DNA of 64,000 nucleotides, taken from NCBI RefSeq assembly GCF_019711395.1, contig NZ_JAIGNL010000002.1, forward strand, positions 601,001 through 665,000, given 5' to 3'. Both the position numbers and the translations under genes were made by a program. The stretch comes from Qipengyuania xiapuensis (GTDB lineage Bacteria > Pseudomonadota > Alphaproteobacteria > Sphingomonadales > Sphingomonadaceae). The notes below the pieces were generated by a model. The model worked only from the letters and a program-made list of their open reading frames with translations. It did no database searches and was not told the origin of the DNA. Positions 1 to 64,000 of the stretch are shown piece after piece; position 1 is the stretch's first letter; every line of letters starts with the position of its first letter.

Positions 1-567
1 CGCAACGCGCCCTTCGTTTCGGGCCGGATCGAGAGCCAGGGCAAGTTCGACTTCACTCATGGCCGCGCCGAAGCGCGCATCAAGCTCCCTGACAATGTCG
101 GCGTCTGGCCCGCCTTCTGGCTGCTCGGCAACGGCAAGTGGCCCGACACGGGCGAAATCGACATCATGGAATATGTCGGCGAGAAGGACTGGATCGGCGT
201 GGCGCTCCACGGCCCCGGCTATTCGGGCGAAACCCCGATCGTGAACAAGTTCTTCTTCCCCGAAGGCCTCGATGTGACCGACTGGCACACCTATTCGGTC
301 GAGTGGACCGACCAGAAAGTCGACTTCATGGTCGACGGCCATGTGCTTTACCGCGCGACCAAGCCGATGGTCGAAAACTATGGCGACTGGCGCTTCGACA
401 ACGACAAGTACCTGATCCTCAACTTCGCCATGGGCGGCGCCTATCCGTTCAAGACGAACGGGATCGAGAAGCCGTACAACGGCATTCCGCAGGAGACCGT
501 CGACGCGGTCAAGCGCGGCGAGGTGGAAATGTTGGTCGACTGGGTCCGGGTCTACGCGCCGGAGTGA
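1..567 (+). CDS. GH16 family beta-glucanase, 5' partial
   Basis: The gene enters from outside the window; the visible part is 188 residues. It contains the GH16 catalytic signature EIDIME (fragment residues 52-57), in which the first Glu is the nucleophile and the last is the acid/base. A conserved WPAFWLL segment precedes it. Family members hydrolyse laminarin-type beta-1,3 or mixed-linkage glucans, usually outside the cytoplasm; the signal peptide would lie upstream of the window. The C-terminal strands look complete, ending in a typical DWVRVY. Exact substrate cannot be told. The family call is firm. Confidence 0.9.
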   Translation, partial: RNAPFVSGRIESQGKFDFTHGRAEARIKLPDNVGVWPAFWLLGNGKWPDTGEIDIMEYVGEKDWIGVALHGPGYSGETPIVNKFFFPEGLDVTDWHTYSVEWTDQKVDFMVDGHVLYRATKPMVENYGDWRFDNDKYLILNFAMGGAYPFKTNGIEKPYNGIPQETVDAVKRGEVEMLVDWVRVYAPE

Positions 568-640
568 CATTGCACAGAACGCAACAGGTGGTGATCGCTG
601 GCGATTAGCGTCGGGGCGAAAGTTGCATTAGGAAGTCCTC

Positions 641-2083
641 ATGTTCGAGGCTTTCGACGCACTTACGCTCGCTCGCATCCAGTTCGCCTTCACGGTGAGC
701 TTCCACTTCTTCTTCCCGGCCTTTTCGATCGGGCTCGCGAGTTACCTGATGGTGCTCGAGGGGCTGTGGTTGAAGACCGGGAAACAGCTTTACCTCGATC
801 TGTTCAAATACTGGCTGAAGATCTTCGCGATCGCCTTTGCCATGGGCGTCGTCTCTGGGATCGTGATGAGCTACCAGTTCGGCACCAACTGGTCGGTCTT
901 CTCCGACGTGGCGGGGCCAGTGATCGGCCCACTGATGGCCTATGAGGTGCTTACGGCCTTCTTCCTCGAAGCCGGATTCCTCGGTGTGATGCTGTTCGGC
1001 ATGAACCGCGTGGGCAAGAAGCTGCACTTCGCCGCCACCTGCATGGTCGCGCTGGGCACCTTCGTTTCGGCATTCTGGATCCTGTCGGTGAACAGCTGGA
1101 TGCAGACGCCGACCGGCTACGAGATCGCGGCAAACGGCCAGTACCTGCCCGGTGAAAGCTGGTGGGACATCGTCTTCAACCCGAGCTTCCCCTACCGCCT
1201 CGTCCACACGGTGATGGCGGCATACCTGACCACCGCCTTCGTGGTCGGAGGCGTCGGAGCCTGGCACCTGCTAAAGGACCGCGCGAACCTGCACGCGCGC
1301 AAGATGTTCTCGATGGCGATGTGGATGGCAGCAATCGTCACGCCGCTGCAGATTTTCGCGGGCGACCTGCACGGGCTCAACACGCTCGAACACCAGCCGC
1401 AAAAGGTCATGGCGATGGAGGGTCACTACGACAGTCATCCCGACGGCGCGCCGCTGATCCTGTTCGGCATTCCCGACAGCGAGGCCAAGACCGTCCGCTA
1501 CGCGATCGAGATCCCCAAGGCCTCTTCGCTGATCCTGAAGCACGATCCGGACGCGCCTCTCGCAGGGCTCGACACCATTCCCGATGACGAGGAGCCGCCG
1601 GTCGGCATAGTCTTCTGGTCCTTCCGCATCATGGTCGGCATCGGTTTCGCCATGCTCGGCGTGGGCCTGTGGAGCCTGTTCGCGCGCTGGCGGGGCAAGC
1701 TCTACGAATGGAGCTGGCTGCACCGCGCGGCGCTGGTCATGGCGCCTTCTGGCTTCATCGCGGTGCTGGCCGGGTGGATCACCACCGAGGTCGGCCGCCA
1801 GCCCTACGTGATCTACGGCCTGCTGCGGACCGCCGATGCCGCCAGCCCGCTCGACGCGCCGGCAGTCGCCGCATCGCTGCTTGCCTTCATCGTGGTCTAT
1901 TTCACCGTCTTCGGGATCGGCGTCTGGTACATCCTGCGCCTGATGAGCCACACCCCGCATGCTGGCGAGCTGGGCGTGAAGCGCGGCGATACCGGACCGA
2001 TCCGCACCGCGGGCATAACCCCGGGCCCGACCCAGAACCCGGGCCACTACGAGCCTCTGCCCGACAGCAAGGAGGACGTGTGA
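641..2083 (+). CDS. cioA: Cytochrome bd-type quinol oxidase subunit I (CIO type)
   Basis: Catalytic haem-bearing subunit of cytochrome bd quinol oxidase in the inner membrane. It oxidises quinol and reduces oxygen to water. The N-terminal ARIQFAFTVSFHFFFPA segment places the haem ligand His at residue 22. The GRQPYVIYGLLRT segment after the Q-loop is typical of the family. At 480 residues it lacks the long Q-loop insertion of E. coli CydA (522 residues), which fits the cyanide-insensitive CioA subgroup; no sensitivity can be proved from sequence. The stop overlaps the start of cioB by one base (TGATG). It is the first gene of a three-gene operon. Confidence 0.93.
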   Translation: MFEAFDALTLARIQFAFTVSFHFFFPAFSIGLASYLMVLEGLWLKTGKQLYLDLFKYWLKIFAIAFAMGVVSGIVMSYQFGTNWSVFSDVAGPVIGPLMAYEVLTAFFLEAGFLGVMLFGMNRVGKKLHFAATCMVALGTFVSAFWILSVNSWMQTPTGYEIAANGQYLPGESWWDIVFNPSFPYRLVHTVMAAYLTTAFVVGGVGAWHLLKDRANLHARKMFSMAMWMAAIVTPLQIFAGDLHGLNTLEHQPQKVMAMEGHYDSHPDGAPLILFGIPDSEAKTVRYAIEIPKASSLILKHDPDAPLAGLDTIPDDEEPPVGIVFWSFRIMVGIGFAMLGVGLWSLFARWRGKLYEWSWLHRAALVMAPSGFIAVLAGWITTEVGRQPYVIYGLLRTADAASPLDAPAVAASLLAFIVVYFTVFGIGVWYILRLMSHTPHAGELGVKRGDTGPIRTAGITPGPTQNPGHYEPLPDSKEDV

Positions 2084-3078
2084 TGGACCTCACGACGATC
2101 TGGGCCTTCATCATCGCCTTCGCCGTCTTCGCATATGTCGTGATGGACGGCTTCGACCTCGGCATCGGCATCCTCTTCCCGACGTTCGATCCCGGGCGCG
2201 AGCGCGACCGCGCGATGAACTCGATCGCGCCGGTCTGGGACGGCAACGAGACCTGGCTGGTGCTGGGCGGTGGTGGATTGTTCGCGGCCTTCCCGCTCGC
2301 CTATGCTGTCGTGCTGCCGGCGACCTATCCGCTCATCATTGCCATGCTGCTTGGGCTCGTCTTCCGCGGTGTCGCCTTCGAATACCGCTGGCGCGATCCG
2401 AACCATCGCAAGTTCTGGGACTTCGCCTTCACCGGCGGTTCGCTGATGGCGGCCATGGCGCAGGGCATGACGCTGGGCGCATTGCTGCAGGGCGTCGAAG
2501 TGGTCGACCGCGCCTATGCGGGTAGCTGGTTCGACTGGCTGACACCCTATACGCTGCTCTGCGGACTGGGGGTGGTCGCCGGATACGCGCTGCTGGGCAG
2601 CACGTGGCTGATCTGGAAGCTCGACGGCGAGGGACAGGCACATGCGCGCGGGCTTGCGTTACGCTCGGCGCGCGCGACCGTCGTACTGATGGGCGCGGTG
2701 AGCCTCTACAATGTCTTCCTCAATGCCGAGTATGCCGAACGCTGGCTGACGGCGCCGGAAATCTACTTCGCCGCTCCGGTCCCGATCCTCACTTTGCTGA
2801 TCGCAGTATCGCTGATCCGTGCGATCACCCGCGATCGCAACTCCAAGCCCTTCTGGCTGTCGATCGCGCTGTTCTTCTTCGGCATGGCCGGCCTCGGCGT
2901 GACCATGTGGCCCTATGTCGTCCCGCCCGACATGACGATCTGGGACGCCGCCGCGCCCGAGCGCAGCCAGGTCTTCATGCTCATCGGGGTCGCGATCACC
3001 ATGCCGCTGATCCTCGCCTACACCGCCTGGGCATACTGGGTGTTCCGCGGCAAGGTCGGCGACGAGGGCTATCATTGA
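2083..3078 (+). CDS. cioB: Cytochrome bd-type quinol oxidase subunit II
   Basis: Structural partner of subunit I. The 331-residue polytopic protein opens with the CydB hallmark MDGFDLGIG, followed by WDGNETWLV. The ATG at 2083 is chosen because it overlaps the cioA stop (TGATG) and gives the family N-terminus; the same frame stays open further upstream inside cioA without homology. It ends by overlapping the next small gene by one base, again as TGATG, so the three proteins are probably made by coupled translation. Confidence 0.93.
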
Positions 3079-3194
3079 TGGAAGAGCCTACCGCCCCGCT
3101 CTGGAAGAGGCTGGCGTGGATGGCCGGGATCTGGGCTGCCAGCGTAGCCGTGCTCGGCATGGTGGCATGGCTGCTCAGGTTGTGGATCGCCTGA
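3078..3194 (+). CDS. DUF2474-like small subunit of the bd oxidase
   Basis: A 38-residue protein with a short charged N-terminus (WKRLAW) and one hydrophobic helix (about residues 13-37). Its start overlaps the cioB stop. Small single-helix proteins of the DUF2474/CydX kind follow cydB or cioB genes and stabilise the haem groups of the oxidase. The call rests on position, size and topology. No RNA or peptide evidence can be seen here. Confidence 0.8.
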
Positions 3195-3231
3195 CACCAC
3201 TGATCCGGGCGAAGGCACGTAGCCCCCGTTA

Positions 3232-4089
3232 TCAGGCCGCTACCACCAGCCGTCCGTCCTGCTCTTCGAGCCTCGCAAGCACAGGCAACCTGCCGCACCG
3301 CCGCCGCTCTTCCTCGCCGTCGGACAGCGCGAAGCGGTATCCGTGCCAGGGACAAACGACCGCTCCATCCTCGACAGGTGCCTTGTCCAGCGGGCCGAGC
3401 ATGTGGGGGCAGAGAGCGGAATGGGCGATCCACTCGCCTTCGTGCCAGCGAATGACGAGAGGCGTTCCATCATGGTCGACGCCATTGGGTTGCGCGCGGT
3501 CCAGATCGGTGATCTCGGCGAGTACGGTGCCCGCCGACAAGTCGGAGGGAGCGCGACTGCGAAACGCGTCGAGCGCCTCCTGCCTTCCCGTCATCAGCGC
3601 CTGATCCTCGTCATAGAGCGTCGCATACTGGTGGGTCAGCGCTGCCAGCAGCATCTGCCCCTGCGCCTCGCTTTCGGGCGGCTGCGGCAGGTAGAAATTG
3701 ACCGAGACCACGATACCGTCAGGGCCGTTCTCGCTCGCCTGCGTATGGATTTCGACGCCCTGCCCGAACCCCTCGACCACTGTCGTCGCCCAATAGTGGC
3801 GCGGCTTGTCGACGAGCAGTTCTACCGCCTGCGTCCCGCCAGCGTTGGGCAGCGCGGTCTTGCAACGCCAGCCCCAGCTGCCCTGTTCGACCAGCTCGAT
3901 ATCCGCGAAGCTCGTGGGATGCACGAAGGGAAGATGCTCCCAGTCGTAGGCATTCTCCATCATGCGGGTGAGACTGTTGGGCAGCTCGCGGCGATACTCG
4001 CCGAGGTAATAGAGCTTCTCGCGCCGATCGTAATCGACCTCGCGCGGGCGGCCATCGAAGGCCGCGCGGTCTGCTGCGGTCAGCTCCAC
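3232..4089 (-). CDS. Rieske non-haem iron oxygenase-like protein with reversed domain order
   Basis: 285 residues from a GTG start at 4089 that overlaps the hemF stop by ten bases. The GTG has a GAGG about four bases upstream. Residues 46-57 read NAYDWEHLPFVH, matching the N-x2-D-x2-H-x4-H mononuclear iron motif of ring-hydroxylating oxygenases (Asp49, His52, His57). A complete Rieske [2Fe-2S] motif comes later: Cys227-Pro-His229 and Cys246-Pro-Trp-His249. In ordinary oxygenase alpha subunits the Rieske domain comes first, so the order here is inverted. The protein is also short for the family (usually 350-450 residues). Substrate unknown. Co-translation with hemF could be coincidental or could hint at tetrapyrrole chemistry. 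Confidence 0.75.
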   Translation of the reverse strand: MELTAADRAAFDGRPREVDYDRREKLYYLGEYRRELPNSLTRMMENAYDWEHLPFVHPTSFADIELVEQGSWGWRCKTALPNAGGTQAVELLVDKPRHYWATTVVEGFGQGVEIHTQASENGPDGIVVSVNFYLPQPPESEAQGQMLLAALTHQYATLYDEDQALMTGRQEALDAFRSRAPSDLSAGTVLAEITDLDRAQPNGVDHDGTPLVIRWHEGEWIAHSALCPHMLGPLDKAPVEDGAVVCPWHGYRFALSDGEEERRRCGRLPVLARLEEQDGRLVVAA

Positions 4090-4937
4090 GTCGCCTCGGG
4101 CGGGAGGCTCATCAGGATGGCATCGATATTGCCGCCGGTCTTCAGGCCGAACAGTGTGCCGCGATCGTAGACGAGGTTGAACTCCGCATAGCGCCCGCGC
4201 CATTCGAGCTGCTGCGCCTTGTCTTCCGGCGTGAACTCGCTCTCCATCCGGCGACGGACCAGCTTGGGAAAGATGTCGAGGAAGGCCTCGCCGACGTCTT
4301 TCGTGAAGGCGAGATTGCGCTCGAATGCTGCCCCGTTCTCGCATTCGAGGTGATCGTAGAAGATGCCGCCTACGCCGCGGTGCACGCCGCGGTGGGGGAT
4401 GTAGAAATAGTCGTCCGCCCACTTCTTGAAGCGTTCGTAATAGGTCGGGTTGTGTGCGGCGCAGGCGGCGCGGAAGCGCGCGTGGAAATCCTCGGTGTCC
4501 TCTTCGTAGGGTAGCGGCGGGTTGAGATCCGCCCCGCCCCCGAACCATGCGGCCTGCGTGGTAAGGAAGCGCGTGTTCATGTGGACCGCGGGCACGTGCG
4601 GGTTCGCCATGTGTGCGACCAGGCTGATGCCGGTCGCGGTGAAGCCCGGGTTGTCCGGAGAAGCGCCGTTGATCGAACCGGCGAACTCGGGCGCGAAATT
4701 GCCGCGCACGGTCGAGACGTTGACGCCGACCTTTTCGAACACCTTGCCCTTCATCAACCCGCGCGTACCGCCGCCCGGGTCCTCGTTAGCTTCTTCCTCG
4801 CGCTGCCAGCTGTCGTACTGGAACGCGGCATCGCTGCCCGCCTCGCGCTCGATGCTCTCGAACTCGGCGCAGATGCGGTCGCGCAGTGTTTCGAACCAGG
4901 TACGGGCAGTATCGGTTTGGCTAGTCCAGTCGGTCAT
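4080..4937 (-). CDS. hemF: Oxygen-dependent coproporphyrinogen III oxidase
   Basis: Cytoplasmic haem-biosynthesis enzyme converting coproporphyrinogen III to protoporphyrinogen IX by two oxidative decarboxylations with O2. The 285-residue length is close to the usual 290-310. Family segments are visible: the ThrMetHisMetAsn-like VHMNTRF, FGGGADLNPPLPYEEDT, the FKKWADDYFYIPHRG stretch and EFNLVYDRGTLFGLKTGG near the end. The ATG at 4937 gives the expected N-terminus. It faces pdeM divergently across 45 bases and overlaps the Rieske gene downstream. Confidence 0.95.
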   Translation of the reverse strand: MTDWTSQTDTARTWFETLRDRICAEFESIEREAGSDAAFQYDSWQREEEANEDPGGGTRGLMKGKVFEKVGVNVSTVRGNFAPEFAGSINGASPDNPGFTATGISLVAHMANPHVPAVHMNTRFLTTQAAWFGGGADLNPPLPYEEDTEDFHARFRAACAAHNPTYYERFKKWADDYFYIPHRGVHRGVGGIFYDHLECENGAAFERNLAFTKDVGEAFLDIFPKLVRRRMESEFTPEDKAQQLEWRGRYAEFNLVYDRGTLFGLKTGGNIDAILMSLPPEATWS

Positions 4938-4982
4938 GCATAGGCCCTTGCCATTGCTGCGCGCAGGCGGCAATAGCGGCGC

Positions 4983-5684
4983 ATGGTTCCCCTTTCGTTC
5001 GCTGGCGAGGAATGGCTCCTCACCGAAGGCCGTGCGCTTTACTGGCCGCGCGAGCGCGCGTTGCTGGTCGCCGACCTGCATCTTGAAAAGGGTAGTTTTT
5101 TCGCCGGCCACGGGCAGATGATCCCGCCCTACGACAGTCGCGAGACGCTGGAGCGAGTGGCGCTGGCCATCCGCGAGACCGGCGCGCGGCGCGTGATCAC
5201 GCTGGGCGACAATTTCCACGATTCGGAAGGCTCGGCGCGTCTCGAGCCGCACGCATGCGGCATGCTGGAGGCGCTGACCAAGGCAGTCGACTGGGTCTGG
5301 ATCACCGGCAACCACGATCCCGACATGGAAGCGCGCTGCGGAGGCACGCTTGCCGAAGAGCTCGAGATCGGCGGCACGATCCTGCGCCACCGCGCGAAGA
5401 AGGGCGAGACCCGTCCCGAGCTGTCGGGCCACTACCATCCGCGTCTCCAGGTGAAGGTCCGCCAGCGCATGATCCGCCGCCCCTGCGCGGTAGTGAGCGC
5501 GAACGAGGGCGCGGACGGAAAGCCTTCGGGCCGCATGATCCTGCCCGCCTTCGGGGCCTACACTGGCGGAATGAACGCCGCCGACCCGGCAATTCTCAAG
5601 GCGTTGCAGCCTGCCGACCGTATCGATGCAGTGGTTCCGGCCAAGGGAAAACTCGCCCGCTTCCCGCTTTGGAAGGCTGCCTAG
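4983..5684 (+). CDS. pdeM: Ligase-associated DNA damage response endonuclease PdeM
   Basis: A 233-residue calcineurin-like metallophosphoesterase. The metal-binding motifs appear in order: ADLHLEKG, GDNFHD, TGNHD and SGHYHP. The LHLEKGSFFA opening and overall length match the PdeM family, which elsewhere is encoded with the Lhr-like helicase and ATP-dependent ligase LigD-like partners of a DNA repair system. Those partners are not in this window, so this copy stands alone beside hemF. Annotation as PdeM is by family resemblance; a general phosphodiesterase role is certain. Confidence 0.85.
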   Translation: MVPLSFAGEEWLLTEGRALYWPRERALLVADLHLEKGSFFAGHGQMIPPYDSRETLERVALAIRETGARRVITLGDNFHDSEGSARLEPHACGMLEALTKAVDWVWITGNHDPDMEARCGGTLAEELEIGGTILRHRAKKGETRPELSGHYHPRLQVKVRQRMIRRPCAVVSANEGADGKPSGRMILPAFGAYTGGMNAADPAILKALQPADRIDAVVPAKGKLARFPLWKAA

Positions 5685-5747
5685 TTTTCGCCACTAGCGA
5701 TTTGCGGTGTTTCACCCTACATAACCACCAACACAAACGGCAGAATC

Positions 5748-5763
5748 AGGAGATTGCCCCATA
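5748..5763 (+). promoter_or_regulatory. Shine-Dalgarno and AUA start of infC
   Basis: AGGAG at 5748-5752 is followed by an eight-base spacer and then ATA at 5761. This is ideal spacing for ATA and far too distant (32 bases) for the first in-frame ATG at 5785. It fixes the infC start and implies the IF-3 autoregulation that relies on a non-AUG initiation codon. Confidence 0.75.
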
Positions 5764-6303
5764 GCCCGTCCCCCCCGGCGCAGCATGCAAATGCCCGTGA
5801 AAAGCGGCCCGCGCTACGACAACATGATCAATGTCCCCAAGGTCCGCGTGATCGATCACGAAGGCGAAAACCTGGGGGTGATGTACACCCGCGAAGCGAC
5901 CGAGCAGGCCAATGAACTGGGCCTCAACCTCGTCGAAGTGAGCCCCAATGCGGACCCGCCGGTGTGCAAGTTCCTCGACGTGGGCAAATATCGCTATGAG
6001 GCGCAGAAGAAGGCGAACCTCGCGCGCAAGACGCAGAAGACCCAGGACATCAAAGAGGTCAAGATGCGCCCGAACATCGACACGCACGACTATGACGTGA
6101 AGATGCGCAACGTCGTGAAGTTCATCGAGAACGGTGACAAGGTGAAGTGCACGCTGCGCTTCCGCGGCCGCGAAATGGCGCACCAGCAGCTCGGGATGGA
6201 CCTCCTCAACCGCGTGCGCGACGACGTGGAAGAAATCGCCAAGGTGGAAAGCTTCCCGCGTCTCGAAGGGCGCCAGATGCTGATGGTGCTCGCGCCGAAA
6301 TAA
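5761..6303 (+). CDS. infC: Translation initiation factor IF-3
   Basis: 180 residues from an ATA start. IF-3 binds the 30S subunit, checks start-codon pairing and prevents premature 50S joining. The protein begins (M)ARPPRRS, as sphingomonad IF-3 proteins do. It continues with [10 protein letters not shown], the [11 protein letters not shown] segment, the lysine-rich linker helix and RFRGREMAH of the C-terminal domain, ending QMLMVLAPK. Starting at the ATG at 5785 would remove this conserved basic N-terminus. In E. coli infC starts with AUU and is autoregulated through that codon; AUA should behave the same way (inference). rpmI and rplT, often downstream, are absent. Confidence 0.95.
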
Positions 6304-6330
6304 GCGCGCTGCAAATCTCGAATTCGTAGA

Positions 6331-6357
6331 AGGGCGGGCCCGTTGGTCCGCCCTTTT
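6331..6357 (+). terminator. Rho-independent terminator of infC
   Basis: AGGGCGGGCC at 6331-6340 pairs with GGTCCGCCCT at 6345-6354 (ten base pairs including one G-U) around a CGTT tetraloop. A TTTT tract follows, 28 bases after the infC stop. Confidence 0.88.
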
Positions 6358-6478
6358 CACTTGGGAGCCCGGAAATCCAGGCGGAAACGGCCTCTCCGAC
6401 GAAAGTCATGAATTCTTGGGCTGCATCGACGAAATGCATCCAGTCATCGGCAGGCCACATTGAGTGCCTATATGGCGC

Positions 6479-6490
6479 CAAGTATACTTG
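6479..6490. promoter_or_regulatory. 12-bp perfect palindrome CAAGTATACTTG
   Basis: A perfect palindrome sits 61 bases upstream of the DUF547 gene start, in the only intergenic stretch that could hold its promoter. It may be an operator for a dimeric repressor. No regulator is identifiable from this alone. Confidence 0.35.
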
Positions 6491-6551
6491 CCGCGTTATC
6501 CAGAAGTATTTGCATCTTCAGCAATCACAGCAATTTACCAGGGACTGCATC

Positions 6552-7706
6552 ATGAAACTCCGTTCGATCGCAACAATGGCAGCGGTTGCCGCACTGGCCA
6601 GCGCCGTTCCCGCACAGGCGCAGGTCGAACAGACCGTCTTCGTGTCCGGTACTGCTGCCGATGCGGAGTTCGACCGCTTCACCCCGCGCCCCACCGACGA
6701 AACCACCCAGATCGACTACGGCTTCTTCAACGAAGCGCTGGAGTTCATGGTCCTGCGCATGGGCCCCTCAACCCGCCAGGGTGAGCGCCGTCCCGACGCC
6801 AATCTCGGCACGCGCCGCGTCTACGGCCACGATTCCCGCGTTCGCCTCGAAGGCAACCGCGTCGTCTTCTCCTTCCTCGACGAGGCAGCAGTCGCTCCTC
6901 TGGCTGAATACCGCCGCGACCTCGAGCGTATTGCCAGCGAAACCGATATCACGCGCCTCTCGCGCAACGAGCAGCTCGCCTTCTGGATGAACCTGCACAA
7001 TGTCGCGGTGATCGAGCAGATCGCGCTCAACTATCCGGCGCCTTCGCCCTCGCGGCTCAAGCTCGGTCCGGACAAGACCCCGCTCGACACGACGCGCTTC
7101 ATCAATGTCGCCGGAGTCGCGATGAGCCCGCGCGACATCCGCACCAAGATCGTCTTCCCGAACTGGAACAGCCCGGATGTGATCTACGGCTTCTTCCGCG
7201 GTGAAGTCGGCGGCCCGTCGATCTGGCGCCGTGCCTACACCGGCCAGAACATCAACGAACTGCTCGACATCTCGGCGAAGGAATTCGTGAACTCGCTGCG
7301 CGGCGTCGAAGCCTACGGCAGCAACCTGCTCGTCTCGGCGATCTACGAGGAGGCAGCCCCGTTCTACTTCCCGCAGATGGGCGCAGACCTGAAGGCCCAC
7401 CTTTCGAGCCATGCGCAGGAAGATGTGCAAGGCCTGATCGCGAGCAAGCCCGGCGTGAAGGTCAACACCTATGTCGACACGGTCGCGGACCTTGCCGGCG
7501 GTGAGCGCGAGCCGGTCTACAACACCATCCTGAGCGACGGTAATGCACAAGGTACGCGCATCACACCCTCGATCGCACGCCTCATGATCGAACGCGGCGA
7601 GAAGCTCGAGAAGCTGCGCCGCGAAGGCCTGCTGCGCGGCCGTGTCATCGTGCTGCCGCCGACCGGCGCTGAAGAAACGCCGCCGCCTGCTCCCGAAGTC
7701 GAGTAA
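6552..7706 (+). CDS. Secreted DUF547 domain protein
   Basis: 384 residues starting with a clear signal peptide (MKLRSIATMAAVAALASA, cleavage likely after AQA near residue 24), so probably periplasmic. The DUF547 core is visible as RNEQLAFWMNLHNVAVIEQI, a motif placing the protein in the thiol-protease-like DUF547 family found in bacteria and plants. The region shortly after contains the SPRDIRTKIVF segment. A proline-rich tail ends the protein. The ATG at 6552 is preferred over upstream in-frame codons because it starts the signal peptide. Biochemical role unknown. Confidence 0.8.
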   Translation: MKLRSIATMAAVAALASAVPAQAQVEQTVFVSGTAADAEFDRFTPRPTDETTQIDYGFFNEALEFMVLRMGPSTRQGERRPDANLGTRRVYGHDSRVRLEGNRVVFSFLDEAAVAPLAEYRRDLERIASETDITRLSRNEQLAFWMNLHNVAVIEQIALNYPAPSPSRLKLGPDKTPLDTTRFINVAGVAMSPRDIRTKIVFPNWNSPDVIYGFFRGEVGGPSIWRRAYTGQNINELLDISAKEFVNSLRGVEAYGSNLLVSAIYEEAAPFYFPQMGADLKAHLSSHAQEDVQGLIASKPGVKVNTYVDTVADLAGGEREPVYNTILSDGNAQGTRITPSIARLMIERGEKLEKLRREGLLRGRVIVLPPTGAEETPPPAPEVE

Positions 7707-7716
7707 TCGAGGCCGA

Positions 7717-7743
7717 GCCGGAGGCGTCGAAACCGTCTCCGGC
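7717..7743. terminator. Hairpin downstream of the DUF547 gene
   Basis: GCCGGAG (7717-7723) pairs with CTCCGGC (7737-7743) 11 bases after the stop. There is no T tract, so it may be a weak terminator or only an mRNA end stabiliser. Confidence 0.4.
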
Positions 7744-7869
7744 ACGGTCGACGCCGCTACCGCAGCCATTCTCTACGGACCGAAAAGCGGCGGCTTCCAG
7801 AAGGTATCGCCTTGGTAAAACCTGCCCTGTGAAATTGCGCTACGGCATCCGCGTGCTAGTCCTTGTGGA

Positions 7870-9279
7870 ATGACGCCCAAGGGGATCGGTTTCACTCTCG
7901 GCACGCTGGCGCTCGTTCTGGCGATTCTCGCGCCCCTGCCCGCAGGGATGAGCCGCGAGGCGATGATCGTGGCCGGGCTCGTCGTGCTGATGGCAGCATG
8001 GTGGATGACCGAGGCGCTGCCGCTCACCGCGACCGCGCTGATGCCGTTCCTCGTCCTGCCCTTTGCCGGGGTGATGAATGCGCGCGAGACGGCGAGCGCC
8101 TACTATTCGCCGATCCTTTTCCTGCTTCTGGGCGGTGCATTCATCGCGCTCGCCATCGAACGGACAGGGCTGCACAAGAGGCTCGCGCTGGCGATCCTCA
8201 ACGCATTGCACGGGCGCGGCGGGCAGACCGGATTGCTGCTCGCCTTCATGATCGCGGCAGCCATCCTCTCGATGCTGATCTCGAACACGTCCACCGCGCT
8301 CATCATGATGCCGATGGCGATGGCCGTGCTGGCAGGTGCCGGCCTTGCCGCCGACGAGCGCGAGGGTCTTGCGGGCGCGCTGCCGATGGGCATCGCCTTT
8401 GCCGCGAGCATCGGCGGCTTGGGCACGCTGGTCGGATCGCCGACCAATGCGATTGCGGTCGGCCTGCTCGACACGATGATCGGCGCGCAGATCAGCTTTG
8501 CGCAGTGGACGCTCTACGGCCTTCCGATCGTTCTCCTCGGCGTGCCGCTCGCGGCCTTCCTGATCTCGAAGGTCCAGCACGTGTCGGCCCATCCTTTCGA
8601 TGTCGAGGCGGCGCGCGCGGCCATCGTCGACGAGACACCTATGGGCACGGCCGAGCGCCGCCTTTTGGTGGTCGTCGCCATCACATTCCTTGCGTGGATG
8701 ACGCGCCTGCTGGTCGCGCCCTACCTTCCCGAAGGTTCGTGGACCGACGGCACAATCGCCATCATCGCAAGCCTCGCGCTGTTCCTGCTGCCCGACGGCA
8801 CGGGTCGCCCCCTGCTCCTCTGGAAGGAAGCCGACCGCGCGCCGTGGGGCGTGATCATGATGTTCGGCGGCGGCTTGGCGCTGGCAGCGGGAATGGGCGC
8901 GAGCGGGCTTGCCGAATGGCTCGGCAATGCGCTGCTCCCGCTCGAAGCCTGGCCGCTCTTCCTCGTCGCCGTCGCGATTGTCGCCATGGTGGTGCTGATC
9001 ACCGAGTTCGCGAGCAACGTCGCGACGGCCAGCGCGATCATTCCGGTGGTAGCGGCGCTGGTGGTCGCGCTCGGCGTCGATCCGGTGCTGCTTGCCATGC
9101 CCGCCGCGCTTGCCGCGAGCTGGGGCTTCATGCTGCCCGCAGGGACCGGCCCCAACGCCATCGCATGGTCGACCGGACGCATCCGGATCGAGCGCATGGT
9201 GAAGGCCGGCATACTGCTCGACCTGGTCGGGATTTTCATGATCGTGGCAGTCGTCTGGGGCATCGCGGCAATCGTCTGA
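7870..9279 (+). CDS. SLC13/DASS family anion:sodium symporter
   Basis: A 469-residue inner-membrane carrier with about 11-12 hydrophobic segments. The two repeat-related substrate/Na+ motifs of the divalent anion symporter family are present: SNTSTALIMMPMA near residue 140 and EFASNVATASAIIPV near residue 380. A second SPTNAIAVG-type hairpin sequence follows the first motif. Members import dicarboxylates, citrate, sulfate or phosphate-like anions; the sequence alone does not decide which. It lies alone, upstream of a sulfur amino acid gene, which would fit sulfate, but that link is only positional. Confidence 0.88.
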   Translation: MTPKGIGFTLGTLALVLAILAPLPAGMSREAMIVAGLVVLMAAWWMTEALPLTATALMPFLVLPFAGVMNARETASAYYSPILFLLLGGAFIALAIERTGLHKRLALAILNALHGRGGQTGLLLAFMIAAAILSMLISNTSTALIMMPMAMAVLAGAGLAADEREGLAGALPMGIAFAASIGGLGTLVGSPTNAIAVGLLDTMIGAQISFAQWTLYGLPIVLLGVPLAAFLISKVQHVSAHPFDVEAARAAIVDETPMGTAERRLLVVVAITFLAWMTRLLVAPYLPEGSWTDGTIAIIASLALFLLPDGTGRPLLLWKEADRAPWGVIMMFGGGLALAAGMGASGLAEWLGNALLPLEAWPLFLVAVAIVAMVVLITEFASNVATASAIIPVVAALVVALGVDPVLLAMPAALAASWGFMLPAGTGPNAIAWSTGRIRIERMVKAGILLDLVGIFMIVAVVWGIAAIV

Positions 9280-9379
9280 CAAGCGGTTTTCGTGCCGGAT
9301 GGCGAGGCTCTTTAGCGTGCGCGATAAGCTGCCCTGCGCCCTCCGATCCAAGTCTTCCACCCTGCCGGGATCGTCGCAG

Positions 9380-9515
9380 TTGAAACCAACTCCGCGCGGG
9401 CATATGGGAGGGGCGCAATCCCGCCAGTGGAGAGGCGTTCCTGCGGAGGTTAGGAACGGGAGCCACGCGGCGGTTCTACCGGCTCCCGCCTTCCTGGGAG
9501 CGTTATGCAGGAAGG
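9380..9515 (+). promoter_or_regulatory. Structured 5' leader, candidate riboswitch or attenuator
   Basis: The 248-base gap before the PLP enzyme gene is rich in pairing. GTTCCT (9437-9442) pairs with AGGAAC (9452-9457). GGGAGCC (9458-9464) pairs with GGCTCCC (9481-9487). TTCCTG (9491-9496) pairs with CAGGAA (9508-9513), which is part of the ribosome binding site GCAGGAAGG (9507-9515). TTCCTGC at 9438-9444 could instead pair with that same GCAGGAA, so two mutually exclusive folds exist. I could not match it to the SAM, SAH, cobalamin or FMN consensus that I know. Regulation by a sulfur metabolite is inference. Confidence 0.5.
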
Positions 9516-9527
9516 ATGCTCCGCAAG

Positions 9528-10841
9528 ATGAGCACTAAGGATATCGATCCCACTTCGCCGCGCATGGCTCCCAAGCGCGAAATCCCCAAGATCAAGGGCC
9601 GCGAACTCAAGCCCAGCACGCTGATGATGGGTCACGGCTTCGACCCGACCCTTTCGGAAGGCAGCCTCAAGGCTCCGATCTTCCTTACCTCGACCTTCGC
9701 CTTTCCCAGCGCTGCCGACGGCAAGCGCCACTTCGAAGGCATCACCGGCAAGCGACCGGGCGGCGCTGACGGCCTCGTCTATTCGCGCTTCAACGCGCCG
9801 AACCAGGAGATCCTCGAAGATCGTCTCGCGGTGTGGGACGGCGCGGAAGAAGCCCTGTCGTTTTCCAGCGGCATGACCGCCATCGCCGTGCTGCTGCTGG
9901 CGGCCTGCAAGGCGGGCGACGTGATCGTCCACTCGGGCCCGCTCTATGCGGCGTCGGAAGGCTTCATCGCCAAGACCATGGCGAAATACGGCGTCAGCTT
10001 CATCGACTTCCCCGCCGGCGCGACGCGCGAACAGCTGGACGAAGTGATGGTCAAGGCCAAGGCGCTCGCCGAGGAGAAGGGCGGCGAAGTGCCGATGATC
10101 TACCTCGAAAGCCCGGGCAACCCGACGAATGCGCTGGTCGATATCGAAGCGGTGCGCGACGCACGCGATGCGCACTTCGACCCGGACAAGTGCTCGATCG
10201 CGATCGACAACACCTTCCTCGGCCCTCTGTGGCAGCGCCCGCTCGACCATGGCGCGGACCTCGTGGTCTACTCGCTGACCAAGTATGTCGGCGGCCACTC
10301 CGACCTCGTCGCAGGCAGCGTTTCGGGCAAGAAGCGCTTCATCGATGCGATCCGCATGCTGCGCAACACCATGGGCGGCATCTGCGATCCCAACACCGCA
10401 TGGATGCTGTGCCGCAGCCTCGAGACCGTCGAACTGCGCATGCAGCGCGCGGGCGAGAATGCGGAGAAGGTCTGCGAATACCTCGCCAAGCACCCCAAGG
10501 TCGAAGGCCTCGGCTATCTCGGCATGATCAAGGACGCACGCCAGCAGGACATCTATGACCGTCACTGCAAGGGCGCAGGCTCGACCTTCTCGCTGCTATT
10601 GAAGGGCGGCGAGGCGGAATGCTTCCGCTTCCTCGACGCGCTCAAGATCGCCAAGCTCGCCGTCAGCCTCGGCGGAACCGAAACGCTGGCGAGCCACCCG
10701 GCCTCGATGACCCACCTCTCGGTCGCCGAAGGCCGCCGTGCAGAGCTAGGTATCTCGGACAACCTCGTGCGTATCTCGATCGGCATCGAGGACCCGGACG
10801 ACCTCATCGCCGACTTCGAACAGGCGCTGGAGGCGGTCTGA
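9528..10841 (+). CDS. Cystathionine gamma-synthase/lyase family PLP enzyme
   Basis: A 437-residue fold-type I PLP enzyme of the Cys/Met metabolism family. The sequence shows YSRFNAPNQEILEDRLA, SSGMTAIA, the IDNTFLGPLWQRPL strand and SLTKYVGGHSD, which holds the PLP lysine, plus SLGGTETLASHPASMTH near the C-terminus. Possible reactions include O-acyl-homoserine sulfhydrylation, cystathionine gamma-synthesis or gamma-elimination. The exact reaction is undecided because the family is hard to split by sequence. The ATG at 9528 is preferred: another at 9516 directly abuts the Shine-Dalgarno sequence. It overlaps the next gene by four bases. Its leader suggests control by a methionine-pathway metabolite. 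Confidence 0.85.
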   Translation: MSTKDIDPTSPRMAPKREIPKIKGRELKPSTLMMGHGFDPTLSEGSLKAPIFLTSTFAFPSAADGKRHFEGITGKRPGGADGLVYSRFNAPNQEILEDRLAVWDGAEEALSFSSGMTAIAVLLLAACKAGDVIVHSGPLYAASEGFIAKTMAKYGVSFIDFPAGATREQLDEVMVKAKALAEEKGGEVPMIYLESPGNPTNALVDIEAVRDARDAHFDPDKCSIAIDNTFLGPLWQRPLDHGADLVVYSLTKYVGGHSDLVAGSVSGKKRFIDAIRMLRNTMGGICDPNTAWMLCRSLETVELRMQRAGENAEKVCEYLAKHPKVEGLGYLGMIKDARQQDIYDRHCKGAGSTFSLLLKGGEAECFRFLDALKIAKLAVSLGGTETLASHPASMTHLSVAEGRRAELGISDNLVRISIGIEDPDDLIADFEQALEAV

Positions 10842-11722
10842 CCCGCATAGGCTTCCTTGCCTGTGCAGACACCCTGCCGGGGGACGGTCCCCGGCGGGGT
10901 GATGCTTTCGAGCATGATATCGAGGTGAATGCCCTGCGCCCCGCTTTCGAAGAGGCGGGGCTTGAGCTGGTCGAGATCGACTGGCGCGCGCCGGTCGAGG
11001 ACTTCGCCGATATCGCGCTCGTCCTGCTCGGGACCGCCTGGGATTACCAGGATCACCCTCGCGAGTTCCTCGCCAAGCTGGATGCGCTGGAAGAGCGCGG
11101 CGTCACGGTCTGCAATCCTTCCAAGGTCGTGCGGTGGAACAGCGAGAAGCGCTACTTGCGCGCACTCGAACAGAGCGGAGCGGCCACCGTGCCGACACTC
11201 TGGCTCGACGATGCCGGACAGGGCGACATTGTCGCGGCGATGAGCAGGTTCGGTACCGACCGCGTGGTCGTGAAGCGCCAGGTCGGGGCCGGCGGCCTCG
11301 GGCAGTTCAGCTTCAGCCGCGATAACCTGCCCGCGCAGGACTGGACGATGGGCCGCCCCTGCATGGTCCAGCCCTTCCTCCCGAGCATCCTCGAGGAAGG
11401 TGAATACACTTTCGTCTTCATCGACGGCGAATTCAGCCACGGCGTATCAAAACGAGCAGGCCCCGGCGACTACCGTATCCAGTCGCTCTACGGAGGATAC
11501 GAGACCGATTTCACCCCGTCGCAAGCCGATCTTGCCGGTGCAGAGGCAATCGTAGCTGCCCTGCCCTTCGACGACCTGCTCTACTGCCGCATCGACATGG
11601 CGCGGCTACCTTCGGGCGAACTCGCCGTAATGGAAGCAGAGGCGATCGAGCCCTATCTCTATCCCGAGCAGGGCCCGGGCCTGGGTGCACGGCTGGCAAA
11701 GGCTATCCTCGCCCGACTGTGA
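10838..11722 (+). CDS. ATP-grasp domain protein, probable CTG start
   Basis: About 294 residues. ATP-grasp features include a pre-grasp segment with LGTAWDYQDH, VVKRQVGAGGLGQF (ATP-binding Lys and glycine loop), CMVQPFLPSILEEGEYTFVF and a closing AVMEAEAIEPYLY (metal-binding acidic residues). Such enzymes join a carboxylate to an amine or thiol through an acyl phosphate; substrate unknown. The homologous N-terminus begins around RIGFLACADTLPG, where no ATG, GTG or TTG exists. The CTG at 10838 overlaps the preceding TGA and follows GGAGG by four bases, so it is the best start. Coupling to the PLP enzyme suggests use of a sulfur or amino acid product. Confidence 0.75.
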   Translation: MTRIGFLACADTLPGDGPRRGDAFEHDIEVNALRPAFEEAGLELVEIDWRAPVEDFADIALVLLGTAWDYQDHPREFLAKLDALEERGVTVCNPSKVVRWNSEKRYLRALEQSGAATVPTLWLDDAGQGDIVAAMSRFGTDRVVVKRQVGAGGLGQFSFSRDNLPAQDWTMGRPCMVQPFLPSILEEGEYTFVFIDGEFSHGVSKRAGPGDYRIQSLYGGYETDFTPSQADLAGAEAIVAALPFDDLLYCRIDMARLPSGELAVMEAEAIEPYLYPEQGPGLGARLAKAILARL

Positions 11723-11732
11723 GGAGACGGAA

Positions 11733-12515
11733 ATGGCGGACAAGGTATTCCTGGTCATCGGCGCGGGGGCCGGTATCGGCGGGCACGCGGCGGCGCGCTT
11801 CGCCCAAGGTGGCTACCACGCCGTGCTCGCGAGGAGGTCGGACGAGGAGGGGCTGGCGAAGCTGGTCGCGCAGATCGAGGATGCTGGCGGGAAAGCCTCC
11901 GGCACGCTGCTCGATGCGTCGGCGGACGGGACTATCGAGGAACTGGTCGAGCGGACCGAGAGCGAGATCGGCGCTATCGATACCGTGCTCTACAACCTCG
12001 GCGCGCAGATCGGAAACCGCACGCTGGATAATACCCCGCATCGCACCTTCGAGCTCGGCTGGCGGCTCGGCTGCTTCGGGCTGTTCCGCCTCGCTCATGC
12101 CGTCACGCCCCGCATGGTCGAGCGTGGCAGGGGCAGCATTCTGGTGACCTCGGCAACTGCCGCGGTGCGGGGGAATGCCGGCCAGCACAGCCATGCCGCT
12201 GCGATGGGCGGAAGGCGGATGCTGTGCCAGACGCTCAATGCCGAATTCGGACCGCAGGGAGTTCATGTCGCCCATATCGTGGTCGACGGTTCGGTCGATG
12301 CGCCCGATACGCTAGGCAAGCTACTGGGTGACCGCTTCGAGGCCTACAAGGCGTCGAAAGGCGAGGACGGCGTCATCGATCCGACTGCCGTTGCCGAGAC
12401 CTTCTGGCACCTGTCGCAGCAGCCGCGCAATTGCTGGACGCACGAGCTCGACCTGAGGCCATTCAGCGATGTGGCTTGGTGGAACGACAATCCCGATCCG
12501 AAGATCGCGACCTGA
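11733..12515 (+). CDS. SDR-family protein lacking the catalytic Tyr-Lys pair
   Basis: 260 residues with a Rossmann start (VFLVIGAGAGIGGHAA) and the family's central YNLGAQ (in place of NNAG). The region where the YxxxK motif should lie reads GQHSHAAAMGGRRML, with neither Tyr nor Lys at the expected positions. The upstream TSATAAVRG keeps the active-site Ser region. Related SDRs in this group normally have an F-x-x-A-K version, so catalytic activity is doubtful here. The ATG at 11733 follows GAGGAG, ten bases behind the ATP-grasp gene, so the two are probably co-transcribed. Confidence 0.8.
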   Translation: MADKVFLVIGAGAGIGGHAAARFAQGGYHAVLARRSDEEGLAKLVAQIEDAGGKASGTLLDASADGTIEELVERTESEIGAIDTVLYNLGAQIGNRTLDNTPHRTFELGWRLGCFGLFRLAHAVTPRMVERGRGSILVTSATAAVRGNAGQHSHAAAMGGRRMLCQTLNAEFGPQGVHVAHIVVDGSVDAPDTLGKLLGDRFEAYKASKGEDGVIDPTAVAETFWHLSQQPRNCWTHELDLRPFSDVAWWNDNPDPKIAT

Positions 12516-12519
12516 TCGC

Positions 12520-12798
12520 CTAGGCGAGTTCGAGGACCTGCTGGGCTGCCGGGCTCAGCTTGTGCATGTAGCGAATGCCTGCCTCGTTGCCGCGGACCCA
12601 GACGACCTGGCCGGCAAATTCGTTCTTCTCGTCGATCTCGAAAAAGATGGTCGCGCCCTTGTTGACGGCGGAGTCGAACAGCTCGATCCGGCATCCCGTG
12701 TGCGAGATGTCGCACAAAAGCGCCTGCGCGCGGCGAACCGGGACGCGGCAATTGAGGACGATGTTGGTCCCCTGTCGATTGTTTGCACGAACCTGCAT
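12520..12798 (-). CDS. PilZ domain protein
   Basis: A 92-residue single-domain protein with RVPVRRAQALLCDISHTG. This supplies a basic N-terminal RxxxR-like motif and the D-I-S-x-x-G motif that together bind cyclic di-GMP in PilZ domains, then the beta-barrel strands to GIRYMHKLSP. It is likely a cytosolic c-di-GMP effector controlling motility or surface polysaccharide. Its partner is unknown. It is preceded by the J-domain gene on the same strand, but a strong terminator separates them. Confidence 0.82.
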   Translation of the reverse strand: MQVRANNRQGTNIVLNCRVPVRRAQALLCDISHTGCRIELFDSAVNKGATIFFEIDEKNEFAGQVVWVRGNEAGIRYMHKLSPAAQQVLELA

Positions 12799-12836
12799 AA
12801 AGCCTCCGAGATGAGGTCGGACATACGCGAGAATTG

Positions 12837-12857
12837 AAAAAAAGCGGTTAACACCGC
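12837..12857 (-). terminator. Rho-independent terminator of the J-domain gene
   Basis: On the minus strand GCGGT pairs with ACCGC around a four-base loop (12844-12857), followed by seven T residues (12843-12837). An AT-rich perfect inverted repeat (12863-12870 with 12874-12881) lies just before it. Confidence 0.85.
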
Positions 12858-12894
12858 CTTGTCGAAAATTTACAATTTTCGAGGTGGGCGATTG

Positions 12895-13428
12895 TCAGCC
12901 CTTCCACTCGCGCCGTTCTTCGGCCGATTTCAGCACCTCGTAGGCCAGCTGGTATTTCTGGAATTGTTCGGCCGCTTCCTCGTCGCCCGGTTTCACATCC
13001 GGATGGACGGCCTTGGCCTTGACCCGCCAGGCTTTCTTGATCGCCGCGAAATCGGCGTCCGCTTCCAGTTCGAGGATCTCTAGCGCGCGCATTTCGTCTG
13101 CGCTGCGGGATCCGTCTCCCGAACCGCCCCAGCCATAATGCTGCGCCTCGGCATAGCCGGCATTCTCGGCCTTTTCGGACTTGGCACGCGCTTCCTTCTC
13201 CGCCTTGTCGAGGCCTTCGAAGTAGTCCCACTTGGAATTGTATTCGGCCGCATGCTTCTGGCAGAAATACCAGCGCTCCGGGCTGTTGGGAGACTTGGGA
13301 GCCGGGCAATCGCCTTTCTCCTCGCAGCCGTGCCGGTCGCACAGGCGCACTGTCGCGGCCTCGCGGCCCTCGTCATAGCCACGCCAGCGGGGAAAGCCCC
13401 AGTCGTTGGAACGACGGGCCTTAGGCAT
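12895..13428 (-). CDS. J-domain protein with N-terminal Cys/His cluster
   Basis: 177 residues. The C-terminal third is a DnaJ J-domain with the HPD tripeptide in VHPDVKPGD; it would stimulate a DnaK-type Hsp70 ATPase. The N-terminal third holds CDRHGCEEKGDC and, about 18 residues later, CQKHAAEYN, a Cys/His set suggesting a small zinc site. Proteins of this design are common in alphaproteobacteria, but the client is unknown. Transcription ends at the strong hairpin downstream. Confidence 0.85.
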   Translation of the reverse strand: MPKARRSNDWGFPRWRGYDEGREAATVRLCDRHGCEEKGDCPAPKSPNSPERWYFCQKHAAEYNSKWDYFEGLDKAEKEARAKSEKAENAGYAEAQHYGWGGSGDGSRSADEMRALEILELEADADFAAIKKAWRVKAKAVHPDVKPGDEEAAEQFQKYQLAYEVLKSAEERREWKG

Positions 13429-13577
13429 GTCCTGCGTGTCCAGAAGTCGTTGGTCGAGCCGGCATCGCGGTCAATCTAGGGATGCTGGCGTCTCGTGCAA
13501 GCTTGTGGGAACCAGTTTCAAATCGAAATGTTGCATTGCAAACATTGTTTAACGAATAGCGATCTACAGGTCCCGTC

Positions 13578-13733
13578 ATGAGCAAACAGCTTAGTCTTTC
13601 CGCGACGCTCGCCGTGCTGAGCATGTCGATCTTCGCGCTTTCGACCAGTTTCGCGGGTATGGGCCACTCCGATGCGGAGCGCAGCGCGCGCGTCAATCAC
13701 GCCGCCGTCTTCGACATCAGCATCGCCCAGTAA
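13578..13733 (+). CDS. Small exported protein, 51 residues
   Basis: ATG at 13578 to TAA at 13733. The peptide begins MSKQLSLSATLAVLSMSIFA, a good signal peptide or single membrane helix, with probable cleavage near SFA (about residue 26). A short polar mature part of about 25 residues ends in DISIAQ. Codon use is in line with neighbours. It has no recognised family. It lies alone, convergent with pal, and a hairpin lies between them. Upstream DNA (13500-13577) is relatively AT-rich, as expected for a promoter. Confidence 0.55.
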   Translation: MSKQLSLSATLAVLSMSIFALSTSFAGMGHSDAERSARVNHAAVFDISIAQ

Positions 13734-13742
13734 GCGAACCAG

Positions 13743-13768
13743 AGGGGCGCGGCGCAAGGCCGGCCCCT
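13743..13768. terminator. Hairpin between convergent small ORF and pal
   Basis: AGGGGC (13743-13748) and CGGC (13750-13753) pair with GCCG (13759-13762) and GCCCCT (13763-13768), with one bulged base and a GCAAG loop. It is placed between two convergent stops, so it may serve both. There is no T tract. Confidence 0.5.
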
Positions 13769-13781
13769 CCAGCACATCAGA

Positions 13782-14294
13782 TCAGTTGATGGTGATCGTC
13801 GCAGCGCGGCGGTTCTGTGCCCACGCGTTCTCGTTCGAACCGAGTGCAACCGGGCGCTCCTTGCCGAAGCTGACGGTACGGATGCGGCTCGACGGGATGC
13901 CCAGCGACACGAGATAGTTCTTCGCCGCATTGGCACGACGCTCGCCGAGCGCGAGGTTGTATTCGCGCGTACCACGTTCGTCGGTGTGGCCTTCGATGGT
14001 GAAGTTCACCTGCGGGTACTGGCTGAAGTACTGCGCCTGCGTCTGCAGCTTGGCGCTGTCTTCGGCATCGATGTTGTAGCGGTCGGTGTCGAAGTAGACG
14101 ACCGTATTCGCCTGGCCGACGGCCGCGATGAAGTGCTCCATGCTGCCGACGGCAGGGCCGGTCGGCGTAGAAGCAGGCGCCGGCGTCGCAGTGGCCTGCG
14201 GTGCGGGCGGAAGCTCTTCGGGTGCCTTCTTCTGGCAGGCTGCCAGGGCGAGAGCGGAGGTGAGCATTACAGCAGTTGCAACACGGGTATTCAT
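13782..14294 (-). CDS. pal: Peptidoglycan-associated lipoprotein Pal
   Basis: A 170-residue outer-membrane lipoprotein. The lipobox LAAC puts the lipidated Cys at residue 20, followed by a Pro/Ala linker. The OmpA-like domain (about 60-170) contains YFDTDRYNID, the peptidoglycan-binding TIEGHTDERGTREYN and LGERRANAAKNYL. Pal anchors the outer membrane to peptidoglycan and works with TolB during envelope constriction. It is the last gene of the Tol-Pal cluster, 115 bases after tolB. The cpoB (ybgF) gene that usually follows pal is not here. Confidence 0.96.
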   Translation of the reverse strand: MNTRVATAVMLTSALALAACQKKAPEELPPAPQATATPAPASTPTGPAVGSMEHFIAAVGQANTVVYFDTDRYNIDAEDSAKLQTQAQYFSQYPQVNFTIEGHTDERGTREYNLALGERRANAAKNYLVSLGIPSSRIRTVSFGKERPVALGSNENAWAQNRRAATITIN

Positions 14295-14409
14295 GATGCT
14301 GTCCCCTTATAAACAGCGGTGGAAATCGGTTTGCCCCCGATTTTTGGAGCGCGCGCCCGACGGTTCGGGTGCACCCCCTTTTTTCGTCCCCACGAAATCT
14401 TGAATGCTT

Positions 14410-15795
14410 TTACGGCAGGATCGGTCCCCAGGCCGGGTCCGAAGCGTCGACCGGCGTGGGCAGGCGACGCTCGTTATCGCCGGTCAGGTCGACCTGCCAG
14501 AGCGAGGTCGCACCGGTATTACGCGCAGTGCGGAAGAACTGGATGATGCGGCCGTTGGGCGCCCAGGTCGGAGCCTCGTCCTGCCAGCCATTGGTCAGCT
14601 TGCGGAAACCGCGACCATTGGGGTTCATCACGGCCACGTTGAAGTCGCCGGCAATGTGCGTGAAAGCGATCTGGTCGCCGCGCGGGCTCCATTCGGGCGT
14701 CGCCGAACGCCCACCGAAGAACGACAGGCGGCGCTGGTTCGAGCCGTCTGCATCCATGACGTAGATCTGCTGGCTGCCCGAGCGGTCGCTCTCGAACACG
14801 ATGCGGCTGCCATCGGGCGAATAGGAACCGCCGATGTCGATGCCGGGCGTATCGGTCAGGCGTTCGCTGCGCCCGCCGTTCGCCGAAACGCGGTAGATGT
14901 CGGTATTGCCGCCTACAGCCATCGAATAGAGAATCCAGCGGCCATCGGGGCTCCAGCGCGGGGCGAAGGTCGGGTTGTCGCTCTGTGTAACCAGCGTCTG
15001 GCGGCCGGTGCCGATGTCGTAGACATAGATGCGCGGGTTGCCGTCGACATAGCTGAGATAGACGAGCTGCTTGTAGTCTGGCGAATAACGCGGCGTGAGC
15101 GCGGTCGAGCGGCCCGTGGTGATGAAGCGGTGGTTCGCGCCGTCGCTGTCCATGATGGCGAGACGCTTGGTGCGGTTATCCTTGGGACCGGTCTCGGCGA
15201 TATATGCGATGCGGCTGTCGAAGAACGGGCTCTCGCCGGTCAGGCGCGCATAGATCAGGTCCGAACACTTGTGCGCCGCGCGGCGCCAGTCGGCGGGCGA
15301 GACCACCCAGCCCTCGGCGACGAGCCGCTGCTGCAGCGCCATGTCGTAGAGATAGCAGCCGACCGTGAGCCGGTCGTCGCTGCGCGCGCGGACATAACCG
15401 TGCACGAGCATTTCCGCACCGCGCACGCCCCAGGTCGACCAGACCGGATCGGTGATGTTGTCGTAGCTCGGGCGCGGCAGGCTGTCGGGGCCGGTCGGCT
15501 TGAAGAGGCCGTTGTTACGCAGGTTCGCCGTGATCACCCGGGCAAGCTCGACGCCGAGCGCCTCGGTACCATTGGCATTGGCGGGAGTGGCCGTATTGCG
15601 GTCGGTCGCGAAGGCGGGGATCGCGATACCCAGATCGTCGAGATTGCCCTCGAAGCTGACCGAGCCGGTCAGGCCCTGCTCTTCCTCGATCGTCTCGACA
15701 TCCTGGCCCTCGGCCATGGGCTCACCCAGGTCCTGGTTCTGGGCGGCAAGCGGCGCCGCCACGAATGCGAGCGTTACGATCAGGGCTTTTTTCAT
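14410..15795 (-). CDS. tolB: Tol-Pal system beta-propeller protein TolB
   Basis: A 461-residue periplasmic protein with a signal peptide (MKKALIVTLAFVAAPLAA). It has an N-terminal TolB_N domain and a C-terminal six-bladed propeller marked by repeated sequences of the form SPDGxxIxFxSDRxGxxQIYVM, for example around residues 310-350. It binds Pal and, through its N-terminus, TolA. The length is slightly above the usual 430 owing to an acidic stretch after the signal peptide. It starts four bases inside the tolA end (ATGA), so translation is coupled. Confidence 0.96.
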   Translation of the reverse strand: MKKALIVTLAFVAAPLAAQNQDLGEPMAEGQDVETIEEEQGLTGSVSFEGNLDDLGIAIPAFATDRNTATPANANGTEALGVELARVITANLRNNGLFKPTGPDSLPRPSYDNITDPVWSTWGVRGAEMLVHGYVRARSDDRLTVGCYLYDMALQQRLVAEGWVVSPADWRRAAHKCSDLIYARLTGESPFFDSRIAYIAETGPKDNRTKRLAIMDSDGANHRFITTGRSTALTPRYSPDYKQLVYLSYVDGNPRIYVYDIGTGRQTLVTQSDNPTFAPRWSPDGRWILYSMAVGGNTDIYRVSANGGRSERLTDTPGIDIGGSYSPDGSRIVFESDRSGSQQIYVMDADGSNQRRLSFFGGRSATPEWSPRGDQIAFTHIAGDFNVAVMNPNGRGFRKLTNGWQDEAPTWAPNGRIIQFFRTARNTGATSLWQVDLTGDNERRLPTPVDASDPAWGPILP

Positions 15796-16559
15796 TGTGC
15801 TAGTCTCCAGTCGAAGCCGAAGGGTCCTACCACCTTCCAGGCCTCGTAATACTCTTCAGGCAAATCGAATGGGGCAGCCAGTTGCACGGCTCGGATGGCC
15901 TGTTCGCCATGGCGACCGGCCTGCGCCCGGTTGGTGTCGTTGATGCCGGTCTGCCTCACGATTGTGGGGCGGCCGGCGAGCGTTCCGTCGGCATTGAGAC
16001 GGAAGCGGAGGAAAGTGGTGATCTGCTCGACATCGGGGCCTGCAGGAGGCTGCCAGTGCGGCTTGATCTCGCGGGCGATGGCCTGGACGAGCGATGCCTT
16101 GGTGCTTGCACCGATCTGAGATGCGGGCGTGCGCGTCTCGTTCGTCGTGGTGCTGCCCCCAGACCCGGCAAGGAAGTTGTCACCGATGAGCGAGCCGCGC
16201 GGCTTTTCGGTGGGCTGCGCTTCCGGCTGGCGGCGCGGCGTCTGCGGGCGCGGCGCGGCGTCGCGCGTCGTGGGTCGCTGGACGACAGGCTGGCTGGGCG
16301 CTTCGAGCGGCTCCGGGACGGGAGCCGGCGTGTCGGCGAGTTCGGGTGCGATGGCTGCACGGCTTTCCGGCACCGGATCGGGCGCGGTATCTTCAAGCCC
16401 GACATCCTCTGCAAGGCTCACCGTCATACGCTCGGTTCGCGGGATGGGAGGCGCGGGAAACAGGGCCTGGATGGTGATGGCAGCCAGCAACAGCAAATGC
16501 AGCGCGAGGGCCACGATCAGCCCCGTGCGCTCATCTCCGTGTATGCCAAGCCTCTCCAT
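15792..16559 (-). CDS. tolA: TolA-like envelope energy transducer
   Basis: 255 residues: a short cytoplasmic N-terminus, one transmembrane helix (about 14-36), a long proline/alanine/arginine-rich periplasmic linker (about 40-140), then a C-terminal TonB/TolA-like domain (about 155-255) with FRLNADGTLAGRP. It links the TolQR motor to TolB/Pal. Sequence similarity in TolA proteins is weak, so the symbol rests on topology and operon position. It lacks the long EAAK-rich coiled coil of E. coli TolA. Confidence 0.88.
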   Translation of the reverse strand: MERLGIHGDERTGLIVALALHLLLLAAITIQALFPAPPIPRTERMTVSLAEDVGLEDTAPDPVPESRAAIAPELADTPAPVPEPLEAPSQPVVQRPTTRDAAPRPQTPRRQPEAQPTEKPRGSLIGDNFLAGSGGSTTTNETRTPASQIGASTKASLVQAIAREIKPHWQPPAGPDVEQITTFLRFRLNADGTLAGRPTIVRQTGINDTNRAQAGRHGEQAIRAVQLAAPFDLPEEYYEAWKVVGPFGFDWRLAQ

Positions 16560-16568
16560 GGTGACTGG

Positions 16569-17048
<480 letters not shown>

Positions 17049-17049
17049 G

Positions 17050-17748
17050 TCAGCGCTGCTCCAGCTGGCGGCTGAAGCTCGCGTTCAGCTTGTCGGAGAA
17101 ACGCCCGAGCTTGCTCTCGAAACGGTCGACGTCATTGCTGAAGCGGTTGTAGGCGATCACCGCCGGAATGGCTGCGAACAGGCCGATTGCGGTCGCGAAG
17201 AGTGCTTCCGAGATACCCGGCGCCACCACCGCCAGCGAGCTCGATTCCTGCGCGCCAATCTGGAAGAAGCTGTTCATGATCCCCCAGACGGTGCCGAACA
17301 GGCCCACGAAAGGCGCCACCGAGCCGACCGTCGCGAGGAAATTCAGTCGCTCCGAAATGTCGTCGGCTTCCTGTGCGATCTGGCTTTCCATTGCATTCGC
17401 GATCCGTCCGCGCACGCCTTCGCGGTCGCGGATCTCGCCCTTGACCGAACGGCGCCATTCCGAAACGCCCGCCTGAGCCACGCGCGCCGAGGGGATGTCG
17501 CGATTGCCGCGCTCCGACATGAAGCGGTCGAAGCTTTCCGCCTGCCAGAACTCGCTTTCATAGTCGCGGGTCGCCGCCCGAAGCTTGCGCATGCGCAGGC
17601 TGAAGGAAACGATGATCATCCACACCCAGATGCTTGCGAGGATGAGCCCGAGCATGACCGTCTGGACCACGATATCCGCGTCGAAGAAGAGCTTGAGCGG
17701 GTCGAGCCTGGTCGGCGCACTGATTGCGAGAAGGGTCTGTGTAATCAT
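17050..17748 (-). CDS. tolQ: Tol-Pal system protein TolQ
   Basis: A 232-residue ExbB/TolQ/MotA-type membrane protein, with one N-terminal and two C-terminal helices. The family segment VAPFVGLFGTVWGIMNSF and the following GISEALFATAIGLFAAIPAV are clear. The ATG at 17748 overlaps the ybgC stop (ATGA) and gives the usual MITQ-like start; an in-frame start further upstream would overlap ybgC by 49 bases. Confidence 0.95.
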   Translation of the reverse strand: MITQTLLAISAPTRLDPLKLFFDADIVVQTVMLGLILASIWVWMIIVSFSLRMRKLRAATRDYESEFWQAESFDRFMSERGNRDIPSARVAQAGVSEWRRSVKGEIRDREGVRGRIANAMESQIAQEADDISERLNFLATVGSVAPFVGLFGTVWGIMNSFFQIGAQESSSLAVVAPGISEALFATAIGLFAAIPAVIAYNRFSNDVDRFESKLGRFSDKLNASFSRQLEQR

Positions 17749-18200
17749 CGATCCTCTGTCGAACTGACGAAGCGCGCGAATGAATCGCGCCATTCTTCGG
17801 GCTGGCGGATGGGCCGGCCACTGGGTGAAACGAAACCGACGCGCAGGTGCGCCTCGGCAAGCAGTTCATCGCCCCGGAATGCCTTCTGGTGCATCCGGCA
17901 CGACGCCGCCTTGAGCTCGGTGCAGCGCGTCTCGATCAATACGTCGTCATCGAGTTTCGCGGGGCGCAAATACTTCAGGTTGATCTCGGAAACGGCATAG
18001 GCACCGCCGCCGTCCTCGATCGCGGCGCGCTGGTCGATCTCGAGCCGGCGCAGCAGATCGGAGCGGGCCCGCTCGAACCAGCGCAGGTAGTTCGCGTGAT
18101 AGGTAATGCCCGAAAGATCGGTGTCTTCGTAATAGACACGCACGGCATAGAGGTGGCGGTCGCCGTCAATGATACCGTCGGGGGGATGGGGCAGTGACAT
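17745..18200 (-). CDS. ybgC: Tol-Pal associated acyl-CoA thioesterase YbgC
   Basis: A 151-residue hot-dog fold thioesterase. The signature VYYEDTDLSGITYHANYLRWFERAR holds the catalytic Asp of the DTDxxG motif; only parts are quoted as key residues (Asp-Thr-Asp, Tyr-His). It is first in the tol operon and overlaps tolQ by four bases. The family hydrolyses short acyl-CoA thioesters and may touch phospholipid metabolism at the division site. The ATG at 18200 is chosen for the usual N-terminus. Confidence 0.93.
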   Translation of the reverse strand: MSLPHPPDGIIDGDRHLYAVRVYYEDTDLSGITYHANYLRWFERARSDLLRRLEIDQRAAIEDGGGAYAVSEINLKYLRPAKLDDDVLIETRCTELKAASCRMHQKAFRGDELLAEAHLRVGFVSPSGRPIRQPEEWRDSFARFVSSTEDR

Positions 18201-18295
18201 CTGGCGAGGCTCTAGCGCAGCGCGGATTCGCTGCAAAGGCGGCAATCAGCGCAAGGACATGAACGGCGGCGAAACGAGTCTGGCGTGCGACGAAA

Positions 18296-18676
18296 CTATC
18301 GCCGCGCGATCATCGGGCCGAGCGGCTGGCCGCCGAAAATGTGCACGTGGAGGTGCGGGACTTCCTGCCCGCCGTGTGCGCCGATATTGGCCATCATCCG
18401 GTAACCGGGCTCGACCAGCCCCTTGTCGCGGGCGACCTTGCCAACCGCACGGACGAAACCGGCTATCTCTTCGGGCGGAGCTTTCTCGCTGAAATCGTCC
18501 CAGCTGACATAGCGACCCTTGGGGACCACCAGCGTATGCACCTCGGCCTGCGGATTGATGTCCTCGAATGCATAGGCCCACTCGTCCTCGTAAACCTTGG
18601 TCGAGGGGATTTCGCCGCGCAGGATCTTGGCGAAAATGTTTTCGTCGTCATAGGGCTGGGTCGGATCGATCGGCAT
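18296..18676 (-). CDS. HIT family nucleotide-binding protein (HinT-like)
   Basis: A 126-residue histidine triad protein. The motif HLHVHIFGG close to the C-terminus is the catalytic triad loop; the N-terminal part IFAKILRGEIPSTKVYED is typical of bacterial HinT. Family members hydrolyse purine nucleoside phosphoramidates and acyl-adenylates. It starts directly behind the hisE stop and so probably belongs to the his transcript. Confidence 0.9.
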   Translation of the reverse strand: MPIDPTQPYDDENIFAKILRGEIPSTKVYEDEWAYAFEDINPQAEVHTLVVPKGRYVSWDDFSEKAPPEEIAGFVRAVGKVARDKGLVEPGYRMMANIGAHGGQEVPHLHVHIFGGQPLGPMIARR

Positions 18677-18991
18677 CTACTCGCTCCTGCTCGCTTTTTC
18701 TTCCAGGCCCGAAGTGCCCTCACGCCGGTCGAGCTCGGCCATGACATCGGCGAGCGGAATGTCCTTCACCTGCAAGAGCACGAGCAGGTGCATCAGCAGG
18801 TCGGCACTCTCGGCAACCAGTTCCTCGCGGTCGTCGCCCATTGCGGCGATGACGGTCTCGACCGCCTCCTCGCCCACTTTCTGCGCGATCTTGGGAAGGC
18901 CCTTGGATTTGAGCTTCGCCACGTAGCTCTTGTCGGGCGAAGCGAACATGCGCTGGGCGATCGTCTTTTCGAGGCGTGAAAGCGTATCCAT
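18677..18991 (-). CDS. hisE: Phosphoribosyl-ATP diphosphatase
   Basis: A 104-residue all-alpha NTP pyrophosphatase of the MazG-like superfamily. It performs the second step of histidine synthesis, PR-ATP to PR-AMP. The sequence KVGEEAVETVIAAMGDD with EESADLLMHLL-like helix supplies the metal-binding acidic residues. The ATG at 18991 is preferred; a GTG two codons upstream (18997) cannot be excluded. It is 17 bases after hisF. Confidence 0.92.
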   Translation of the reverse strand: MDTLSRLEKTIAQRMFASPDKSYVAKLKSKGLPKIAQKVGEEAVETVIAAMGDDREELVAESADLLMHLLVLLQVKDIPLADVMAELDRREGTSGLEEKASRSE

Positions 18992-19008
18992 GGGCACCGT
19001 CTGAGCGA

Positions 19009-19782
19009 TCAGCCCCGCGCAGGCAAGCCCGCCGCACGCAGCGCTCGGTGCGCTTCGCCGATCGAGTGCTGGCCGAAGTGGAAGATCGAGGCGGCAAGCA
19101 CGGCGCTCGCGTGCCCCTTGGTGACGCCTTCGACGAGATGTTCGAGCGTGCCCACACCGCCGCTGGCGATGACGGGTACCGAGACGCTGTCGGCGATCGC
19201 CCGCGTCAGCTCGAGGTCATAGCCCTGCTTGGTCCCGTCGCCATCCATCGAGGTAACGAGCAGTTCGCCTGCGCCGAATCCGGCCAGTTTCATCGCATGC
19301 TCGACCGCGTCGATGCCGGTCGGCTTGCGCCCGCCATGGGTGTAGATTTCCCAGCCGCGAAAGCCCTCGCCCTCGGTCTTGGCGCGCGCATCGACGCTTG
19401 CCACGACGCATTGGCTGCCGAACTTGTCGGCGATTTCGCGCACGAGTTCGGGCCGCGCGACGGCTGCGCTGTTCACCGCGACCTTGTCGGCTCCCGCAAG
19501 CAACAGCTCGCGTGCATCCTCGACGCTGCGGACACCGCCGCCGACGGTCAGCGGCATGAAACACACCTCGGCCGTGCGCCTGACCATGTCGAGCAGCGTG
19601 CCGCGGCCTTCGTGGCTCGCGGAAATGTCGAGGAAGCAGAGTTCGTCCGCACCCGCACGGTCATAGGCCTGCGCCTGTTCGACCGGATCGCCCGCATCCT
19701 TGAGGTCGACGAAATTGACGCCCTTCACCACGCGCCCGTCGGCAACGTCGAGACAGGGTATGACGCGGATACGGACGGTCAC
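19009..19782 (-). CDS. hisF: Imidazole glycerol phosphate synthase cyclase subunit HisF
   Basis: 257 residues. This (beta/alpha)8 barrel makes IGP and AICAR from PRFAR with ammonia from HisH. The start GTG at 19782 gives the usual (M)[20 protein letters not shown]. Catalytic Asp11 lies in PCLDV, and the second catalytic Asp is in [13 protein letters not shown]. It follows the inserted small membrane-protein gene by only four bases. Confidence 0.95.
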
Positions 19783-19786
19783 GCGC

Positions 19787-20005
19787 TTACCCCTCAAAAG
19801 CCCAGTAAACGTAGATCAATATGGCAATCCCAAAAACAACGTTGGCTGACCAAGCCAATAAAAATTTTCTGGGATTGGTCGCCCGATTGATCGCGTGCGC
19901 GTAGGTTATTGGAATTATGCCTTTTTTCCAAACACGGAAAAGCCATGCCGTGAAGGTGCTTCCCACAACGACGATACCCAACCATAGCACCACGTTATCC
20001 TTCAT
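19787..20005 (-). CDS. Small two-helix membrane protein inside the his operon
   Basis: A 72-residue protein with two hydrophobic helices (about 6-24 and 48-68) joined by a basic loop. Its ATG overlaps the hisA stop as ATGA, and its TAA lies four bases before the hisF start, so it is embedded in and translationally coupled to the histidine operon. The DNA is noticeably more AT-rich than the flanking his genes, which hints at recent acquisition. I do not recognise a family. No role in histidine synthesis is implied by its sequence. Confidence 0.65.
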
Positions 20006-20730
20006 GCTCGCCCCGCAATTGCCAGCGCCGCTGCGAGATCGAGCCTTCCGTCATAAAGCGCGCGGCCGGTGATGACGCCCTCAATGCCTTCCTTGGCGTG
20101 CAGCTTGAGCACGTGGATGTCGTCGATCCCCTTCACGCCGCCGCTGGCGATCACCGGGATATCGACGCGGCGTGCGAGATCGACCGTGGCATCGAGATTG
20201 ACGCCCTTGAGCAAACCGTCGCGGCCGATATCGGTGAAGAGCAGGCTGGCAACGCCCGCATCCTCGAACCGGCGGGCAAGGTCGATCACCGGCACGTCGG
20301 AAACGTCCGCCCAGCCCTCGGTCGCGACCATCCCGTCTTTCGCGTCGACCGCCACGACCACGCCGCCTGCGAAAGCGCGCGCCATGTCCTTGACGAATTC
20401 AGGGTCCTTCAGTGCAGCCGAGCCCATGACGACGCGCGAGACGCCGGCGTCGAACCAGCCCTCTACATCCTCGCGCGTGCGGATGCCGCCGCCCAGCTGC
20501 ACGTGGCCGGGGAAGGCCTCGACGATCTGCTCGACCGCCTCGCGGTTGCGCGCGGCACCGGCGAAGGACCCGTCGAGATCGACCACGTGCAGGTGCCCGG
20601 CGCCTGCCTCGGCAAACAGCTTGGCCTGCTCGGCGGGATTGTCGCCATAGACGGTGGCGCGGTCCATATCGCCCTCGGCAAGGCGCACCACCTGGCCGCC
20701 CTTGAGGTCGATTGCGGGAAATACGATCAC
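20002..20730 (-). CDS. hisA: ProFAR isomerase HisA
   Basis: A 242-residue (beta/alpha)8 isomerase converting ProFAR to PRFAR. The GTG at 20730 gives the canonical (M)[16 protein letters not shown], with the first catalytic Asp in PAIDL; the second active-site Asp lies in LFTDIGRDG. The start overlaps the hisH stop as GTGA. A second in-frame GTG at 20739 is less likely. Confidence 0.95.
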   Translation of the reverse strand: MIVFPAIDLKGGQVVRLAEGDMDRATVYGDNPAEQAKLFAEAGAGHLHVVDLDGSFAGAARNREAVEQIVEAFPGHVQLGGGIRTREDVEGWFDAGVSRVVMGSAALKDPEFVKDMARAFAGGVVVAVDAKDGMVATEGWADVSDVPVIDLARRFEDAGVASLLFTDIGRDGLLKGVNLDATVDLARRVDIPVIASGGVKGIDDIHVLKLHAKEGIEGVITGRALYDGRLDLAAALAIAGRA

Positions 20731-21353
20731 GGTTTCCACTCCAGGAAGCGGGACAAGAGGGTGAGCCCGTAGCTCTGGCTCTTTTCGGGATGGAACTGCA
20801 CGCCGAGGATATTGTCGCGGCCGACAGCGGCTACGAGCCCGCCGCCATGGTCGGTCATTGCCAGCACGTCCTGCCCGCTCCTTGCGTGGAAATGATAGGA
20901 GTGGAGGAAATAGGCCTCGCCCGGCTCGATCACGCGGTGCATCTTGGCGTGCGGCGTCAGCGCCACGTCGTTCCACCCCATATGCGGGACCTTCACGCTG
21001 GTGTCGGTAGGCTTGATCAGCCTCACCTCGCCCTCGATCCAGTCGAGACCGGGGGTTTCGCCATGTTCGAGACCGCGGGTCGCGAGCAGTTGCATCCCCA
21101 CGCAAATGCCCAGGAAAGGCGCGCCGCCGACGAACACGCGTTCGCGCATCGCCTCGATCACGCCCTTTTCGGCGCGCAGTCCCGATGCGCAGGCATTGAA
21201 GCTCCCCACGCCGGGCAGCACGATCCGATCTGCCGCACGCAGCACGTCGGGATCGGCGGTCACGGTGACCTTGGCCCCGACCCGCTTGAGCGCGTTTTCT
21301 ACCGAATGCAGGTTGCCCGCGCCGTAGTCTACGAGCGCGATAACCTCAGCCAC
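20727..21353 (-). CDS. hisH: Imidazole glycerol phosphate synthase amidotransferase HisH
   Basis: A 208-residue class I glutamine amidotransferase that feeds ammonia to HisF. The nucleophile Cys is in [11 protein letters not shown], and the catalytic His and Glu are in VQFHPEKSQ near the end. The start GTG at 21353 precedes [16 protein letters not shown] and overlaps the hisB end by eight bases. Confidence 0.95.
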
Positions 21354-21939
21354 CAAGCTGTCCCTTCGTGCTGGGTATCGCGCCACCCTTGCGGGGATCG
21401 ACTTCGCAGGCGATCCGCATCGCGCGGGCAAAGCCCTTGTAGATCGCTTCGCAGATGTGGTGGTTGTTGGTGCCGTAGAGCAGCTCGACATGCAGCGTCA
21501 GGCCGCAGGTCTGCGCGACCGAGTGGAACCAGTGCTCGATCAGCTCGGTGTCCCATTCGCCGAGCTTTTCCTGGCTGAAACCTGCTTTCCACACGAGATA
21601 GGGGCGTCCCGAGATATCGAGAGCTACTCGTGCGAGCGTTTCGTCCATCGGCGAATAGGCGCTGCCGTAGCGCGTGATCCCGCCCTTGTCGCCGAGCGCC
21701 TGGGCAAGTGCCTGGCCCAGCGCCAGCGCGCTGTCCTCGGTCGTGTGGTGCTGGTCGACATGCAGGTCGCCATCGACCTTCATCGTCACGTCGATCAGCG
21801 AATGCTTGGAAAACTGTTCCACCATGTGGTCGAGGAAGCCGATGCCGGTGGCAATGTCATAGCTGCCCGACCCGTCGAGGTTCACCTCGACAAGGATTTT
21901 GGTTTCCTCGGTGTTTCGTTCGATACGGCCTGTACGCAT
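21346..21939 (-). CDS. hisB: Imidazoleglycerol-phosphate dehydratase
   Basis: 197 residues, a monofunctional HisB as is usual outside the enterobacteria. It holds the manganese-binding repeats [25 protein letters not shown] and [14 protein letters not shown]. It dehydrates IGP to imidazole acetol phosphate. First gene of the his cluster in this window, it faces sspB divergently across a 113-base gap that should contain the operon promoter. Confidence 0.96.
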
Positions 21940-22052
21940 GGCGATTGCCTATAGGCGGCTCGCGCCTGCACGCAAGGAATTGCCGCTTTCGTCAGGGTAA
22001 AGGCCAGCTTAAACCGCTTGACCCCGGCCCCAAGCAGTTCCACCTATATTGC

Positions 22053-22553
22053 ATGAGCGAAGAAACGCCCGACAGCCTGATCCCATACGACACGATCGTG
22101 CAGGAGGCCCTGCGCGCCGTCGTCGGTCGCGTGCTCGGCGAAATCGAACAGAACGGCAGCGAATTGCCGGGTGCCCACCACTTCTACATTACGTTCAAGA
22201 CCCACGCGCCGGGCGTTTCGATTCCCGCGAACCTGCGCGAACGTTTTCCGGACGAGATGACCATCGTCCTGCAGAACAAGTTCTGGGACCTTAACGTGCG
22301 CGAAGACGGCTTCTCCGTCGGTCTCTCGTTCAACCAGATCCCCGCAGAACTCGACATTCCCTACGCCGCGATCACGCAATTCGTCGATCCGGCAGTCGAT
22401 TTCGGCCTCCAGTTCCAGGCGACCGTGGCCGATATGGCCCCTGCCGAGACCGACGAGGCCGGCAATGACGAGGAACAGGCCGAGCGCACGCCCGTTGAAG
22501 GTGCTGAAGACGGCTCGAACGTCGTCACGGTCGATTTCGGCCGCAAGAACTAA
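22053..22553 (+). CDS. sspB: SspB-like ClpXP protease adaptor
   Basis: A 166-residue protein of the alphaproteobacterial SspB family (DUF1321-type). It has the compact peptide-binding domain (HHFYITFKT, LQNKFWDLNV and the FSVGLSFN strands) followed by an acidic linker and a short C-terminal hydrophobic/basic tail (NVVTVDFGRKN) that would dock on ClpX. It delivers ssrA-tagged and other substrates to ClpXP. The ATG at 22053 is chosen because the domain begins soon after. Confidence 0.9.
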   Translation: MSEETPDSLIPYDTIVQEALRAVVGRVLGEIEQNGSELPGAHHFYITFKTHAPGVSIPANLRERFPDEMTIVLQNKFWDLNVREDGFSVGLSFNQIPAELDIPYAAITQFVDPAVDFGLQFQATVADMAPAETDEAGNDEEQAERTPVEGAEDGSNVVTVDFGRKN

Positions 22554-22594
22554 CCGCGGGGCGGCAGCGCCTCGCTGACCAAGCAGGGGCACAC

Positions 22595-23032
22595 ATGGGT
22601 CTGGCCAAGGAAGAAGATGCCAATCACCTCACCGACAAGGTGAGCGATGCGATCGCCCGCGTCGAACGCGAAGCGACGAATGAAACAACGGTTCCGGGCC
22701 CCAGCCCGAACCCTGCGACCAACCTGCTGATTCACGAGATTGTTCTGCGCAGCGCAGGTCGCCTGACGCGTAACACTCTCGAGAAAGCCCTGCTGGGTCG
22801 CAAGTATGGCAGCCAGTTCGCGAAGGATGCGGTCGAGAACCGTTCCATCGTGCACACGCTGGCAGCCTATGGCGTCACCAAATATGCGACGAAATCGGTC
22901 CCCGGCGCGCTGATCGTGGGCATGGGCCTGCTCGGCAAGACCCTGTTCGACCGGAGCCAGTCGCGCCGCAAGGCCCGCCGCCAGGGTGAAAAACGCATCC
23001 GGGGCCAGGCAGACGGCGACACGCTGGCCTGA
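22595..23032 (+). CDS. Conserved hypothetical protein, 145 residues
   Basis: Not assigned to a known family. The N-terminal half is acidic and helical, ending in PGPSPNPATNLLIHEI. The middle, LRSAGRLTRNTLEKALLGRKYG, is amphipathic. A moderately hydrophobic stretch (TKSVPGALIVGMGLLGKTLF) may be a membrane helix, and the tail is strongly basic. It sits between sspB and gmk with normal codon use, so it is a real gene. Function unknown. Confidence 0.7.
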   Translation: MGLAKEEDANHLTDKVSDAIARVEREATNETTVPGPSPNPATNLLIHEIVLRSAGRLTRNTLEKALLGRKYGSQFAKDAVENRSIVHTLAAYGVTKYATKSVPGALIVGMGLLGKTLFDRSQSRRKARRQGEKRIRGQADGDTLA

Positions 23033-23087
23033 GCATTCCGCCACGTTGCACACTTGATCGCTCGCGCACCATGGGCCAACAGCGCGC

Positions 23088-23735
23088 ATGGCCGAATCCG
23101 CACAAGACAACGACAAGCTGGCCCGCCGCGGGCTGATGTTCATCCTTTCCTCGCCGAGCGGCGCAGGCAAGACGACGATCAGCCGCATGCTGCTGGCGGC
23201 AGACGACGAGATCAAGCTGTCGGTCAGCGTGACCACCCGTCCTCCCCGCCCGGGCGAAGAGGACGGCGTCCATTATTACTTCGTGGACGACGCCGAGTTC
23301 GACCGCATGGTCGAGGAGGACGATTTCTACGAGTGGGCACACGTCTTCGGCCATCGATACGGCACGCCCAAGGGCCGCATCCGTGCCGCGCTGAAGGACG
23401 GGCAGGATTTCCTCTTCGACATCGACTGGCAGGGCACGCAGCAGCTGTTCCAGAAGGACCAGCAGGACGTCGTCCGCGTCTTCATCCTGCCCCCCAGCAT
23501 CGCCGAACTCGAACGCCGGTTGCGCAGCCGCGGCACCGATAGCGAGGAAGTTGTGCAGGCCCGCATGGAACGCGCCCGCGCCGAGATCAGCCACTGGGAC
23601 GCCTATGACTACGTGGTGATCAACGAGGACGTGAATGCGTGCTTCGCCAAGGTGCGAGAAATACTCGATGCCGAACGGATGAAGCGCCAGCGCCAGACGG
23701 GCCTGATCCCGTTCGTGCGCGAACTGATGAGCTAG
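23088..23735 (+). CDS. gmk: Guanylate kinase
   Basis: A 215-residue GMP kinase (GMP + ATP to GDP + ADP). The P-loop SSPSGAGKTT is at residues 21-30. The GMP-binding segments VSVTTRPPRPGE and VHYYFV, and FDIDWQGTQQL, are present. The short extra N-terminus before the P-loop is common in this order. Essential for nucleotide supply. Confidence 0.96.
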   Translation: MAESAQDNDKLARRGLMFILSSPSGAGKTTISRMLLAADDEIKLSVSVTTRPPRPGEEDGVHYYFVDDAEFDRMVEEDDFYEWAHVFGHRYGTPKGRIRAALKDGQDFLFDIDWQGTQQLFQKDQQDVVRVFILPPSIAELERRLRSRGTDSEEVVQARMERARAEISHWDAYDYVVINEDVNACFAKVREILDAERMKRQRQTGLIPFVRELMS

Positions 23736-23821
23736 GCCCGGCGCGCCGCGCTCGCTTGCGCGCCAACAGGCGATATGCTTCAATAATCGGCAAAAATCCG
23801 GTCGCCATCCGGAGAAAACGA

Positions 23822-25444
23822 ATGGCCGATATCTTCCTGTCCTACTCGTCGAAAGACAAGGCGCGCCTTGCGCCCCTTGTCGACGAATTGCGCGCACGCG
23901 ACCGCAGCGTGTGGTGGGACCGCGAGCTAGTTGCCGGTCCGGCCTTTGCCGATTGCATCGAAGATGAACTGGGCAAGGCCAAGTGCGTACTTGTCGCCTG
24001 GTCCGAAAACTCGATTGCCTCGCACTGGTGCCGCGACGAAGCTGCGGTCGGGCTTGAGCGCAACGTGCTGGTGCCGTTCCGGATCGACGACATCATGCCG
24101 CCGCTGGGATTTCGCTCCTCCCATACACCGGACCTTGCAGGCTGGCCCGACCGCGAAGGCGAGCTGAGCCAGCTGCTGGCAGGCGTGGCGGAATGCCTCA
24201 AGGTTGCCATTCCTGTCCCCAACCGTAGCGCGCCGACAGCAGCGACCGAAAAGACGCTCCTCATCCTACCCTTCCGGCAAACCGGTGGAGGAGCGGGCGA
24301 CGACTATTTTGCCGACGGGCTGATCGAGGACGTGACCTCCGAGCTGTCGCATATCCAGCAATTGCAGGTAATCTCTCGCAGCACGGCGTTCGAATTCAAG
24401 GAAAGCCCTACCCCGCCGGACGCCATTGGCAGGCGCCTCGGTGCCACGGCAGTGCTGACCGGCAGCATCAGGCGGGCCGGCGATCGCGCGCGAATATCAG
24501 CCGCGCTGATCGATACCGAGAGCGGAAAGACCATTTGGTCGGAGACTTTCAACCGAACGCTGGAAGACATCTTCGCCGTGCAGGACGAATTGACGAGCGA
24601 GATCGTGACCGCGCTCGACGTCAAGCTGGTGCATGGCGAACAGGCGCGCCTCAATCGCAGCCGTTTCAAGTCGGTCGAGGCAGGACACGTCTTCTATCGC
24701 GGGTTGTTCGAATTTCACCGCTTCGAACCCGAAACCATGCTCCACGCCAGGCGCCTGTTCAGCCAATTCGTTGAAATGGAACCGGATTCGGTGCTCGGTT
24801 ACGCTTGGCTCACAACGACGTGGGCCGCTTCGCTGCTGGTCCAGTGGGAAGCGCCGCAGGACGCGCTACCTGCGATGCAGGAAAATGCAGCGAAGGCACT
24901 CGACATCGATCCCGAGAATGCAGCTGCGCTCATCGGCAATGTCTACTTCCATGTGCTGACAGGAAATCTGGATGCCGCACATGACTTCGCGCAACGCGCG
25001 GTACGCAGCGCGCCCAGTTCTGACGAGGCGTTATTCGCACGCGGGTGGGTGGAGATGTTCCTCGGCCGGTTCGACCAATCGATCGTGAGCCTCGAGAAGG
25101 CTCTGCGTCTCGCGCCAATTCCCAGCGCCGTGAGGCTGGGCGTCGCGGGCACGGCCTATCGCAACGCGCAGCGCTACGACAAATCGATCGAAATCTTCCG
25201 CAGGCTTATCGAGCGCGAACCGCAATTCCTGTTCGGCTATTCGGGCCTCGCTTCGGCACTAGCCCTGAGCGGCGACATGGATGGCGCACGCAAGATGGTC
25301 GCAGAAGTGCTGCGCATCGAACCGGAGTTCACGGTTGAACGGTTTATCACGCCCGACTTCTACCGCGACCCCGCTGTGATGCAGGCATGCGCCGACGCAC
25401 TGGCGAAGGCAGGAATGCCTTCCGCCAGCGCGCAGGACGCGTAA
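23822..25444 (+). CDS. TIR domain, TolB-like domain and TPR repeat protein
   Basis: 540 residues. An N-terminal TIR domain (about 1-135) starts IFLSYSSKDK. In ASHWCRDEAAVGLER, Glu73 aligns by eye with the catalytic NADase glutamate of SARM1-type TIRs. Then comes a TolB N-terminal/FlgO-like domain (about 145-280) with ILPFRQTGGGAGDDYFADGL and VLTGSIRRAGDRARI, of the kind also found on class III adenylate cyclases. The rest (about 290-530) is a run of TPR-like helical repeats. No signal peptide or membrane helix was seen. It may be a NAD+-cleaving or nucleotide-signalling protein; it could equally be a scaffold. The ATG at 23822 begins the TIR domain directly. Confidence 0.8.
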   Translation: MADIFLSYSSKDKARLAPLVDELRARDRSVWWDRELVAGPAFADCIEDELGKAKCVLVAWSENSIASHWCRDEAAVGLERNVLVPFRIDDIMPPLGFRSSHTPDLAGWPDREGELSQLLAGVAECLKVAIPVPNRSAPTAATEKTLLILPFRQTGGGAGDDYFADGLIEDVTSELSHIQQLQVISRSTAFEFKESPTPPDAIGRRLGATAVLTGSIRRAGDRARISAALIDTESGKTIWSETFNRTLEDIFAVQDELTSEIVTALDVKLVHGEQARLNRSRFKSVEAGHVFYRGLFEFHRFEPETMLHARRLFSQFVEMEPDSVLGYAWLTTTWAASLLVQWEAPQDALPAMQENAAKALDIDPENAAALIGNVYFHVLTGNLDAAHDFAQRAVRSAPSSDEALFARGWVEMFLGRFDQSIVSLEKALRLAPIPSAVRLGVAGTAYRNAQRYDKSIEIFRRLIEREPQFLFGYSGLASALALSGDMDGARKMVAEVLRIEPEFTVERFITPDFYRDPAVMQACADALAKAGMPSASAQDA

Positions 25445-25453
25445 GCAAGTGGC

Positions 25454-26260
25454 CTAGCGACCGCCCGCCGGATCGGCGAAATGCGTCGGCAGGTGCGCGT
25501 TCACGATGCCGCCGTCGACCGTCAGCGTTTCGCCGACCGTGTAATCGCCCGCGCGGCTCGCGAGATAGACCGCGCTGCCGCCCATGTCGTACTTGTCGCC
25601 TACGCGCTTGTTCGGGATGCCCGCCGCGCTTTCGGCTTCCATGTCGCGCGCGACCTTGTTCATGTTCGAAGGGAAGGCGCCGGGCGCGATGTTCGTCATG
25701 TAGATGTGGTCCTTCACCAGCCGGGCAGCCATGCGGCGCGTCAGGTGAATGAGCGCAGCCTTGGACGCCTGGTAGGAATAGGTCTCCCAAGGGTTGATAC
25801 GCTGCCCGTCGACCGAGGTGATGTTGATCACCTTGCTCGGCTTGTCCTGGCTTGCGTTGGCGGTCAGCAGGCCGTGGAGCTTCTGCGTCAGGAAGAAGGG
25901 CGTCTTGACGTTGAGGTCCATCACCTTGTCCCAGCCGGCCTCGGGAAACTCGAGATAGTCCGCGCCCCACGCGGCGCCCGCATTGTTGACGAGGATGTCG
26001 AGACGGTCCTCCTTCGACGATATCTCGGCCACCAGCTCGTCGATGCCTTCGAGCGTCGAGATGTCACCCTGGATCGGAACCACACGCTCGCCAAGTTCCT
26101 CGGCGGTTTCGTGCAATTCGCCGCCCTTGCGCGCGGTGATGTAGACCCGCTCGCATCCGGCGGCGAGGAAGCCCTCGACGATCATGCGGCCGATGCCGCG
26201 GCTGCCGCCGGTCACGAGGGCGATGCGGCCCTTGAGGCTGAACATATCTTCAAGTGTCAT
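25454..26260 (-). CDS. SDR-family oxidoreductase
   Basis: A 268-residue classical short-chain dehydrogenase. It has a TGGSRGIGR cofactor loop (Gly-rich with Arg, suggesting NADP(H)), LVNNAGAAW, the ITSVDG serine strand, YSYQASKAA catalytic Tyr/Lys and a PGAF loop. Likely a 3-oxo/3-hydroxyacyl or related dehydrogenase given its place at the end of the acyl-CoA dehydrogenase operon. Fifteen bases separate it from the upstream ACAD gene. Confidence 0.88.
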   Translation of the reverse strand: MTLEDMFSLKGRIALVTGGSRGIGRMIVEGFLAAGCERVYITARKGGELHETAEELGERVVPIQGDISTLEGIDELVAEISSKEDRLDILVNNAGAAWGADYLEFPEAGWDKVMDLNVKTPFFLTQKLHGLLTANASQDKPSKVINITSVDGQRINPWETYSYQASKAALIHLTRRMAARLVKDHIYMTNIAPGAFPSNMNKVARDMEAESAAGIPNKRVGDKYDMGGSAVYLASRAGDYTVGETLTVDGGIVNAHLPTHFADPAGGR

Positions 26261-26274
26261 TGTCTCTCTCCCGC

Positions 26275-27414
26275 TCAGTAGCCGCTCATCTCGGCCACCC
26301 GGCCTGCGTGGTAATACATGTCGCCGAGGAATTCCTGCAGCGCACGGTCACGCTTCATGTAGAGGCCGATGTCGTATTCGTCGGTCATGCCGATACCGCC
26401 GTGCATCTGCACGCCTTCCTTCACTGCAAGACCGGCGGCCTTTGCGACCTTGGCCTTGGCGACGCTGGCCATGAGGTCGGCCTTTTCGCTTCCGCCATCG
26501 AGCAGCTGCGCCGCCTTGATGGTGACGGCGCGGGCGATCTCGACTTCCGAATAGAGATGCGCGGCGCGGTGCTGCAGCGCCTGGAATTCACCGATCAGCT
26601 TGCCGAACTGCTTGCGCTGCTTGAGGTAGTCGACGGTCATGTCCATCGCGCCGCTCGCAACGCCGCAGCCTTCCGCAGCCGCGCCGACACGGCCGGCCAT
26701 GAGCATCTTGTTGAGCACTTCGCGGCCACCATCGACCTCGCCGATCACGGCATCGCCGTCGAGCTCGACACCGTCGAAGGTGACGTGGCTAGCCATCGAA
26801 CTGTCGACGAGGCGCACGCTGTCGTGGCTCATGCCACTGGCGTCCTGCGGGACTGCGAAAAGCGTGATGCCGTCGGCATCGCTGTCACCGCCCGAAGTAC
26901 GCGCGGCGACGACGATCATCTCGCTCGAAGCGCCATAGACCACGTAGTCTTTCTTGCCCGACAGCTTGAAGCCGTTGCCCGATTTCTCCGCCTTGCAGGC
27001 GATGGTCTCGGGGCGGTGCTTGGCGCCTTCGTCGATCGCGACGCTGTAGACCTTCTCGCCTTCGATCAGGCCCGGCAGCCAGCGGCCACGGACATCGTCG
27101 CTGCCGTGCTTGAGCGCAGTCGCTGCGAGCACGGAAGAGGACAGGAAGGGCGACGGGGTGAGGTTGCGGCCGATATTCTCGAGCACGATGCCCGCCTCGA
27201 CATGGCCCATGCCGAGCCCGCCATCGTCTTCGTCCACCAGCATTCCGGTGAAGCCCATTTCGGCAAACTGCTTCCACAAGCCGTGGCCGAAGCCATCCTT
27301 GCAATCGCGGTCACGCCAGTGGCGCAGTTGCTTCGCAATCGCGCCTTCCTCGGCCATGAACTGCTGTGCGGTCTCGGCCAGCATCGCCTGGTCGTCGTCG
27401 TAATAGAGAGGCAT
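26275..27414 (-). CDS. Acyl-CoA dehydrogenase, probable small subunit of a heteromeric pair
   Basis: A 379-residue FAD enzyme of the ACAD superfamily. The RKQFGKLIGEFQALQH segment and the QMHGGIGMTDEYDIG loop are diagnostic. It is three bases behind another ACAD gene, a layout seen for alpha2-beta2 ACADs that act on bulky or branched acyl-CoAs (steroid side-chain FadE pairs, pimeloyl-CoA dehydrogenases). It resembles the small-subunit members. Substrate is not visible. Confidence 0.85.
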   Translation of the reverse strand: MPLYYDDDQAMLAETAQQFMAEEGAIAKQLRHWRDRDCKDGFGHGLWKQFAEMGFTGMLVDEDDGGLGMGHVEAGIVLENIGRNLTPSPFLSSSVLAATALKHGSDDVRGRWLPGLIEGEKVYSVAIDEGAKHRPETIACKAEKSGNGFKLSGKKDYVVYGASSEMIVVAARTSGGDSDADGITLFAVPQDASGMSHDSVRLVDSSMASHVTFDGVELDGDAVIGEVDGGREVLNKMLMAGRVGAAAEGCGVASGAMDMTVDYLKQRKQFGKLIGEFQALQHRAAHLYSEVEIARAVTIKAAQLLDGGSEKADLMASVAKAKVAKAAGLAVKEGVQMHGGIGMTDEYDIGLYMKRDRALQEFLGDMYYHAGRVAEMSGY

Positions 27415-27417
27415 CGA

Positions 27418-28599
27418 TCAGGCTCCCGGAAGATCGAGGATACGTTTCGAGATCACGTTGAGCATCACTTCGCTCGTACCGCCCTCGATCGAATTGGCCT
27501 TGGTGCGCAGCCAGTTGCGTGCAGGCTTGCCGCCGCTGGTCTCGTCGCTCTCCCATTCGAGAGCAAGGCTGCCGCCCGCCGCCATCATCAGCTCGTGCCG
27601 ACGCTTGTTCAGCTCGGTCCCGGCGTATTTCATCATGTTCGGCTGGGCGGGATGCGCCTTGCCGACCTTGAGTTCGTCGAGGAATTTCTCGCCCATTGCG
27701 GAGTATGCCAACGCGTCGACGTCGAACATGGCGAGTTCCGCACGCAGCACGGCATCGAGTTCGCCGGCATTACGCTTCAGCGCGGCGCCTATAGCTGCCG
27801 TGCGATCTCCGCCGCCTGCGCCCGAGATCATTTCGCGCTCGTGGCCGAGGAGGTATTTCGCAACGTCCCAGCCGCGATTGATTTCGCCCACGTAGCCGGG
27901 GATGTCATCGCCATAGCTCTTGGGCACCTTCACATCGTCGAAGAAGGTTTCGCAGAACGGGCTGTTGCCGCTGATCAGCTTGATCGGCTTGGTCGAGACG
28001 CCTTCGCCCGCCATGTCGAACAGCATGAAGGTGATGCCCTGGTACTTGTTCTGCTTGTCGGTGCGGACGAGACAGAAGATCCAGTCTGCTTCATCGGCAT
28101 AGGAGGTCCAGATCTTCTGGCCGTTGACCACCCAGTGGTCGCCCTTGTCCTCGCCGAAGGTCTGCATCGACACGAGGTCGGAGCCGCTACCCGGTTCGGA
28201 ATAGCCCTGGCACCAGCGGATTTCACCGCGGGCGATCTCGTTGAGGAAGCGCTGCTTCTGGCCTTCGGTGCCGAAGTGCAGCAGCGCCGGGCCGAGCATC
28301 CAGATGCCGAAGCTGGAGAGCGGCGGGCGCGCACCCATGCGCGACATTTCCTGGCGCAGGATCTTGCCTTCAGCCGGGCTGAGACCGGCGCCGCCATATT
28401 CGGTCGGCCACTCGGGAACGGTGTAGCCCTTGTCGCGGCAGACCTCGAACCACGCTTTCTGCGCATCGTTCTTGAAGGTCGCGTTGCGGCCGCCCCAGTA
28501 GACGTCTGCTTCGTCGCGGACGGGCTTGCGCATTTCGGGTGGGCAGTTGGCTTCGAGCCACTCGCGCGTCTCGGCGCGGAAGGCTTCCAGATCGGACAT
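27418..28599 (-). CDS. Acyl-CoA dehydrogenase, probable large subunit of a heteromeric pair
   Basis: 393 residues; first gene of the minus-strand operon. FAD/substrate segments include CQGYSEPGSGSDL and VNGQKIWTSYA; the C-terminus has SIEGGTSEVMLNVISKRIL, typical of ACADs whose partner subunit follows. It catalyses alpha,beta-dehydrogenation of an acyl-CoA, passing electrons to ETF. It starts near a MerR/LiuR-like palindrome (28627-28640), so it is probably induced by an acyl-CoA or catabolic intermediate. Confidence 0.87.
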   Translation of the reverse strand: MSDLEAFRAETREWLEANCPPEMRKPVRDEADVYWGGRNATFKNDAQKAWFEVCRDKGYTVPEWPTEYGGAGLSPAEGKILRQEMSRMGARPPLSSFGIWMLGPALLHFGTEGQKQRFLNEIARGEIRWCQGYSEPGSGSDLVSMQTFGEDKGDHWVVNGQKIWTSYADEADWIFCLVRTDKQNKYQGITFMLFDMAGEGVSTKPIKLISGNSPFCETFFDDVKVPKSYGDDIPGYVGEINRGWDVAKYLLGHEREMISGAGGGDRTAAIGAALKRNAGELDAVLRAELAMFDVDALAYSAMGEKFLDELKVGKAHPAQPNMMKYAGTELNKRRHELMMAAGGSLALEWESDETSGGKPARNWLRTKANSIEGGTSEVMLNVISKRILDLPGA

Positions 28600-28626
28600 G
28601 ACCGACTCCTCTCAAGTCTCCTCAGT

Positions 28627-28640
28627 TGACGTTTACGTTA
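28627..28640. promoter_or_regulatory. LiuR/MerR-like operator, proximal to the ACAD operon
   Basis: TGACGT-TT-ACGTTA is a 6-2-6 inverted repeat with one mismatch, 28 bases upstream of the ACAD start. It resembles the TNACGT-NN-ACGTNA site recalled for MerR-family LiuR regulators of branched-chain and fatty acid breakdown. No such regulator gene is in the window. Confidence 0.5.
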
Positions 28641-28705
28641 GGGTGATTCGGGCAGGTCTCGCAAGGGCGATCATGGCGAGGCGCAATGCCGTAGCGTCAG
28701 CCGGT

Positions 28706-28719
28706 TTGCGTTGACGTAA
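28706..28719. promoter_or_regulatory. LiuR/MerR-like operator, proximal to the SDR/ACAD11 operon
   Basis: TTGCGT-TG-ACGTAA is a 6-2-6 inverted repeat with one mismatch, 47 bases upstream of the SDR start. It shares the CGT-NN-ACG core with the site at 28627. The pair in one divergent intergenic region supports joint control of the two flanking operons. Confidence 0.5.
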
Positions 28720-28766
28720 GGGGCAGCGCGCCTAAGCTTGCAGCCGAGGAATTCCGGGAGAGAGAC

Positions 28767-29618
28767 ATGCGATTCAGTGGCAAGACCGTCGTCATTACCG
28801 GTGCGGCATCGGGGATCGGCGCGGAGACCACACGCCTTTTCGCGAGCGAGGGAGCGACCGTCTTCGCTTCCGACATCGACGATGCCGGCGGCAAGGCATT
28901 GGAAAGCGAGACAGAAGGCGATGTCCGCTATCGCCATTGTGACGTCTGCTCGCCCGAGGACATCCGCAAGCTGATGGATGGCGCGGCGGAAGAGACCGGC
29001 GGGATCGACGTCGTTTTCAACAATGCCGGGGCCGGAGGGGCGCGTCCGGATATCTCCGAAATCGAGCCCGACGAGTGGGACCGCACGATGGACCTGCTGC
29101 TGCGATCGGTGGCGATGGGTATCCGCTATGCCGTGCCGCACATGAAGGGCCGCAAGGGCGCGAGCATCGTCAATGTCTCCAGCGTCGCAGCGGTCGGACC
29201 GGGCTATTCGCCGACCGCCTATGCCGTCGCCAAGGCGGGCGTGCTCCACCTCACCAAATGCGCGGCCACCGATCTCGCGCAGCACGGCATCCGCGTGAAC
29301 GCGATCCAGCCGGGCTTCATCAACACCAACATCTTCACCTCTTCGCTGGAAGTACCCGAGGAGATGGTGAGCATGGCCAAGGCGGCCATCGCGCAGATGT
29401 CGTCCAATGCGCAGCCTGTCATGCGCGGCGGCCAGCCTCGCGACATTGCCGAGGCGGTGGCATTTCTCGCCAGCGACGCAGCAGGCTTCATGACCGGCGC
29501 ATCCATGCTGGTCGATGGCGGCATCACGCTCGGCCCGCGGCACAGCTGGGACCCTGAAACGCCGGGCATGTTCGAAGCGCTCGAGGCGATGGAGAAACAG
29601 GCCCAGGGCCAGGCCTGA
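28767..29618 (+). CDS. SDR-family oxidoreductase
   Basis: A 283-residue classical SDR: TGAASGIGAE, FNNAGAGG, VNVSSVAAVG with Ser, and YAVAKAG with the catalytic Tyr and Lys. An Asp in FASDIDDAG at the end of the second strand indicates NAD(H). First gene of the plus-strand catabolic operon; its stop overlaps the transporter start (TGATG). It is likely to oxidise a hydroxyacyl or alcohol intermediate. Confidence 0.88.
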   Translation: MRFSGKTVVITGAASGIGAETTRLFASEGATVFASDIDDAGGKALESETEGDVRYRHCDVCSPEDIRKLMDGAAEETGGIDVVFNNAGAGGARPDISEIEPDEWDRTMDLLLRSVAMGIRYAVPHMKGRKGASIVNVSSVAAVGPGYSPTAYAVAKAGVLHLTKCAATDLAQHGIRVNAIQPGFINTNIFTSSLEVPEEMVSMAKAAIAQMSSNAQPVMRGGQPRDIAEAVAFLASDAAGFMTGASMLVDGGITLGPRHSWDPETPGMFEALEAMEKQAQGQA

Positions 29619-31078
29619 TGGCATTCGTATCGGGCCCCATCCCCCAGCGGCTCAAGATCATACATGGCTTCGGCGCAGTCGCGTTCGGAGTAAAAGACAG
29701 CGGCTTTTCCTTCTTCCTGCTGCTCTATTACAGCCAGGTCCTCGGAATGGACGCGGGCACTGTCAGCCTCGCGCTTCTGCTCGCCCTCCTCTTCGATGCG
29801 GTGATCGACCCGATCCTCGGCAATCTGTCCGACCGCACCTATTCGCGCTGGGGACGGCGCCTGCCGTGGCTCTATGCCGCACCCATTCCGCTCGCGATCG
29901 CCTGGGTCTTGCTCTGGTCCCCGCCGACCAGCAGCACACCGACCTTCGGCGAACTCTTGACGATCGCGATCGTCGTCAGGGTCCTGCTCTCGGCATGCGA
30001 AGTTCCCTCCGTCAGCCTCGTGCCCGAGGTCACAAGCGACTATGACGAGCGCACCACGCTGTTCCGATACCGCTTCCTGTCGGGCTGGCTCGGCGGACTG
30101 CTGATGATGGTGCTGGCATATCTGGTGTTCATGCCGGGCCCGGACGGCCTGCTGCAGCCAGAGGGCTATGTCCCCTTCGGCATCTTCGGCGCTTTCCTGA
30201 TGGTCCTGTCGGTCATCGGATCGGCAGCCGGACAGCATCGGATCGTCGCGCATCTTCCCGAGCACAAGCCGCCGCCCTTCTCGCTTCGTGTCGCCTTCCA
30301 CGAAATCTTCCAGGCCTTCTCGGAGAAGTCCTTCCTGATCTTCGCGGCTGGCGGCCTCGCCGCCTACGTCAGCCAGGGCATGACCTTCTCGATATCCAAC
30401 TATCTCAACCTGTTCGTCTGGCAGCTCGATCGGACCGAACTGGTATTCTATCCGGTCACGCTCTTCCTGTCGGTGATCGTCATGTTTCTCTTGGTCGGCC
30501 CGATGCACCGCCGTTACGGGAAGCCGAAGAGCGCAGTCATCGGCGCTATCGCCAGCGTTTCGCTGATGAGCGTACCCTACGTACTCCTCCTGCTCGGCGC
30601 CTGGCCCGAGCCGGGCACCCTGCCCTCCACTCTTGCTTTCTTCGCCTTCCTGCTGGTTTCAAATACGCTCGGCGTGGTCATGATGATCTCCGCTACGAGC
30701 ATGATCGCGGAAATCGTCGAGGCCTTCGAGGAACGCACGCACCGCCGCGCGGAGGGCGCATTCTATTCGGGCAACTGGCTCGTCCAGAAATGCGCAACCG
30801 GCTTCGGCATTTTCCTGACCGGACAGATCATATCGTGGTCGCAGCTTGCGCCGGGGATCGAGCCCGGCGCGGTCGAGCCGGAAGTCGTTCGCGACATGGT
30901 CATGTATTATATCGCTTTCAGCGTCGTGCTTGCGGGCATCGCAGCCTACTGGCTCGGAAATTTTCCGATCAGCCGCGAGGAGCACGAGGCACGGGTCGAT
31001 ACCCTTGAGAAACGCCGCAAGAAGGCGCTCGACGCCGCTGCACGCGGTGACATAGATGCCGGAACGATCGTTCCGTGA
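29618..31078 (+). CDS. MFS transporter, GPH (glycoside-pentoside-hexuronide) type
   Basis: A 486-residue carrier with about 12 membrane helices. The loop DAVIDPILGNLSDRT is the family's conserved motif after the second helix, and SCEVPSV-like ACEVPSVSLVPEVT follows helix four. GPH members move substrates with H+ or Na+. In acyl-CoA loci of this order the same family is thought to carry organic acids or steroids. A C-terminal basic cytoplasmic tail is present. Coupling to the SDR gene by a one-base overlap suggests uptake of the pathway substrate. Confidence 0.85.
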   Translation: MAFVSGPIPQRLKIIHGFGAVAFGVKDSGFSFFLLLYYSQVLGMDAGTVSLALLLALLFDAVIDPILGNLSDRTYSRWGRRLPWLYAAPIPLAIAWVLLWSPPTSSTPTFGELLTIAIVVRVLLSACEVPSVSLVPEVTSDYDERTTLFRYRFLSGWLGGLLMMVLAYLVFMPGPDGLLQPEGYVPFGIFGAFLMVLSVIGSAAGQHRIVAHLPEHKPPPFSLRVAFHEIFQAFSEKSFLIFAAGGLAAYVSQGMTFSISNYLNLFVWQLDRTELVFYPVTLFLSVIVMFLLVGPMHRRYGKPKSAVIGAIASVSLMSVPYVLLLLGAWPEPGTLPSTLAFFAFLLVSNTLGVVMMISATSMIAEIVEAFEERTHRRAEGAFYSGNWLVQKCATGFGIFLTGQIISWSQLAPGIEPGAVEPEVVRDMVMYYIAFSVVLAGIAAYWLGNFPISREEHEARVDTLEKRRKKALDAAARGDIDAGTIVP

Positions 31079-31162
31079 CACGGATAGCAACCTAATCCCT
31101 TGGCTTGGAACGCGCGCTCTGCCAGTTTCACGCCGCAACTGAATTGAGAGAGGAATATCGAG

Positions 31163-32497
31163 ATGGATTTCGAACCCACTGAAAGGCAAGTCTACTGGCG
31201 CGACCGGGTAAAGAACTTCATCGAGGATCATATCCGTCCCGCCGTCCCGACCTACAAGGCGCAGGACGCCGAAGGTGACCGCTGGAAAGTCATCCAGGTC
31301 GTCGAAGACCTGAAGGCCAAGGCCAAGGCGGAAGGCATCTGGAACCTCTTCATGCCGCCGCGCAACGACGGCCACCACCATGTCGACGAGACCTATGATT
31401 TCGAAGGCCCGGGCCTGACAAACCTCGAATACGCGCTCTGCGCCGAGGAAATGGGCCGCATCGGTTTCGCATCGGAAGTCTTCAACTGCTCCGCGCCCGA
31501 CACAGGCAACATGGAGGTCTTCCACCGCTACGGCACGCGTGAACAGAAGGAAGAGTGGCTCACCCCGCTGATGAACGGCGAAATCCGTTCCGCCTTCCTG
31601 ATGACCGAGCCCTTCACCGCGTCCTCTGATGCCACCAACATCGAGACCCGCATCGAGCGCGACGGTGACGAATATGTCATCAACGGCCGCAAGTGGTGGA
31701 GCTCGGGCCTCGGCGATCCGCGCTGCAAGGTCGCCATCGTGATGGGCAAGACCGACTTCTCCGCCGGCCGCCATGCCCAGCAGTCGATGGTGCTCATGCC
31801 GATCGACGCTCCTGGCGTGAACGTGCTGCGCCACCTGCCAGTCTTCGGATATGACGATGCGCCGCACGGCCACATGGAAGTCGAACTGAAGGACGTGCGC
31901 GTTCCAGTCACCAACATGCTGCTCGGCGAAGGCCGCGGCTTCGAGATCGCGCAGGGCCGCCTCGGCCCGGGCCGTATCCACCACTGCATGCGCACCATCG
32001 GCGTTGCCGAAGAAGCGCTGCACAAGATGTGCAAGCGCCTCCAGGAGCGCGAGGCTTTCGGCAAGCCGATCTACAAGCACTCGGTCTGGGAAGAGCGTGT
32101 TGCGCGTGCCCGTATCGACATTGACATGACCCGCCTGCTCTGCCTCAAGGCCGCCGACATGATGGACAAGGTCGGCAACAAGGCCGCCAAGCAGGAAATC
32201 GCCATGATCAAGGTTCAGGCGCCGAACATGGCCCTCAAGATCATCGACGATGCCATCCAGGCGCATGGCGGCGGCGGTGTGTCCGACGACTACGGTCTCG
32301 CCAATGCCTATGCGCATCAGCGCACGCTGCGCCTTGCCGACGGTCCGGACGAGGTCCACGCCCGTTCGATCGCCCGCATGGAATTCGCCAAGCACATACC
32401 CGAGGAAGGCCCGACTGCCAACGCGCTGCGTGAGGGCAAGGCACCGACCGACGGCAATTCGAACCTCAGCTCGGGCGACATGGGAGCGACGCGCTGA
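31163..32497 (+). CDS. Acyl-CoA dehydrogenase, ACAD10/11-like
   Basis: A 444-residue ACAD. Features: [17 protein letters not shown] in the FAD region, [16 protein letters not shown], a long helical C-terminal domain with [11 protein letters not shown], and [12 protein letters not shown]. The [13 protein letters not shown] and WWSSG forms are those of ACAD10/11 and their bacterial relatives rather than of simple short-chain ACADs. In Pseudomonas LvaC and human ACAD11 this domain works on phosphorylated 4-hydroxyacyl-CoA made by a partner kinase; here that kinase is two genes downstream. It overlaps the ADH gene by one base. Confidence 0.87.
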
Positions 32498-33582
32498 TGG
32501 CGAAGGCTGCAATTCTTGAGCAGGTCGGCGGCCTGACGATCGGCGAGGTAGAACTCGCCGATCCGGCTCCGCACGAGGTCCTGATCGACACCAAGGCCTG
32601 CGGCCTGTGCCATTCGGACTTGCACTTCATCGAAGGCACCTATCCGCATCCCCTGCCCGCCATTCCGGGCCATGAGGCTGCGGGCGTCGTGCGTGCTGTC
32701 GGCAGCGAAGTGAAGACGGTGAAGCCGGGTGACCATGTCGTTTCCTGCCTTTCCGCCTTCTGCGGCCACTGCGAATTCTGCGTCACCGGCCGGATGGCCC
32801 TCTGCATGGGTGCGGACACACGCCGCGGCCAGACCGCGGCGCCGCGCATCACGCGCAACGGCGGCGAGACGGTTGCCCAGATGCTCAACCTGTCGGCCTT
32901 CTGCGAGCAAATGCTGATTCACGAGCACGCCTGCGTCGCAATCGACAAGGACATGCCGCTCGACCGTGCTGCGGTCATCGGCTGCGCCGTTACGACCGGT
33001 GCGGGCGCAATCTTCAACGCTTGCTCCGTCGTTCCGGGCGAGACTGTCGCCGTTGTCGGTTGTGGCGGCGTGGGTCTTGCCACCATCAACGCTGCCAAGA
33101 TTGCCGGGGCCGGCAAGGTCATCGCCATCGACCCGCTGCCCGAGAAGCGCGAACTCGCGCAGGTTCTCGGCGCGACGCACACGGTCGATGCCATGGCCGA
33201 CGATGCCGTCGATCAGGTGATGAAGATTTCGGGCGGCGGCGTGCATCACGCGATCGAAGCCGTGGGCCGTCAGGCCTCGGCGGATCTCGCGGTCAAGGTC
33301 CTGCGCCGCGGAGGCACGGCCACGATCCTCGGCATGATGCCGCTGGACTGCAAGGTCGGCCTCGGCGCCATGGACCTGCTCTCTGGCAAGAAGCTGCAGG
33401 GCGCGATCATGGGGATGAACCATTTCCCGGTAGACCTGCCGCGCCTCGTAGATTTCTACATGCGCGGCCTGCTCGATCTCGACACGATCATCGCCGAGCG
33501 TATCCCGCTCGAGAAGATCAACGAAGGCTTTGAAAAGATGAAGGGCGGCCATTCCGCCCGCAGCGTGGTGGTGTTCGACTGA
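32497..33582 (+). CDS. Zinc-dependent alcohol dehydrogenase
   Basis: A 361-residue medium-chain dehydrogenase. Catalytic zinc: Cys in KACGLCHSDLHF, PGHEAAGVV and a later Cys (IGCAVTTGAGA). Structural zinc: CGHCEFCVTGRMALC. Cofactor loop: VVGCGGVGLATI. It resembles class III-like or NDMA-type MDRs used for small or hydroxylated substrates. The gene lies between the ACAD and kinase genes with one-base overlaps on both sides, so it is part of the same pathway. Confidence 0.9.
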   Translation: MAKAAILEQVGGLTIGEVELADPAPHEVLIDTKACGLCHSDLHFIEGTYPHPLPAIPGHEAAGVVRAVGSEVKTVKPGDHVVSCLSAFCGHCEFCVTGRMALCMGADTRRGQTAAPRITRNGGETVAQMLNLSAFCEQMLIHEHACVAIDKDMPLDRAAVIGCAVTTGAGAIFNACSVVPGETVAVVGCGGVGLATINAAKIAGAGKVIAIDPLPEKRELAQVLGATHTVDAMADDAVDQVMKISGGGVHHAIEAVGRQASADLAVKVLRRGGTATILGMMPLDCKVGLGAMDLLSGKKLQGAIMGMNHFPVDLPRLVDFYMRGLLDLDTIIAERIPLEKINEGFEKMKGGHSARSVVVFD

Positions 33583-34667
33583 TGAGCGAAACAGGCATGC
33601 CCGAAATCGACTTCGACAAGGAAATGGTCGGCACGATCGACGTGCCCGAGCGCGACCAGCTCGATCTCGACGCGCTGACCACGTGGTTCGAGGAGAATGT
33701 CGAGGGCTTCGAAGGCCCGATCTCCTATTCGAAGTTCAAGGGCGGCCAGTCGAACCCGACCTATCGTATCGACACGCCCGGCCGGTCCTACGTGCTGCGC
33801 CGCCAGCCCTTCGGCAAGCTGCTGCCCAGCGCGCATGCGGTGGACCGCGAGTACAAGGCCATGCACGCGCTGGGGCCGACGGGCTTCCCCGTGCCCAAGA
33901 CCTACGGCCTTTGCGAGGATCCCGAGGTCATCGGCTCGAAGTTCTTCGTCATGGGCCTCGCCGACGGCCGCTCGCTGTGGAACGGTTCGCTGCCGAACAA
34001 CACTCCGCAAGAGCGCCGCGAAATCTACAATGCCATGATCGACACCATGGCCGAGCTCCACCTGCGCAAGCCGGACGAGATCGGCCTAGGCGACTACGGC
34101 AAGCCGACCGACTATTGCGCGCGCCAGATCGCGCGCTGGTCGAAGCAGTACAAGCTTTCCGAAACCGAGCACATGCCCAAGATGGAGCGGCTGATCGAAT
34201 GGCTGCCGCAGACCATCCCGCCGCAGCATGAAAGCAGCGTGGTCCACGGCGACTACCGCCTCGACAACATGATTTTCGAGAAGGACGAGAACAAGGTTCT
34301 CGCGGTTCTCGACTGGGAGCTGTCGACGCTGGGCGATCCGATCGCCGATTTCAGCTACCTCATGCTCAACTGGCACAATCCGCATGACGGGCGTGCCGGC
34401 CTGCTGGGCCTCGACCTCGAAGAACTCGGCATCCCGTCGCAGGACGAGGCCGTGGAACGCTATGTCGCGAAGACCGGCTATCCGGTCCCGCCGATGGACT
34501 GGTATTTCGCCTACAACCTCTTCCGGCTTGCAGGGATCATGCAGGGCATCAAGAAGCGGGTGATAGACGGCACGGCTTCATCCGCGCACGCCAAGTCGAT
34601 GAGCGAGCGTGTCGGCCCCCTGGTGGACCGCGCCTACGAATTCGCGCAGGCAGCAGGGATGGACTAG
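33582..34667 (+). CDS. APH-fold phosphotransferase, ACAD10/11 kinase-domain type
   Basis: 361 residues of the aminoglycoside phosphotransferase superfamily. [13 protein letters not shown] and YVLRRQPFG (ATP-binding Lys region), the catalytic loop [13 protein letters not shown] and metal-binding [12 protein letters not shown] are as in the kinase domain of ACAD10/11 and LvaA. LvaA phosphorylates 4-hydroxyacyl-CoA. It is therefore most likely a lipid/hydroxyacyl kinase and not a drug-resistance enzyme. Last gene of the operon. Confidence 0.88.
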
Positions 34668-34716
34668 CGCGCCCACGCTGCTAACGACCTCTCCGAAAGT
34701 TCAAACGGAGACCAGC

Positions 34717-35541
34717 ATGAGCGCCGACCTCGAAAACCGCATCGAAGCCGCGTGGGAAGACCGCGCCAACGTAACGCCGCAATCGAGCGACGTACGCGAA
34801 GCGGTCAATGCTGCGCTCAAGATGCTCGACAGCGGCGAAGGCCGCGTGGCCGAGCCCGATGGCAAGGGCGGCTGGACCGTCAACCAGTGGCTCAAGAAGG
34901 CCGTCCTCCTCTCCTTCCGCCTCAACGACAATCGCGTGATGGACGGTGGCAGCGCGGGCCATCCGGCCTTCGACAAGGTCCCGAGCAAGTTCGCCGGCTG
35001 GGACGATGCCCGTTTCCGTGAGGCGGGTTTCCGTGTCGTGCCCGGCGCAATCGCGCGCGAGGGTGCCTACATCGCGCCCGGCTGCGTGCTGATGCCCAGC
35101 TTCGTCAATATCGGCGCCTATGTCGGCAAGGGCACGATGGTCGACACCTGGGCCAGCATCGGCTCCTGCGCGCAGATCGGCGAGAACTGCCATATCTCGG
35201 CCGGCGCCGGCATCGGCGGCGTGCTCGAGCCGATGCAGGCCAACCCGACCATCATCGGCGACAACTGCTTTATCGGCGCTCGCTCCGAGATCGTCGAGGG
35301 CGTGATCGTGGGCGAAGGCTGCGTCGTTTCGATGGGCGTCTTCATCACCCAGTCGACCAAGATCGTCTATCGCGACACCGGCGAGGTGATCCGCGGCCAC
35401 CTCCCGCCCTATTCGGTGGTGGTGCCCGGTACGCTGCCCGGCAAGGACGGCGGCCCCGGCCTCGCCTGCGCAGTGATCGTCAAGACGGTCGATGCCCAGA
35501 CACGTGAAAAAACCGGGATCAACGACCTCCTGCGCGACTGA
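34717..35541 (+). CDS. dapD: Tetrahydrodipicolinate N-succinyltransferase
   Basis: A 274-residue left-handed beta-helix acyltransferase. It succinylates tetrahydrodipicolinate in the succinylase branch of lysine and meso-DAP synthesis. The N-terminal helical domain is followed by hexapeptide repeats (for example [19 protein letters not shown]) and the GACAQIGKN-like [22 protein letters not shown] at 34717. A housekeeping gene, unrelated to the preceding operon. Confidence 0.95.
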
Positions 35542-35633
35542 TCGAACCCCCGCTCGAGGGGGAACATTCGCCACTCCCGACCGTAGAACTGCCTGAAACC
35601 TGCGGGATCGCGCAATTCCAGGGAGTTTGGTGA

Positions 35634-35966
35634 ATGTATAAAGAGGGCGATGAAGTCCACGTAGACGAAGTCGAAGCAAGCGGTGGCTCGAAAGAGGGCG
35701 TCGTTCGCTGGGTGCTGGCTGGCGGACTGATTCTCGCCATCCTGCTCATGTCGATCGTCTGGATCATTCCTGCATTGTCTGAGGGCGATGTGGAGGAAGA
35801 GGCCACGGTGAGCGGCGAACTGCAGTCGATGGAAGAGGAAGGCGACGGCACCGACAGCATCGTCGGCGTTCCCAGCGAGACCGACCTCGGCAATGACGAG
35901 GACGCGGTTGCACCATTCGACGACCAGACGACCACCGAGGACGGGATCGAAGTAATCGAGAACTGA
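35634..35966 (+). CDS. Small single-pass membrane protein, 110 residues
   Basis: An acidic N-terminus of about 24 residues, one clear transmembrane helix (VLAGGLILAILLMSIVWIIPAL; key part about 29-49) and a long acidic C-terminal region rich in Glu, Asp and Ser. No recognised family. Upstream of the DUF2945 and DUF3008 genes at close spacing, so possibly one stress-related transcript. Confidence 0.65.
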   Translation: MYKEGDEVHVDEVEASGGSKEGVVRWVLAGGLILAILLMSIVWIIPALSEGDVEEEATVSGELQSMEEEGDGTDSIVGVPSETDLGNDEDAVAPFDDQTTTEDGIEVIEN

Positions 35967-35988
35967 CCGTTACCAGGAGCGAGGTCGC

Positions 35989-36216
35989 ATGAGCAATTCG
36001 AACAGTTTCCAGACCGACCAGTACGTCAAGTGGAACTGGGGCAATGGAGAAGGCAAGGGCCAGATCAAGGAGCGTTTCGAACGCGAGGTCACCCGCACTC
36101 TCCAGGGCACCGAAGTCACCAAGGATGGTGACGGGGACAATCCCGCCTACCTGATCAAGCAGGAAGACGGCGACGAAGTGCTCAAGCGCGGCAGCGAACT
36201 CGAAGCACAGGACTGA
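35989..36216 (+). CDS. DUF2945 family protein
   Basis: A 75-residue protein. The DUF2945 (Tudor-like hypervirulence-associated) pattern is visible: QYVKWNWGNGEGKGQI near the start, TRTLQGTEVTKDGDGDNPAYLI and a closing GDEVLKRGSELE. It is small, soluble and probably folds as a compact beta barrel. Biochemical role unknown. Often seen with DUF3008 genes, as here (six bases apart). Confidence 0.85.
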   Translation: MSNSNSFQTDQYVKWNWGNGEGKGQIKERFEREVTRTLQGTEVTKDGDGDNPAYLIKQEDGDEVLKRGSELEAQD

Positions 36217-36221
36217 CGGAC

Positions 36222-36410
36222 ATGCCCGAAGCCAGGAGCAAGGCGCAGCAGCAGGCCGCCGGCGCGGCCCTGTCGGCCAAGCGCGGCGAAACGGATGTCG
36301 GCGACCTGCAGGGCGCATCGAAGCAGATGTACCAGTCGATGAGCGAGGACGAACTGGAGGAAATGGCCTCTACGGACCGTTCCGACCTCCCGGAGAGCGC
36401 TGCGGATTGA
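36222..36410 (+). CDS. DUF3008 family protein
   Basis: 62 residues: basic N-terminal SKAQQQAAGAALSAKRGE and acidic C-terminal MSEDELEEMASTDRSDLPE. It matches the short DUF3008 family, associated in other genomes with stress or heavy-metal clusters. Soluble, probably disordered in part. The gene follows DUF2945 closely. Confidence 0.8.
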   Translation: MPEARSKAQQQAAGAALSAKRGETDVGDLQGASKQMYQSMSEDELEEMASTDRSDLPESAAD

Positions 36411-36426
36411 GAGGTAGCTGTCCGGC

Positions 36427-36912
36427 ATGACCGAAGGCCTGCCTGACGATACCCAGGTGATAGAGGCAACCTTCAACGAGCAATTGCTCGTCGGGGTCGC
36501 CATGATCGCCCTATGCGTGCTGATCCACGGGATCGGCCTCTTCACGATCCAGAGGATCCTGACAGGCGAAACCATGCGGGAACGCGTGAGCAGCCTGCGC
36601 CCCCTGTCGTTCACCGGATCGGCCTTCACCGTACTCGCAGTCTTCGCGATCATCGCGATCCATTTCGTCGAGATCTGGCTCTTCGCCTTTCTCTACGACT
36701 ATCTCGGCGCGCTCCCCGATTTCCGCGAGGCGCTGTATTTCTCGACCATCAGCTACGCGACCATCGGATATTCCGATGCGTCGATCGCCGAACAATGGCG
36801 CATGGTTGCAGCGCTGCAGGGCGTGCTCGGCATCATCCTGCTGGGGTGGTCGACCGCGTTCTTCGTGCGTGTGCTGGGTCGGCTCGAAGGGGACGATGCC
36901 GAGCCGCGATAA
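36427..36912 (+). CDS. Two-pore-helix ion channel family protein
   Basis: 161 residues with three to four hydrophobic segments. The sequence ALYFSTISYATIGYSD between the last two helices resembles the pore helix and selectivity filter of the ion-transport-2 family, with TIGYSD in place of the potassium TVGYGD. The filter difference means potassium selectivity is uncertain. Seventeen bases after the DUF3008 gene. Confidence 0.75.
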   Translation: MTEGLPDDTQVIEATFNEQLLVGVAMIALCVLIHGIGLFTIQRILTGETMRERVSSLRPLSFTGSAFTVLAVFAIIAIHFVEIWLFAFLYDYLGALPDFREALYFSTISYATIGYSDASIAEQWRMVAALQGVLGIILLGWSTAFFVRVLGRLEGDDAEPR

Positions 36913-36918
36913 GTGGTT

Positions 36919-38196
36919 TCAGCCCTCCCCGTCGCGGTCGCCACCAGCAGGATATTCGAAGGGCACTGCGCCTTCCTGGCTCGCTGCATAAGCCTCGGCC
37001 TCGCGCATGACGCGCATCATGTTGCGCATCGAGATCTTTTCGAGATCGGCCTGCGAATAGCCGCGTCGTGCCAGTTCGGCGAATAGCAGCGGATATCCGG
37101 AGGTGTCCTCCATCCCTGCGGGACCATAGGGCATCCCGTCGTAGTCCCCGCCGATCCCGATGGCATCGATCCCGGCAATGCCGCGTATGTGATCGATGTG
37201 ATCGGCCATATCGCCAATGGTCGAGACAGGCTGGCGGTTCTCCGCGTCCCATTTCGCCAGGCGAGCCTCGACTTCGTCGGGCAGGCCGGAGAAGAGCGCT
37301 TCGAGGCGTGCTTGCTCCGCCGCACGGTTAGCCGCGTGATTGCGCAGGTCCTCGTTGATGAACCAGGGAAGCGCCACGACCATCACGATTCCGCCATTGG
37401 CCGGCAGCCGTTCGAGCACGCTGTCGGGTACATTGCGCAGATGGCCGGTGACGGCGCGCGCACCCGAATGGCTGAAGATCACCGGAGCGCGGGCGACATC
37501 GAGTGCGTCATGCATCGCTTCCTCGCTCACGTGGCTGAGATCGACGAGCATGCCGATCCGGTTCATTTCGCGCACCACGTCCATGCCGAAGGCGTTGAGG
37601 CCGCCATGGCGTGGCTTGTCGGTCGCGCTGTCGGCCCAGTCGAGCGTGCGTCCGTGGGTCAGTGTCATGTAGCGCGCGCCCAGATCGTACATCTGGCGCA
37701 GGACCGCGAGGCTGTTGCCGATCGAATGGCCCCCTTCCATGCCCATGAGCGAGGCGATCCGGCCATCGGCCACCGCCGCCTCGACATCATCGGCACTGAG
37801 CGCGAGCTGCAGCGCATCGGGGTTCTGCGCGATCAGGCGCTTGGTCACGTCGATCTGTTCCATCGTCGCCTGCACGGCCTCGGGCTCCTCGAGCGAAGCA
37901 CTGACGTAGACCGACCACCACTGCGCGCCGACCTTGCCCTTGCGCAGGCGGATGATGTCGCTGTGCATGGCAGCGCGGGTCTCAGTCGCGGTGTCGAGCG
38001 TGTCGACGAAGTCGAAATCGCCGATCACGTTGCCGAAACGCCCGCGCAGCTGGATCGGAACGTCGTTATGCCCGTCGAAGACGGGTGCCGCGTCGAGCGC
38101 GGCCGCCGCAACCTCTTCGGGCGTCTCCTGCGCGGAGAGCGGCGCTGCCATCAATGCCAGAAATGCCAGGACGGTGCTCGTGCGAAATGCGTTCAC
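36919..38196 (-). CDS. Membrane dipeptidase (peptidase M19)
   Basis: 425 residues with a signal peptide (MNAFRTSTVLAFLALMAAPLSA). Zinc dipeptidase motifs: FDGHNDVP (His-x-Asp ligands), GMEGGHSIG (bridging Glu), VDLSHVSE, and FSHSGARAVTGHLRN. GIGGDYDGMPYGPAGMEDTSGY carries the catalytic Asp region. It hydrolyses dipeptides (sometimes D-residues or beta-lactam-like amides) in the periplasm. Independent gene, convergent with the channel gene. Confidence 0.92.
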   Translation of the reverse strand: MNAFRTSTVLAFLALMAAPLSAQETPEEVAAAALDAAPVFDGHNDVPIQLRGRFGNVIGDFDFVDTLDTATETRAAMHSDIIRLRKGKVGAQWWSVYVSASLEEPEAVQATMEQIDVTKRLIAQNPDALQLALSADDVEAAVADGRIASLMGMEGGHSIGNSLAVLRQMYDLGARYMTLTHGRTLDWADSATDKPRHGGLNAFGMDVVREMNRIGMLVDLSHVSEEAMHDALDVARAPVIFSHSGARAVTGHLRNVPDSVLERLPANGGIVMVVALPWFINEDLRNHAANRAAEQARLEALFSGLPDEVEARLAKWDAENRQPVSTIGDMADHIDHIRGIAGIDAIGIGGDYDGMPYGPAGMEDTSGYPLLFAELARRGYSQADLEKISMRNMMRVMREAEAYAASQEGAVPFEYPAGGDRDGEG

Positions 38197-38274
38197 TTGT
38201 CTCTCCTCGTCGGAACCCTATGACGTGTCGATGGCTCTTCTAGCGAAACCAACGCCATTGAAAAGGGACTGCCC

Positions 38275-38565
38275 ATGACTGTCGTCGCACGCTGGAACGG
38301 AGAGGAAATCGCGCGCAGCGACGATACCGTCGTTGTCGAGGGCAACCACTATTTCCCGCCGTCCGATGTCGCTCGCAGCGCGCTCGTGCCGAGCGAGAAA
38401 ACGAGCGTCTGCCCGTGGAAGGGCACCGCCCAATACCATTCGATCAACGCAGGCGGCGCGATCAATAACGATGCCGCTTGGTACTATCCCGAACCCAAGG
38501 ATGCGGCCTCCGAGATCAAGGACCGGATCGCCTTCTGGAACGGTGTCGAGGTGACCGAAGAGTGA
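38275..38565 (+). CDS. DUF427 domain protein
   Basis: 96 residues with TVVARWNGEEIARSDDT, EGNHYFPPSDV and CPWKGTAQYHSI, typical of DUF427, a small beta-rich family in many bacteria and fungi. The CPWKG motif with conserved Cys and the Tyr-His that follow are the likely functional residues. Role unknown. Its stop overlaps the following cupin gene (GTGA). Confidence 0.85.
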   Translation: MTVVARWNGEEIARSDDTVVVEGNHYFPPSDVARSALVPSEKTSVCPWKGTAQYHSINAGGAINNDAAWYYPEPKDAASEIKDRIAFWNGVEVTEE

Positions 38566-38996
38566 GCGAGGCGCGTGCGCTTATCGAGAGGCTCGGCCTC
38601 GCCCCGCATCCGGAAGGCGGGTGGTACCGTGAGACCTGGCGCGCGCCTGCCGAAGACGGCGCGAGGGCCAGCGCGACGGCAATCCACTTCCTGCTCGAGG
38701 CGGGCCAGTCGTCGCACTGGCACAAGGTCGATGCTGCCGAAATCTGGCTCTGGCATGCAGGCGACCCGCTGACGCTTTCGCTCGCCGAGAGCGACGACGC
38801 GCCTGTGACGACGGTCACACTCGGGCCCGACGTTGCTGGCGGGATGGCGGTCCAGCATGTCATCGAGCCGCATCACTGGCAGGCGGCGCGCCCTGCCGGT
38901 GACGAGCACGGATACGTCCTCGTCTCCTGCATCGTTTCGCCCGGTTTCGAATTTCCCGGCTTCGTGCTCGCCGAGGAAGGTTGGTCGCCGGGATGA
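38562..38996 (+). CDS. Cupin superfamily DUF985 protein
   Basis: 144 residues from a GTG start at 38562 that overlaps the DUF427 stop. DUF985 hallmarks are HPEGGWYRETWR, AIHFLLEAGQSSHWHKVDAAEIW (metal-type His and Glu in SHWHKVDAAEIW) and the closing VSPGFEFPGFVL. It is a small beta-barrel cupin, possibly an isomerase or epimerase-like enzyme; the substrate is unknown. Coupled by an ATGA overlap to the DoxX gene. Confidence 0.85.
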   Translation: MSEARALIERLGLAPHPEGGWYRETWRAPAEDGARASATAIHFLLEAGQSSHWHKVDAAEIWLWHAGDPLTLSLAESDDAPVTTVTLGPDVAGGMAVQHVIEPHHWQAARPAGDEHGYVLVSCIVSPGFEFPGFVLAEEGWSPG

Positions 38997-39397
38997 TCCG
39001 CACAGGCCTGCGCTGGCTTCTTTCGGCGTTCTACGCCTTCGCGGGATATGCACACATCGTGCGACCCGAAGGTTTCCTCGCAATCATGCCCTCTTGGGTG
39101 CCGGAGCCCGAAGCAGTCGTCTTCTGGACCGGCATAGCCGAACTGCTGGGCGCAGCGACGCTGCTCCAGCCGTGGCATCGCGAATTGAGGAAGGCGGGCG
39201 CAATCGGCCTCGCGCTATACGCAGTCTGCGTCTTCCCCGCCAATATCAATCACTTCGCGCTCGACATGGCGCGCGAGGACGGGGGAATGGGGCTCGCCTA
39301 TCACGTACCGCGCATGATCGCGCAGCCCGTACTCGTCTGGCTTGCCCTGTGGGTTGGCGGCGTCACGGACTGGCCGTGGCGCCGCCGCACCGCATGA
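38993..39397 (+). CDS. DoxX-like membrane protein
   Basis: 134 residues with four hydrophobic helices; the segment FAGYAHIVRPEGFLAIMP and TGIAELLGAATLL resemble DoxX/DoxD-like proteins, often linked with quinone or thiosulfate oxidation. Start ATG at 38993 overlaps the cupin stop. The three small genes at 38.28-39.40 kb form one operon of unknown job. Confidence 0.75.
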   Translation: MIRTGLRWLLSAFYAFAGYAHIVRPEGFLAIMPSWVPEPEAVVFWTGIAELLGAATLLQPWHRELRKAGAIGLALYAVCVFPANINHFALDMAREDGGMGLAYHVPRMIAQPVLVWLALWVGGVTDWPWRRRTA

Positions 39398-39649
39398 TCA
39401 GGACATGTGCTTCGAAACAGCACCGGTCATCTTGAACATGGAGATCTGATCGTTGCCGATCACCGCGCCGAGCTTGGCGTCGGGATTGATCATCCGCTTG
39501 TCCTTGCTGTCCTGCAGGTTGTTCGCCTTGATGTGGTCCCACACCTTCGAGGTGACCTGGGCACGAGTCATCGGGCCCTTCCCGACCACGTTCTCGAGCT
39601 CCGGAGTGAGATTCACCGGCTTTTGGAGTGCGTTGTTCTTGCCAGCCAT
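39398..39649 (-). CDS. SWIB/MDM2 domain protein
   Basis: An 83-residue protein made up of one SWIB domain: LTPELENVVGKGPMTRAQVTSKVWDHIKANNLQD and the closing INPDAKLGAVIGNDQISMFKMTGAVSKHM (key residues only). This fold is best known from eukaryotic chromatin remodelers and chlamydial topoisomerases, but short stand-alone copies also occur in proteobacteria. DNA or protein binding is likely; its target is unknown. It lies downstream of the PEBP gene on the same strand. Confidence 0.85.
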   Translation of the reverse strand: MAGKNNALQKPVNLTPELENVVGKGPMTRAQVTSKVWDHIKANNLQDSKDKRMINPDAKLGAVIGNDQISMFKMTGAVSKHMS

Positions 39650-39676
39650 TTCAGTATCCTTTCACTTGGCTATGCT

Positions 39677-40264
39677 TCAATCTTCGATGTCGAAGTCTTC
39701 CGCGTCCAGCTCCTCGATCTCGTGCCCTTCAAAGCGGGCAGCGAGAACCGCAGCAGCCATGACGTGTCCCTTTATGTTCTTGACCAGCTCTTCGTGCGAA
39801 GCGCCCGGCATGAGCGTCATCGGTAGATCGAGAGCGAAAAGCTGGAATACGTAAGTGTGCTCGACGCCCAGCGGCGGGTCGGGCAGCAGCCATTCGGAAT
39901 TGCCCTGTCCGTTCTTGCCAGTGCGCGGCGGGGCCTCGCCTTCAAACAGTGCGCCCTTCTGGCCTTTCAGCCCCCAGACGAGCCAGTGAACCTTGCCGTC
40001 GGTCGCATCTTCCACGACCAGCGCGAGTTCCTGGGTGCCGGGAGGCGGAGCAGTCCACTCTAGCGGAGGCGCGACGGAATCGTCCTCGATCGCGGTAAAG
40101 CTGGGATCGAGTTCGCCGCCGTGGCGGAATGCATCGCTGGAGAGCGAGAAGCCGGAGCGACCGAGTACTTTCTCATCGGCGACTTCGCCAATGGTCAGCG
40201 ATGCCGAAACCTTTTGTCCGACTGCCTGCTCGACCCATGCAGGAACGCCCGTACCCAATTGCAA
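39677..40264 (-). CDS. YbhB/YbcL (PEBP) family protein
   Basis: 195 residues. PEBP/RKIP-like features include LEWTAPPPGTQELALVVED, KVHWLVWGLKG and the ligand-pocket region, with a basic MLEKN-like C-terminus truncated to acidic DIED. Bacterial members bind small anionic ligands, possibly phosphatidyl or nucleotide-like. No signal peptide, so cytoplasmic. The start at 40264 leaves about 50 residues before the core fold. Confidence 0.82.
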   Translation of the reverse strand: MQLGTGVPAWVEQAVGQKVSASLTIGEVADEKVLGRSGFSLSSDAFRHGGELDPSFTAIEDDSVAPPLEWTAPPPGTQELALVVEDATDGKVHWLVWGLKGQKGALFEGEAPPRTGKNGQGNSEWLLPDPPLGVEHTYVFQLFALDLPMTLMPGASHEELVKNIKGHVMAAAVLAARFEGHEIEELDAEDFDIED

Positions 40265-40511
40265 ACTCCGTCCATTCCGGGCGCATATTACGCCCTGTGA
40301 ACACGGAGCCTAGGCACACTGGCGGGCAGATGGCCATGCCACGGAGGCAAATTTGCACTGTTTTGGCCCTCAAACGGGCCTCTTATCCACCGAAAGCACC
40401 GCCCCCGGGGCCTCCGGAGGGACAAATTCCTTGCTCACCGGGAGTTCAGCGGGCAATTCTAGGGTGACAGTACGCCCGCAATGGCTGCTCGCGGGCACGG
40501 GAGAATTCACG

Positions 40512-41918
40512 ATGAAACTGGGTCGCACCATCCTTTCCGCTACGCTTGCCGTGTCTCTTGCCGCTTGCGGCGGTGGGGACAGCAACGGTGGCAACTTCGC
40601 AGGAGGTGGCGGCGGGGGAGTCGGTGGTGGCGGCACATGCTCGCTTTCGGAGCGGCAGGACTGGGCCCTTTCGGTGCTGCAGGAATGGTACCTCTTCCCA
40701 ACCCTGCTCGATACCAGCGTCAACAAGGCCAATTTCAACGACCTCCAGAGCTATATCGATGCGCTGGTGGCGCCGGCGCGGGCGCAGAACCGCGACCGCT
40801 TCTTCACCTACATCACCTCGATCGAGGAGGAGAACCGCCTCATCAACAGCGGCTCGAATGCCGGTTTCGGCATCCGCCTGATCTACGACACGGTGAACAA
40901 CCGCGTGTTCGTGGCCGAGGCTTTCGAGAATGCGCCCGCTTTCCCGCAGGGCTTCGATCGCGGCACGGAGCTCCTCCAGATCAATGGCCAGACAGTCTCC
41001 TCGCTCATGGCGAGCGGCGGCCCGTCGGCCGTCAGCCAGGCGCTTGGCCCGTCCGATCCGGGCGTGACGCGCAGCTTCGTTATCCAGAACGGCGGCGTGC
41101 AAAGCAGCGTTACGGTCACCAAGGCAGAGTACGGGCTCGATCCCGTTTCGGACCGCTACGGCGTCGTCGTGCTCAACGACGGCACCGAGGATGTCGGCTA
41201 CATCAACCTGCGCACCTTCATCGTGCAGGACGCCGGCCCGCAGCTGCGCGACGCTTTCCAGCAGTTCCGCAACCAGGGGATCGACAAGGTCATCCTCGAT
41301 TTGCGCTATAATGGCGGCGGCCTGGTTTCGGTGGCCGAACTGCTCGGCGACCTTATGGCCGACGGTCTCGAGGGCCAGATTTTCTCCGAAACGAAGCTTC
41401 GCCCCTCCAAGGCATCCGAGGAATCGACCGACCTGTTTGCCAACCAGCCCGAGCAGATTGGCGTTACCAAGCTCGCCATCATCGGCCGCGGCGGCACAGC
41501 CTCGGCCAGCGAGCTCGTGACCAATTCGTTCATTCCCTATCTCGGCGCAAACATCGCGCTGGTCGGCGACAACACCTTCGGCAAACCCGTGGGACAATTC
41601 GCCTTCGACCGCTCGGCCTGCGACGACCGCTTGCGTGCCGTCACATTCCGCACGGTGAACGCCGATGGCCAGGGCGACTATTACGATGGCCTCGCCAGCG
41701 TGATGCCCAACACCTGCCGCGCGGCAGACGATATCTTCACCCAGTTCGGCGATCCGAACGAGGCCTCGATCTCGGTCGCGCTCGACTTCCTCGCCGGACG
41801 CACCTGCACTCCGATCTCGGGCAAGGACGACACGATCCAGGCACGCGGCGCAGAGCGCGTCCTGCTCCAGCCCGAGCGGCCCAATGTCGCGCAATGGGAA
41901 AACCCGGGCCTCTACTAG
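40512..41918 (+). CDS. S41 family C-terminal processing protease, lipoprotein
   Basis: 468 residues. The lipobox LAAC lipidates Cys19; a Gly-rich linker follows. A PDZ-like region (about 130-200, RGTELLQINGQTV) precedes the S41 protease domain, with GYINLRTF, the catalytic Ser in RGGTASASELVTN and the Lys in NTFGKPVGQFAF. It resembles the alphaproteobacterial periplasmic S41 peptidases that cleave C-terminal peptides. No further TM helix. Preceded by 247 bases with no other gene seen. Confidence 0.9.
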   Translation: MKLGRTILSATLAVSLAACGGGDSNGGNFAGGGGGGVGGGGTCSLSERQDWALSVLQEWYLFPTLLDTSVNKANFNDLQSYIDALVAPARAQNRDRFFTYITSIEEENRLINSGSNAGFGIRLIYDTVNNRVFVAEAFENAPAFPQGFDRGTELLQINGQTVSSLMASGGPSAVSQALGPSDPGVTRSFVIQNGGVQSSVTVTKAEYGLDPVSDRYGVVVLNDGTEDVGYINLRTFIVQDAGPQLRDAFQQFRNQGIDKVILDLRYNGGGLVSVAELLGDLMADGLEGQIFSETKLRPSKASEESTDLFANQPEQIGVTKLAIIGRGGTASASELVTNSFIPYLGANIALVGDNTFGKPVGQFAFDRSACDDRLRAVTFRTVNADGQGDYYDGLASVMPNTCRAADDIFTQFGDPNEASISVALDFLAGRTCTPISGKDDTIQARGAERVLLQPERPNVAQWENPGLY

Positions 41919-41969
41919 GAGCAAGGCCAGCCGCTTGACCGATCTCTCCTGAACGGGTCAAATCGAGTC

Positions 41970-42299
41970 ATGCGGACCTATACGACCTTTGCCGAATTCT
42001 GGCCGTTCTACTTGCGCGAGCATTCCAAGCCCACCACGCGCGCCCTGCATTACTTCGGGACCACGCTGGTGGTCCTGATCGCGGCAGCGGCCCTCTGGAC
42101 CGGAACCTGGTGGCTGTTCGCGGCACTGCCCGTGGCAGGCTATTTCTTCGCCTGGGCCGCGCATTTCGGCGTCGAGAAGAACCGCCCCGCGACTTTCACC
42201 TATCCGCTGTGGAGCCTCGGCGCCGACTTTCGCATGTGGTGGCTCTGGCTGACGGGCCGGCTCGGACCCGAGCTCGAGAAGGCCGGGGTCGTGAACTAG
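41970..42299 (+). CDS. DUF962/Mpo1-like membrane protein
   Basis: 109 residues, two to three helices. The DUF962 pattern is visible: [22 protein letters not shown], and [19 protein letters not shown]. The yeast relative Mpo1 is an alpha-dioxygenase of the phytosphingosine pathway with His-rich iron sites; His residues of both halves are kept here. Sphingolipids are present in Sphingomonadales, which makes this link suggestive but unproven. Its stop overlaps the stop of the convergent DUF3429 gene. Confidence 0.82.
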
Positions 42300-42748
42300 G
42301 CGAAAGCAGTCAACAGGGTCAGCGTGCCCAACCCGACCGAGAGCGGGACGCGCAACTGCATCCACCATTGCGGGGCGATCGCCGCAGCCCGTGCATCGAC
42401 AGCAAGCGCCACCAGCAGCGCACTTCCGAGCATGACCAGAGAAGGCTCCGGCCAGCGCCAGCCGAGGGCAAGCGGGGCGAGGCAAGCGAGCGCAACGAGG
42501 CTGGGAAGCACGGCGGCTACCCACATCCAGCCGAGTGCTGCGCGCCTCTCCGCGGCAGGTGCGGTTGCCGCGAGCCCCCACCAGGTCCCGCCAAGGAAGC
42601 TCAGGATGAGCGCTGCGTAGAAGGCCGCTCCCGTCGATGCGACGAGGCGCCACTCCTCCGGTCCGAACCACGCGGCGAAGGCAGCGGCGATCTGGGGAAG
42701 CAATCCGGCGAGGCCCAGCAGGCGCGCCCTTTCAGGGACGTCACGCAT
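42296..42748 (-). CDS. DUF3429 membrane protein
   Basis: 150 residues with about four or five hydrophobic segments; [10 protein letters not shown] and [12 protein letters not shown] are DUF3429 marks. A conserved inner-membrane protein of alphaproteobacteria with unknown role. The minus-strand TAG shares bases with the convergent DUF962 TAG, leaving no room for a terminator. Confidence 0.8.
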
Positions 42749-42772
42749 GCCTCTGCCCTCCGGCCAGCCCCA

Positions 42773-43189
42773 TCACGGGTTTTCCGGTCCTGTGAAGGGC
42801 TGCGCTTCGGTCCACGCGCAGCCGCTGCGCTGCTCGCCATCGACCATCAGCGTGGCGGCATAGGGATATGTCCTGTCGCTCATGCCATCCGAGCATTCCG
42901 TTGGGGTGATCGTGAGGTCGAAATTCGTACCATCCATTTCGCCGGAGAAAGCCAGCCCGTTGAACCCTGCGAACCGCTCCACCGGCACCTCCGTTCCCGT
43001 CTGGTTGTCCGGCGTGGTGTAGGTCATCGTCCCGTCGGCGATCTCCCCGCCCCAGAAGGGCTCGGTTCCAGTGAGGCGGATGGTCTCGCTTTCCGCGATC
43101 CCGTCGAAAGCTCCCACCTCGGGCTCCTCACCCGACTGGCAGGCGGCCAGCGCAAGGGCGCATGACAGCGCAAGAAGCGGACGGATCAT
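42773..43189 (-). CDS. Lipoprotein of COG3650-type
   Basis: 138 residues. Signal peptide with lipobox LAAC (Cys17). The mature part contains TGTEPFWGGEIADGTMTY, a stretch typical of the COG3650-like beta-rich lipoproteins, and paired cysteines (TECSDGMS, GCAWTEAQPF). Function unknown; similar proteins are often near respiratory or oxidative stress genes. It overlaps the hydrolase stop (ATGA). Confidence 0.75.
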   Translation of the reverse strand: MIRPLLALSCALALAACQSGEEPEVGAFDGIAESETIRLTGTEPFWGGEIADGTMTYTTPDNQTGTEVPVERFAGFNGLAFSGEMDGTNFDLTITPTECSDGMSDRTYPYAATLMVDGEQRSGCAWTEAQPFTGPENP

Positions 43190-44172
43190 GAGTTGCCTTT
43201 CGTGTGATGCGAGCGAATGAACTGCGCGGTCTCATCCAGCGCCTGCCGGCCTTCCGGAACGGGCAGCAGCATCCATACGTGGAACATGTCCGGATACTCC
43301 CGATAGACGTAGTCGCGAATGCCGAGCGCATCCAGTTTTGCGACCAGCCTGCGGGCATCGACCACGAGTATGTCCGACGTACCGGCAAAGATCGCCATCG
43401 GCGGCAATCCCTCGAGCGTGCCGAAGAGCGGACTGACCTTGTGATCGTCCAGAGGAAGCTGGCCGGCATAGGCCTTCCCGCAGGCTTCCAGTCCCGCAAC
43501 CGAGAGCATCTTGTCCCGCGGCTCGATCTCTGCCTGCCCCTCGCCGGCGCCTGTTGCATCGAGCCAGGGCGAGAACAGCACGAGGCTCGCGGGCAGCGGG
43601 CCGCCGTCCTGCAGGATCACCTGGGCAAGCGCGAGTGACATGCCGCCGCCTGCACTGTCTCCCATGATCGTGATCGTCTCGGCCCCGTACCGCTCGGCAA
43701 GGTCGCCGTAGAGCGCGCGCATGGCGGGAATGGTCTGTGCCGCCGTCACTTCGGGCGCCAGCGGGTAGATCGGGACGGTCGCCGAAGCGCCGAGATCTTC
43801 GCACAACTTGGCCACCGAATCCCAGTGGACCGCGGCGATGTCCATCACGTAACCGCCGCCATGCAGGTAGAGCATGTGCGGGGCGCCCGGTTTCGCTCCG
43901 CCCTTCGGAGCGATCGTGACGACGGCATAGCCGTGCGCAGTGCTTTCGCTGATGTCGAGGCGCCGATGCCACTTCCCGCGCGGGCGGATCGGATCCTTTT
44001 CGCGCAGCTTTGCGATCCGCGCGTCCATCTTTTCGGGCTCGGAGAAGAAACGCTTGATGCCGAGCAGCGGCAGGGCAAGGTTGACGAGACGGGCGCGCAG
44101 GCTGGCGATGATCGGTTCTCCTGAATTGCGGGGAGAACCTAGCGTGCTTGCCTGCCCGTGCAAGCGGCTCAA
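43186..44172 (-). CDS. Alpha/beta hydrolase, hormone-sensitive lipase family; start uncertain
   Basis: Up to 328 residues. HSL-family features: the oxyanion motif YLHGGGYVM and the nucleophile elbow GDSAGGG, with a C-terminal His near DMFHVWM. It is an esterase/lipase for short acyl or aromatic esters. The start is uncertain: TTG at 44172 has no good ribosome site, whereas AGGAG (44118-44122) is followed by an in-frame ATC at 44109 eight bases later. An ATC start would give the sequence IASLRARLVNLALPLLG. Convergent position and overlap with the lipoprotein gene suggest co-expression. Confidence 0.82.
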   Translation of the reverse strand: MSRLHGQASTLGSPRNSGEPIIASLRARLVNLALPLLGIKRFFSEPEKMDARIAKLREKDPIRPRGKWHRRLDISESTAHGYAVVTIAPKGGAKPGAPHMLYLHGGGYVMDIAAVHWDSVAKLCEDLGASATVPIYPLAPEVTAAQTIPAMRALYGDLAERYGAETITIMGDSAGGGMSLALAQVILQDGGPLPASLVLFSPWLDATGAGEGQAEIEPRDKMLSVAGLEACGKAYAGQLPLDDHKVSPLFGTLEGLPPMAIFAGTSDILVVDARRLVAKLDALGIRDYVYREYPDMFHVWMLLPVPEGRQALDETAQFIRSHHTKGNS

Positions 44173-44181
44173 TTCGCGGCG

Positions 44182-45108
44182 TCAGTCCTTGCCGAAGAGA
44201 CGCCCCATCAGGCTCTTCTTCTGCGGAGCGGCTTCTTCTTCCGGCTCGCTCTCGGCGACACGGCGGCGCAGGTCGAGACCGGTCGGCGCCTTCTCCTCGA
44301 CCACTTCCTTGCGCGTGATGACGCTCGACGGGAGCATCTCGGGCATTTCCGCGCCGGCCAGCGCCTCGGCCGCAGAGCCAAGCGTTGCGCGCCATTCGAT
44401 CCCGTGGACCATCATGACCTCGGGGCGCATGTCGACCATGCCGGCAAGGACCGGAATGCCGCCGGGAAGCGGTCGCGAACGGCTCGTGTGCTGCACCGCC
44501 TCGTGGAAGAGCAACGCGCGCCACCAGCAGGCCAGCACGTATTCGACATAGCGGCGCGGCGCATGGTCGGGCGCCTCGTCACGGAAGAAGTGGCGTTCCT
44601 TGTGGAAGACCAGCGCGGTATTGAGAGCGTCGAGCCCTTCGCATTCGAGGAAGACCTCGATGTCCTCGTCATAACCCGCCCAGGCAGGCCCTTCCTCGGC
44701 GCCTGCTTCGGCGATCATCTGGGCGGCACTCGCCTTGCTGAAGGCATAGGGCTCGTCGCCATAGATGCCGAGCAGCATGTAGGGGCGGTGCTCTTCGCCC
44801 TTGCCGAAAGCGGTATCCGGGTCATTGGCGATCGCAATGGTGACGCCGGTGATCGGTTCGCCCTCGTGGATTTCAACGGCCTCGGTCAGTTCGTCCCAGC
44901 CGTTGAATTCGATCGAGCGCACATTTGTCGACAGGCACTGCTGGGCGAGCGGGGTGTCGAGCGCTTCGAGCGACATCGCGAGGTACTTGCGCACATTTTC
45001 CAGATCGCCCTCGTGGAACGACTGCCGCAATTCGGCTTCCCAGGCGATCTCGCCTTCCTGGGTCGCAAACAGTGTTTGAAGCTCGTGCATCAAGGTATCC
45101 GTCGTCAT
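44182..45108 (-). CDS. Conserved hypothetical protein, 308 residues
   Basis: Soluble, acidic protein with no recognised domain. Central aromatic- and His-rich region (LVFHKERHFFRDEAPDHAPRR part) and a charged C-terminal tail with KKSLMGRLFGKD. No signal peptide and no membrane helix. Codon use and gene spacing are normal. An ordinary hypothetical gene with function unknown. Confidence 0.7.
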   Translation of the reverse strand: MTTDTLMHELQTLFATQEGEIAWEAELRQSFHEGDLENVRKYLAMSLEALDTPLAQQCLSTNVRSIEFNGWDELTEAVEIHEGEPITGVTIAIANDPDTAFGKGEEHRPYMLLGIYGDEPYAFSKASAAQMIAEAGAEEGPAWAGYDEDIEVFLECEGLDALNTALVFHKERHFFRDEAPDHAPRRYVEYVLACWWRALLFHEAVQHTSRSRPLPGGIPVLAGMVDMRPEVMMVHGIEWRATLGSAAEALAGAEMPEMLPSSVITRKEVVEEKAPTGLDLRRRVAESEPEEEAAPQKKSLMGRLFGKD

Positions 45109-45307
45109 GTTGGTCGCCCGCGGCGTTGGGGCCCTCTATACCCGGAATTGGTGGTCATACCATTAACTGTAGCCGTGAACCTTTGTCCGCCCCTTACCGC
45201 GCGCGGTTAAGGCGGGATGAAACAGGCTGGCCTGCGGCGGGCAGACTGCGCGGGAACCGGCGCTTGCGCGAAGGCGTTTATTGGGAAACGCTTTTGCGGA
45301 GAAACCA

Positions 45308-45916
45308 ATGAAATACACCCCCCACATCCTGGGTGCGGTGGCGCTGGTAACGATTGGAGGCGCCCTCAGTGGCGCTGCGATCGGGGATATGCGCATGATC
45401 GAGCGCAGCCACACCGACACCCTGCCCGAAGCCCAGATGGTCAGAGCCGGGAACAGTGCCCTTCAAAGCGGCGAACGCCCGCCCGACCACTACGCGCTCG
45501 AGACACCCGAAGGCACGATCGAAGTGGGCGAACTGGCCCTGCACGGCAGGATGCGCAACTCGACCGATGGCATGTGGTGGGAAGGACGCCGCGAACGCCC
45601 GGCCGAACTCTCCGCGCGGTATGATGATTTCTACTCCGAAGCCGACGCTGCGCGACTGGCGCGCGAGGAAGCCCTGCTGGCCTTCACCGGCAGCCGCGCC
45701 GAATACCAGGTCCGCCGAGAAGAGGAAGCCGCGCGCGCCGTAGCAACCGAAGCTCTCGCGCAGGCCCGGTCGCAACCGGCGATGACCCGGGCCGAGGCGC
45801 CCATGGCGCTCGCCGAACCTGCAGAGATCGCGACACCCGCTCCTTCTGCCCGTGAACCGCGCAGGGGCAATGCCAAGACCATCGACGTTTCGGCGGCGCT
45901 GGCGGGGCAGAACTAG
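45308..45916 (+). CDS. Exported hypothetical protein
   Basis: 202 residues with an N-terminal signal/anchor helix (MKYTPHILGAVALVTIGGAL), then a mostly helical polar segment with an Ala/Glu/Arg-rich stretch (about 110-165) and a C-terminal low-complexity tail. No known domain. ATG at 45308 starts the signal. A bidirectional terminator follows 29 bases after its stop. Confidence 0.65.
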   Translation: MKYTPHILGAVALVTIGGALSGAAIGDMRMIERSHTDTLPEAQMVRAGNSALQSGERPPDHYALETPEGTIEVGELALHGRMRNSTDGMWWEGRRERPAELSARYDDFYSEADAARLAREEALLAFTGSRAEYQVRREEEAARAVATEALAQARSQPAMTRAEAPMALAEPAEIATPAPSAREPRRGNAKTIDVSAALAGQN

Positions 45917-45945
45917 CGCCCTCCCCTTTCTACGACCCGCACACG

Positions 45946-45976
45946 AAAAAGGCGGCCCCGCGAAGGGCCGCCTTTT
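45946..45976. terminator. Bidirectional Rho-independent terminator
   Basis: GGCGGCCC (45951-45958) pairs with GGGCCGCC (45965-45972) around a CGCGAA loop. AAAAA precedes and TTTT follows, so it can end both the exported-protein transcript and the convergent fasciclin transcript. Confidence 0.9.
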
Positions 45977-45997
45977 CCTTGTCTATCGCAAATGCGC

Positions 45998-46573
45998 TTA
46001 CTGCGGCATCAGCACGGTATCGATGACGTGGATGACGCCGTTCGAGGCCGCTACGTCGGTCGCAGTCACCGTCGAGGTGCCGCCGGCCGCGTCGGTCAGG
46101 ACGACATTGCCGTCGACCACATTGGCAGTCAGCGTGCCGCCACCCACGGTTTCGATCGTGTAGCCGCCTTCACCGGCATCGGTGATTGCCTGCGTCAGCG
46201 TGGCAGCGTCCACGTTGCCAGACACGACATGGTACTGGAGGATCGCACCGAGCGTCTCGGTGTCATTGGTCGTCAGCTCGGTCAGCGTCGCTTCGTCGAT
46301 CTTGCCGAAGGCATCGTTGGTCGGAGCAAAGACGGTGAACGGACCTTCTCCCGAAAGCGTTTCGCCGAGACCGGCTGCCGTCACGGCGGTGACGAGCGTC
46401 GAGAAGTCTTCATTGCCCTGTGCAACTTCGACGATGGTGCCGGCTTCTGCTTCCGCATTCACGGCCGCGTCGGCGGCTGCAGCGTCGTCATAGGCTTCGT
46501 CGGCGGGCGCTTCGCTACATGCGGCGATTGCCAGCGAGGCTGCCGAGGCGAGCGCGATCGTGATCTTGTTCAT
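45998..46573 (-). CDS. Fasciclin (FAS1) domain lipoprotein
   Basis: 191 residues. Lipobox IAAC with Cys18 or 19 after MNKITIALASAASLA. An acidic linker precedes one FAS1 domain with FTVFAPTNDAFGKIDEAT, ILQYHVVSG and the closing NGVIHVIDTVLMP. FAS1 proteins mediate surface adhesion or small-ligand binding. The 264 bases before the next gene hold no convincing ORF, only promoter-like space. Confidence 0.88.
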   Translation of the reverse strand: MNKITIALASAASLAIAACSEAPADEAYDDAAAADAAVNAEAEAGTIVEVAQGNEDFSTLVTAVTAAGLGETLSGEGPFTVFAPTNDAFGKIDEATLTELTTNDTETLGAILQYHVVSGNVDAATLTQAITDAGEGGYTIETVGGGTLTANVVDGNVVLTDAAGGTSTVTATDVAASNGVIHVIDTVLMPQ

Positions 46574-46837
46574 GGTGTTTCCCTTTTGTCGGTAAATTCA
46601 AGCATTCAGACAGCCGGCTCACCCGGCTGGTGCTTCAAGATACGAACGCTGGGGCGCTGCGGATGTTTCGAATTTCGGCAACAATGTGTCGAGCCGAGCT
46701 AGTGCCGGGATGAGCCGTTCTTCGCACACGATCGCCACGAGGCTCAAATCCCTCGACTGGTGGGAAGGCCGTGAACACGGCGAACTGACGCCCTGAGACA
46801 TTCGCGCCCCAGGGCAATCAGGGGCGTTCAGGGTAAA

Positions 46838-47182
46838 TCACATCACCTTGTCGGGCCGCGGGTCGTGGCTGTGGCGGGCCTGCTTGCCGAAGTGCCGGTC
46901 GAGCCGCTGGGCGAGCGTCGAGGCAGCCTTGCGCGCGGCATCGTCAACCGTGGAGGCGCCTTCGGTGACGCCGATCGGCTTGCCGCCGCGCGGGCGCGCC
47001 TCGATGGTGCAGGCCTTGTCGTCATGCCCGTGCTTGTGGGCATTCTCGTCATGGACATGGATCTCGATCCGCGTCAGTCGTTCCTCGTAGCGCGCGAGCT
47101 TGTCCCGAACCTTAGCCTCGATCCTCTCGGCGACGTTCTCGGTGCCCATGACGCTGCTGTCGGAATTGAACTGGACCTGCAT
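46838..47182 (-). CDS. HPF/RaiA-like ribosome-associated protein
   Basis: 114 residues from the ATG at 47182. VQFNSDSSVMGTENVAERIEAKVRDKL then RLTRIEIHVHDENAHKHGHDDKACTIE (key residues only) resemble the hibernation-promoting-factor fold; EARPRGGKPIGVTEG and TLAQRLDRHFGKQ follow. Short form only, without the long-form C-terminal dimerisation domain. A His-rich patch in the middle is unusual. Possibly a stress ribosome-binding protein; could also bind another RNA or a metal. Confidence 0.72.
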   Translation of the reverse strand: MQVQFNSDSSVMGTENVAERIEAKVRDKLARYEERLTRIEIHVHDENAHKHGHDDKACTIEARPRGGKPIGVTEGASTVDDAARKAASTLAQRLDRHFGKQARHSHDPRPDKVM

Positions 47183-47312
47183 TGTGGGTTCTCCTCTTTC
47201 TGTTCTCTCACCCTCCGAGATGGGGAGTTTCGGACAGGATGGAAGGGCGGGAAAACGAATTCCCGCCCCTTTGAGAGATGAAACCGCGCTGCAGAAGGCT
47301 GCGCCCGGGAAA

Positions 47313-48314
47313 TCAGTCCCTTCCGCCCACGGCGCCCAGGAACACAAGGTCGTTCGTGCCGTCGTTATTGATATCTTCGGCAAGACCATAGACCAGGGCA
47401 AATTCGCCTGCCTCGGGTCCGAAGAACGACCCGCGCAGCTGGAGCAGGCCATCGGCGGTCGCGATATCAGCGCTGATTTCGCCATCGTCCCCGATCGTTC
47501 CGGTACCGGTGTAGGGACCGTAGATCTTGTCGAGTGCGAAGGCGTTGGAATTCAGCGTTATGTTGAACGAGACTGTCTTCGCAGCGAAATCAGCGTCCAT
47601 CTCGAATACGCTGTCCAGGTTCGTGAAGGAGCCCCGCACCCCTTTGCTGCCGTCGAATTCCCACGGCTGACCCCACCTGACGTCCACTTCGGGATAGGTC
47701 TTCTGTCCTGCCGGAAGATCGGAAGCGACAGTCGGATCGCCGGCTACACAGTAGGTCAGCGACGGTATCGTCCCCACGCCGACGATATCGGCAACGATCA
47801 TGCGCGAGTAATCGTTCAGATTGCTTGGTCCGCCCGCGCCGTAAGCCGGCACGAACATCTTCAGCGATTCGAGGTTTCCTCCGCTCGGCCGGGTCTTGAG
47901 CCAGGAATACTGGTCCTCGTCCGGTCCCCATCCCGTCGTCCGATTGGCGCGCTGGTCGCTCGTCCAACTTTGCGAAAGGTTGTTCTGCGTGGAGATGCCG
48001 ACCGTAAGGGCGGTACCGTCATAGGCGAGCGCCCCGCCAGCGCCGAAGCCCTGCGGGCCCGAAAGCTCGGGCATCGAATCCACAACCACGGGAGATGCGG
48101 TGAAGCAGGCCGTGTCGAAATCGACACTCCCGGCAATCGCGGCGAATTCCGTGTAGCTTGCCGGCGTGGGAGTCGGGGTCGGAGTGGGTGTAGGCGTTGG
48201 TGTGGGCGTCGGCGTAGGGCCTCCGCCGGTACGAGGAGGTGAATCCCCGCCACCACAAGCTGCAAGAGCGACACTGCACAGCAGTACAGGAAGAAACGAA
48301 CGGACTTTATTCAT
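47313..48314 (-). CDS. TbpB-like beta-barrel lipoprotein with Thr-Pro linker
   Basis: 333 residues. Lipobox LAAC (Cys19 after MNKVRSFLPVLLCSVALAA), then a nine-copy Thr-Pro linker and a globular part. The C-terminal stretch with GTIGDDGEISAD and LQLRGSFFGPEAGEFALVYGL resembles the handle/barrel domains of transferrin-binding-protein-like solute-binding lipoproteins. Surface exposure is therefore possible. An Asp-rich loop (AEDINNDGTNDLV) is present. Ligand unknown. The ATG at 48314 is taken because it starts the signal. Confidence 0.7.
   Translation of the reverse strand: MNKVRSFLPVLLCSVALAACGGGDSPPRTGGGPTPTPTPTPTPTPTPTPTPASYTEFAAIAGSVDFDTACFTASPVVVDSMPELSGPQGFGAGGALAYDGTALTVGISTQNNLSQSWTSDQRANRTTGWGPDEDQYSWLKTRPSGGNLESLKMFVPAYGAGGPSNLNDYSRMIVADIVGVGTIPSLTYCVAGDPTVASDLPAGQKTYPEVDVRWGQPWEFDGSKGVRGSFTNLDSVFEMDADFAAKTVSFNITLNSNAFALDKIYGPYTGTGTIGDDGEISADIATADGLLQLRGSFFGPEAGEFALVYGLAEDINNDGTNDLVFLGAVGGRD
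48163..48219 (+). repeat. Degenerate hexamer tandem repeat encoding Thr-Pro
   Basis: Nine six-base units of the pattern GGNGTN, then GGG. On the minus strand they encode nine Thr-Pro pairs in the lipoprotein linker. Third-position variation between units shows the repeat is old and kept at protein level. Confidence 0.85.
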
Positions 48315-48453
48315 TGGAATGCGACCCCCAGGTATTAAGGAGCCGCAGCCAATAATATCCAATACTTGGGCGTCAATCTGGACTTTTATGAATTCACAGG
48401 ATTTTCAGGCGCGGCTCAAGATCTCGCCGGAAATCCGATCTCCCGAAGCCGGA

Positions 48454-49017
48454 CTAAAGATGCAACCGCTTGCGCCAGTCGATGCGTGCCAGCAGCACCA
48501 GTGCAGCGAGCATCGCTACCTGGATCGCGATGCCGAGCGGACTGCTCAGTTCTTCGCGCAGCACCTCGCCCATGCTCGTGGAACGCACCCCCTGTGCCGT
48601 GTAGCCATAGATAGAATAACTCACGATACGGCCTGCAAAGAAGGCGGCGGTGAACGGCAAGAGACGCAGCCTCGTCAGCCCTGCCGCTTCGAACAATTGC
48701 GCCGAAGGGACCGGCGACAGTGCGAAGAGACCGAGCGCGAGCAGGCTGTTGCGCCGGCGCTTCTCCAGCGCCTCGCGCGCGGCATCGAGGTTCGCAAGTA
48801 TCCTGTCCGACAGGTACCGCGCGCCCAATAACCGGGTCGCATGGGCCAGCAGGAAACGCCCGGTCGCAGCGGCAATCGCGCCGAGCAGCACCAGCGGGAC
48901 AAGCTCGAGATCGCTGTTGAAGGCGTAGAGCGCGATGACCGACCAGGTAGGCGGCCCGAAGGCGGGCAGCAGGTTGATGCCCAGCACGAGGGCGAAGAAG
49001 ATCAGATAGTCTGCCAT
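48454..49017 (-). CDS. Polytopic membrane protein, DedA/VTT-like
   Basis: 187 residues with about five hydrophobic segments. The start LVLGINLLPAFGPPTW, GRFLLAHATRLLG and the FEAAGLTRLRLLPFTAAFFAGR region resemble the re-entrant loops of VTT/DedA or related small exporters, but the match is loose. No partner genes are evident. Possibly a flippase or transporter. Confidence 0.55.
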   Translation of the reverse strand: MADYLIFFALVLGINLLPAFGPPTWSVIALYAFNSDLELVPLVLLGAIAAATGRFLLAHATRLLGARYLSDRILANLDAAREALEKRRRNSLLALGLFALSPVPSAQLFEAAGLTRLRLLPFTAAFFAGRIVSYSIYGYTAQGVRSTSMGEVLREELSSPLGIAIQVAMLAALVLLARIDWRKRLHL

Positions 49018-49077
49018 CGTCTACTGGCCGCGCAGCCTAATGTATCGCTTCGCGGAAGTCGCCGGGTTTGCGCAGAG

Positions 49078-49929
49078 TCAGATGTTGCTCTGGTCCGGCG
49101 GTACCCCCTCGGGCAGCTGCGCCGCGCAATGCGGGTCCTTGGCGAGGCTGACATGGGCATCGATGCCGTAGCTCGTCATGCTGATCGATCCGAGAGCATG
49201 GCCTTCGAGCAGTGTCTCGACATTGGAGCCCTCCTCTGCCGCGATACCGGCGAGGTAGAGCAGCGGGAGGAAATGGTCGGGCGTGGGCACCGACATCGCG
49301 TAATCGGGATGTTCGCGCAGCTTGAGAATGTCCTCCGGTGCGCTGCGAAGCTGCTCGCCCGCCGCATCGTCGAACCTGCGACCCCATTCGGTACCGCTAT
49401 CCGGCTTTTCCCACTCGACGCGGCGCAGGTTGTGCACCACGTTGCCGCTGCCCAGCACCATGACGCCTTCCTCGCGCAGCTTCGCCAGCTTGCGGCCCAG
49501 CCCGAAGTGATATTCGATCGGCCGCGTGGCATTGAGCGAGAGCTGCACCACCGGCACATCGGCATCGGGATACATGTGCTTGAGCACCGACCACGTCCCG
49601 TGATCGAGCCCCCACTGGTCGCGGTCGAGCCCCATCCACTCGGGCTTCACCAGCTCCTGGATGCGCCCCGCCAGCTCGGGATCGCCCGCAGCGGGATATT
49701 CGACATCGAACAGCTCCTGCGGGAAGCCGTAGAAATCGTGGATCGTGCGCGGCTGCGCCATCGCGGTGACTGCGGTGGCGCCGAAATACCAGTGCGCGGA
49801 AATGGCTAGGATCGCCTTGGGCCTGGGCAGGTTCCGCCCGATCGCCGCCCAGCCCTGCGTATAGCCATTGCTTTCGAGCGTGTTCATCGGGCTGCCGTGA
49901 CCGATGAAAAGGGCGGGCGTTCGGGCCAT
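49078..49929 (-). CDS. 4,5-DOPA dioxygenase/extradiol dioxygenase (YgiD-like)
   Basis: A 283-residue class III extradiol (LigB-type) dioxygenase. Zinc/iron ligand regions: FIGHGSPMN, ILAISAHWYF, HGTWSVLKHMYP and SGNVVHNLRR. Size and order fit the YgiD/DODA family that opens the ring of DOPA-like catechols using zinc or iron. Substrate unproven. Single gene. Confidence 0.88.
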   Translation of the reverse strand: MARTPALFIGHGSPMNTLESNGYTQGWAAIGRNLPRPKAILAISAHWYFGATAVTAMAQPRTIHDFYGFPQELFDVEYPAAGDPELAGRIQELVKPEWMGLDRDQWGLDHGTWSVLKHMYPDADVPVVQLSLNATRPIEYHFGLGRKLAKLREEGVMVLGSGNVVHNLRRVEWEKPDSGTEWGRRFDDAAGEQLRSAPEDILKLREHPDYAMSVPTPDHFLPLLYLAGIAAEEGSNVETLLEGHALGSISMTSYGIDAHVSLAKDPHCAAQLPEGVPPDQSNI

Positions 49930-50091
49930 TCAATGTCTCCAGTTGCGGTGGAGACTTAGGGATTGGCGGGGCGCTGTTGAAGGGGCGGGGAGGTTCCGAT
50001 CACCCAAATTTCAGCGGAGTAGGAAAGTGTTACGACTTGCAAGTATAGTCTTACACCTTCAGTCTCGAAGAACTCATAGGGGAGCAATTTC

Positions 50092-50667
50092 TTGGAAGCG
50101 CTAGTCAATTCACCACTAGTATTTCTGGTGGCATTTGCGGTCGCGATATTGGTTCTCAAGGAACTGTTCGGCGGCAAGAAGCCCTATCGGCGCAAGGGGC
50201 GCTACAACAAGAAAACGAACTGGAAGAAGCAGGACGACCGTAATGCGCTGGCTGCCGACCAATTGCAGAAGGTTATGGCCGCCGATTTCAAACCGCGCAG
50301 CCTCCTGAATAGGTCTGAGGCCAATGTGTTCAGGGCGCTCGACGAAGCGGTGATTGCCCGTAATCCGGGTTGGCAGGTGATGGCTCAGGTATCGCTGGGC
50401 GAGTTCCTTTCATCGCCCGACAAGTCGGCCTTCTTCTCGGTGAATTCCAAGCGCGTGGATTTCGCACTGATGGACGAGAAGTGCTTCGTGCAGCACGCGC
50501 TCGAATATCAAGGTAGGGGCCACCACCAGGGCAGCGCCGCCGCGCGCGATGCGGTGAAGAAGGAAGCGCTGCGCAAGGCAGGCATCGGCTATCACGAGAT
50601 CGTCGCCGGCCACACCACGCCGAGCGAACTCAGGGCGCTGGTGGAGAAGCTGGTTCCGGTGGGTTGA
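50092..50667 (+). CDS. DUF2726 domain protein with membrane anchor
   Basis: 191 residues from a TTG start at 50092, eight bases after GGAG. An N-terminal membrane helix (about 5-23, VNSPLVFLVAFAVAILVLKE) is followed by a basic linker and a DUF2726 domain (about 60-185): ANVFRALDEAVIARNPGWQV, VDFALMD, EYQGRGHH and KKEALRKAGIGYHEI. DUF2726 is related to restriction-type nuclease cores. The Asp-x7-Glu-x-Gln layout (VDFALM...LEYQG) supports that fold. The upstream DNA is AT-rich compared with the rest of the window. Confidence 0.78.
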   Translation: MEALVNSPLVFLVAFAVAILVLKELFGGKKPYRRKGRYNKKTNWKKQDDRNALAADQLQKVMAADFKPRSLLNRSEANVFRALDEAVIARNPGWQVMAQVSLGEFLSSPDKSAFFSVNSKRVDFALMDEKCFVQHALEYQGRGHHQGSAAARDAVKKEALRKAGIGYHEIVAGHTTPSELRALVEKLVPVG

Positions 50668-50747
50668 TAGAGTATGCCCACGGCTCGAAACCTTCTCAGC
50701 CGCTCTTCCTTGGACGCAGCCATATCTCCACTTGCTTGAACACACCC

Positions 50748-51458
50748 CTAAGTCACCAACTTCATCCACGTCTCGCTGAGCGCAAACGGCGCGACCACTG
50801 CTTGGAACGCGATGAATACTGCGAGGGAAATCCAGCTTGCCTTGTGAACCTTGCCGAGGCGCAGCTTATCGGAGATAGGTAGCACCAGCACGAAAGCCAG
50901 ATTGGCAGGTCCTACCAAGGCACCAATCAACTCGGGCTCGATCGGAGTGAAGTGCAGAAACAGCCGTCCGATGATAGTGCCAACTGCCGCATAGGCCGCC
51001 ATGTACATGAAGCGCCAATGCCAGTCCGTTCGCTTGCGCAGCCAGACCGCCGCGACGAAAAAGCCGAGCATCAGCGGTAGGCTCTGGAACAGCCGGAAGG
51101 CTCCGCCGACGATATTGCTCACATCGCTTTCGGTCGTGGGGAAGGTGCCCAGTTGGACGCCGACACCGCTGAAAACGCTTAGCAACACGAGGCCCGCGCC
51201 CACCCAGCCAAGCGCCCGATGTGCCGCGAATTTCTCCCGTGCGATCAGCGATGGCTGGATGATGAAAAGCAGCGAGAAACCGAAGCCCGCAATGGCATGC
51301 GGGTGCATCCACATGTTCCACGAGGCTGGCGGATCATAAGTGCCCAGCGTCAAGGGAATAACATAGCGCGGCGCGAAGGCTGCAACCGTCATGACGAGCA
51401 ACACGATCGCCATAATCCGAAGAAAACGCGCGTCCCGCTGCAGTTGCGAATTGTCCAT
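50748..51458 (-). CDS. Membrane protein, probably DUF2306-like
   Basis: 236 residues with about seven hydrophobic helices. His residues appear in MWMHPHAIAGFGFSLLFI, AHRALGWVG and WHWRFMYMAAYA, giving the pattern of bis-histidine membrane families such as DUF2306, often found near oxidases. Whether haem is bound cannot be told. ATG at 51458. Confidence 0.6.
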   Translation of the reverse strand: MDNSQLQRDARFLRIMAIVLLVMTVAAFAPRYVIPLTLGTYDPPASWNMWMHPHAIAGFGFSLLFIIQPSLIAREKFAAHRALGWVGAGLVLLSVFSGVGVQLGTFPTTESDVSNIVGGAFRLFQSLPLMLGFFVAAVWLRKRTDWHWRFMYMAAYAAVGTIIGRLFLHFTPIEPELIGALVGPANLAFVLVLPISDKLRLGKVHKASWISLAVFIAFQAVVAPFALSETWMKLVT

Positions 51459-51515
51459 ATTGCCCCCAGCCATCGCGCACCCCCCAGCAGCTATGCACGC
51501 TTTAGGATGGGGCGA

Positions 51516-53600
<2,085 letters not shown>

Positions 53601-54200
53601 CTATCCGTGCGTGCTTGCCGCCTGCCATTCGGCGATCGCATCGATCGGGAACAGCAGCATGATCACATTGAGCGTCAGCCCGTCGCGCACCACCACGCCT
53701 GCCACCACTTCGCCAATGATCGCGAGCGCTACGGTCCACTTCACCGGCAGGCGCAGCGCGAGCCAGAAACCGAACGCCATCCAGCAGATGTCGGCCGCCG
53801 AATTGAGCACGCTGTCACCCGAATAGCCGAAGTTGGCGGTGACCGAACGAAAGCGGTCGATCACAAGCGGCGTATTCTCGGCGACTTCCCACGCCGCCTC
53901 GAGGAATACCGCAAGCGGCAGGCCCCAGCGCTTGGCGGCATCCGCGCCGCCCAGACCTCGGCGCACGAACAGCCACCAGCCCAGCGCGTAGAAGATCATG
54001 CCGTGGATGATGTGGCTGGGCGTGTACCAGTCGGAGATGTGCTGGCTGTTGCCGGCGTCGTTGATCAGGCCGTGCCACAGCTTGACGTAGCCGCATTCGC
54101 AGATCGGCGGGCGATCCATGGCGAGCAGGACGAGGACGGCTGCGACAGTGATGCCGAGCGAGACGAATATCGCGGTGCGACCGGGTGCAAGCTTTCCCAT
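53601..54200 (-). CDS. DUF2585 (UPF0314-type) membrane protein
   Basis: 199 residues from the ATG at 54200. Pattern: RPPICECGYVKLWHG, SQHISDWYTPSHIIHG, EAAWEVAENTPLVIDRFR and YSGDSVLNSAAD, all marks of the alphaproteobacterial DUF2585 family, with about five or six helices. Role unknown. Located next to the tRNA-derived repeat that marks the island boundary. Confidence 0.85.
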   Translation of the reverse strand: MGKLAPGRTAIFVSLGITVAAVLVLLAMDRPPICECGYVKLWHGLINDAGNSQHISDWYTPSHIIHGMIFYALGWWLFVRRGLGGADAAKRWGLPLAVFLEAAWEVAENTPLVIDRFRSVTANFGYSGDSVLNSAADICWMAFGFWLALRLPVKWTVALAIIGEVVAGVVVRDGLTLNVIMLLFPIDAIAEWQAASTHG

Positions 54201-54257
54201 CGCCACGGGAGTGACCCGCAAGCAGCCGATTGGCAAGCGCAGCAAGCAAATGAGAAG

Positions 54258-54304
54258 TGGATGCCCCGTGAGGATTCGAACCTCAATTGACGGAGTCAGA
54301 GTCC
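54258..54304 (-). repeat. Duplicated 3' part of tRNA-Gln (distal att-like repeat)
   Basis: 47 bases identical to 59781-59827, from the CCA end through the T arm and variable loop to the anticodon stem; homology stops abruptly on both sides. It cannot fold as a complete tRNA. It is best read as the far attachment site (att) of the island. Confidence 0.9.
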
Positions 54305-54585
54305 CATCGGTAGGGACATGGCCTCCGTTGAAAACCGCGAAAAACCGGGACGTTCGCGCCGCCATGTCGCAAATTTTCTGCACTGCGGATCAGTCGCGAT
54401 CGGGAACATCATGTCGAAACGGCTGCGGATCTTCGCACGCTTTGTGACCAATTCTTGCCTTCGGCACCCTGAGCCACAACGTCGGCAACCGGCCCCAAAG
54501 CTGCCCGCCCGCTCCTTGCGCGGCGATGGCTCGGCGAAAGCGGCTTCAGATGGGTGGACAGCGGACGTGACGATTTGTCACGCCC
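54305..54585. other. Junction DNA without a gene
   Basis: 281 bases between the tRNA-derived repeat and the truncated GH68 gene. No supported ORF was found. A perfect 6-bp inverted repeat (54566-54571 with 54577-54582) lies just after the GH68 fragment stop and could end the gal transcript. Probably island scar DNA. Confidence 0.5.
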
Positions 54586-54864
54586 TTAGCTCGTCGGGAT
54601 ATAAGACACGCGCGCATGGTGATGGCGCTGTCCCGGATCGGGGAGACGCGGCGAGCTCAGGAAAAACCAGTACTGCACGCCGTCGATCTCGACCGTCGAA
54701 CCGTCCTCGTGCTGGAGCGGCCAGCAGTCCCACAGATCGCAGTCGGGCAGCAACGGCGTCACGTCCGATTGGCCGATCGCCGGCAGTTCGGCGGGCTGCC
54801 ATCCGGGCCCGCAGAGCCACTTCGATGAGCCCATGGTCGGGGCGGGATCGGCTTGAGCCATCAT
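54586..54864 (-). pseudogene. N-terminal fragment of a GH68 levansucrase/invertase-like gene
   Basis: About 92 residues remain from the ATG at 54864 (or 54861), seven bases after the galK stop. The stretch DLWDCWPLQHEDGSTVEIDG then LPDPGQRHHHARV resembles the start of GH68 proteins, where the Asp in the WD-WP motif is the nucleophile. After HARV the sequence changes and stops at TAA (54586). Normal GH68 proteins are about 400 residues, so about three quarters is missing. It sits in the same operon as galK. Confidence 0.65.
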
Positions 54865-54871
54865 CCAATAC

Positions 54872-55993
54872 TCAATTATGTGCCCTGATCGTGACTTCGC
54901 CGAAGCCATGGAGCGGCTTGCCGTCGCGGTCGATTTCGCCGACAACCCGGTCGGCCTCGCTTGCTTCGCAGAACAGCACGATCGATCCGCCGAACCCGCC
55001 GCCGGTCATGCGCGCGCCGCCTTGCGCGCCGATGATTTCATTGAGCCAGTCCACCTGCGCGTCGACTTGGGGATGGCTCGCCTCGAACAGGTCGCGCATC
55101 GATGCATGGGCATCGCGCAGGAGCGAGCCCAGCCGCTCCAGGTCGCGATCGTCGATGGCGGCTGCAGCCTGCCGGGTTCGTTCGATTTCGCTGACAACAT
55201 GGCGCGCCCTGAGGGCTTGGGTTTCGCCGAGCGCGGAATAATCCACTCCGGCCGGATCGACATCGCGCAAGCTCGCCACGCCGAGCGCTTCGGCTGCCGC
55301 CTCGCAATCGGTACGGCGGGAATTATAGGCGCCGTCGACCAGTTCGCGGGTGACGCCGGACTGGACGACGATGACGCTCCAGTCCTCAGGTAGTCCGACC
55401 TGCCGCCACTCGAGGCTGCGGCAGTCTAGCAGCATGGCCTTGCCTTCCTTGCCTGCTGCAACGACCATCTGGTCCATTATCCCGCAGGCGACCCCGGCGA
55501 AACGGTGCTCCACCTGTTGCGCAATCTGCGCGAGCCGTGTCGGTGAGTAGCCCATGGCCCCTGCGGCTTCGAGCAGAGCGCGCCCAATGGCGATGCACAG
55601 CGAGGCGGAAGAAGAGAGGCCCGATCCGCGCGGAAGGTCGCCCGCGATCAACAGGTCGAGGCCTCCGCCAACCAGGCCTTCCTCCTGAAGGAGATGCGCC
55701 ATGCCATGTACGAGCGAGTGCCAACCGTCCTGCACCGGTGGCTCCTCGCCGGGATGGAACTGCAAGACTTCGTCGCCATAGTCGCTGGCGCGGACATCGA
55801 GCAGTTCGTCCTCGCGGCGCTTCCATGCGACTGCCGTACCCAGCGCGAGCGGCATGGGCAGGACGAGACCGTCGTTATAGTCGACATGATCGCCAATAAG
55901 ATTCACCCGGCCCGGCGCGAAGGCAACGCCATCGGGTGAGGCACCGAAGCTGCGCTCGAAGCGGGTGCGGGCCGTCTCGATTGCGCCGCTCAT
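54872..55993 (-). CDS. galK: Galactokinase
   Basis: A 373-residue GHMP kinase. N-terminal RVNLIGDHVDYNDG is the galactose-binding signature, and LPRGSGLSSSASLCIAIG is the phosphate loop. The C-terminal MTGGGFGGSIVLF is typical. It phosphorylates galactose at C1, first step of the Leloir pathway. It overlaps galT by four bases (ATGA). Confidence 0.95.
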   Translation of the reverse strand: MSGAIETARTRFERSFGASPDGVAFAPGRVNLIGDHVDYNDGLVLPMPLALGTAVAWKRREDELLDVRASDYGDEVLQFHPGEEPPVQDGWHSLVHGMAHLLQEEGLVGGGLDLLIAGDLPRGSGLSSSASLCIAIGRALLEAAGAMGYSPTRLAQIAQQVEHRFAGVACGIMDQMVVAAGKEGKAMLLDCRSLEWRQVGLPEDWSVIVVQSGVTRELVDGAYNSRRTDCEAAAEALGVASLRDVDPAGVDYSALGETQALRARHVVSEIERTRQAAAAIDDRDLERLGSLLRDAHASMRDLFEASHPQVDAQVDWLNEIIGAQGGARMTGGGFGGSIVLFCEASEADRVVGEIDRDGKPLHGFGEVTIRAHN

Positions 55994-57000
55994 ATCGCCA
56001 CCGCCTTGAGCCGTGCGGCGGCCTCCTCGGGCGTCAGGTCGCGCTGGGTTTCGGCAAGCAATTCGAAACCCACCATATGCTTGCGCACCGTCGCGCTACG
56101 CAGGAGCGGAGGGTAGAAATGCGCGTGCAGGCGCCAGTGGGCGCTGTCTTCGCCAAGTGCGTGCGGTGCGCCGTGCCAGCCCATCGAATAGGGGAAGTCG
56201 ACCCCGAACAGGCCGTCGTATCGCTTGAGCAATCGGCCAAGAATGTGCGACAGGCTTTCGCGCGCGCGCTCATCCAGCTGTTCGAGCCGCGCGACGTTCT
56301 GTCTGGCCACCAGCAGCGTCTCGAATGGCCATGACGCCCAATGCGGGACGATGGCGAGCCACTCCTCGTTCTCTTCGACGACCCGTCGTCCATCCGAGGT
56401 TTCCGCTTCGATCACTTCGGCGAGGAGCGCCTTGCCGCGACTTTCGAAATGCTCGCGCTGGCGGTGCTCTTCCAGTCCGACCGATTGCGGCATGAAATCG
56501 CTCGCCCAGACCTGCCCATGCGGGTGCGGCGAGGAGGCACCCATCATTGCGCCCTTGTTCTCGAACAATTGTACATGCGCCCATTTCGCGCCGAGCTCTG
56601 CCGACAGGTCGCACCAGCATTCGACCACCGCCCGCCTGCCCGTATCGTCCATTCGTGCAAGCGTGTGCGAGTGGTTGGGCGAATAGCAGACGACCCGCGC
56701 CTCGCCGCGTGCCGGCATGGTCTCGAACAGCTCGCTCGCGCCCGCTTCCTCCCCATCGTCGAGCAGTGCGGGGAAGTCGTTCGGGAAGACGAAGGCCGCC
56801 GAATAGGCGGGATTGGCCTCGCCCCCGGTTCGCGTATTGCCAGGGCAGAGATAGCAGTCCGGATCGTATTCCGGCGCATCGGCGGGCGGCACGTCCGCTT
56901 GCTCTCCCTGCCATGGCCGCTTGGCCCGGTGCGGAGAAACCAGCACCCATTCGCCCGTAAGAAGGTTGCGCCGCCGGTGCGGCAGATCGCCGCCGCTCAT
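55990..57000 (-). CDS. galT: Galactose-1-phosphate uridylyltransferase
   Basis: 336 residues. Active-site HPHGQVWA holds the nucleophilic His; CYLCPGNTRTGG supplies the zinc-type Cys pair; HWRLHAHFYPP is at the C-terminal end. It transfers UMP from UDP-glucose to Gal-1-P. Overlaps both neighbours (ATGA). The galE epimerase that completes the pathway is not in the window. Confidence 0.95.
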   Translation of the reverse strand: MSGGDLPHRRRNLLTGEWVLVSPHRAKRPWQGEQADVPPADAPEYDPDCYLCPGNTRTGGEANPAYSAAFVFPNDFPALLDDGEEAGASELFETMPARGEARVVCYSPNHSHTLARMDDTGRRAVVECWCDLSAELGAKWAHVQLFENKGAMMGASSPHPHGQVWASDFMPQSVGLEEHRQREHFESRGKALLAEVIEAETSDGRRVVEENEEWLAIVPHWASWPFETLLVARQNVARLEQLDERARESLSHILGRLLKRYDGLFGVDFPYSMGWHGAPHALGEDSAHWRLHAHFYPPLLRSATVRKHMVGFELLAETQRDLTPEEAAARLKAVAI

Positions 57001-59102
57001 GCCGCCTCCTCCAGATGGAATATCGCCACGCTTTCCGCCTTCTGGAGCGGCATCGGAAGGCCGCTCTCGGCAAGCCAGCTACCGCTGAACTCGACCGCTT
57101 CCTTGCCCATGCGAGTGAACAGGTCCGCACGCATCATTCCGTGACCTGCCTGTTCGCCGATGTCGAGCAGGCGGACCTTCCACGCCTCCCCAAGCGATGC
57201 GAAGGGCAGGCGAAGCGGCTGGGGCCTACGATCCTGCGGCGGCGAGGTGCGCACGCAGAAAAGCAGTTTCTCGCGCGCAGTCCCTTGCGCCTGCCAAAGC
57301 AGGTCGTCCGTGCCTTGGCCGAGGTCGACGCGGGTTCGGTGCAGCAGGTGGCGCCATTGTTTGTAGAAGCCGATCCAGCGCGCCAATTCCATGCGGTCCC
57401 CTTCGGCCAGCGCCTCGGGGTCGAGCTCGACGCCCAGATGCCCCATGCAAGCGATCGCCGCGCGGAAGCCCATGGCCTGGCTGCGACCGGTGGCATGCGC
57501 CGGGCTGGCGCCGACATGGGAGCCCATCAGTTCGGGCGGCAGGAAGGCGAGGAAGCCACGCTGCATGGCGACTCGCGCCACGGAATCGATATTGTCGCTG
57601 GTCCAGAAGCGGTGAACGAAGGGTGCGAGGCCCGCGTCGCTTCGCCCCCCGCCGCCTGCGCAGCCCTCGATCTCGACATCGGGATGCGCGGCCCGAAGGC
57701 GGCCGAATAGATCGTAGGACCCGCGCGTCTGGCCCGCGCCGCCCGATGGCGCATGGTCGCGGTTGTGATCCCACTTGAGGTAGGAGATCGGCGTTTCCGA
57801 CAGGATCGCATCGAGCCGCGCGAACAGGTGGTCGCGGACGTCTTCGCGGCGCATGTCGAGCACGAGCTGGTTGCGCGCGGTGGGCCGCTTGCGTCCATCT
57901 GCGGCAAGCGCCCATTCGGGGTGGGCGCGGTAAAGATCGCTGTCGGTATTTATCATTTCAGGCTCGACCCAGAGGCCGAATTCCATGCCCATTTTGCGGA
58001 CCTGCGAAGCGAGCGGCCCCAGCCCGTCGGGATACGTTTCGGGATCGGTTTCCCAATCGCCAAGCCCGGCGCGGTCGTGTCTCCGGCCCTTGAACCAGCC
58101 ATCGTCGAGGACGAAGCGCTCGATGCCGATATCGGCCCCGGCCTGTGCAAGGCGGGCAATGCGATTAGCATCGTGGGCGAAATAGCAGGCTTCCCAGCTG
58201 TTGAGATGCACCGGGCGCGGCTTCATCGCGCCGCCCGGCCACTGGGTCAGCGAGCGCACTGCGGCATGCTGCTGCGCCATCGCGCCATTGCGGCCGCGCG
58301 TGGAAATGGCGAGGAACGCCTCGGGCGCGGTAAAGGTCGCGCCTTTTGAGAGGACCAACTCTCCGGGTGCCAGCGTGGCCTGTGCCGACAGATGCCAGTA
58401 CCCCTCGTCGTCGCGCTCGACAGCGATTTCGCTATCGCCCGACCAGGCCAATTGCACCGCGTGGACAAGGCCGCGATGCCAGCCCGTGTCGGTATCGAGG
58501 ACATAGGCTCCCGGAGGGCCGCCGTGGCCTGAAATGCCGCGCCGCGTGACGCGCTCCCAGCGATGCTCGGGCATGGCTTCGCGGCACTCTTTGAGTTCGG
58601 CATTATGCCGCCCGCGCCACGAGACGATGCTGTCCGAGCTTGCGTTGAGGGGAACCTGGATGCTTGCAAGCGAGGCCAGTACGACAGGGTCTTCGCCGAA
58701 GCTGGTAATCCTGGCAGAAAACCCGAAGGCGCCCCCGTCGATCACTCGGATGGTGAGCGCATGACAAATGGAGGAGACGTCGTCGAAGGACCTGACTTCG
58801 ATCCGGTCATCGGCTTCCTCGACCTCGAAACGGGTCGGCGCAAACAGCGTGGCGGCGCCTGCTGGGTCCCGAAGTTCGACTGCAGCCGGACCGAACCAGC
58901 CCATGCCCGCCGGAGGTACAAGCGCTGCCGACAGATCGTGATCGGGCGCAAAGGAGGCTGGACCGCGGCATTCTGCAAGCGATGGAAGATCGCCCGGCCT
59001 CACCCGCGTGCCGCAATGGCGCCACAACACCCCGCGGTCCGGATCATGCTCCAGGACTATGCTCGCTTCGGGGGCGTTTAAAGTGACCAGCGACGGGCTC
59101 AA
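56997..59102 (-). CDS. GH36 alpha-galactosidase
   Basis: A 701-residue retaining alpha-galactosidase. The nucleophile region is YLKWDHNRDHAPS (Asp of WDHN), the acid/base Asp lies in FWTSDNIDS, and the substrate-binding GCAGGGGRSD segment precedes it. It cleaves terminal alpha-galactose from melibiose, raffinose or galactomannan. No signal peptide, so it acts on imported sugars. Start TTG at 59102, seven bases after GGAGG and three bases after the transporter stop. First intact gene of the island operon. Confidence 0.93.
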   Translation of the reverse strand: MSPSLVTLNAPEASIVLEHDPDRGVLWRHCGTRVRPGDLPSLAECRGPASFAPDHDLSAALVPPAGMGWFGPAAVELRDPAGAATLFAPTRFEVEEADDRIEVRSFDDVSSICHALTIRVIDGGAFGFSARITSFGEDPVVLASLASIQVPLNASSDSIVSWRGRHNAELKECREAMPEHRWERVTRRGISGHGGPPGAYVLDTDTGWHRGLVHAVQLAWSGDSEIAVERDDEGYWHLSAQATLAPGELVLSKGATFTAPEAFLAISTRGRNGAMAQQHAAVRSLTQWPGGAMKPRPVHLNSWEACYFAHDANRIARLAQAGADIGIERFVLDDGWFKGRRHDRAGLGDWETDPETYPDGLGPLASQVRKMGMEFGLWVEPEMINTDSDLYRAHPEWALAADGRKRPTARNQLVLDMRREDVRDHLFARLDAILSETPISYLKWDHNRDHAPSGGAGQTRGSYDLFGRLRAAHPDVEIEGCAGGGGRSDAGLAPFVHRFWTSDNIDSVARVAMQRGFLAFLPPELMGSHVGASPAHATGRSQAMGFRAAIACMGHLGVELDPEALAEGDRMELARWIGFYKQWRHLLHRTRVDLGQGTDDLLWQAQGTAREKLLFCVRTSPPQDRRPQPLRLPFASLGEAWKVRLLDIGEQAGHGMMRADLFTRMGKEAVEFSGSWLAESGLPMPLQKAESVAIFHLEEAA

Positions 59103-59105
59103 GGA

Positions 59106-59600
59106 TCAGCCTCCGACCGGTTCGGCAATCAGGTCGTCTCCCGACCGCCAGCCTTCGCGCACCCAGAGGACGGCGAGCGCGGCCACGAACAGGCAGGCAC
59201 CCGACACCCTCAGCACATTGCGCGGATCGCCGCCCAGCACGCCGTCGTAGAAACCGAGGCCGATGTTCACGATGCCGAGATTGAGCGAGCTCATCACGAA
59301 GGCGAAGAGCAGCATCGGGATCACGATCATCATGTTGAAGATGCCCATATAGACGCCCACGCGCTCGGGCGGGATCGAGTTGGAGAGGATGACGTAGGGA
59401 TTGCCCATGATGCTGCCCCATGCAACCCCGACACCGACGATCGCCACGAATAGCAGCGCCTTTTCCTCGATTCCCGGCAGCACCAGCATGCTGACGCCGC
59501 CCGCGGCCAGGGCCAGCGCGTGTAGCGGACCGGCTCCGATCCGCTTGGCGATGGGGACCATGGCGAAGGCGGCGACAAAGGCTATGTTAACAGGGGCGCG
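59106..59600 (-). pseudogene. Truncated MFS sugar:H+ symporter, C-terminal part only
   Basis: About 160 residues with five or six helices remain. VGVYMGIFNMMIVIPMLLFAFV and GGDPRNVLRVSGACLF match the C-terminal half of maltose/sucrose-type MFS carriers, which are usually about 450-500 residues. Upstream, the reading frame runs out into non-homologous DNA with a TGA at 59616-59618, so the first half has been lost. A non-functional remnant; the same promoter region may once have driven the whole gal operon. Confidence 0.75.
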
Positions 59601-59642
59601 ACGATCACTTTGATGTCAGATGGGCTGAACATTTCGGCCTTT

Positions 59643-59732
59643 CATGTTGCATCCATGTTGCATGGAGCCACCGAGAGTGTGACGGATGCGGCGGTAATAC
59701 AAGGGATTAGCTGCGCAACATGGCGCAACACG
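59643..59732. repeat. Decamer repeats near the island end (possible arm-type sites)
   Basis: CATGTTGCAT occurs at 59643 and 59654 (11-base period). The related GCGCAACATG and GCGCAACACG stand in tandem at 59713 and 59723, the first being the complement of CATGTTGCGC. Repeats of this kind flank integrase core sites. This is a positional guess. Confidence 0.35.
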
Positions 59733-59780
59733 GGGAATTGGGAGTCAGCCCGCGAAGGCCTTGTTTTTGCTATGGAATAA

Positions 59781-59854
59781 TGGATGCCCCGTGAGGATTC
59801 GAACCTCAATTGACGGAGTCAGAGTCCGTAGTCTTACCATTAGACGACGGGGCA
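59781..59854 (-). tRNA. tRNA-Gln (CTG anticodon)
   Basis: Minus strand, with CCA encoded. The acceptor TGCCCCG/CGGGGCA pairs; D arm is GTCTAATGGTAAGAC. The anticodon stem ACGGA/TCCGT encloses the loop CTCTGAC, giving anticodon CTG (reads CAG). T arm GAGGTTCGAATCCTC. The 3' 47 bases are duplicated at 54258, the island boundary; this copy is complete and should be the functional one. Confidence 0.95.
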
Positions 59855-60046
59855 TCAGCTGCGGAGTGCCTGCGTTGAGAATCGCGTGGCGACCGCAAGA
59901 GAGGCCGCGCATCTAGTTTCGTGCGCGCGCAAGGTCAACCCCGCCGAGACGCCTTTGGCTTGCCCCTCGCGCTTTGCGTCGCTAGCGTTGTTCCCAGGTC
60001 CCCGTGCGAGGTGGTTCGCGCGGGAGGAATAACGAAAGATACCCCA

Positions 60047-61258
60047 ATGGCGGATCAGGTTCCGCCGGACACAAAAAGGGGCCAGGAACACAAACGGGGC
60101 GGCACGTCCGGCAAGGTAGCCGATTTCCGCTACAAGCGCCCCTCCAGGCCCAATGGCAAAGGTGGCTCGGGCCGCGCCGCGAAATCGCGCGCCAAACAGG
60201 CCCCGGGCAAACCGGCATTCCAGCAAACCGAGCCCCCGCGCACGCGCCGTCAGGCCTATGCCGCACTCGACCTTGGCACGAACAATTGCCGCCTGCTGAT
60301 CGCCCGCCCCTCGGGCGAGAACTTTACCGTGATCGATGCTTTCAGCCGCGTGGTGCGGCTTGGCGAAGGCCTCGCAGCGAGCGGACGGCTGTCCGACGAC
60401 GCGATGGAGCGCACCCTGTCGGCATTGCATGTCTGCGCGGAGAAACTGCGTCGCCGCCATGTCCACCTTGCGCGCTCGGTCGCCACCGAAGCCTGCCGCA
60501 GGGCATCGAACGGTGCGGAATTCATCGAGCGTGTGCGCAAGGAAACCGGCATCGCGCTCGACATCATCTCCGCACAGGAAGAAGCCCGCCTCGCGGTCCT
60601 CGGCTGCCACGTGCTGCTCGAAGACGGAGCAGGCCCGGCGATCATTTTCGACATCGGCGGCGGCTCGACCGAGCTCGTGCTGGTCGAACCCAGCGGGGCC
60701 GTGCCGCGCATCCTCGACTGGATGAGCGTGCCATGGGGTGTCGTGTCGCTGACCGACACCATCACCGGTTCGGACGATACCGAGGAGCTGCGCCTCGATC
60801 GTTATCGCCGCATGCGCGAGACCGTGCTGAACAGCTTCAAGCCTTTCGCCAAGCGCATCCGCGAATACGCAAACGGGCCGGACCCTATCCGGTTGCTCGG
60901 CACGAGCGGCACGGTAACGACGCTCGCCAGCCTGCATCTGGAACTGCCGCAGTACGACCGGCGCGCGGTCGACGGGCTGATCGTCAAGAGCAGGCACATG
61001 CGCGACATTTCAGCGAAGCTGTCGCACATGAGCGGGCCCGATAGGCGCCAGCTGCCCTGCATCGGTGACGACCGTGCAAACCTCGTGGTCGCCGGCTGCG
61101 CGATCCTGGAAAGCATTCTCGACATCTGGCCCTCGGAAACTCTGGGCGTGGCCGATCGCGGGATCCGCGAGGGCATCCTGCGTAGTCTCATGGCCGCCGA
61201 TGCCGACGGCGAACGCAGCCGTGCGGCCCTCCAACGCATGCGGGAGCAAGACGTATGA
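60047..61258 (+). CDS. ppx: Ppx/GppA phosphatase family protein (exopolyphosphatase)
   Basis: 403 residues from the ATG at 60047. After a basic disordered N-terminus (about 60 residues) the actin-like ATPase-type fold follows: AALDLGTNNCRLLIA, SVATEACRRASN, IFDIGGGSTELVLV and LLGTSGTVTTLA. It degrades polyphosphate or pppGpp; the two cannot be separated by sequence alone. Its stop overlaps rlmE by four bases. Confidence 0.9.
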   Translation: MADQVPPDTKRGQEHKRGGTSGKVADFRYKRPSRPNGKGGSGRAAKSRAKQAPGKPAFQQTEPPRTRRQAYAALDLGTNNCRLLIARPSGENFTVIDAFSRVVRLGEGLAASGRLSDDAMERTLSALHVCAEKLRRRHVHLARSVATEACRRASNGAEFIERVRKETGIALDIISAQEEARLAVLGCHVLLEDGAGPAIIFDIGGGSTELVLVEPSGAVPRILDWMSVPWGVVSLTDTITGSDDTEELRLDRYRRMRETVLNSFKPFAKRIREYANGPDPIRLLGTSGTVTTLASLHLELPQYDRRAVDGLIVKSRHMRDISAKLSHMSGPDRRQLPCIGDDRANLVVAGCAILESILDIWPSETLGVADRGIREGILRSLMAADADGERSRAALQRMREQDV

Positions 61259-61914
61259 GCCGCTCGGGCAAGGACAAGGACACGCGGGTCCGCACTGCGA
61301 AGAAGCGGAGCGAATCCTCCACGCGATGGCTGCAGCGCCAGCTCAACGATCCCTACGTGAAGCAGGCCAAGGCCGACGGCTACCGCAGCCGCGCGGCCTA
61401 CAAGCTGATCGAAATGGACGAGAAGTTCGGCCTGCTCAGGGGCGCGAACAGGATCGTCGATCTCGGCATTACGCCGGGCGGATGGAGCCAGGTCGCACGC
61501 AAGGTGAAGCCCAAGGCGCATGTCGTGGGTATCGACCTGCTCGAGACAGAACCGATCGAGGGCGTGACGATCTTCCAGATGGATTTTATGGACGACGATG
61601 CGCCGCGCGTTCTCGAGGAAGCGCTGGGCGGCAAGGCCGACCTCGTGATGAGCGACATGGCCGCCAACACGGTCGGCCACAAGCAGACCGATCACCTGCG
61701 CACGATGGGCCTCGTCGAGGCCGCGGCATGGTTCGCCGTGGAGAACCTCGAGAAGGGCGGGACCTTCCTTGCCAAGGTGCTCGCCGGCGGGACCGACAAG
61801 GACCTGCTCGACCTCCTCAAGAAGCACTTCAAGACGGTGAAGCACGCCAAGCCGCCCGCCAGCCGCAAGGGCTCGAGCGAGTGGTACGTCATCGCGCAGG
61901 GCTTCAAGGGCTAG
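61255..61914 (+). CDS. rlmE: 23S rRNA (uridine-2552) 2'-O-methyltransferase RlmE
   Basis: A 219-residue FtsJ/RrmJ methyltransferase. The N-terminal RWLQRQLNDPYVKQAKADGYRSRAAYKL (key residues only) and SAM motif VDLGITPGGWSQVARK, DLVMSDMAANTVG, and FLAKVLAGG carry the family residues (catalytic Lys-Asp-Lys-Glu set). It methylates U2552 in the 23S A-loop late in 50S maturation. Coupled to ppx by ATGA. Confidence 0.95.
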   Translation: MSRSGKDKDTRVRTAKKRSESSTRWLQRQLNDPYVKQAKADGYRSRAAYKLIEMDEKFGLLRGANRIVDLGITPGGWSQVARKVKPKAHVVGIDLLETEPIEGVTIFQMDFMDDDAPRVLEEALGGKADLVMSDMAANTVGHKQTDHLRTMGLVEAAAWFAVENLEKGGTFLAKVLAGGTDKDLLDLLKKHFKTVKHAKPPASRKGSSEWYVIAQGFKG

Positions 61915-61924
61915 GACACAAAAA

Positions 61925-61948
61925 ACCCCGCTCGAAGGCGGGGTCTTT
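61925..61948 (+). terminator. Rho-independent terminator after rlmE
   Basis: ACCCCGC (61925-61931) pairs with GCGGGGT (61938-61944) around TCGAAG, followed by a short T-rich run. It may also serve the convergent cytochrome gene, as A residues precede the stem. Confidence 0.82.
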
Positions 61949-61970
61949 CGTTTGACTGTCGAAGCGCAGA

Positions 61971-62657
61971 TCAGTCGACCTTGGTCGCGCCCTCGTTGTC
62001 GCCTGCGGCATTGGCCGATGCGACCGGCTCGTCTGCGGCCATTGCGCCTGCTGCTTCGGCTTCGCTCGGCGCTTCGCCTTCGACGCTAACGCCTTCCTCT
62101 TCGCCTTCGGCTGCGGGAGCCGCAGGTGCGGGCTTGGCGGGTGCCCCGCCATAGGTCGACATGAATTCCATCAGGTTGGCGCGATCTTCAGGCTTGGAGA
62201 GGCCTGCGAAGCTCATCTTGGTGCCATTGGCGAAGCCGCGCGGGCTGGTCAGCCAGGCGTCCATGTTTTCCCAGCTCCATTCGCCGCCATGGCCAGACAG
62301 GGCCGAGGAATAGGCGAAACCTGCGGCGTGGCCGCCAATGGCCGCTCCCATCACACCGTAAAGGTTCGGACCAATGCCGTTCGCGCCGCCCTGATCGATC
62401 GTGTGGCAGGCGGTGCACTTGGCGAACACGCGCTCGCCCGCAGCAGCGTCGGCCGAAGCCAGCAGCGTGCCGAGGTCGGGACCCGCATCGGCGCCGCCTT
62501 CTTCTTCCGCACCTTCGACGAAATAGCCCCAGTCCTTGTCCTCGGGATATTCATTGCTGTCGGCATGGAAATACATGCCGGCACCGATCGAAGCGCCGAG
62601 CGCGACGATGCCCGAGAAGAGAACCCAGCCGGAAGCGGTGTTGAAACGATCGTCCAT
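61971..62657 (-). CDS. Membrane-anchored class I cytochrome c
   Basis: 228 residues. An N-terminal helix (WVLFSGIVALGASIGAGMYF, residues 11-30) anchors it in the membrane. The haem motif CTACH (81-85) lies in ERVFAKCTACHTIDQGG and the Met ligand in TKMSFAGLSKPED, as in cytochrome c2/c552. A long Ala/Glu/Pro C-terminal tail (about 48 residues) is extra to the family core. Likely carries electrons from bc1 to a terminal oxidase. ATG at 62657. Confidence 0.9.
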   Translation of the reverse strand: MDDRFNTASGWVLFSGIVALGASIGAGMYFHADSNEYPEDKDWGYFVEGAEEEGGADAGPDLGTLLASADAAAGERVFAKCTACHTIDQGGANGIGPNLYGVMGAAIGGHAAGFAYSSALSGHGGEWSWENMDAWLTSPRGFANGTKMSFAGLSKPEDRANLMEFMSTYGGAPAKPAPAAPAAEGEEEGVSVEGEAPSEAEAAGAMAADEPVASANAAGDNEGATKVD

Positions 62658-62800
62658 TGCGTGATTGCCTACAAGAATCCGTGTGATCTGATACTCGGGC
62701 GCCGCTCTAGTGCCGCAAGGCCCCATACGCAAGTGCCGTAGCGTGTCTTTGGCGCAATAGCGCTTGCGACGCGGGAAATGGCCGTTAACACGCATCCCCC

Positions 62801-63694
62801 ATGCGTACTTTTGCCCAGCCCGCCATCGACATGGTCGACACGATGCGAACCGCCGCCGCGGCCGATCCCGCGCGCGCGATCGCCTTTGGCGGCGCGCCGG
62901 GATCCAACTCGCACCAGGCGGCCATGCGGTTCGATCCCGAATGCCTGCCCCTTCCCTTCCTCGGCTTCGAGGATGCGCTCGACGCGGTGAAGCAGGGCAA
63001 TGCGGGCTGCGCGATGATCCCGATCGAGAACAGCCAGCATGGCCGCGTGTCGGATATCCACTTCCTGCTGCCCGAAAGCGGGCTGTCGATCGTGGCAGAG
63101 CATTTCATGCGCATCACCCACTCGCTGATGGCGACCGGCCCCGGCCCGTTCGAGGCGGCCTACAGCCATCCGCAGGCGCTCGGCCAGTCGCGCCACTTCC
63201 TCCAGGAACGCGGCATCGTCGCCCTGACCCACGCCGATACCGCGGGTGCCGCGGCCTATGTCGCCGAGATGCAGGACCCGCGCTTCTGCGCCATCGCCCC
63301 GCCCATGGCCGCCGAGCTATACGGGCTCGATATCATCGAGGAAGCGGTCGAGGACGCGCATGACAACACGACCCGCTTCGTCGTCCTCGCGAAGGAACCG
63401 CGCGATCCTGCCGGAATCGAGGCCGAGCAGACAATGACCACCTTCATCTTCGAGGTGAAGAACATCCCCGCCGCGCTCTACAAGGCGCTCGGCTGCTTTG
63501 CGACCAATGGCGTCAACATGACCAAGCTCGAAAGCTATCAGAAGGGCGCGAGCTTTGCCGCCACGCGCTTCTATGCCGACATCGAGGGCGCGCCCGGCGA
63601 TCCGCGGGTCGATGCCGCGCTCGAGGAACTCGCTTTCCAGACCAACGAAGTCCGCCTCCTCGGCAGCTATGCCCAGGCCCGCAAGCGGGGCTGA
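62801..63694 (+). CDS. pheA: Prephenate dehydratase
   Basis: A 297-residue monofunctional PDT with a C-terminal ACT domain. Catalytic region: IAFGGAPGSNSHQAA, MIPIENSQHGRV and DNTTRFVVL (Thr-Arg-Phe motif of the active site). The ACT segment MTKLESYQKGASFAATRFY has ESYQKG where enterobacterial proteins have ESRP. The alphaproteobacterial type usually differs there. It converts prephenate to phenylpyruvate; feedback by phenylalanine is likely. Confidence 0.94.
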   Translation: MRTFAQPAIDMVDTMRTAAAADPARAIAFGGAPGSNSHQAAMRFDPECLPLPFLGFEDALDAVKQGNAGCAMIPIENSQHGRVSDIHFLLPESGLSIVAEHFMRITHSLMATGPGPFEAAYSHPQALGQSRHFLQERGIVALTHADTAGAAAYVAEMQDPRFCAIAPPMAAELYGLDIIEEAVEDAHDNTTRFVVLAKEPRDPAGIEAEQTMTTFIFEVKNIPAALYKALGCFATNGVNMTKLESYQKGASFAATRFYADIEGAPGDPRVDAALEELAFQTNEVRLLGSYAQARKRG

Positions 63695-63702
63695 AGCTCG
63701 CT

Positions 63703-63736
63703 CCCCGACCTACCGCTTCGCTACCTGAGGTCGGGG
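63703..63736 (+). terminator. Long inverted repeat after pheA
   Basis: CCCCGACCT (63703-63711) is complemented exactly by AGGTCGGGG (63728-63736), nine base pairs just downstream of the pheA stop (63694). No T tract follows immediately; may be a terminator or an mRNA-end stabiliser. Confidence 0.6.
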
Positions 63737-63787
63737 CTGACAGTTAGGTTTCATTTTGCTATCCATTCCCACGGAAGGGAGTGGAGG

Positions 63788-63982
63788 ATGCAGAAGGCGC
63801 TCAAGGCATTGCTGTGGCTCTTGCCGCTGATTTTCGGCGTGGGCTTCCTCGCGCCGGTGATCGCCGAGGGTCTTGTCGCCGCTGGCATTGCGGCACCCTT
63901 CGGCCTCGGCGCACTGACCTTCGGCTTGCTGGTCGGCGGCGTCTGGGGCGCTTTTGCGACGGTCACGGGGCGCTGGATATGA
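63788..63982 (+). CDS. Small hydrophobic protein, 64 residues
   Basis: The protein is nearly all hydrophobic: two helices (about 8-30 and 34-58) with a Gly-rich turn (PFGLGALTFGLLVGG). It has no recognised family. The ATG at 63788 follows GGAAGGGAGTGGAGG. Its stop overlaps a further start at 63979, so it probably belongs to an operon that runs beyond the window. Confidence 0.6.
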   Translation: MQKALKALLWLLPLIFGVGFLAPVIAEGLVAAGIAAPFGLGALTFGLLVGGVWGAFATVTGRWI

Positions 63983-64000
63983 ACGCGCCGGCCACCAATC
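63979..64000 (+). CDS. Start of the next gene, 3' partial
   Basis: ATG at 63979 overlaps the preceding TGA as ATGA and opens MNAPATN before the window ends. Too short to name. Listed because the coupling pattern matches others in this genome. Confidence 0.4.

What the first reader, a model, noticed from the sequence alone, without database searches (positions are those of the whole stretch)
54258..59854. tRNA-Gln-bounded island remnant with truncated genes at both edges
Seen: an exact 47-bp direct repeat of the tRNA-Gln 3' part bounds 5.5 kb holding galK, galT and GH36. A truncated GH68 sits at one edge and a truncated MFS carrier at the other. Established: insertion of integrative elements into tRNA genes leaves such a repeat. 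Inference: the original element was larger and carried a raffinose/alpha-galactoside pathway (alpha-galactosidase plus sucrose-cleaving GH68 plus transporter), then lost its ends and integrase.
Basis: partly seen in the sequence, partly recalled or inferred. Interest (0 to 1): 0.7.

Follow-up and report, generated by a model that had tools for sequence, protein, structure and literature searches.

The report
Worn tRNA-Gln island replacing galactose genes
A mobile DNA island that once landed beside a glutamine tRNA gene has worn down to three galactose-use genes, which seem to stand in for the bacterium's own deleted copies; it is a clear example of a known process rather than a new kind of system.

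Summary
Observation confirmed: an exact 47-bp copy of the tRNA-Gln(CTG) 3' part (54258-54304) and the tRNA (59781-59854) bound 5.5 kb with full-length galK, galT and GH36, an N-terminal GH68 stub and a C-terminal MFS stub. The island reading holds: 8 of 60 genus genomes carry such a tRNA fragment, and in the 7 others an integrase lies beside it; compact sites without the island exist (G034, 257 bp between thiC and tRNA). Correction: the ends were not lost. 104 bp inside the fragment match G067/G022 and 151 bp beside the tRNA match G030/G036/G065, carriers of a different integrase type, so two elements were probably joined. Addition: named relatives (genus Qipengyuania) hold the complete operon MFS-GH36-galT-galK-GH68 in 13 of 52 loci compared; the genus's own SSS-GH36-galT-galK locus is reduced here to a GH36/galK deletion scar with SSS and galM kept; the island's GH36 and GalT fall outside the native clade. 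Acquired enzymes have probably replaced native ones. Known kind, unusually legible.

The parts
59781..59854 (-). tRNA-Gln(CTG), intact; its 3' 47 nt are the tRNA-side attachment repeat
54258..54304 (-). 47-bp fragment of the tRNA 3' part, distal attachment repeat
   Evidence: 8 of 60 genus genomes have such fragments
54305..54408 (.). kept distal element end, type of G067/G022
   Evidence: 77% to G067 over 104 bp (E 1e-16), 74% to G022 over 95 bp (E 4e-11), directly inside their fragments
54409..54585 (.). stretch of unknown origin between distal end and GH68 stub
   Evidence: no match at E up to 1e-3 among the fetched loci (one at 0.006)
54586..54864 (-). GH68 stub, about 92 N-terminal residues
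54872..55993 (-). galK, full length
   Evidence: only full copy in the own genome
55990..57000 (-). galT, full length
   Evidence: only copy in the own genome
56997..59102 (-). GH36 alpha-galactosidase, full length
   Evidence: only full copy in the own genome
59106..59588 (-). MFS carrier stub, C-terminal third; open frame 59106-59561
59628..59778 (.). kept tRNA-side element end, type of G030/G036/G065
   Evidence: 80% over 151 bp to G030 (E 6e-32), 71% over 99 bp to G036, 67% over 140 bp to G065
53601..54200 (-). DUF2585 gene, chromosomal flank shared with G030 and G082

Best explanation
This is the remnant of integrative DNA inserted by tyrosine integrases into tRNA-Gln, with the crossover on the anticodon side, so that the element supplied the tRNA's 3' part. 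Its cargo was the operon MFS-GH36-galT-galK-GH68. Deletions removed the integrase, most of the element, two thirds of the MFS gene and most of GH68, leaving the outer element ends and three enzyme genes. The two ends belong to different element types, so the likeliest history is two elements in tandem and a deletion across their junction (inferred). In the same genome the native GH36-galT-galK block was lost by a deletion joining the GH36 start to the galK end, while the native SSS symporter and aldose epimerase stayed. The present route is probably a hybrid: native import (inferred) plus acquired alpha-galactosidase, galactokinase and uridylyltransferase. Shown: repeats, ends, stubs, scar, tree position. 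Inferred: order of events, tandem state, substrate, expression.
For: Repeat and tRNA. Fragment in 8 of 60 genus genomes, integrase beside it in the 7 others (six confirmed by Pfam, G065 by tblastn only). Both ends conserved at the same position in other islands; 400 shuffled queries gave 6 hits at E up to 0.01, best 0.004. Complete operon in 13 of 52 named loci compared. Native scar: GH36 piece 45/72 identical to G012's native protein against 28/70 to the island's; galK piece 24/49 against 19/49. SSS, GH36 and galT counts 17, 18 and 18 of 60. Trees: native genes on one side of a branch with 100/100 (GH36) and 100/99 (GalT) support, own island with G075 and Parerythrobacter lacustris on the other. 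dN/dS 0.10-0.28 for the three enzymes.
Against: No integrase piece is left in the island (best tblastn E 0.22). No inner tRNA fragment between two elements. GC of the island (65.0%) is like its flanks (62.8 and 65.2%). dS to G075 (1.05-1.28) is not lower than for core genes (0.30-0.92), so no recent donor is identified, and an old second copy with many losses is not excluded. G028 pairs a G030-like integrase with a tRNA-side end that clusters elsewhere, so end type and integrase type need not always go together.
Confidence: 0.8

Rival explanations
1. One single element, eroded inside; the unlike ends are variation among elements or an exchange of one end, not two elements in tandem.
For: Only one fragment is present; end and integrase types are also mixed in G028.
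Against: The tRNA-side end clusters only with G030, G036 and G065, whose integrases (68-79% alike) differ from those of G022/G067 (36-39% to them), while the distal end matches only G067/G022.
Confidence: 0.35
2. The gal operon is an old second copy of the genus, lost in most species, and only moved or was caught next to the tRNA; it was not brought in from outside.
For: dS between own and G075 copies is as high as or higher than core genes; in Parerythrobacter lacustris the MFS-type operon lies directly behind an SSS gene as the native one does in the genus.
Against: 2 of 60 genomes have this type, at different places; its place here is inside an element-bounded tRNA site.
Confidence: 0.15
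3. The 47-bp copy is an independent tRNA pseudogene or chance repeat.
For: G061 has a short tRNA-Gln piece (23 bp exact) without a recognised integrase in the fetched stretch.
Against: 47 of 47 identical, ending at the tRNA 3' end, same orientation, next to conserved element ends; fragments beside integrases in 7 other genomes.
Confidence: 0.01

Closest known systems
tRNA-gene genomic islands as defined by the Islander database (PMC4383910; abstract and passages seen)
   Same: intact tRNA gene plus displaced 3' fragment in the same orientation on the right side, anticodon-side attachment site (site A in that paper)
   Different: no integrase inside, which Islander's filter requires; ends of two types
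Xenologous gene displacement (term met in one passage of PMC5702140)
   Same: homologues of another lineage stand in for lost native genes
   Different: replacement at another locus and limited to the enzymes; the native transporter is kept
alpha-galactoside operons MFS-GH36-galT-galK-GH68 of Parerythrobacter and Novosphingobium
   Same: same gene order and the nearest complete operon, L125
   Different: MFS and GH68 truncated, no LacI-like gene next to it (LacI named by eye in L125)

Membership tests
tRNA-gene genomic island (Islander criteria) | tRNA gene and a 3' fragment of it, same orientation, fragment downstream | tested here: met
tRNA-gene genomic island (Islander criteria) | integrase gene inside | tested here: not met
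   none of four PF00589 matches of the own genome is on this contig; tblastn of six integrases against the island, best E 0.22. Filed as a remnant only
tRNA-gene genomic island (Islander criteria) | length 2-200 kb | tested here: met
   5.5 kb
Tandem (composite) island | own tRNA fragment and integrase for each member | tested here: not met
   one fragment, no integrase; the two-element reading rests on the unlike ends
Xenologous displacement | acquired gene outside the native clade | tested here: met
Xenologous displacement | native gene lost in the same genome | tested here: met
   scar
Xenologous displacement | acquired gene does the native job | not testable with these tools
   needs growth and expression tests

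The most novel reading that the evidence does not exclude
The galactose route was split and re-paired reciprocally: the acquired operon kept its enzymes and lost its transporter, the native operon kept its transporter and lost its enzymes. The same exchange happened twice in the genus, here and in G075, where SSS is also kept without native GH36-galT-galK and the other-clade genes lie elsewhere. The native symporter would then be the fixed point around which enzyme sets are swapped, with tRNA-Gln elements as one carrier.
Probability: 0.35. Interest if true: 0.55.

Novelty: new member of a known kind. Interest (0 to 1): 0.4.

Why it matters
One genome shows the steps by which a mobile island becomes ordinary chromosome: site-specific landing, loss of the integrase, trimming to the useful genes, and loss of the native equivalents. 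The kept ends and the scar make the order of events testable in sister strains, and island finders that require an integrase would pass over such remnants.

Tried and rejected
A motif search for integrases in the fetched loci gave 2 hits (G015, G022), set aside without a Pfam test, and missed the six integrases later found by reading ORFs and confirmed by Pfam. The genus search for PF00589 has a capped list and was not used for counts. GC gave no signal. The pattern RTGTTGCRYY is not enriched in the window as a whole (3 matches, 2.17 expected), so I claim no arm sites. The promoter/terminator scan found no promoter and one terminator-like site, on the other strand; read-through from the tRNA promoter is a guess. 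The 64% over 215 aa is inflated by an out-of-frame reading of the SSS end; the figure used is 45 of 72. Scar translations were in the wrong frame and are not used. In 'MFSlinked' means every row not SSS-linked; no MFS gene was shown next to L124, L135, L138, L139 or L184. Of 48 loci offered, 41 (GH36) and 33 (GalT) passed the length limits, the truncated L124 being let in for GH36; the rest were dropped. Of 79 loci, 52 were compared; 27 mostly distant ones were left out. dN/dS for the MFS stub failed and was redone (0.18). The SSS search used a limit of E 1e-150. The family search with the DUF2585 flank was meant to find an exact empty site; I did not follow its loci. Names GH42, LacI, GH32, oxoprolinase-like and aldehyde dehydrogenase are by eye from sequence, from no call. 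Papers: searches are listings; PMC4383910 abstract and passages; PMC5702140 one passage. None of those listings showed a paper on this locus, by title.

Full report
What is there. The window is C2:601001-665000 of a 2.71-Mb genome in two contigs. tRNA-Gln(CTG) is at 59781-59854, minus strand; an exact 47-bp copy of its 3' part is at 54258-54304, same orientation, on the tRNA's 3' side. Between them one minus-strand operon reads MFS stub, GH36, galT, galK, GH68 stub.

Is it an island. A query over tRNA-Gln and ppx matches 60 of 60 genus genomes; 8 of them, this one included, also have a 3' tRNA-Gln fragment of at least 47 bp (a 68-bp piece at a contig edge in G062 is not counted). In the 7 others an integrase lies on the inner side of the fragment: G022, G067, G036, G009, G030, G028 (Pfam) and G065 (tblastn). 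The gap is 25-484 bp except 3.55 kb in G028. From tRNA to fragment the islands measure about 10 kb (G030), 15 kb (G028), 43 kb (G022) and 45 kb (G036). G034 has 257 bp between thiC and tRNA-Gln. In G034 and G011 the tRNA is preceded by AATGTGGGAGAAG; the own fragment by AAATGAGAAG and G030's by GAATGAGAAG, as expected if the fragment's outer side is the tRNA's old neighbour. In G082, similarity to the own DUF2585 side runs to within 2 bp of the repeat and stops. None of 53 other fetched tRNA loci holds the gal genes; 6 of the other 59 genomes were not fetched there, and three fetched stretches were short.

Ends kept, and of two kinds. The 104 bp inside the fragment match G067 (77%) and G022 (74% over 95 bp), in the spacer between their fragments and integrases; the 151 bp beside the tRNA match G030 (80%), G036 (71% over 99 bp) and G065 (67% over 140 bp). 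Of 400 mononucleotide-shuffled queries 6 hits came at E up to 0.01, best 0.004, against 1e-16 and 6e-32. Clustering the 260 bp beside the tRNA of 54 loci puts the own one with just those three, and G022 with G035, G012 and G023. The integrases of G030, G036 and G065 are 68-79% alike, G022 and G067 78%, and the two sets 36-39% to each other. The plainest reading is two elements in tandem and a deletion across their junction. Against it: no inner fragment remains, and G028 mixes types.

The operon. All five genes in order occur in 13 of 52 named loci compared; 8 more have MFS-GH36-GH68 together without galT-galK. In Parerythrobacter lacustris (L125) the MFS ORF has 473 and the GH68 ORF 377 residues; here about 160 and 92 remain. 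The three enzymes show dN/dS 0.10-0.28; the MFS stub 0.18 and the GH68 stub 0.41, so the truncations may be young.

The native locus. GH36 and galT occur in the same 18 of 60 genomes. In 15 of them GH36 lies next to the SSS gene; in G006 the contig ends inside GH36; the other two are this genome and G075. SSS occurs in 17 of 60, those 15 and these two. Here, 86 kb from the tRNA, 361 bp between SSS and galM hold a GH36 start with an in-frame stop joined to a galK end, closer to the native proteins of G012 than to the island's (45/72 against 28/70; 24/49 against 19/49). A whole-genome galK search finds the island copy, this piece (E 0.0024) and one weaker match on C1 (E 0.015). In G075 the SSS gene is followed directly by a 1196-residue ORF that here lies beyond galM and another gene; no native remnant was seen, so it may never have had one. 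G075's other-clade GH36 lacks about the first 115 residues and is fused to an unrelated ORF, so its function is doubtful.

Origin. Trees of GH36 (42 rows) and GalT (34 rows) put the native SSS-linked genes on one side of a branch with 100/100 and 100/99 support; the own island lies with G075 and P. lacustris on the other. dS to G075 is 1.05-1.28, against 0.77 (SSS), 0.92 (ppx) and 0.30 (thiC): no recent common transfer, donor unknown. GC is uninformative.

How it most likely works. GH36 frees galactose from alpha-galactosides, GalK and GalT carry it into the Leloir route (established for these families, recalled). Import by the retained SSS protein (PF00474) is inferred. The MFS stub starts about 190 bp behind tRNA-Gln on the same strand, with no terminator-like site on that strand between, so read-through is possible but untested.

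Verdict. Observation right; interpretation mostly right, with two corrections (ends kept; probably two elements) and one addition (native block replaced). Known kind; interest moderate.

Noticed in passing
L108 9024-9385 (own contig C2, about 574.0-574.4 kb, outside the window): Deletion scar of the native gal operon: GH36 start joined to galK end between SSS and galM.
   Followed up: yes
L124 8984-11758 (Qipengyuania sp. XHP0207, G075): A 924-residue ORF fuses an unrelated N-terminal part to GH36 from about residue 117, next to galT and galK.
   Followed up: partly
54409-54585: About 180 bp between the distal element end and the GH68 stub with no convincing match among fetched loci.
   Followed up: partly
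L051 17532-17554 (G061): Short degenerate tRNA-Gln piece between thiC and tRNA-Gln, perhaps an older remnant of the same kind.
   Followed up: no
L058 19858-19882 (G015): A 25-nt piece of the 5' part of tRNA-Gln lies on the ppx side of the intact tRNA, perhaps an insertion from the other side.
   Followed up: no
L076 (G028), L090-L092 (G036), L101-L103 (G022): tRNA-Gln islands of about 15, 45 and 43 kb with varied cargo; those of G028 look partly like restriction-modification genes (by eye).
   Followed up: no
53454-53559: TPP riboswitch in front of thiC, as expected.
   Followed up: yes
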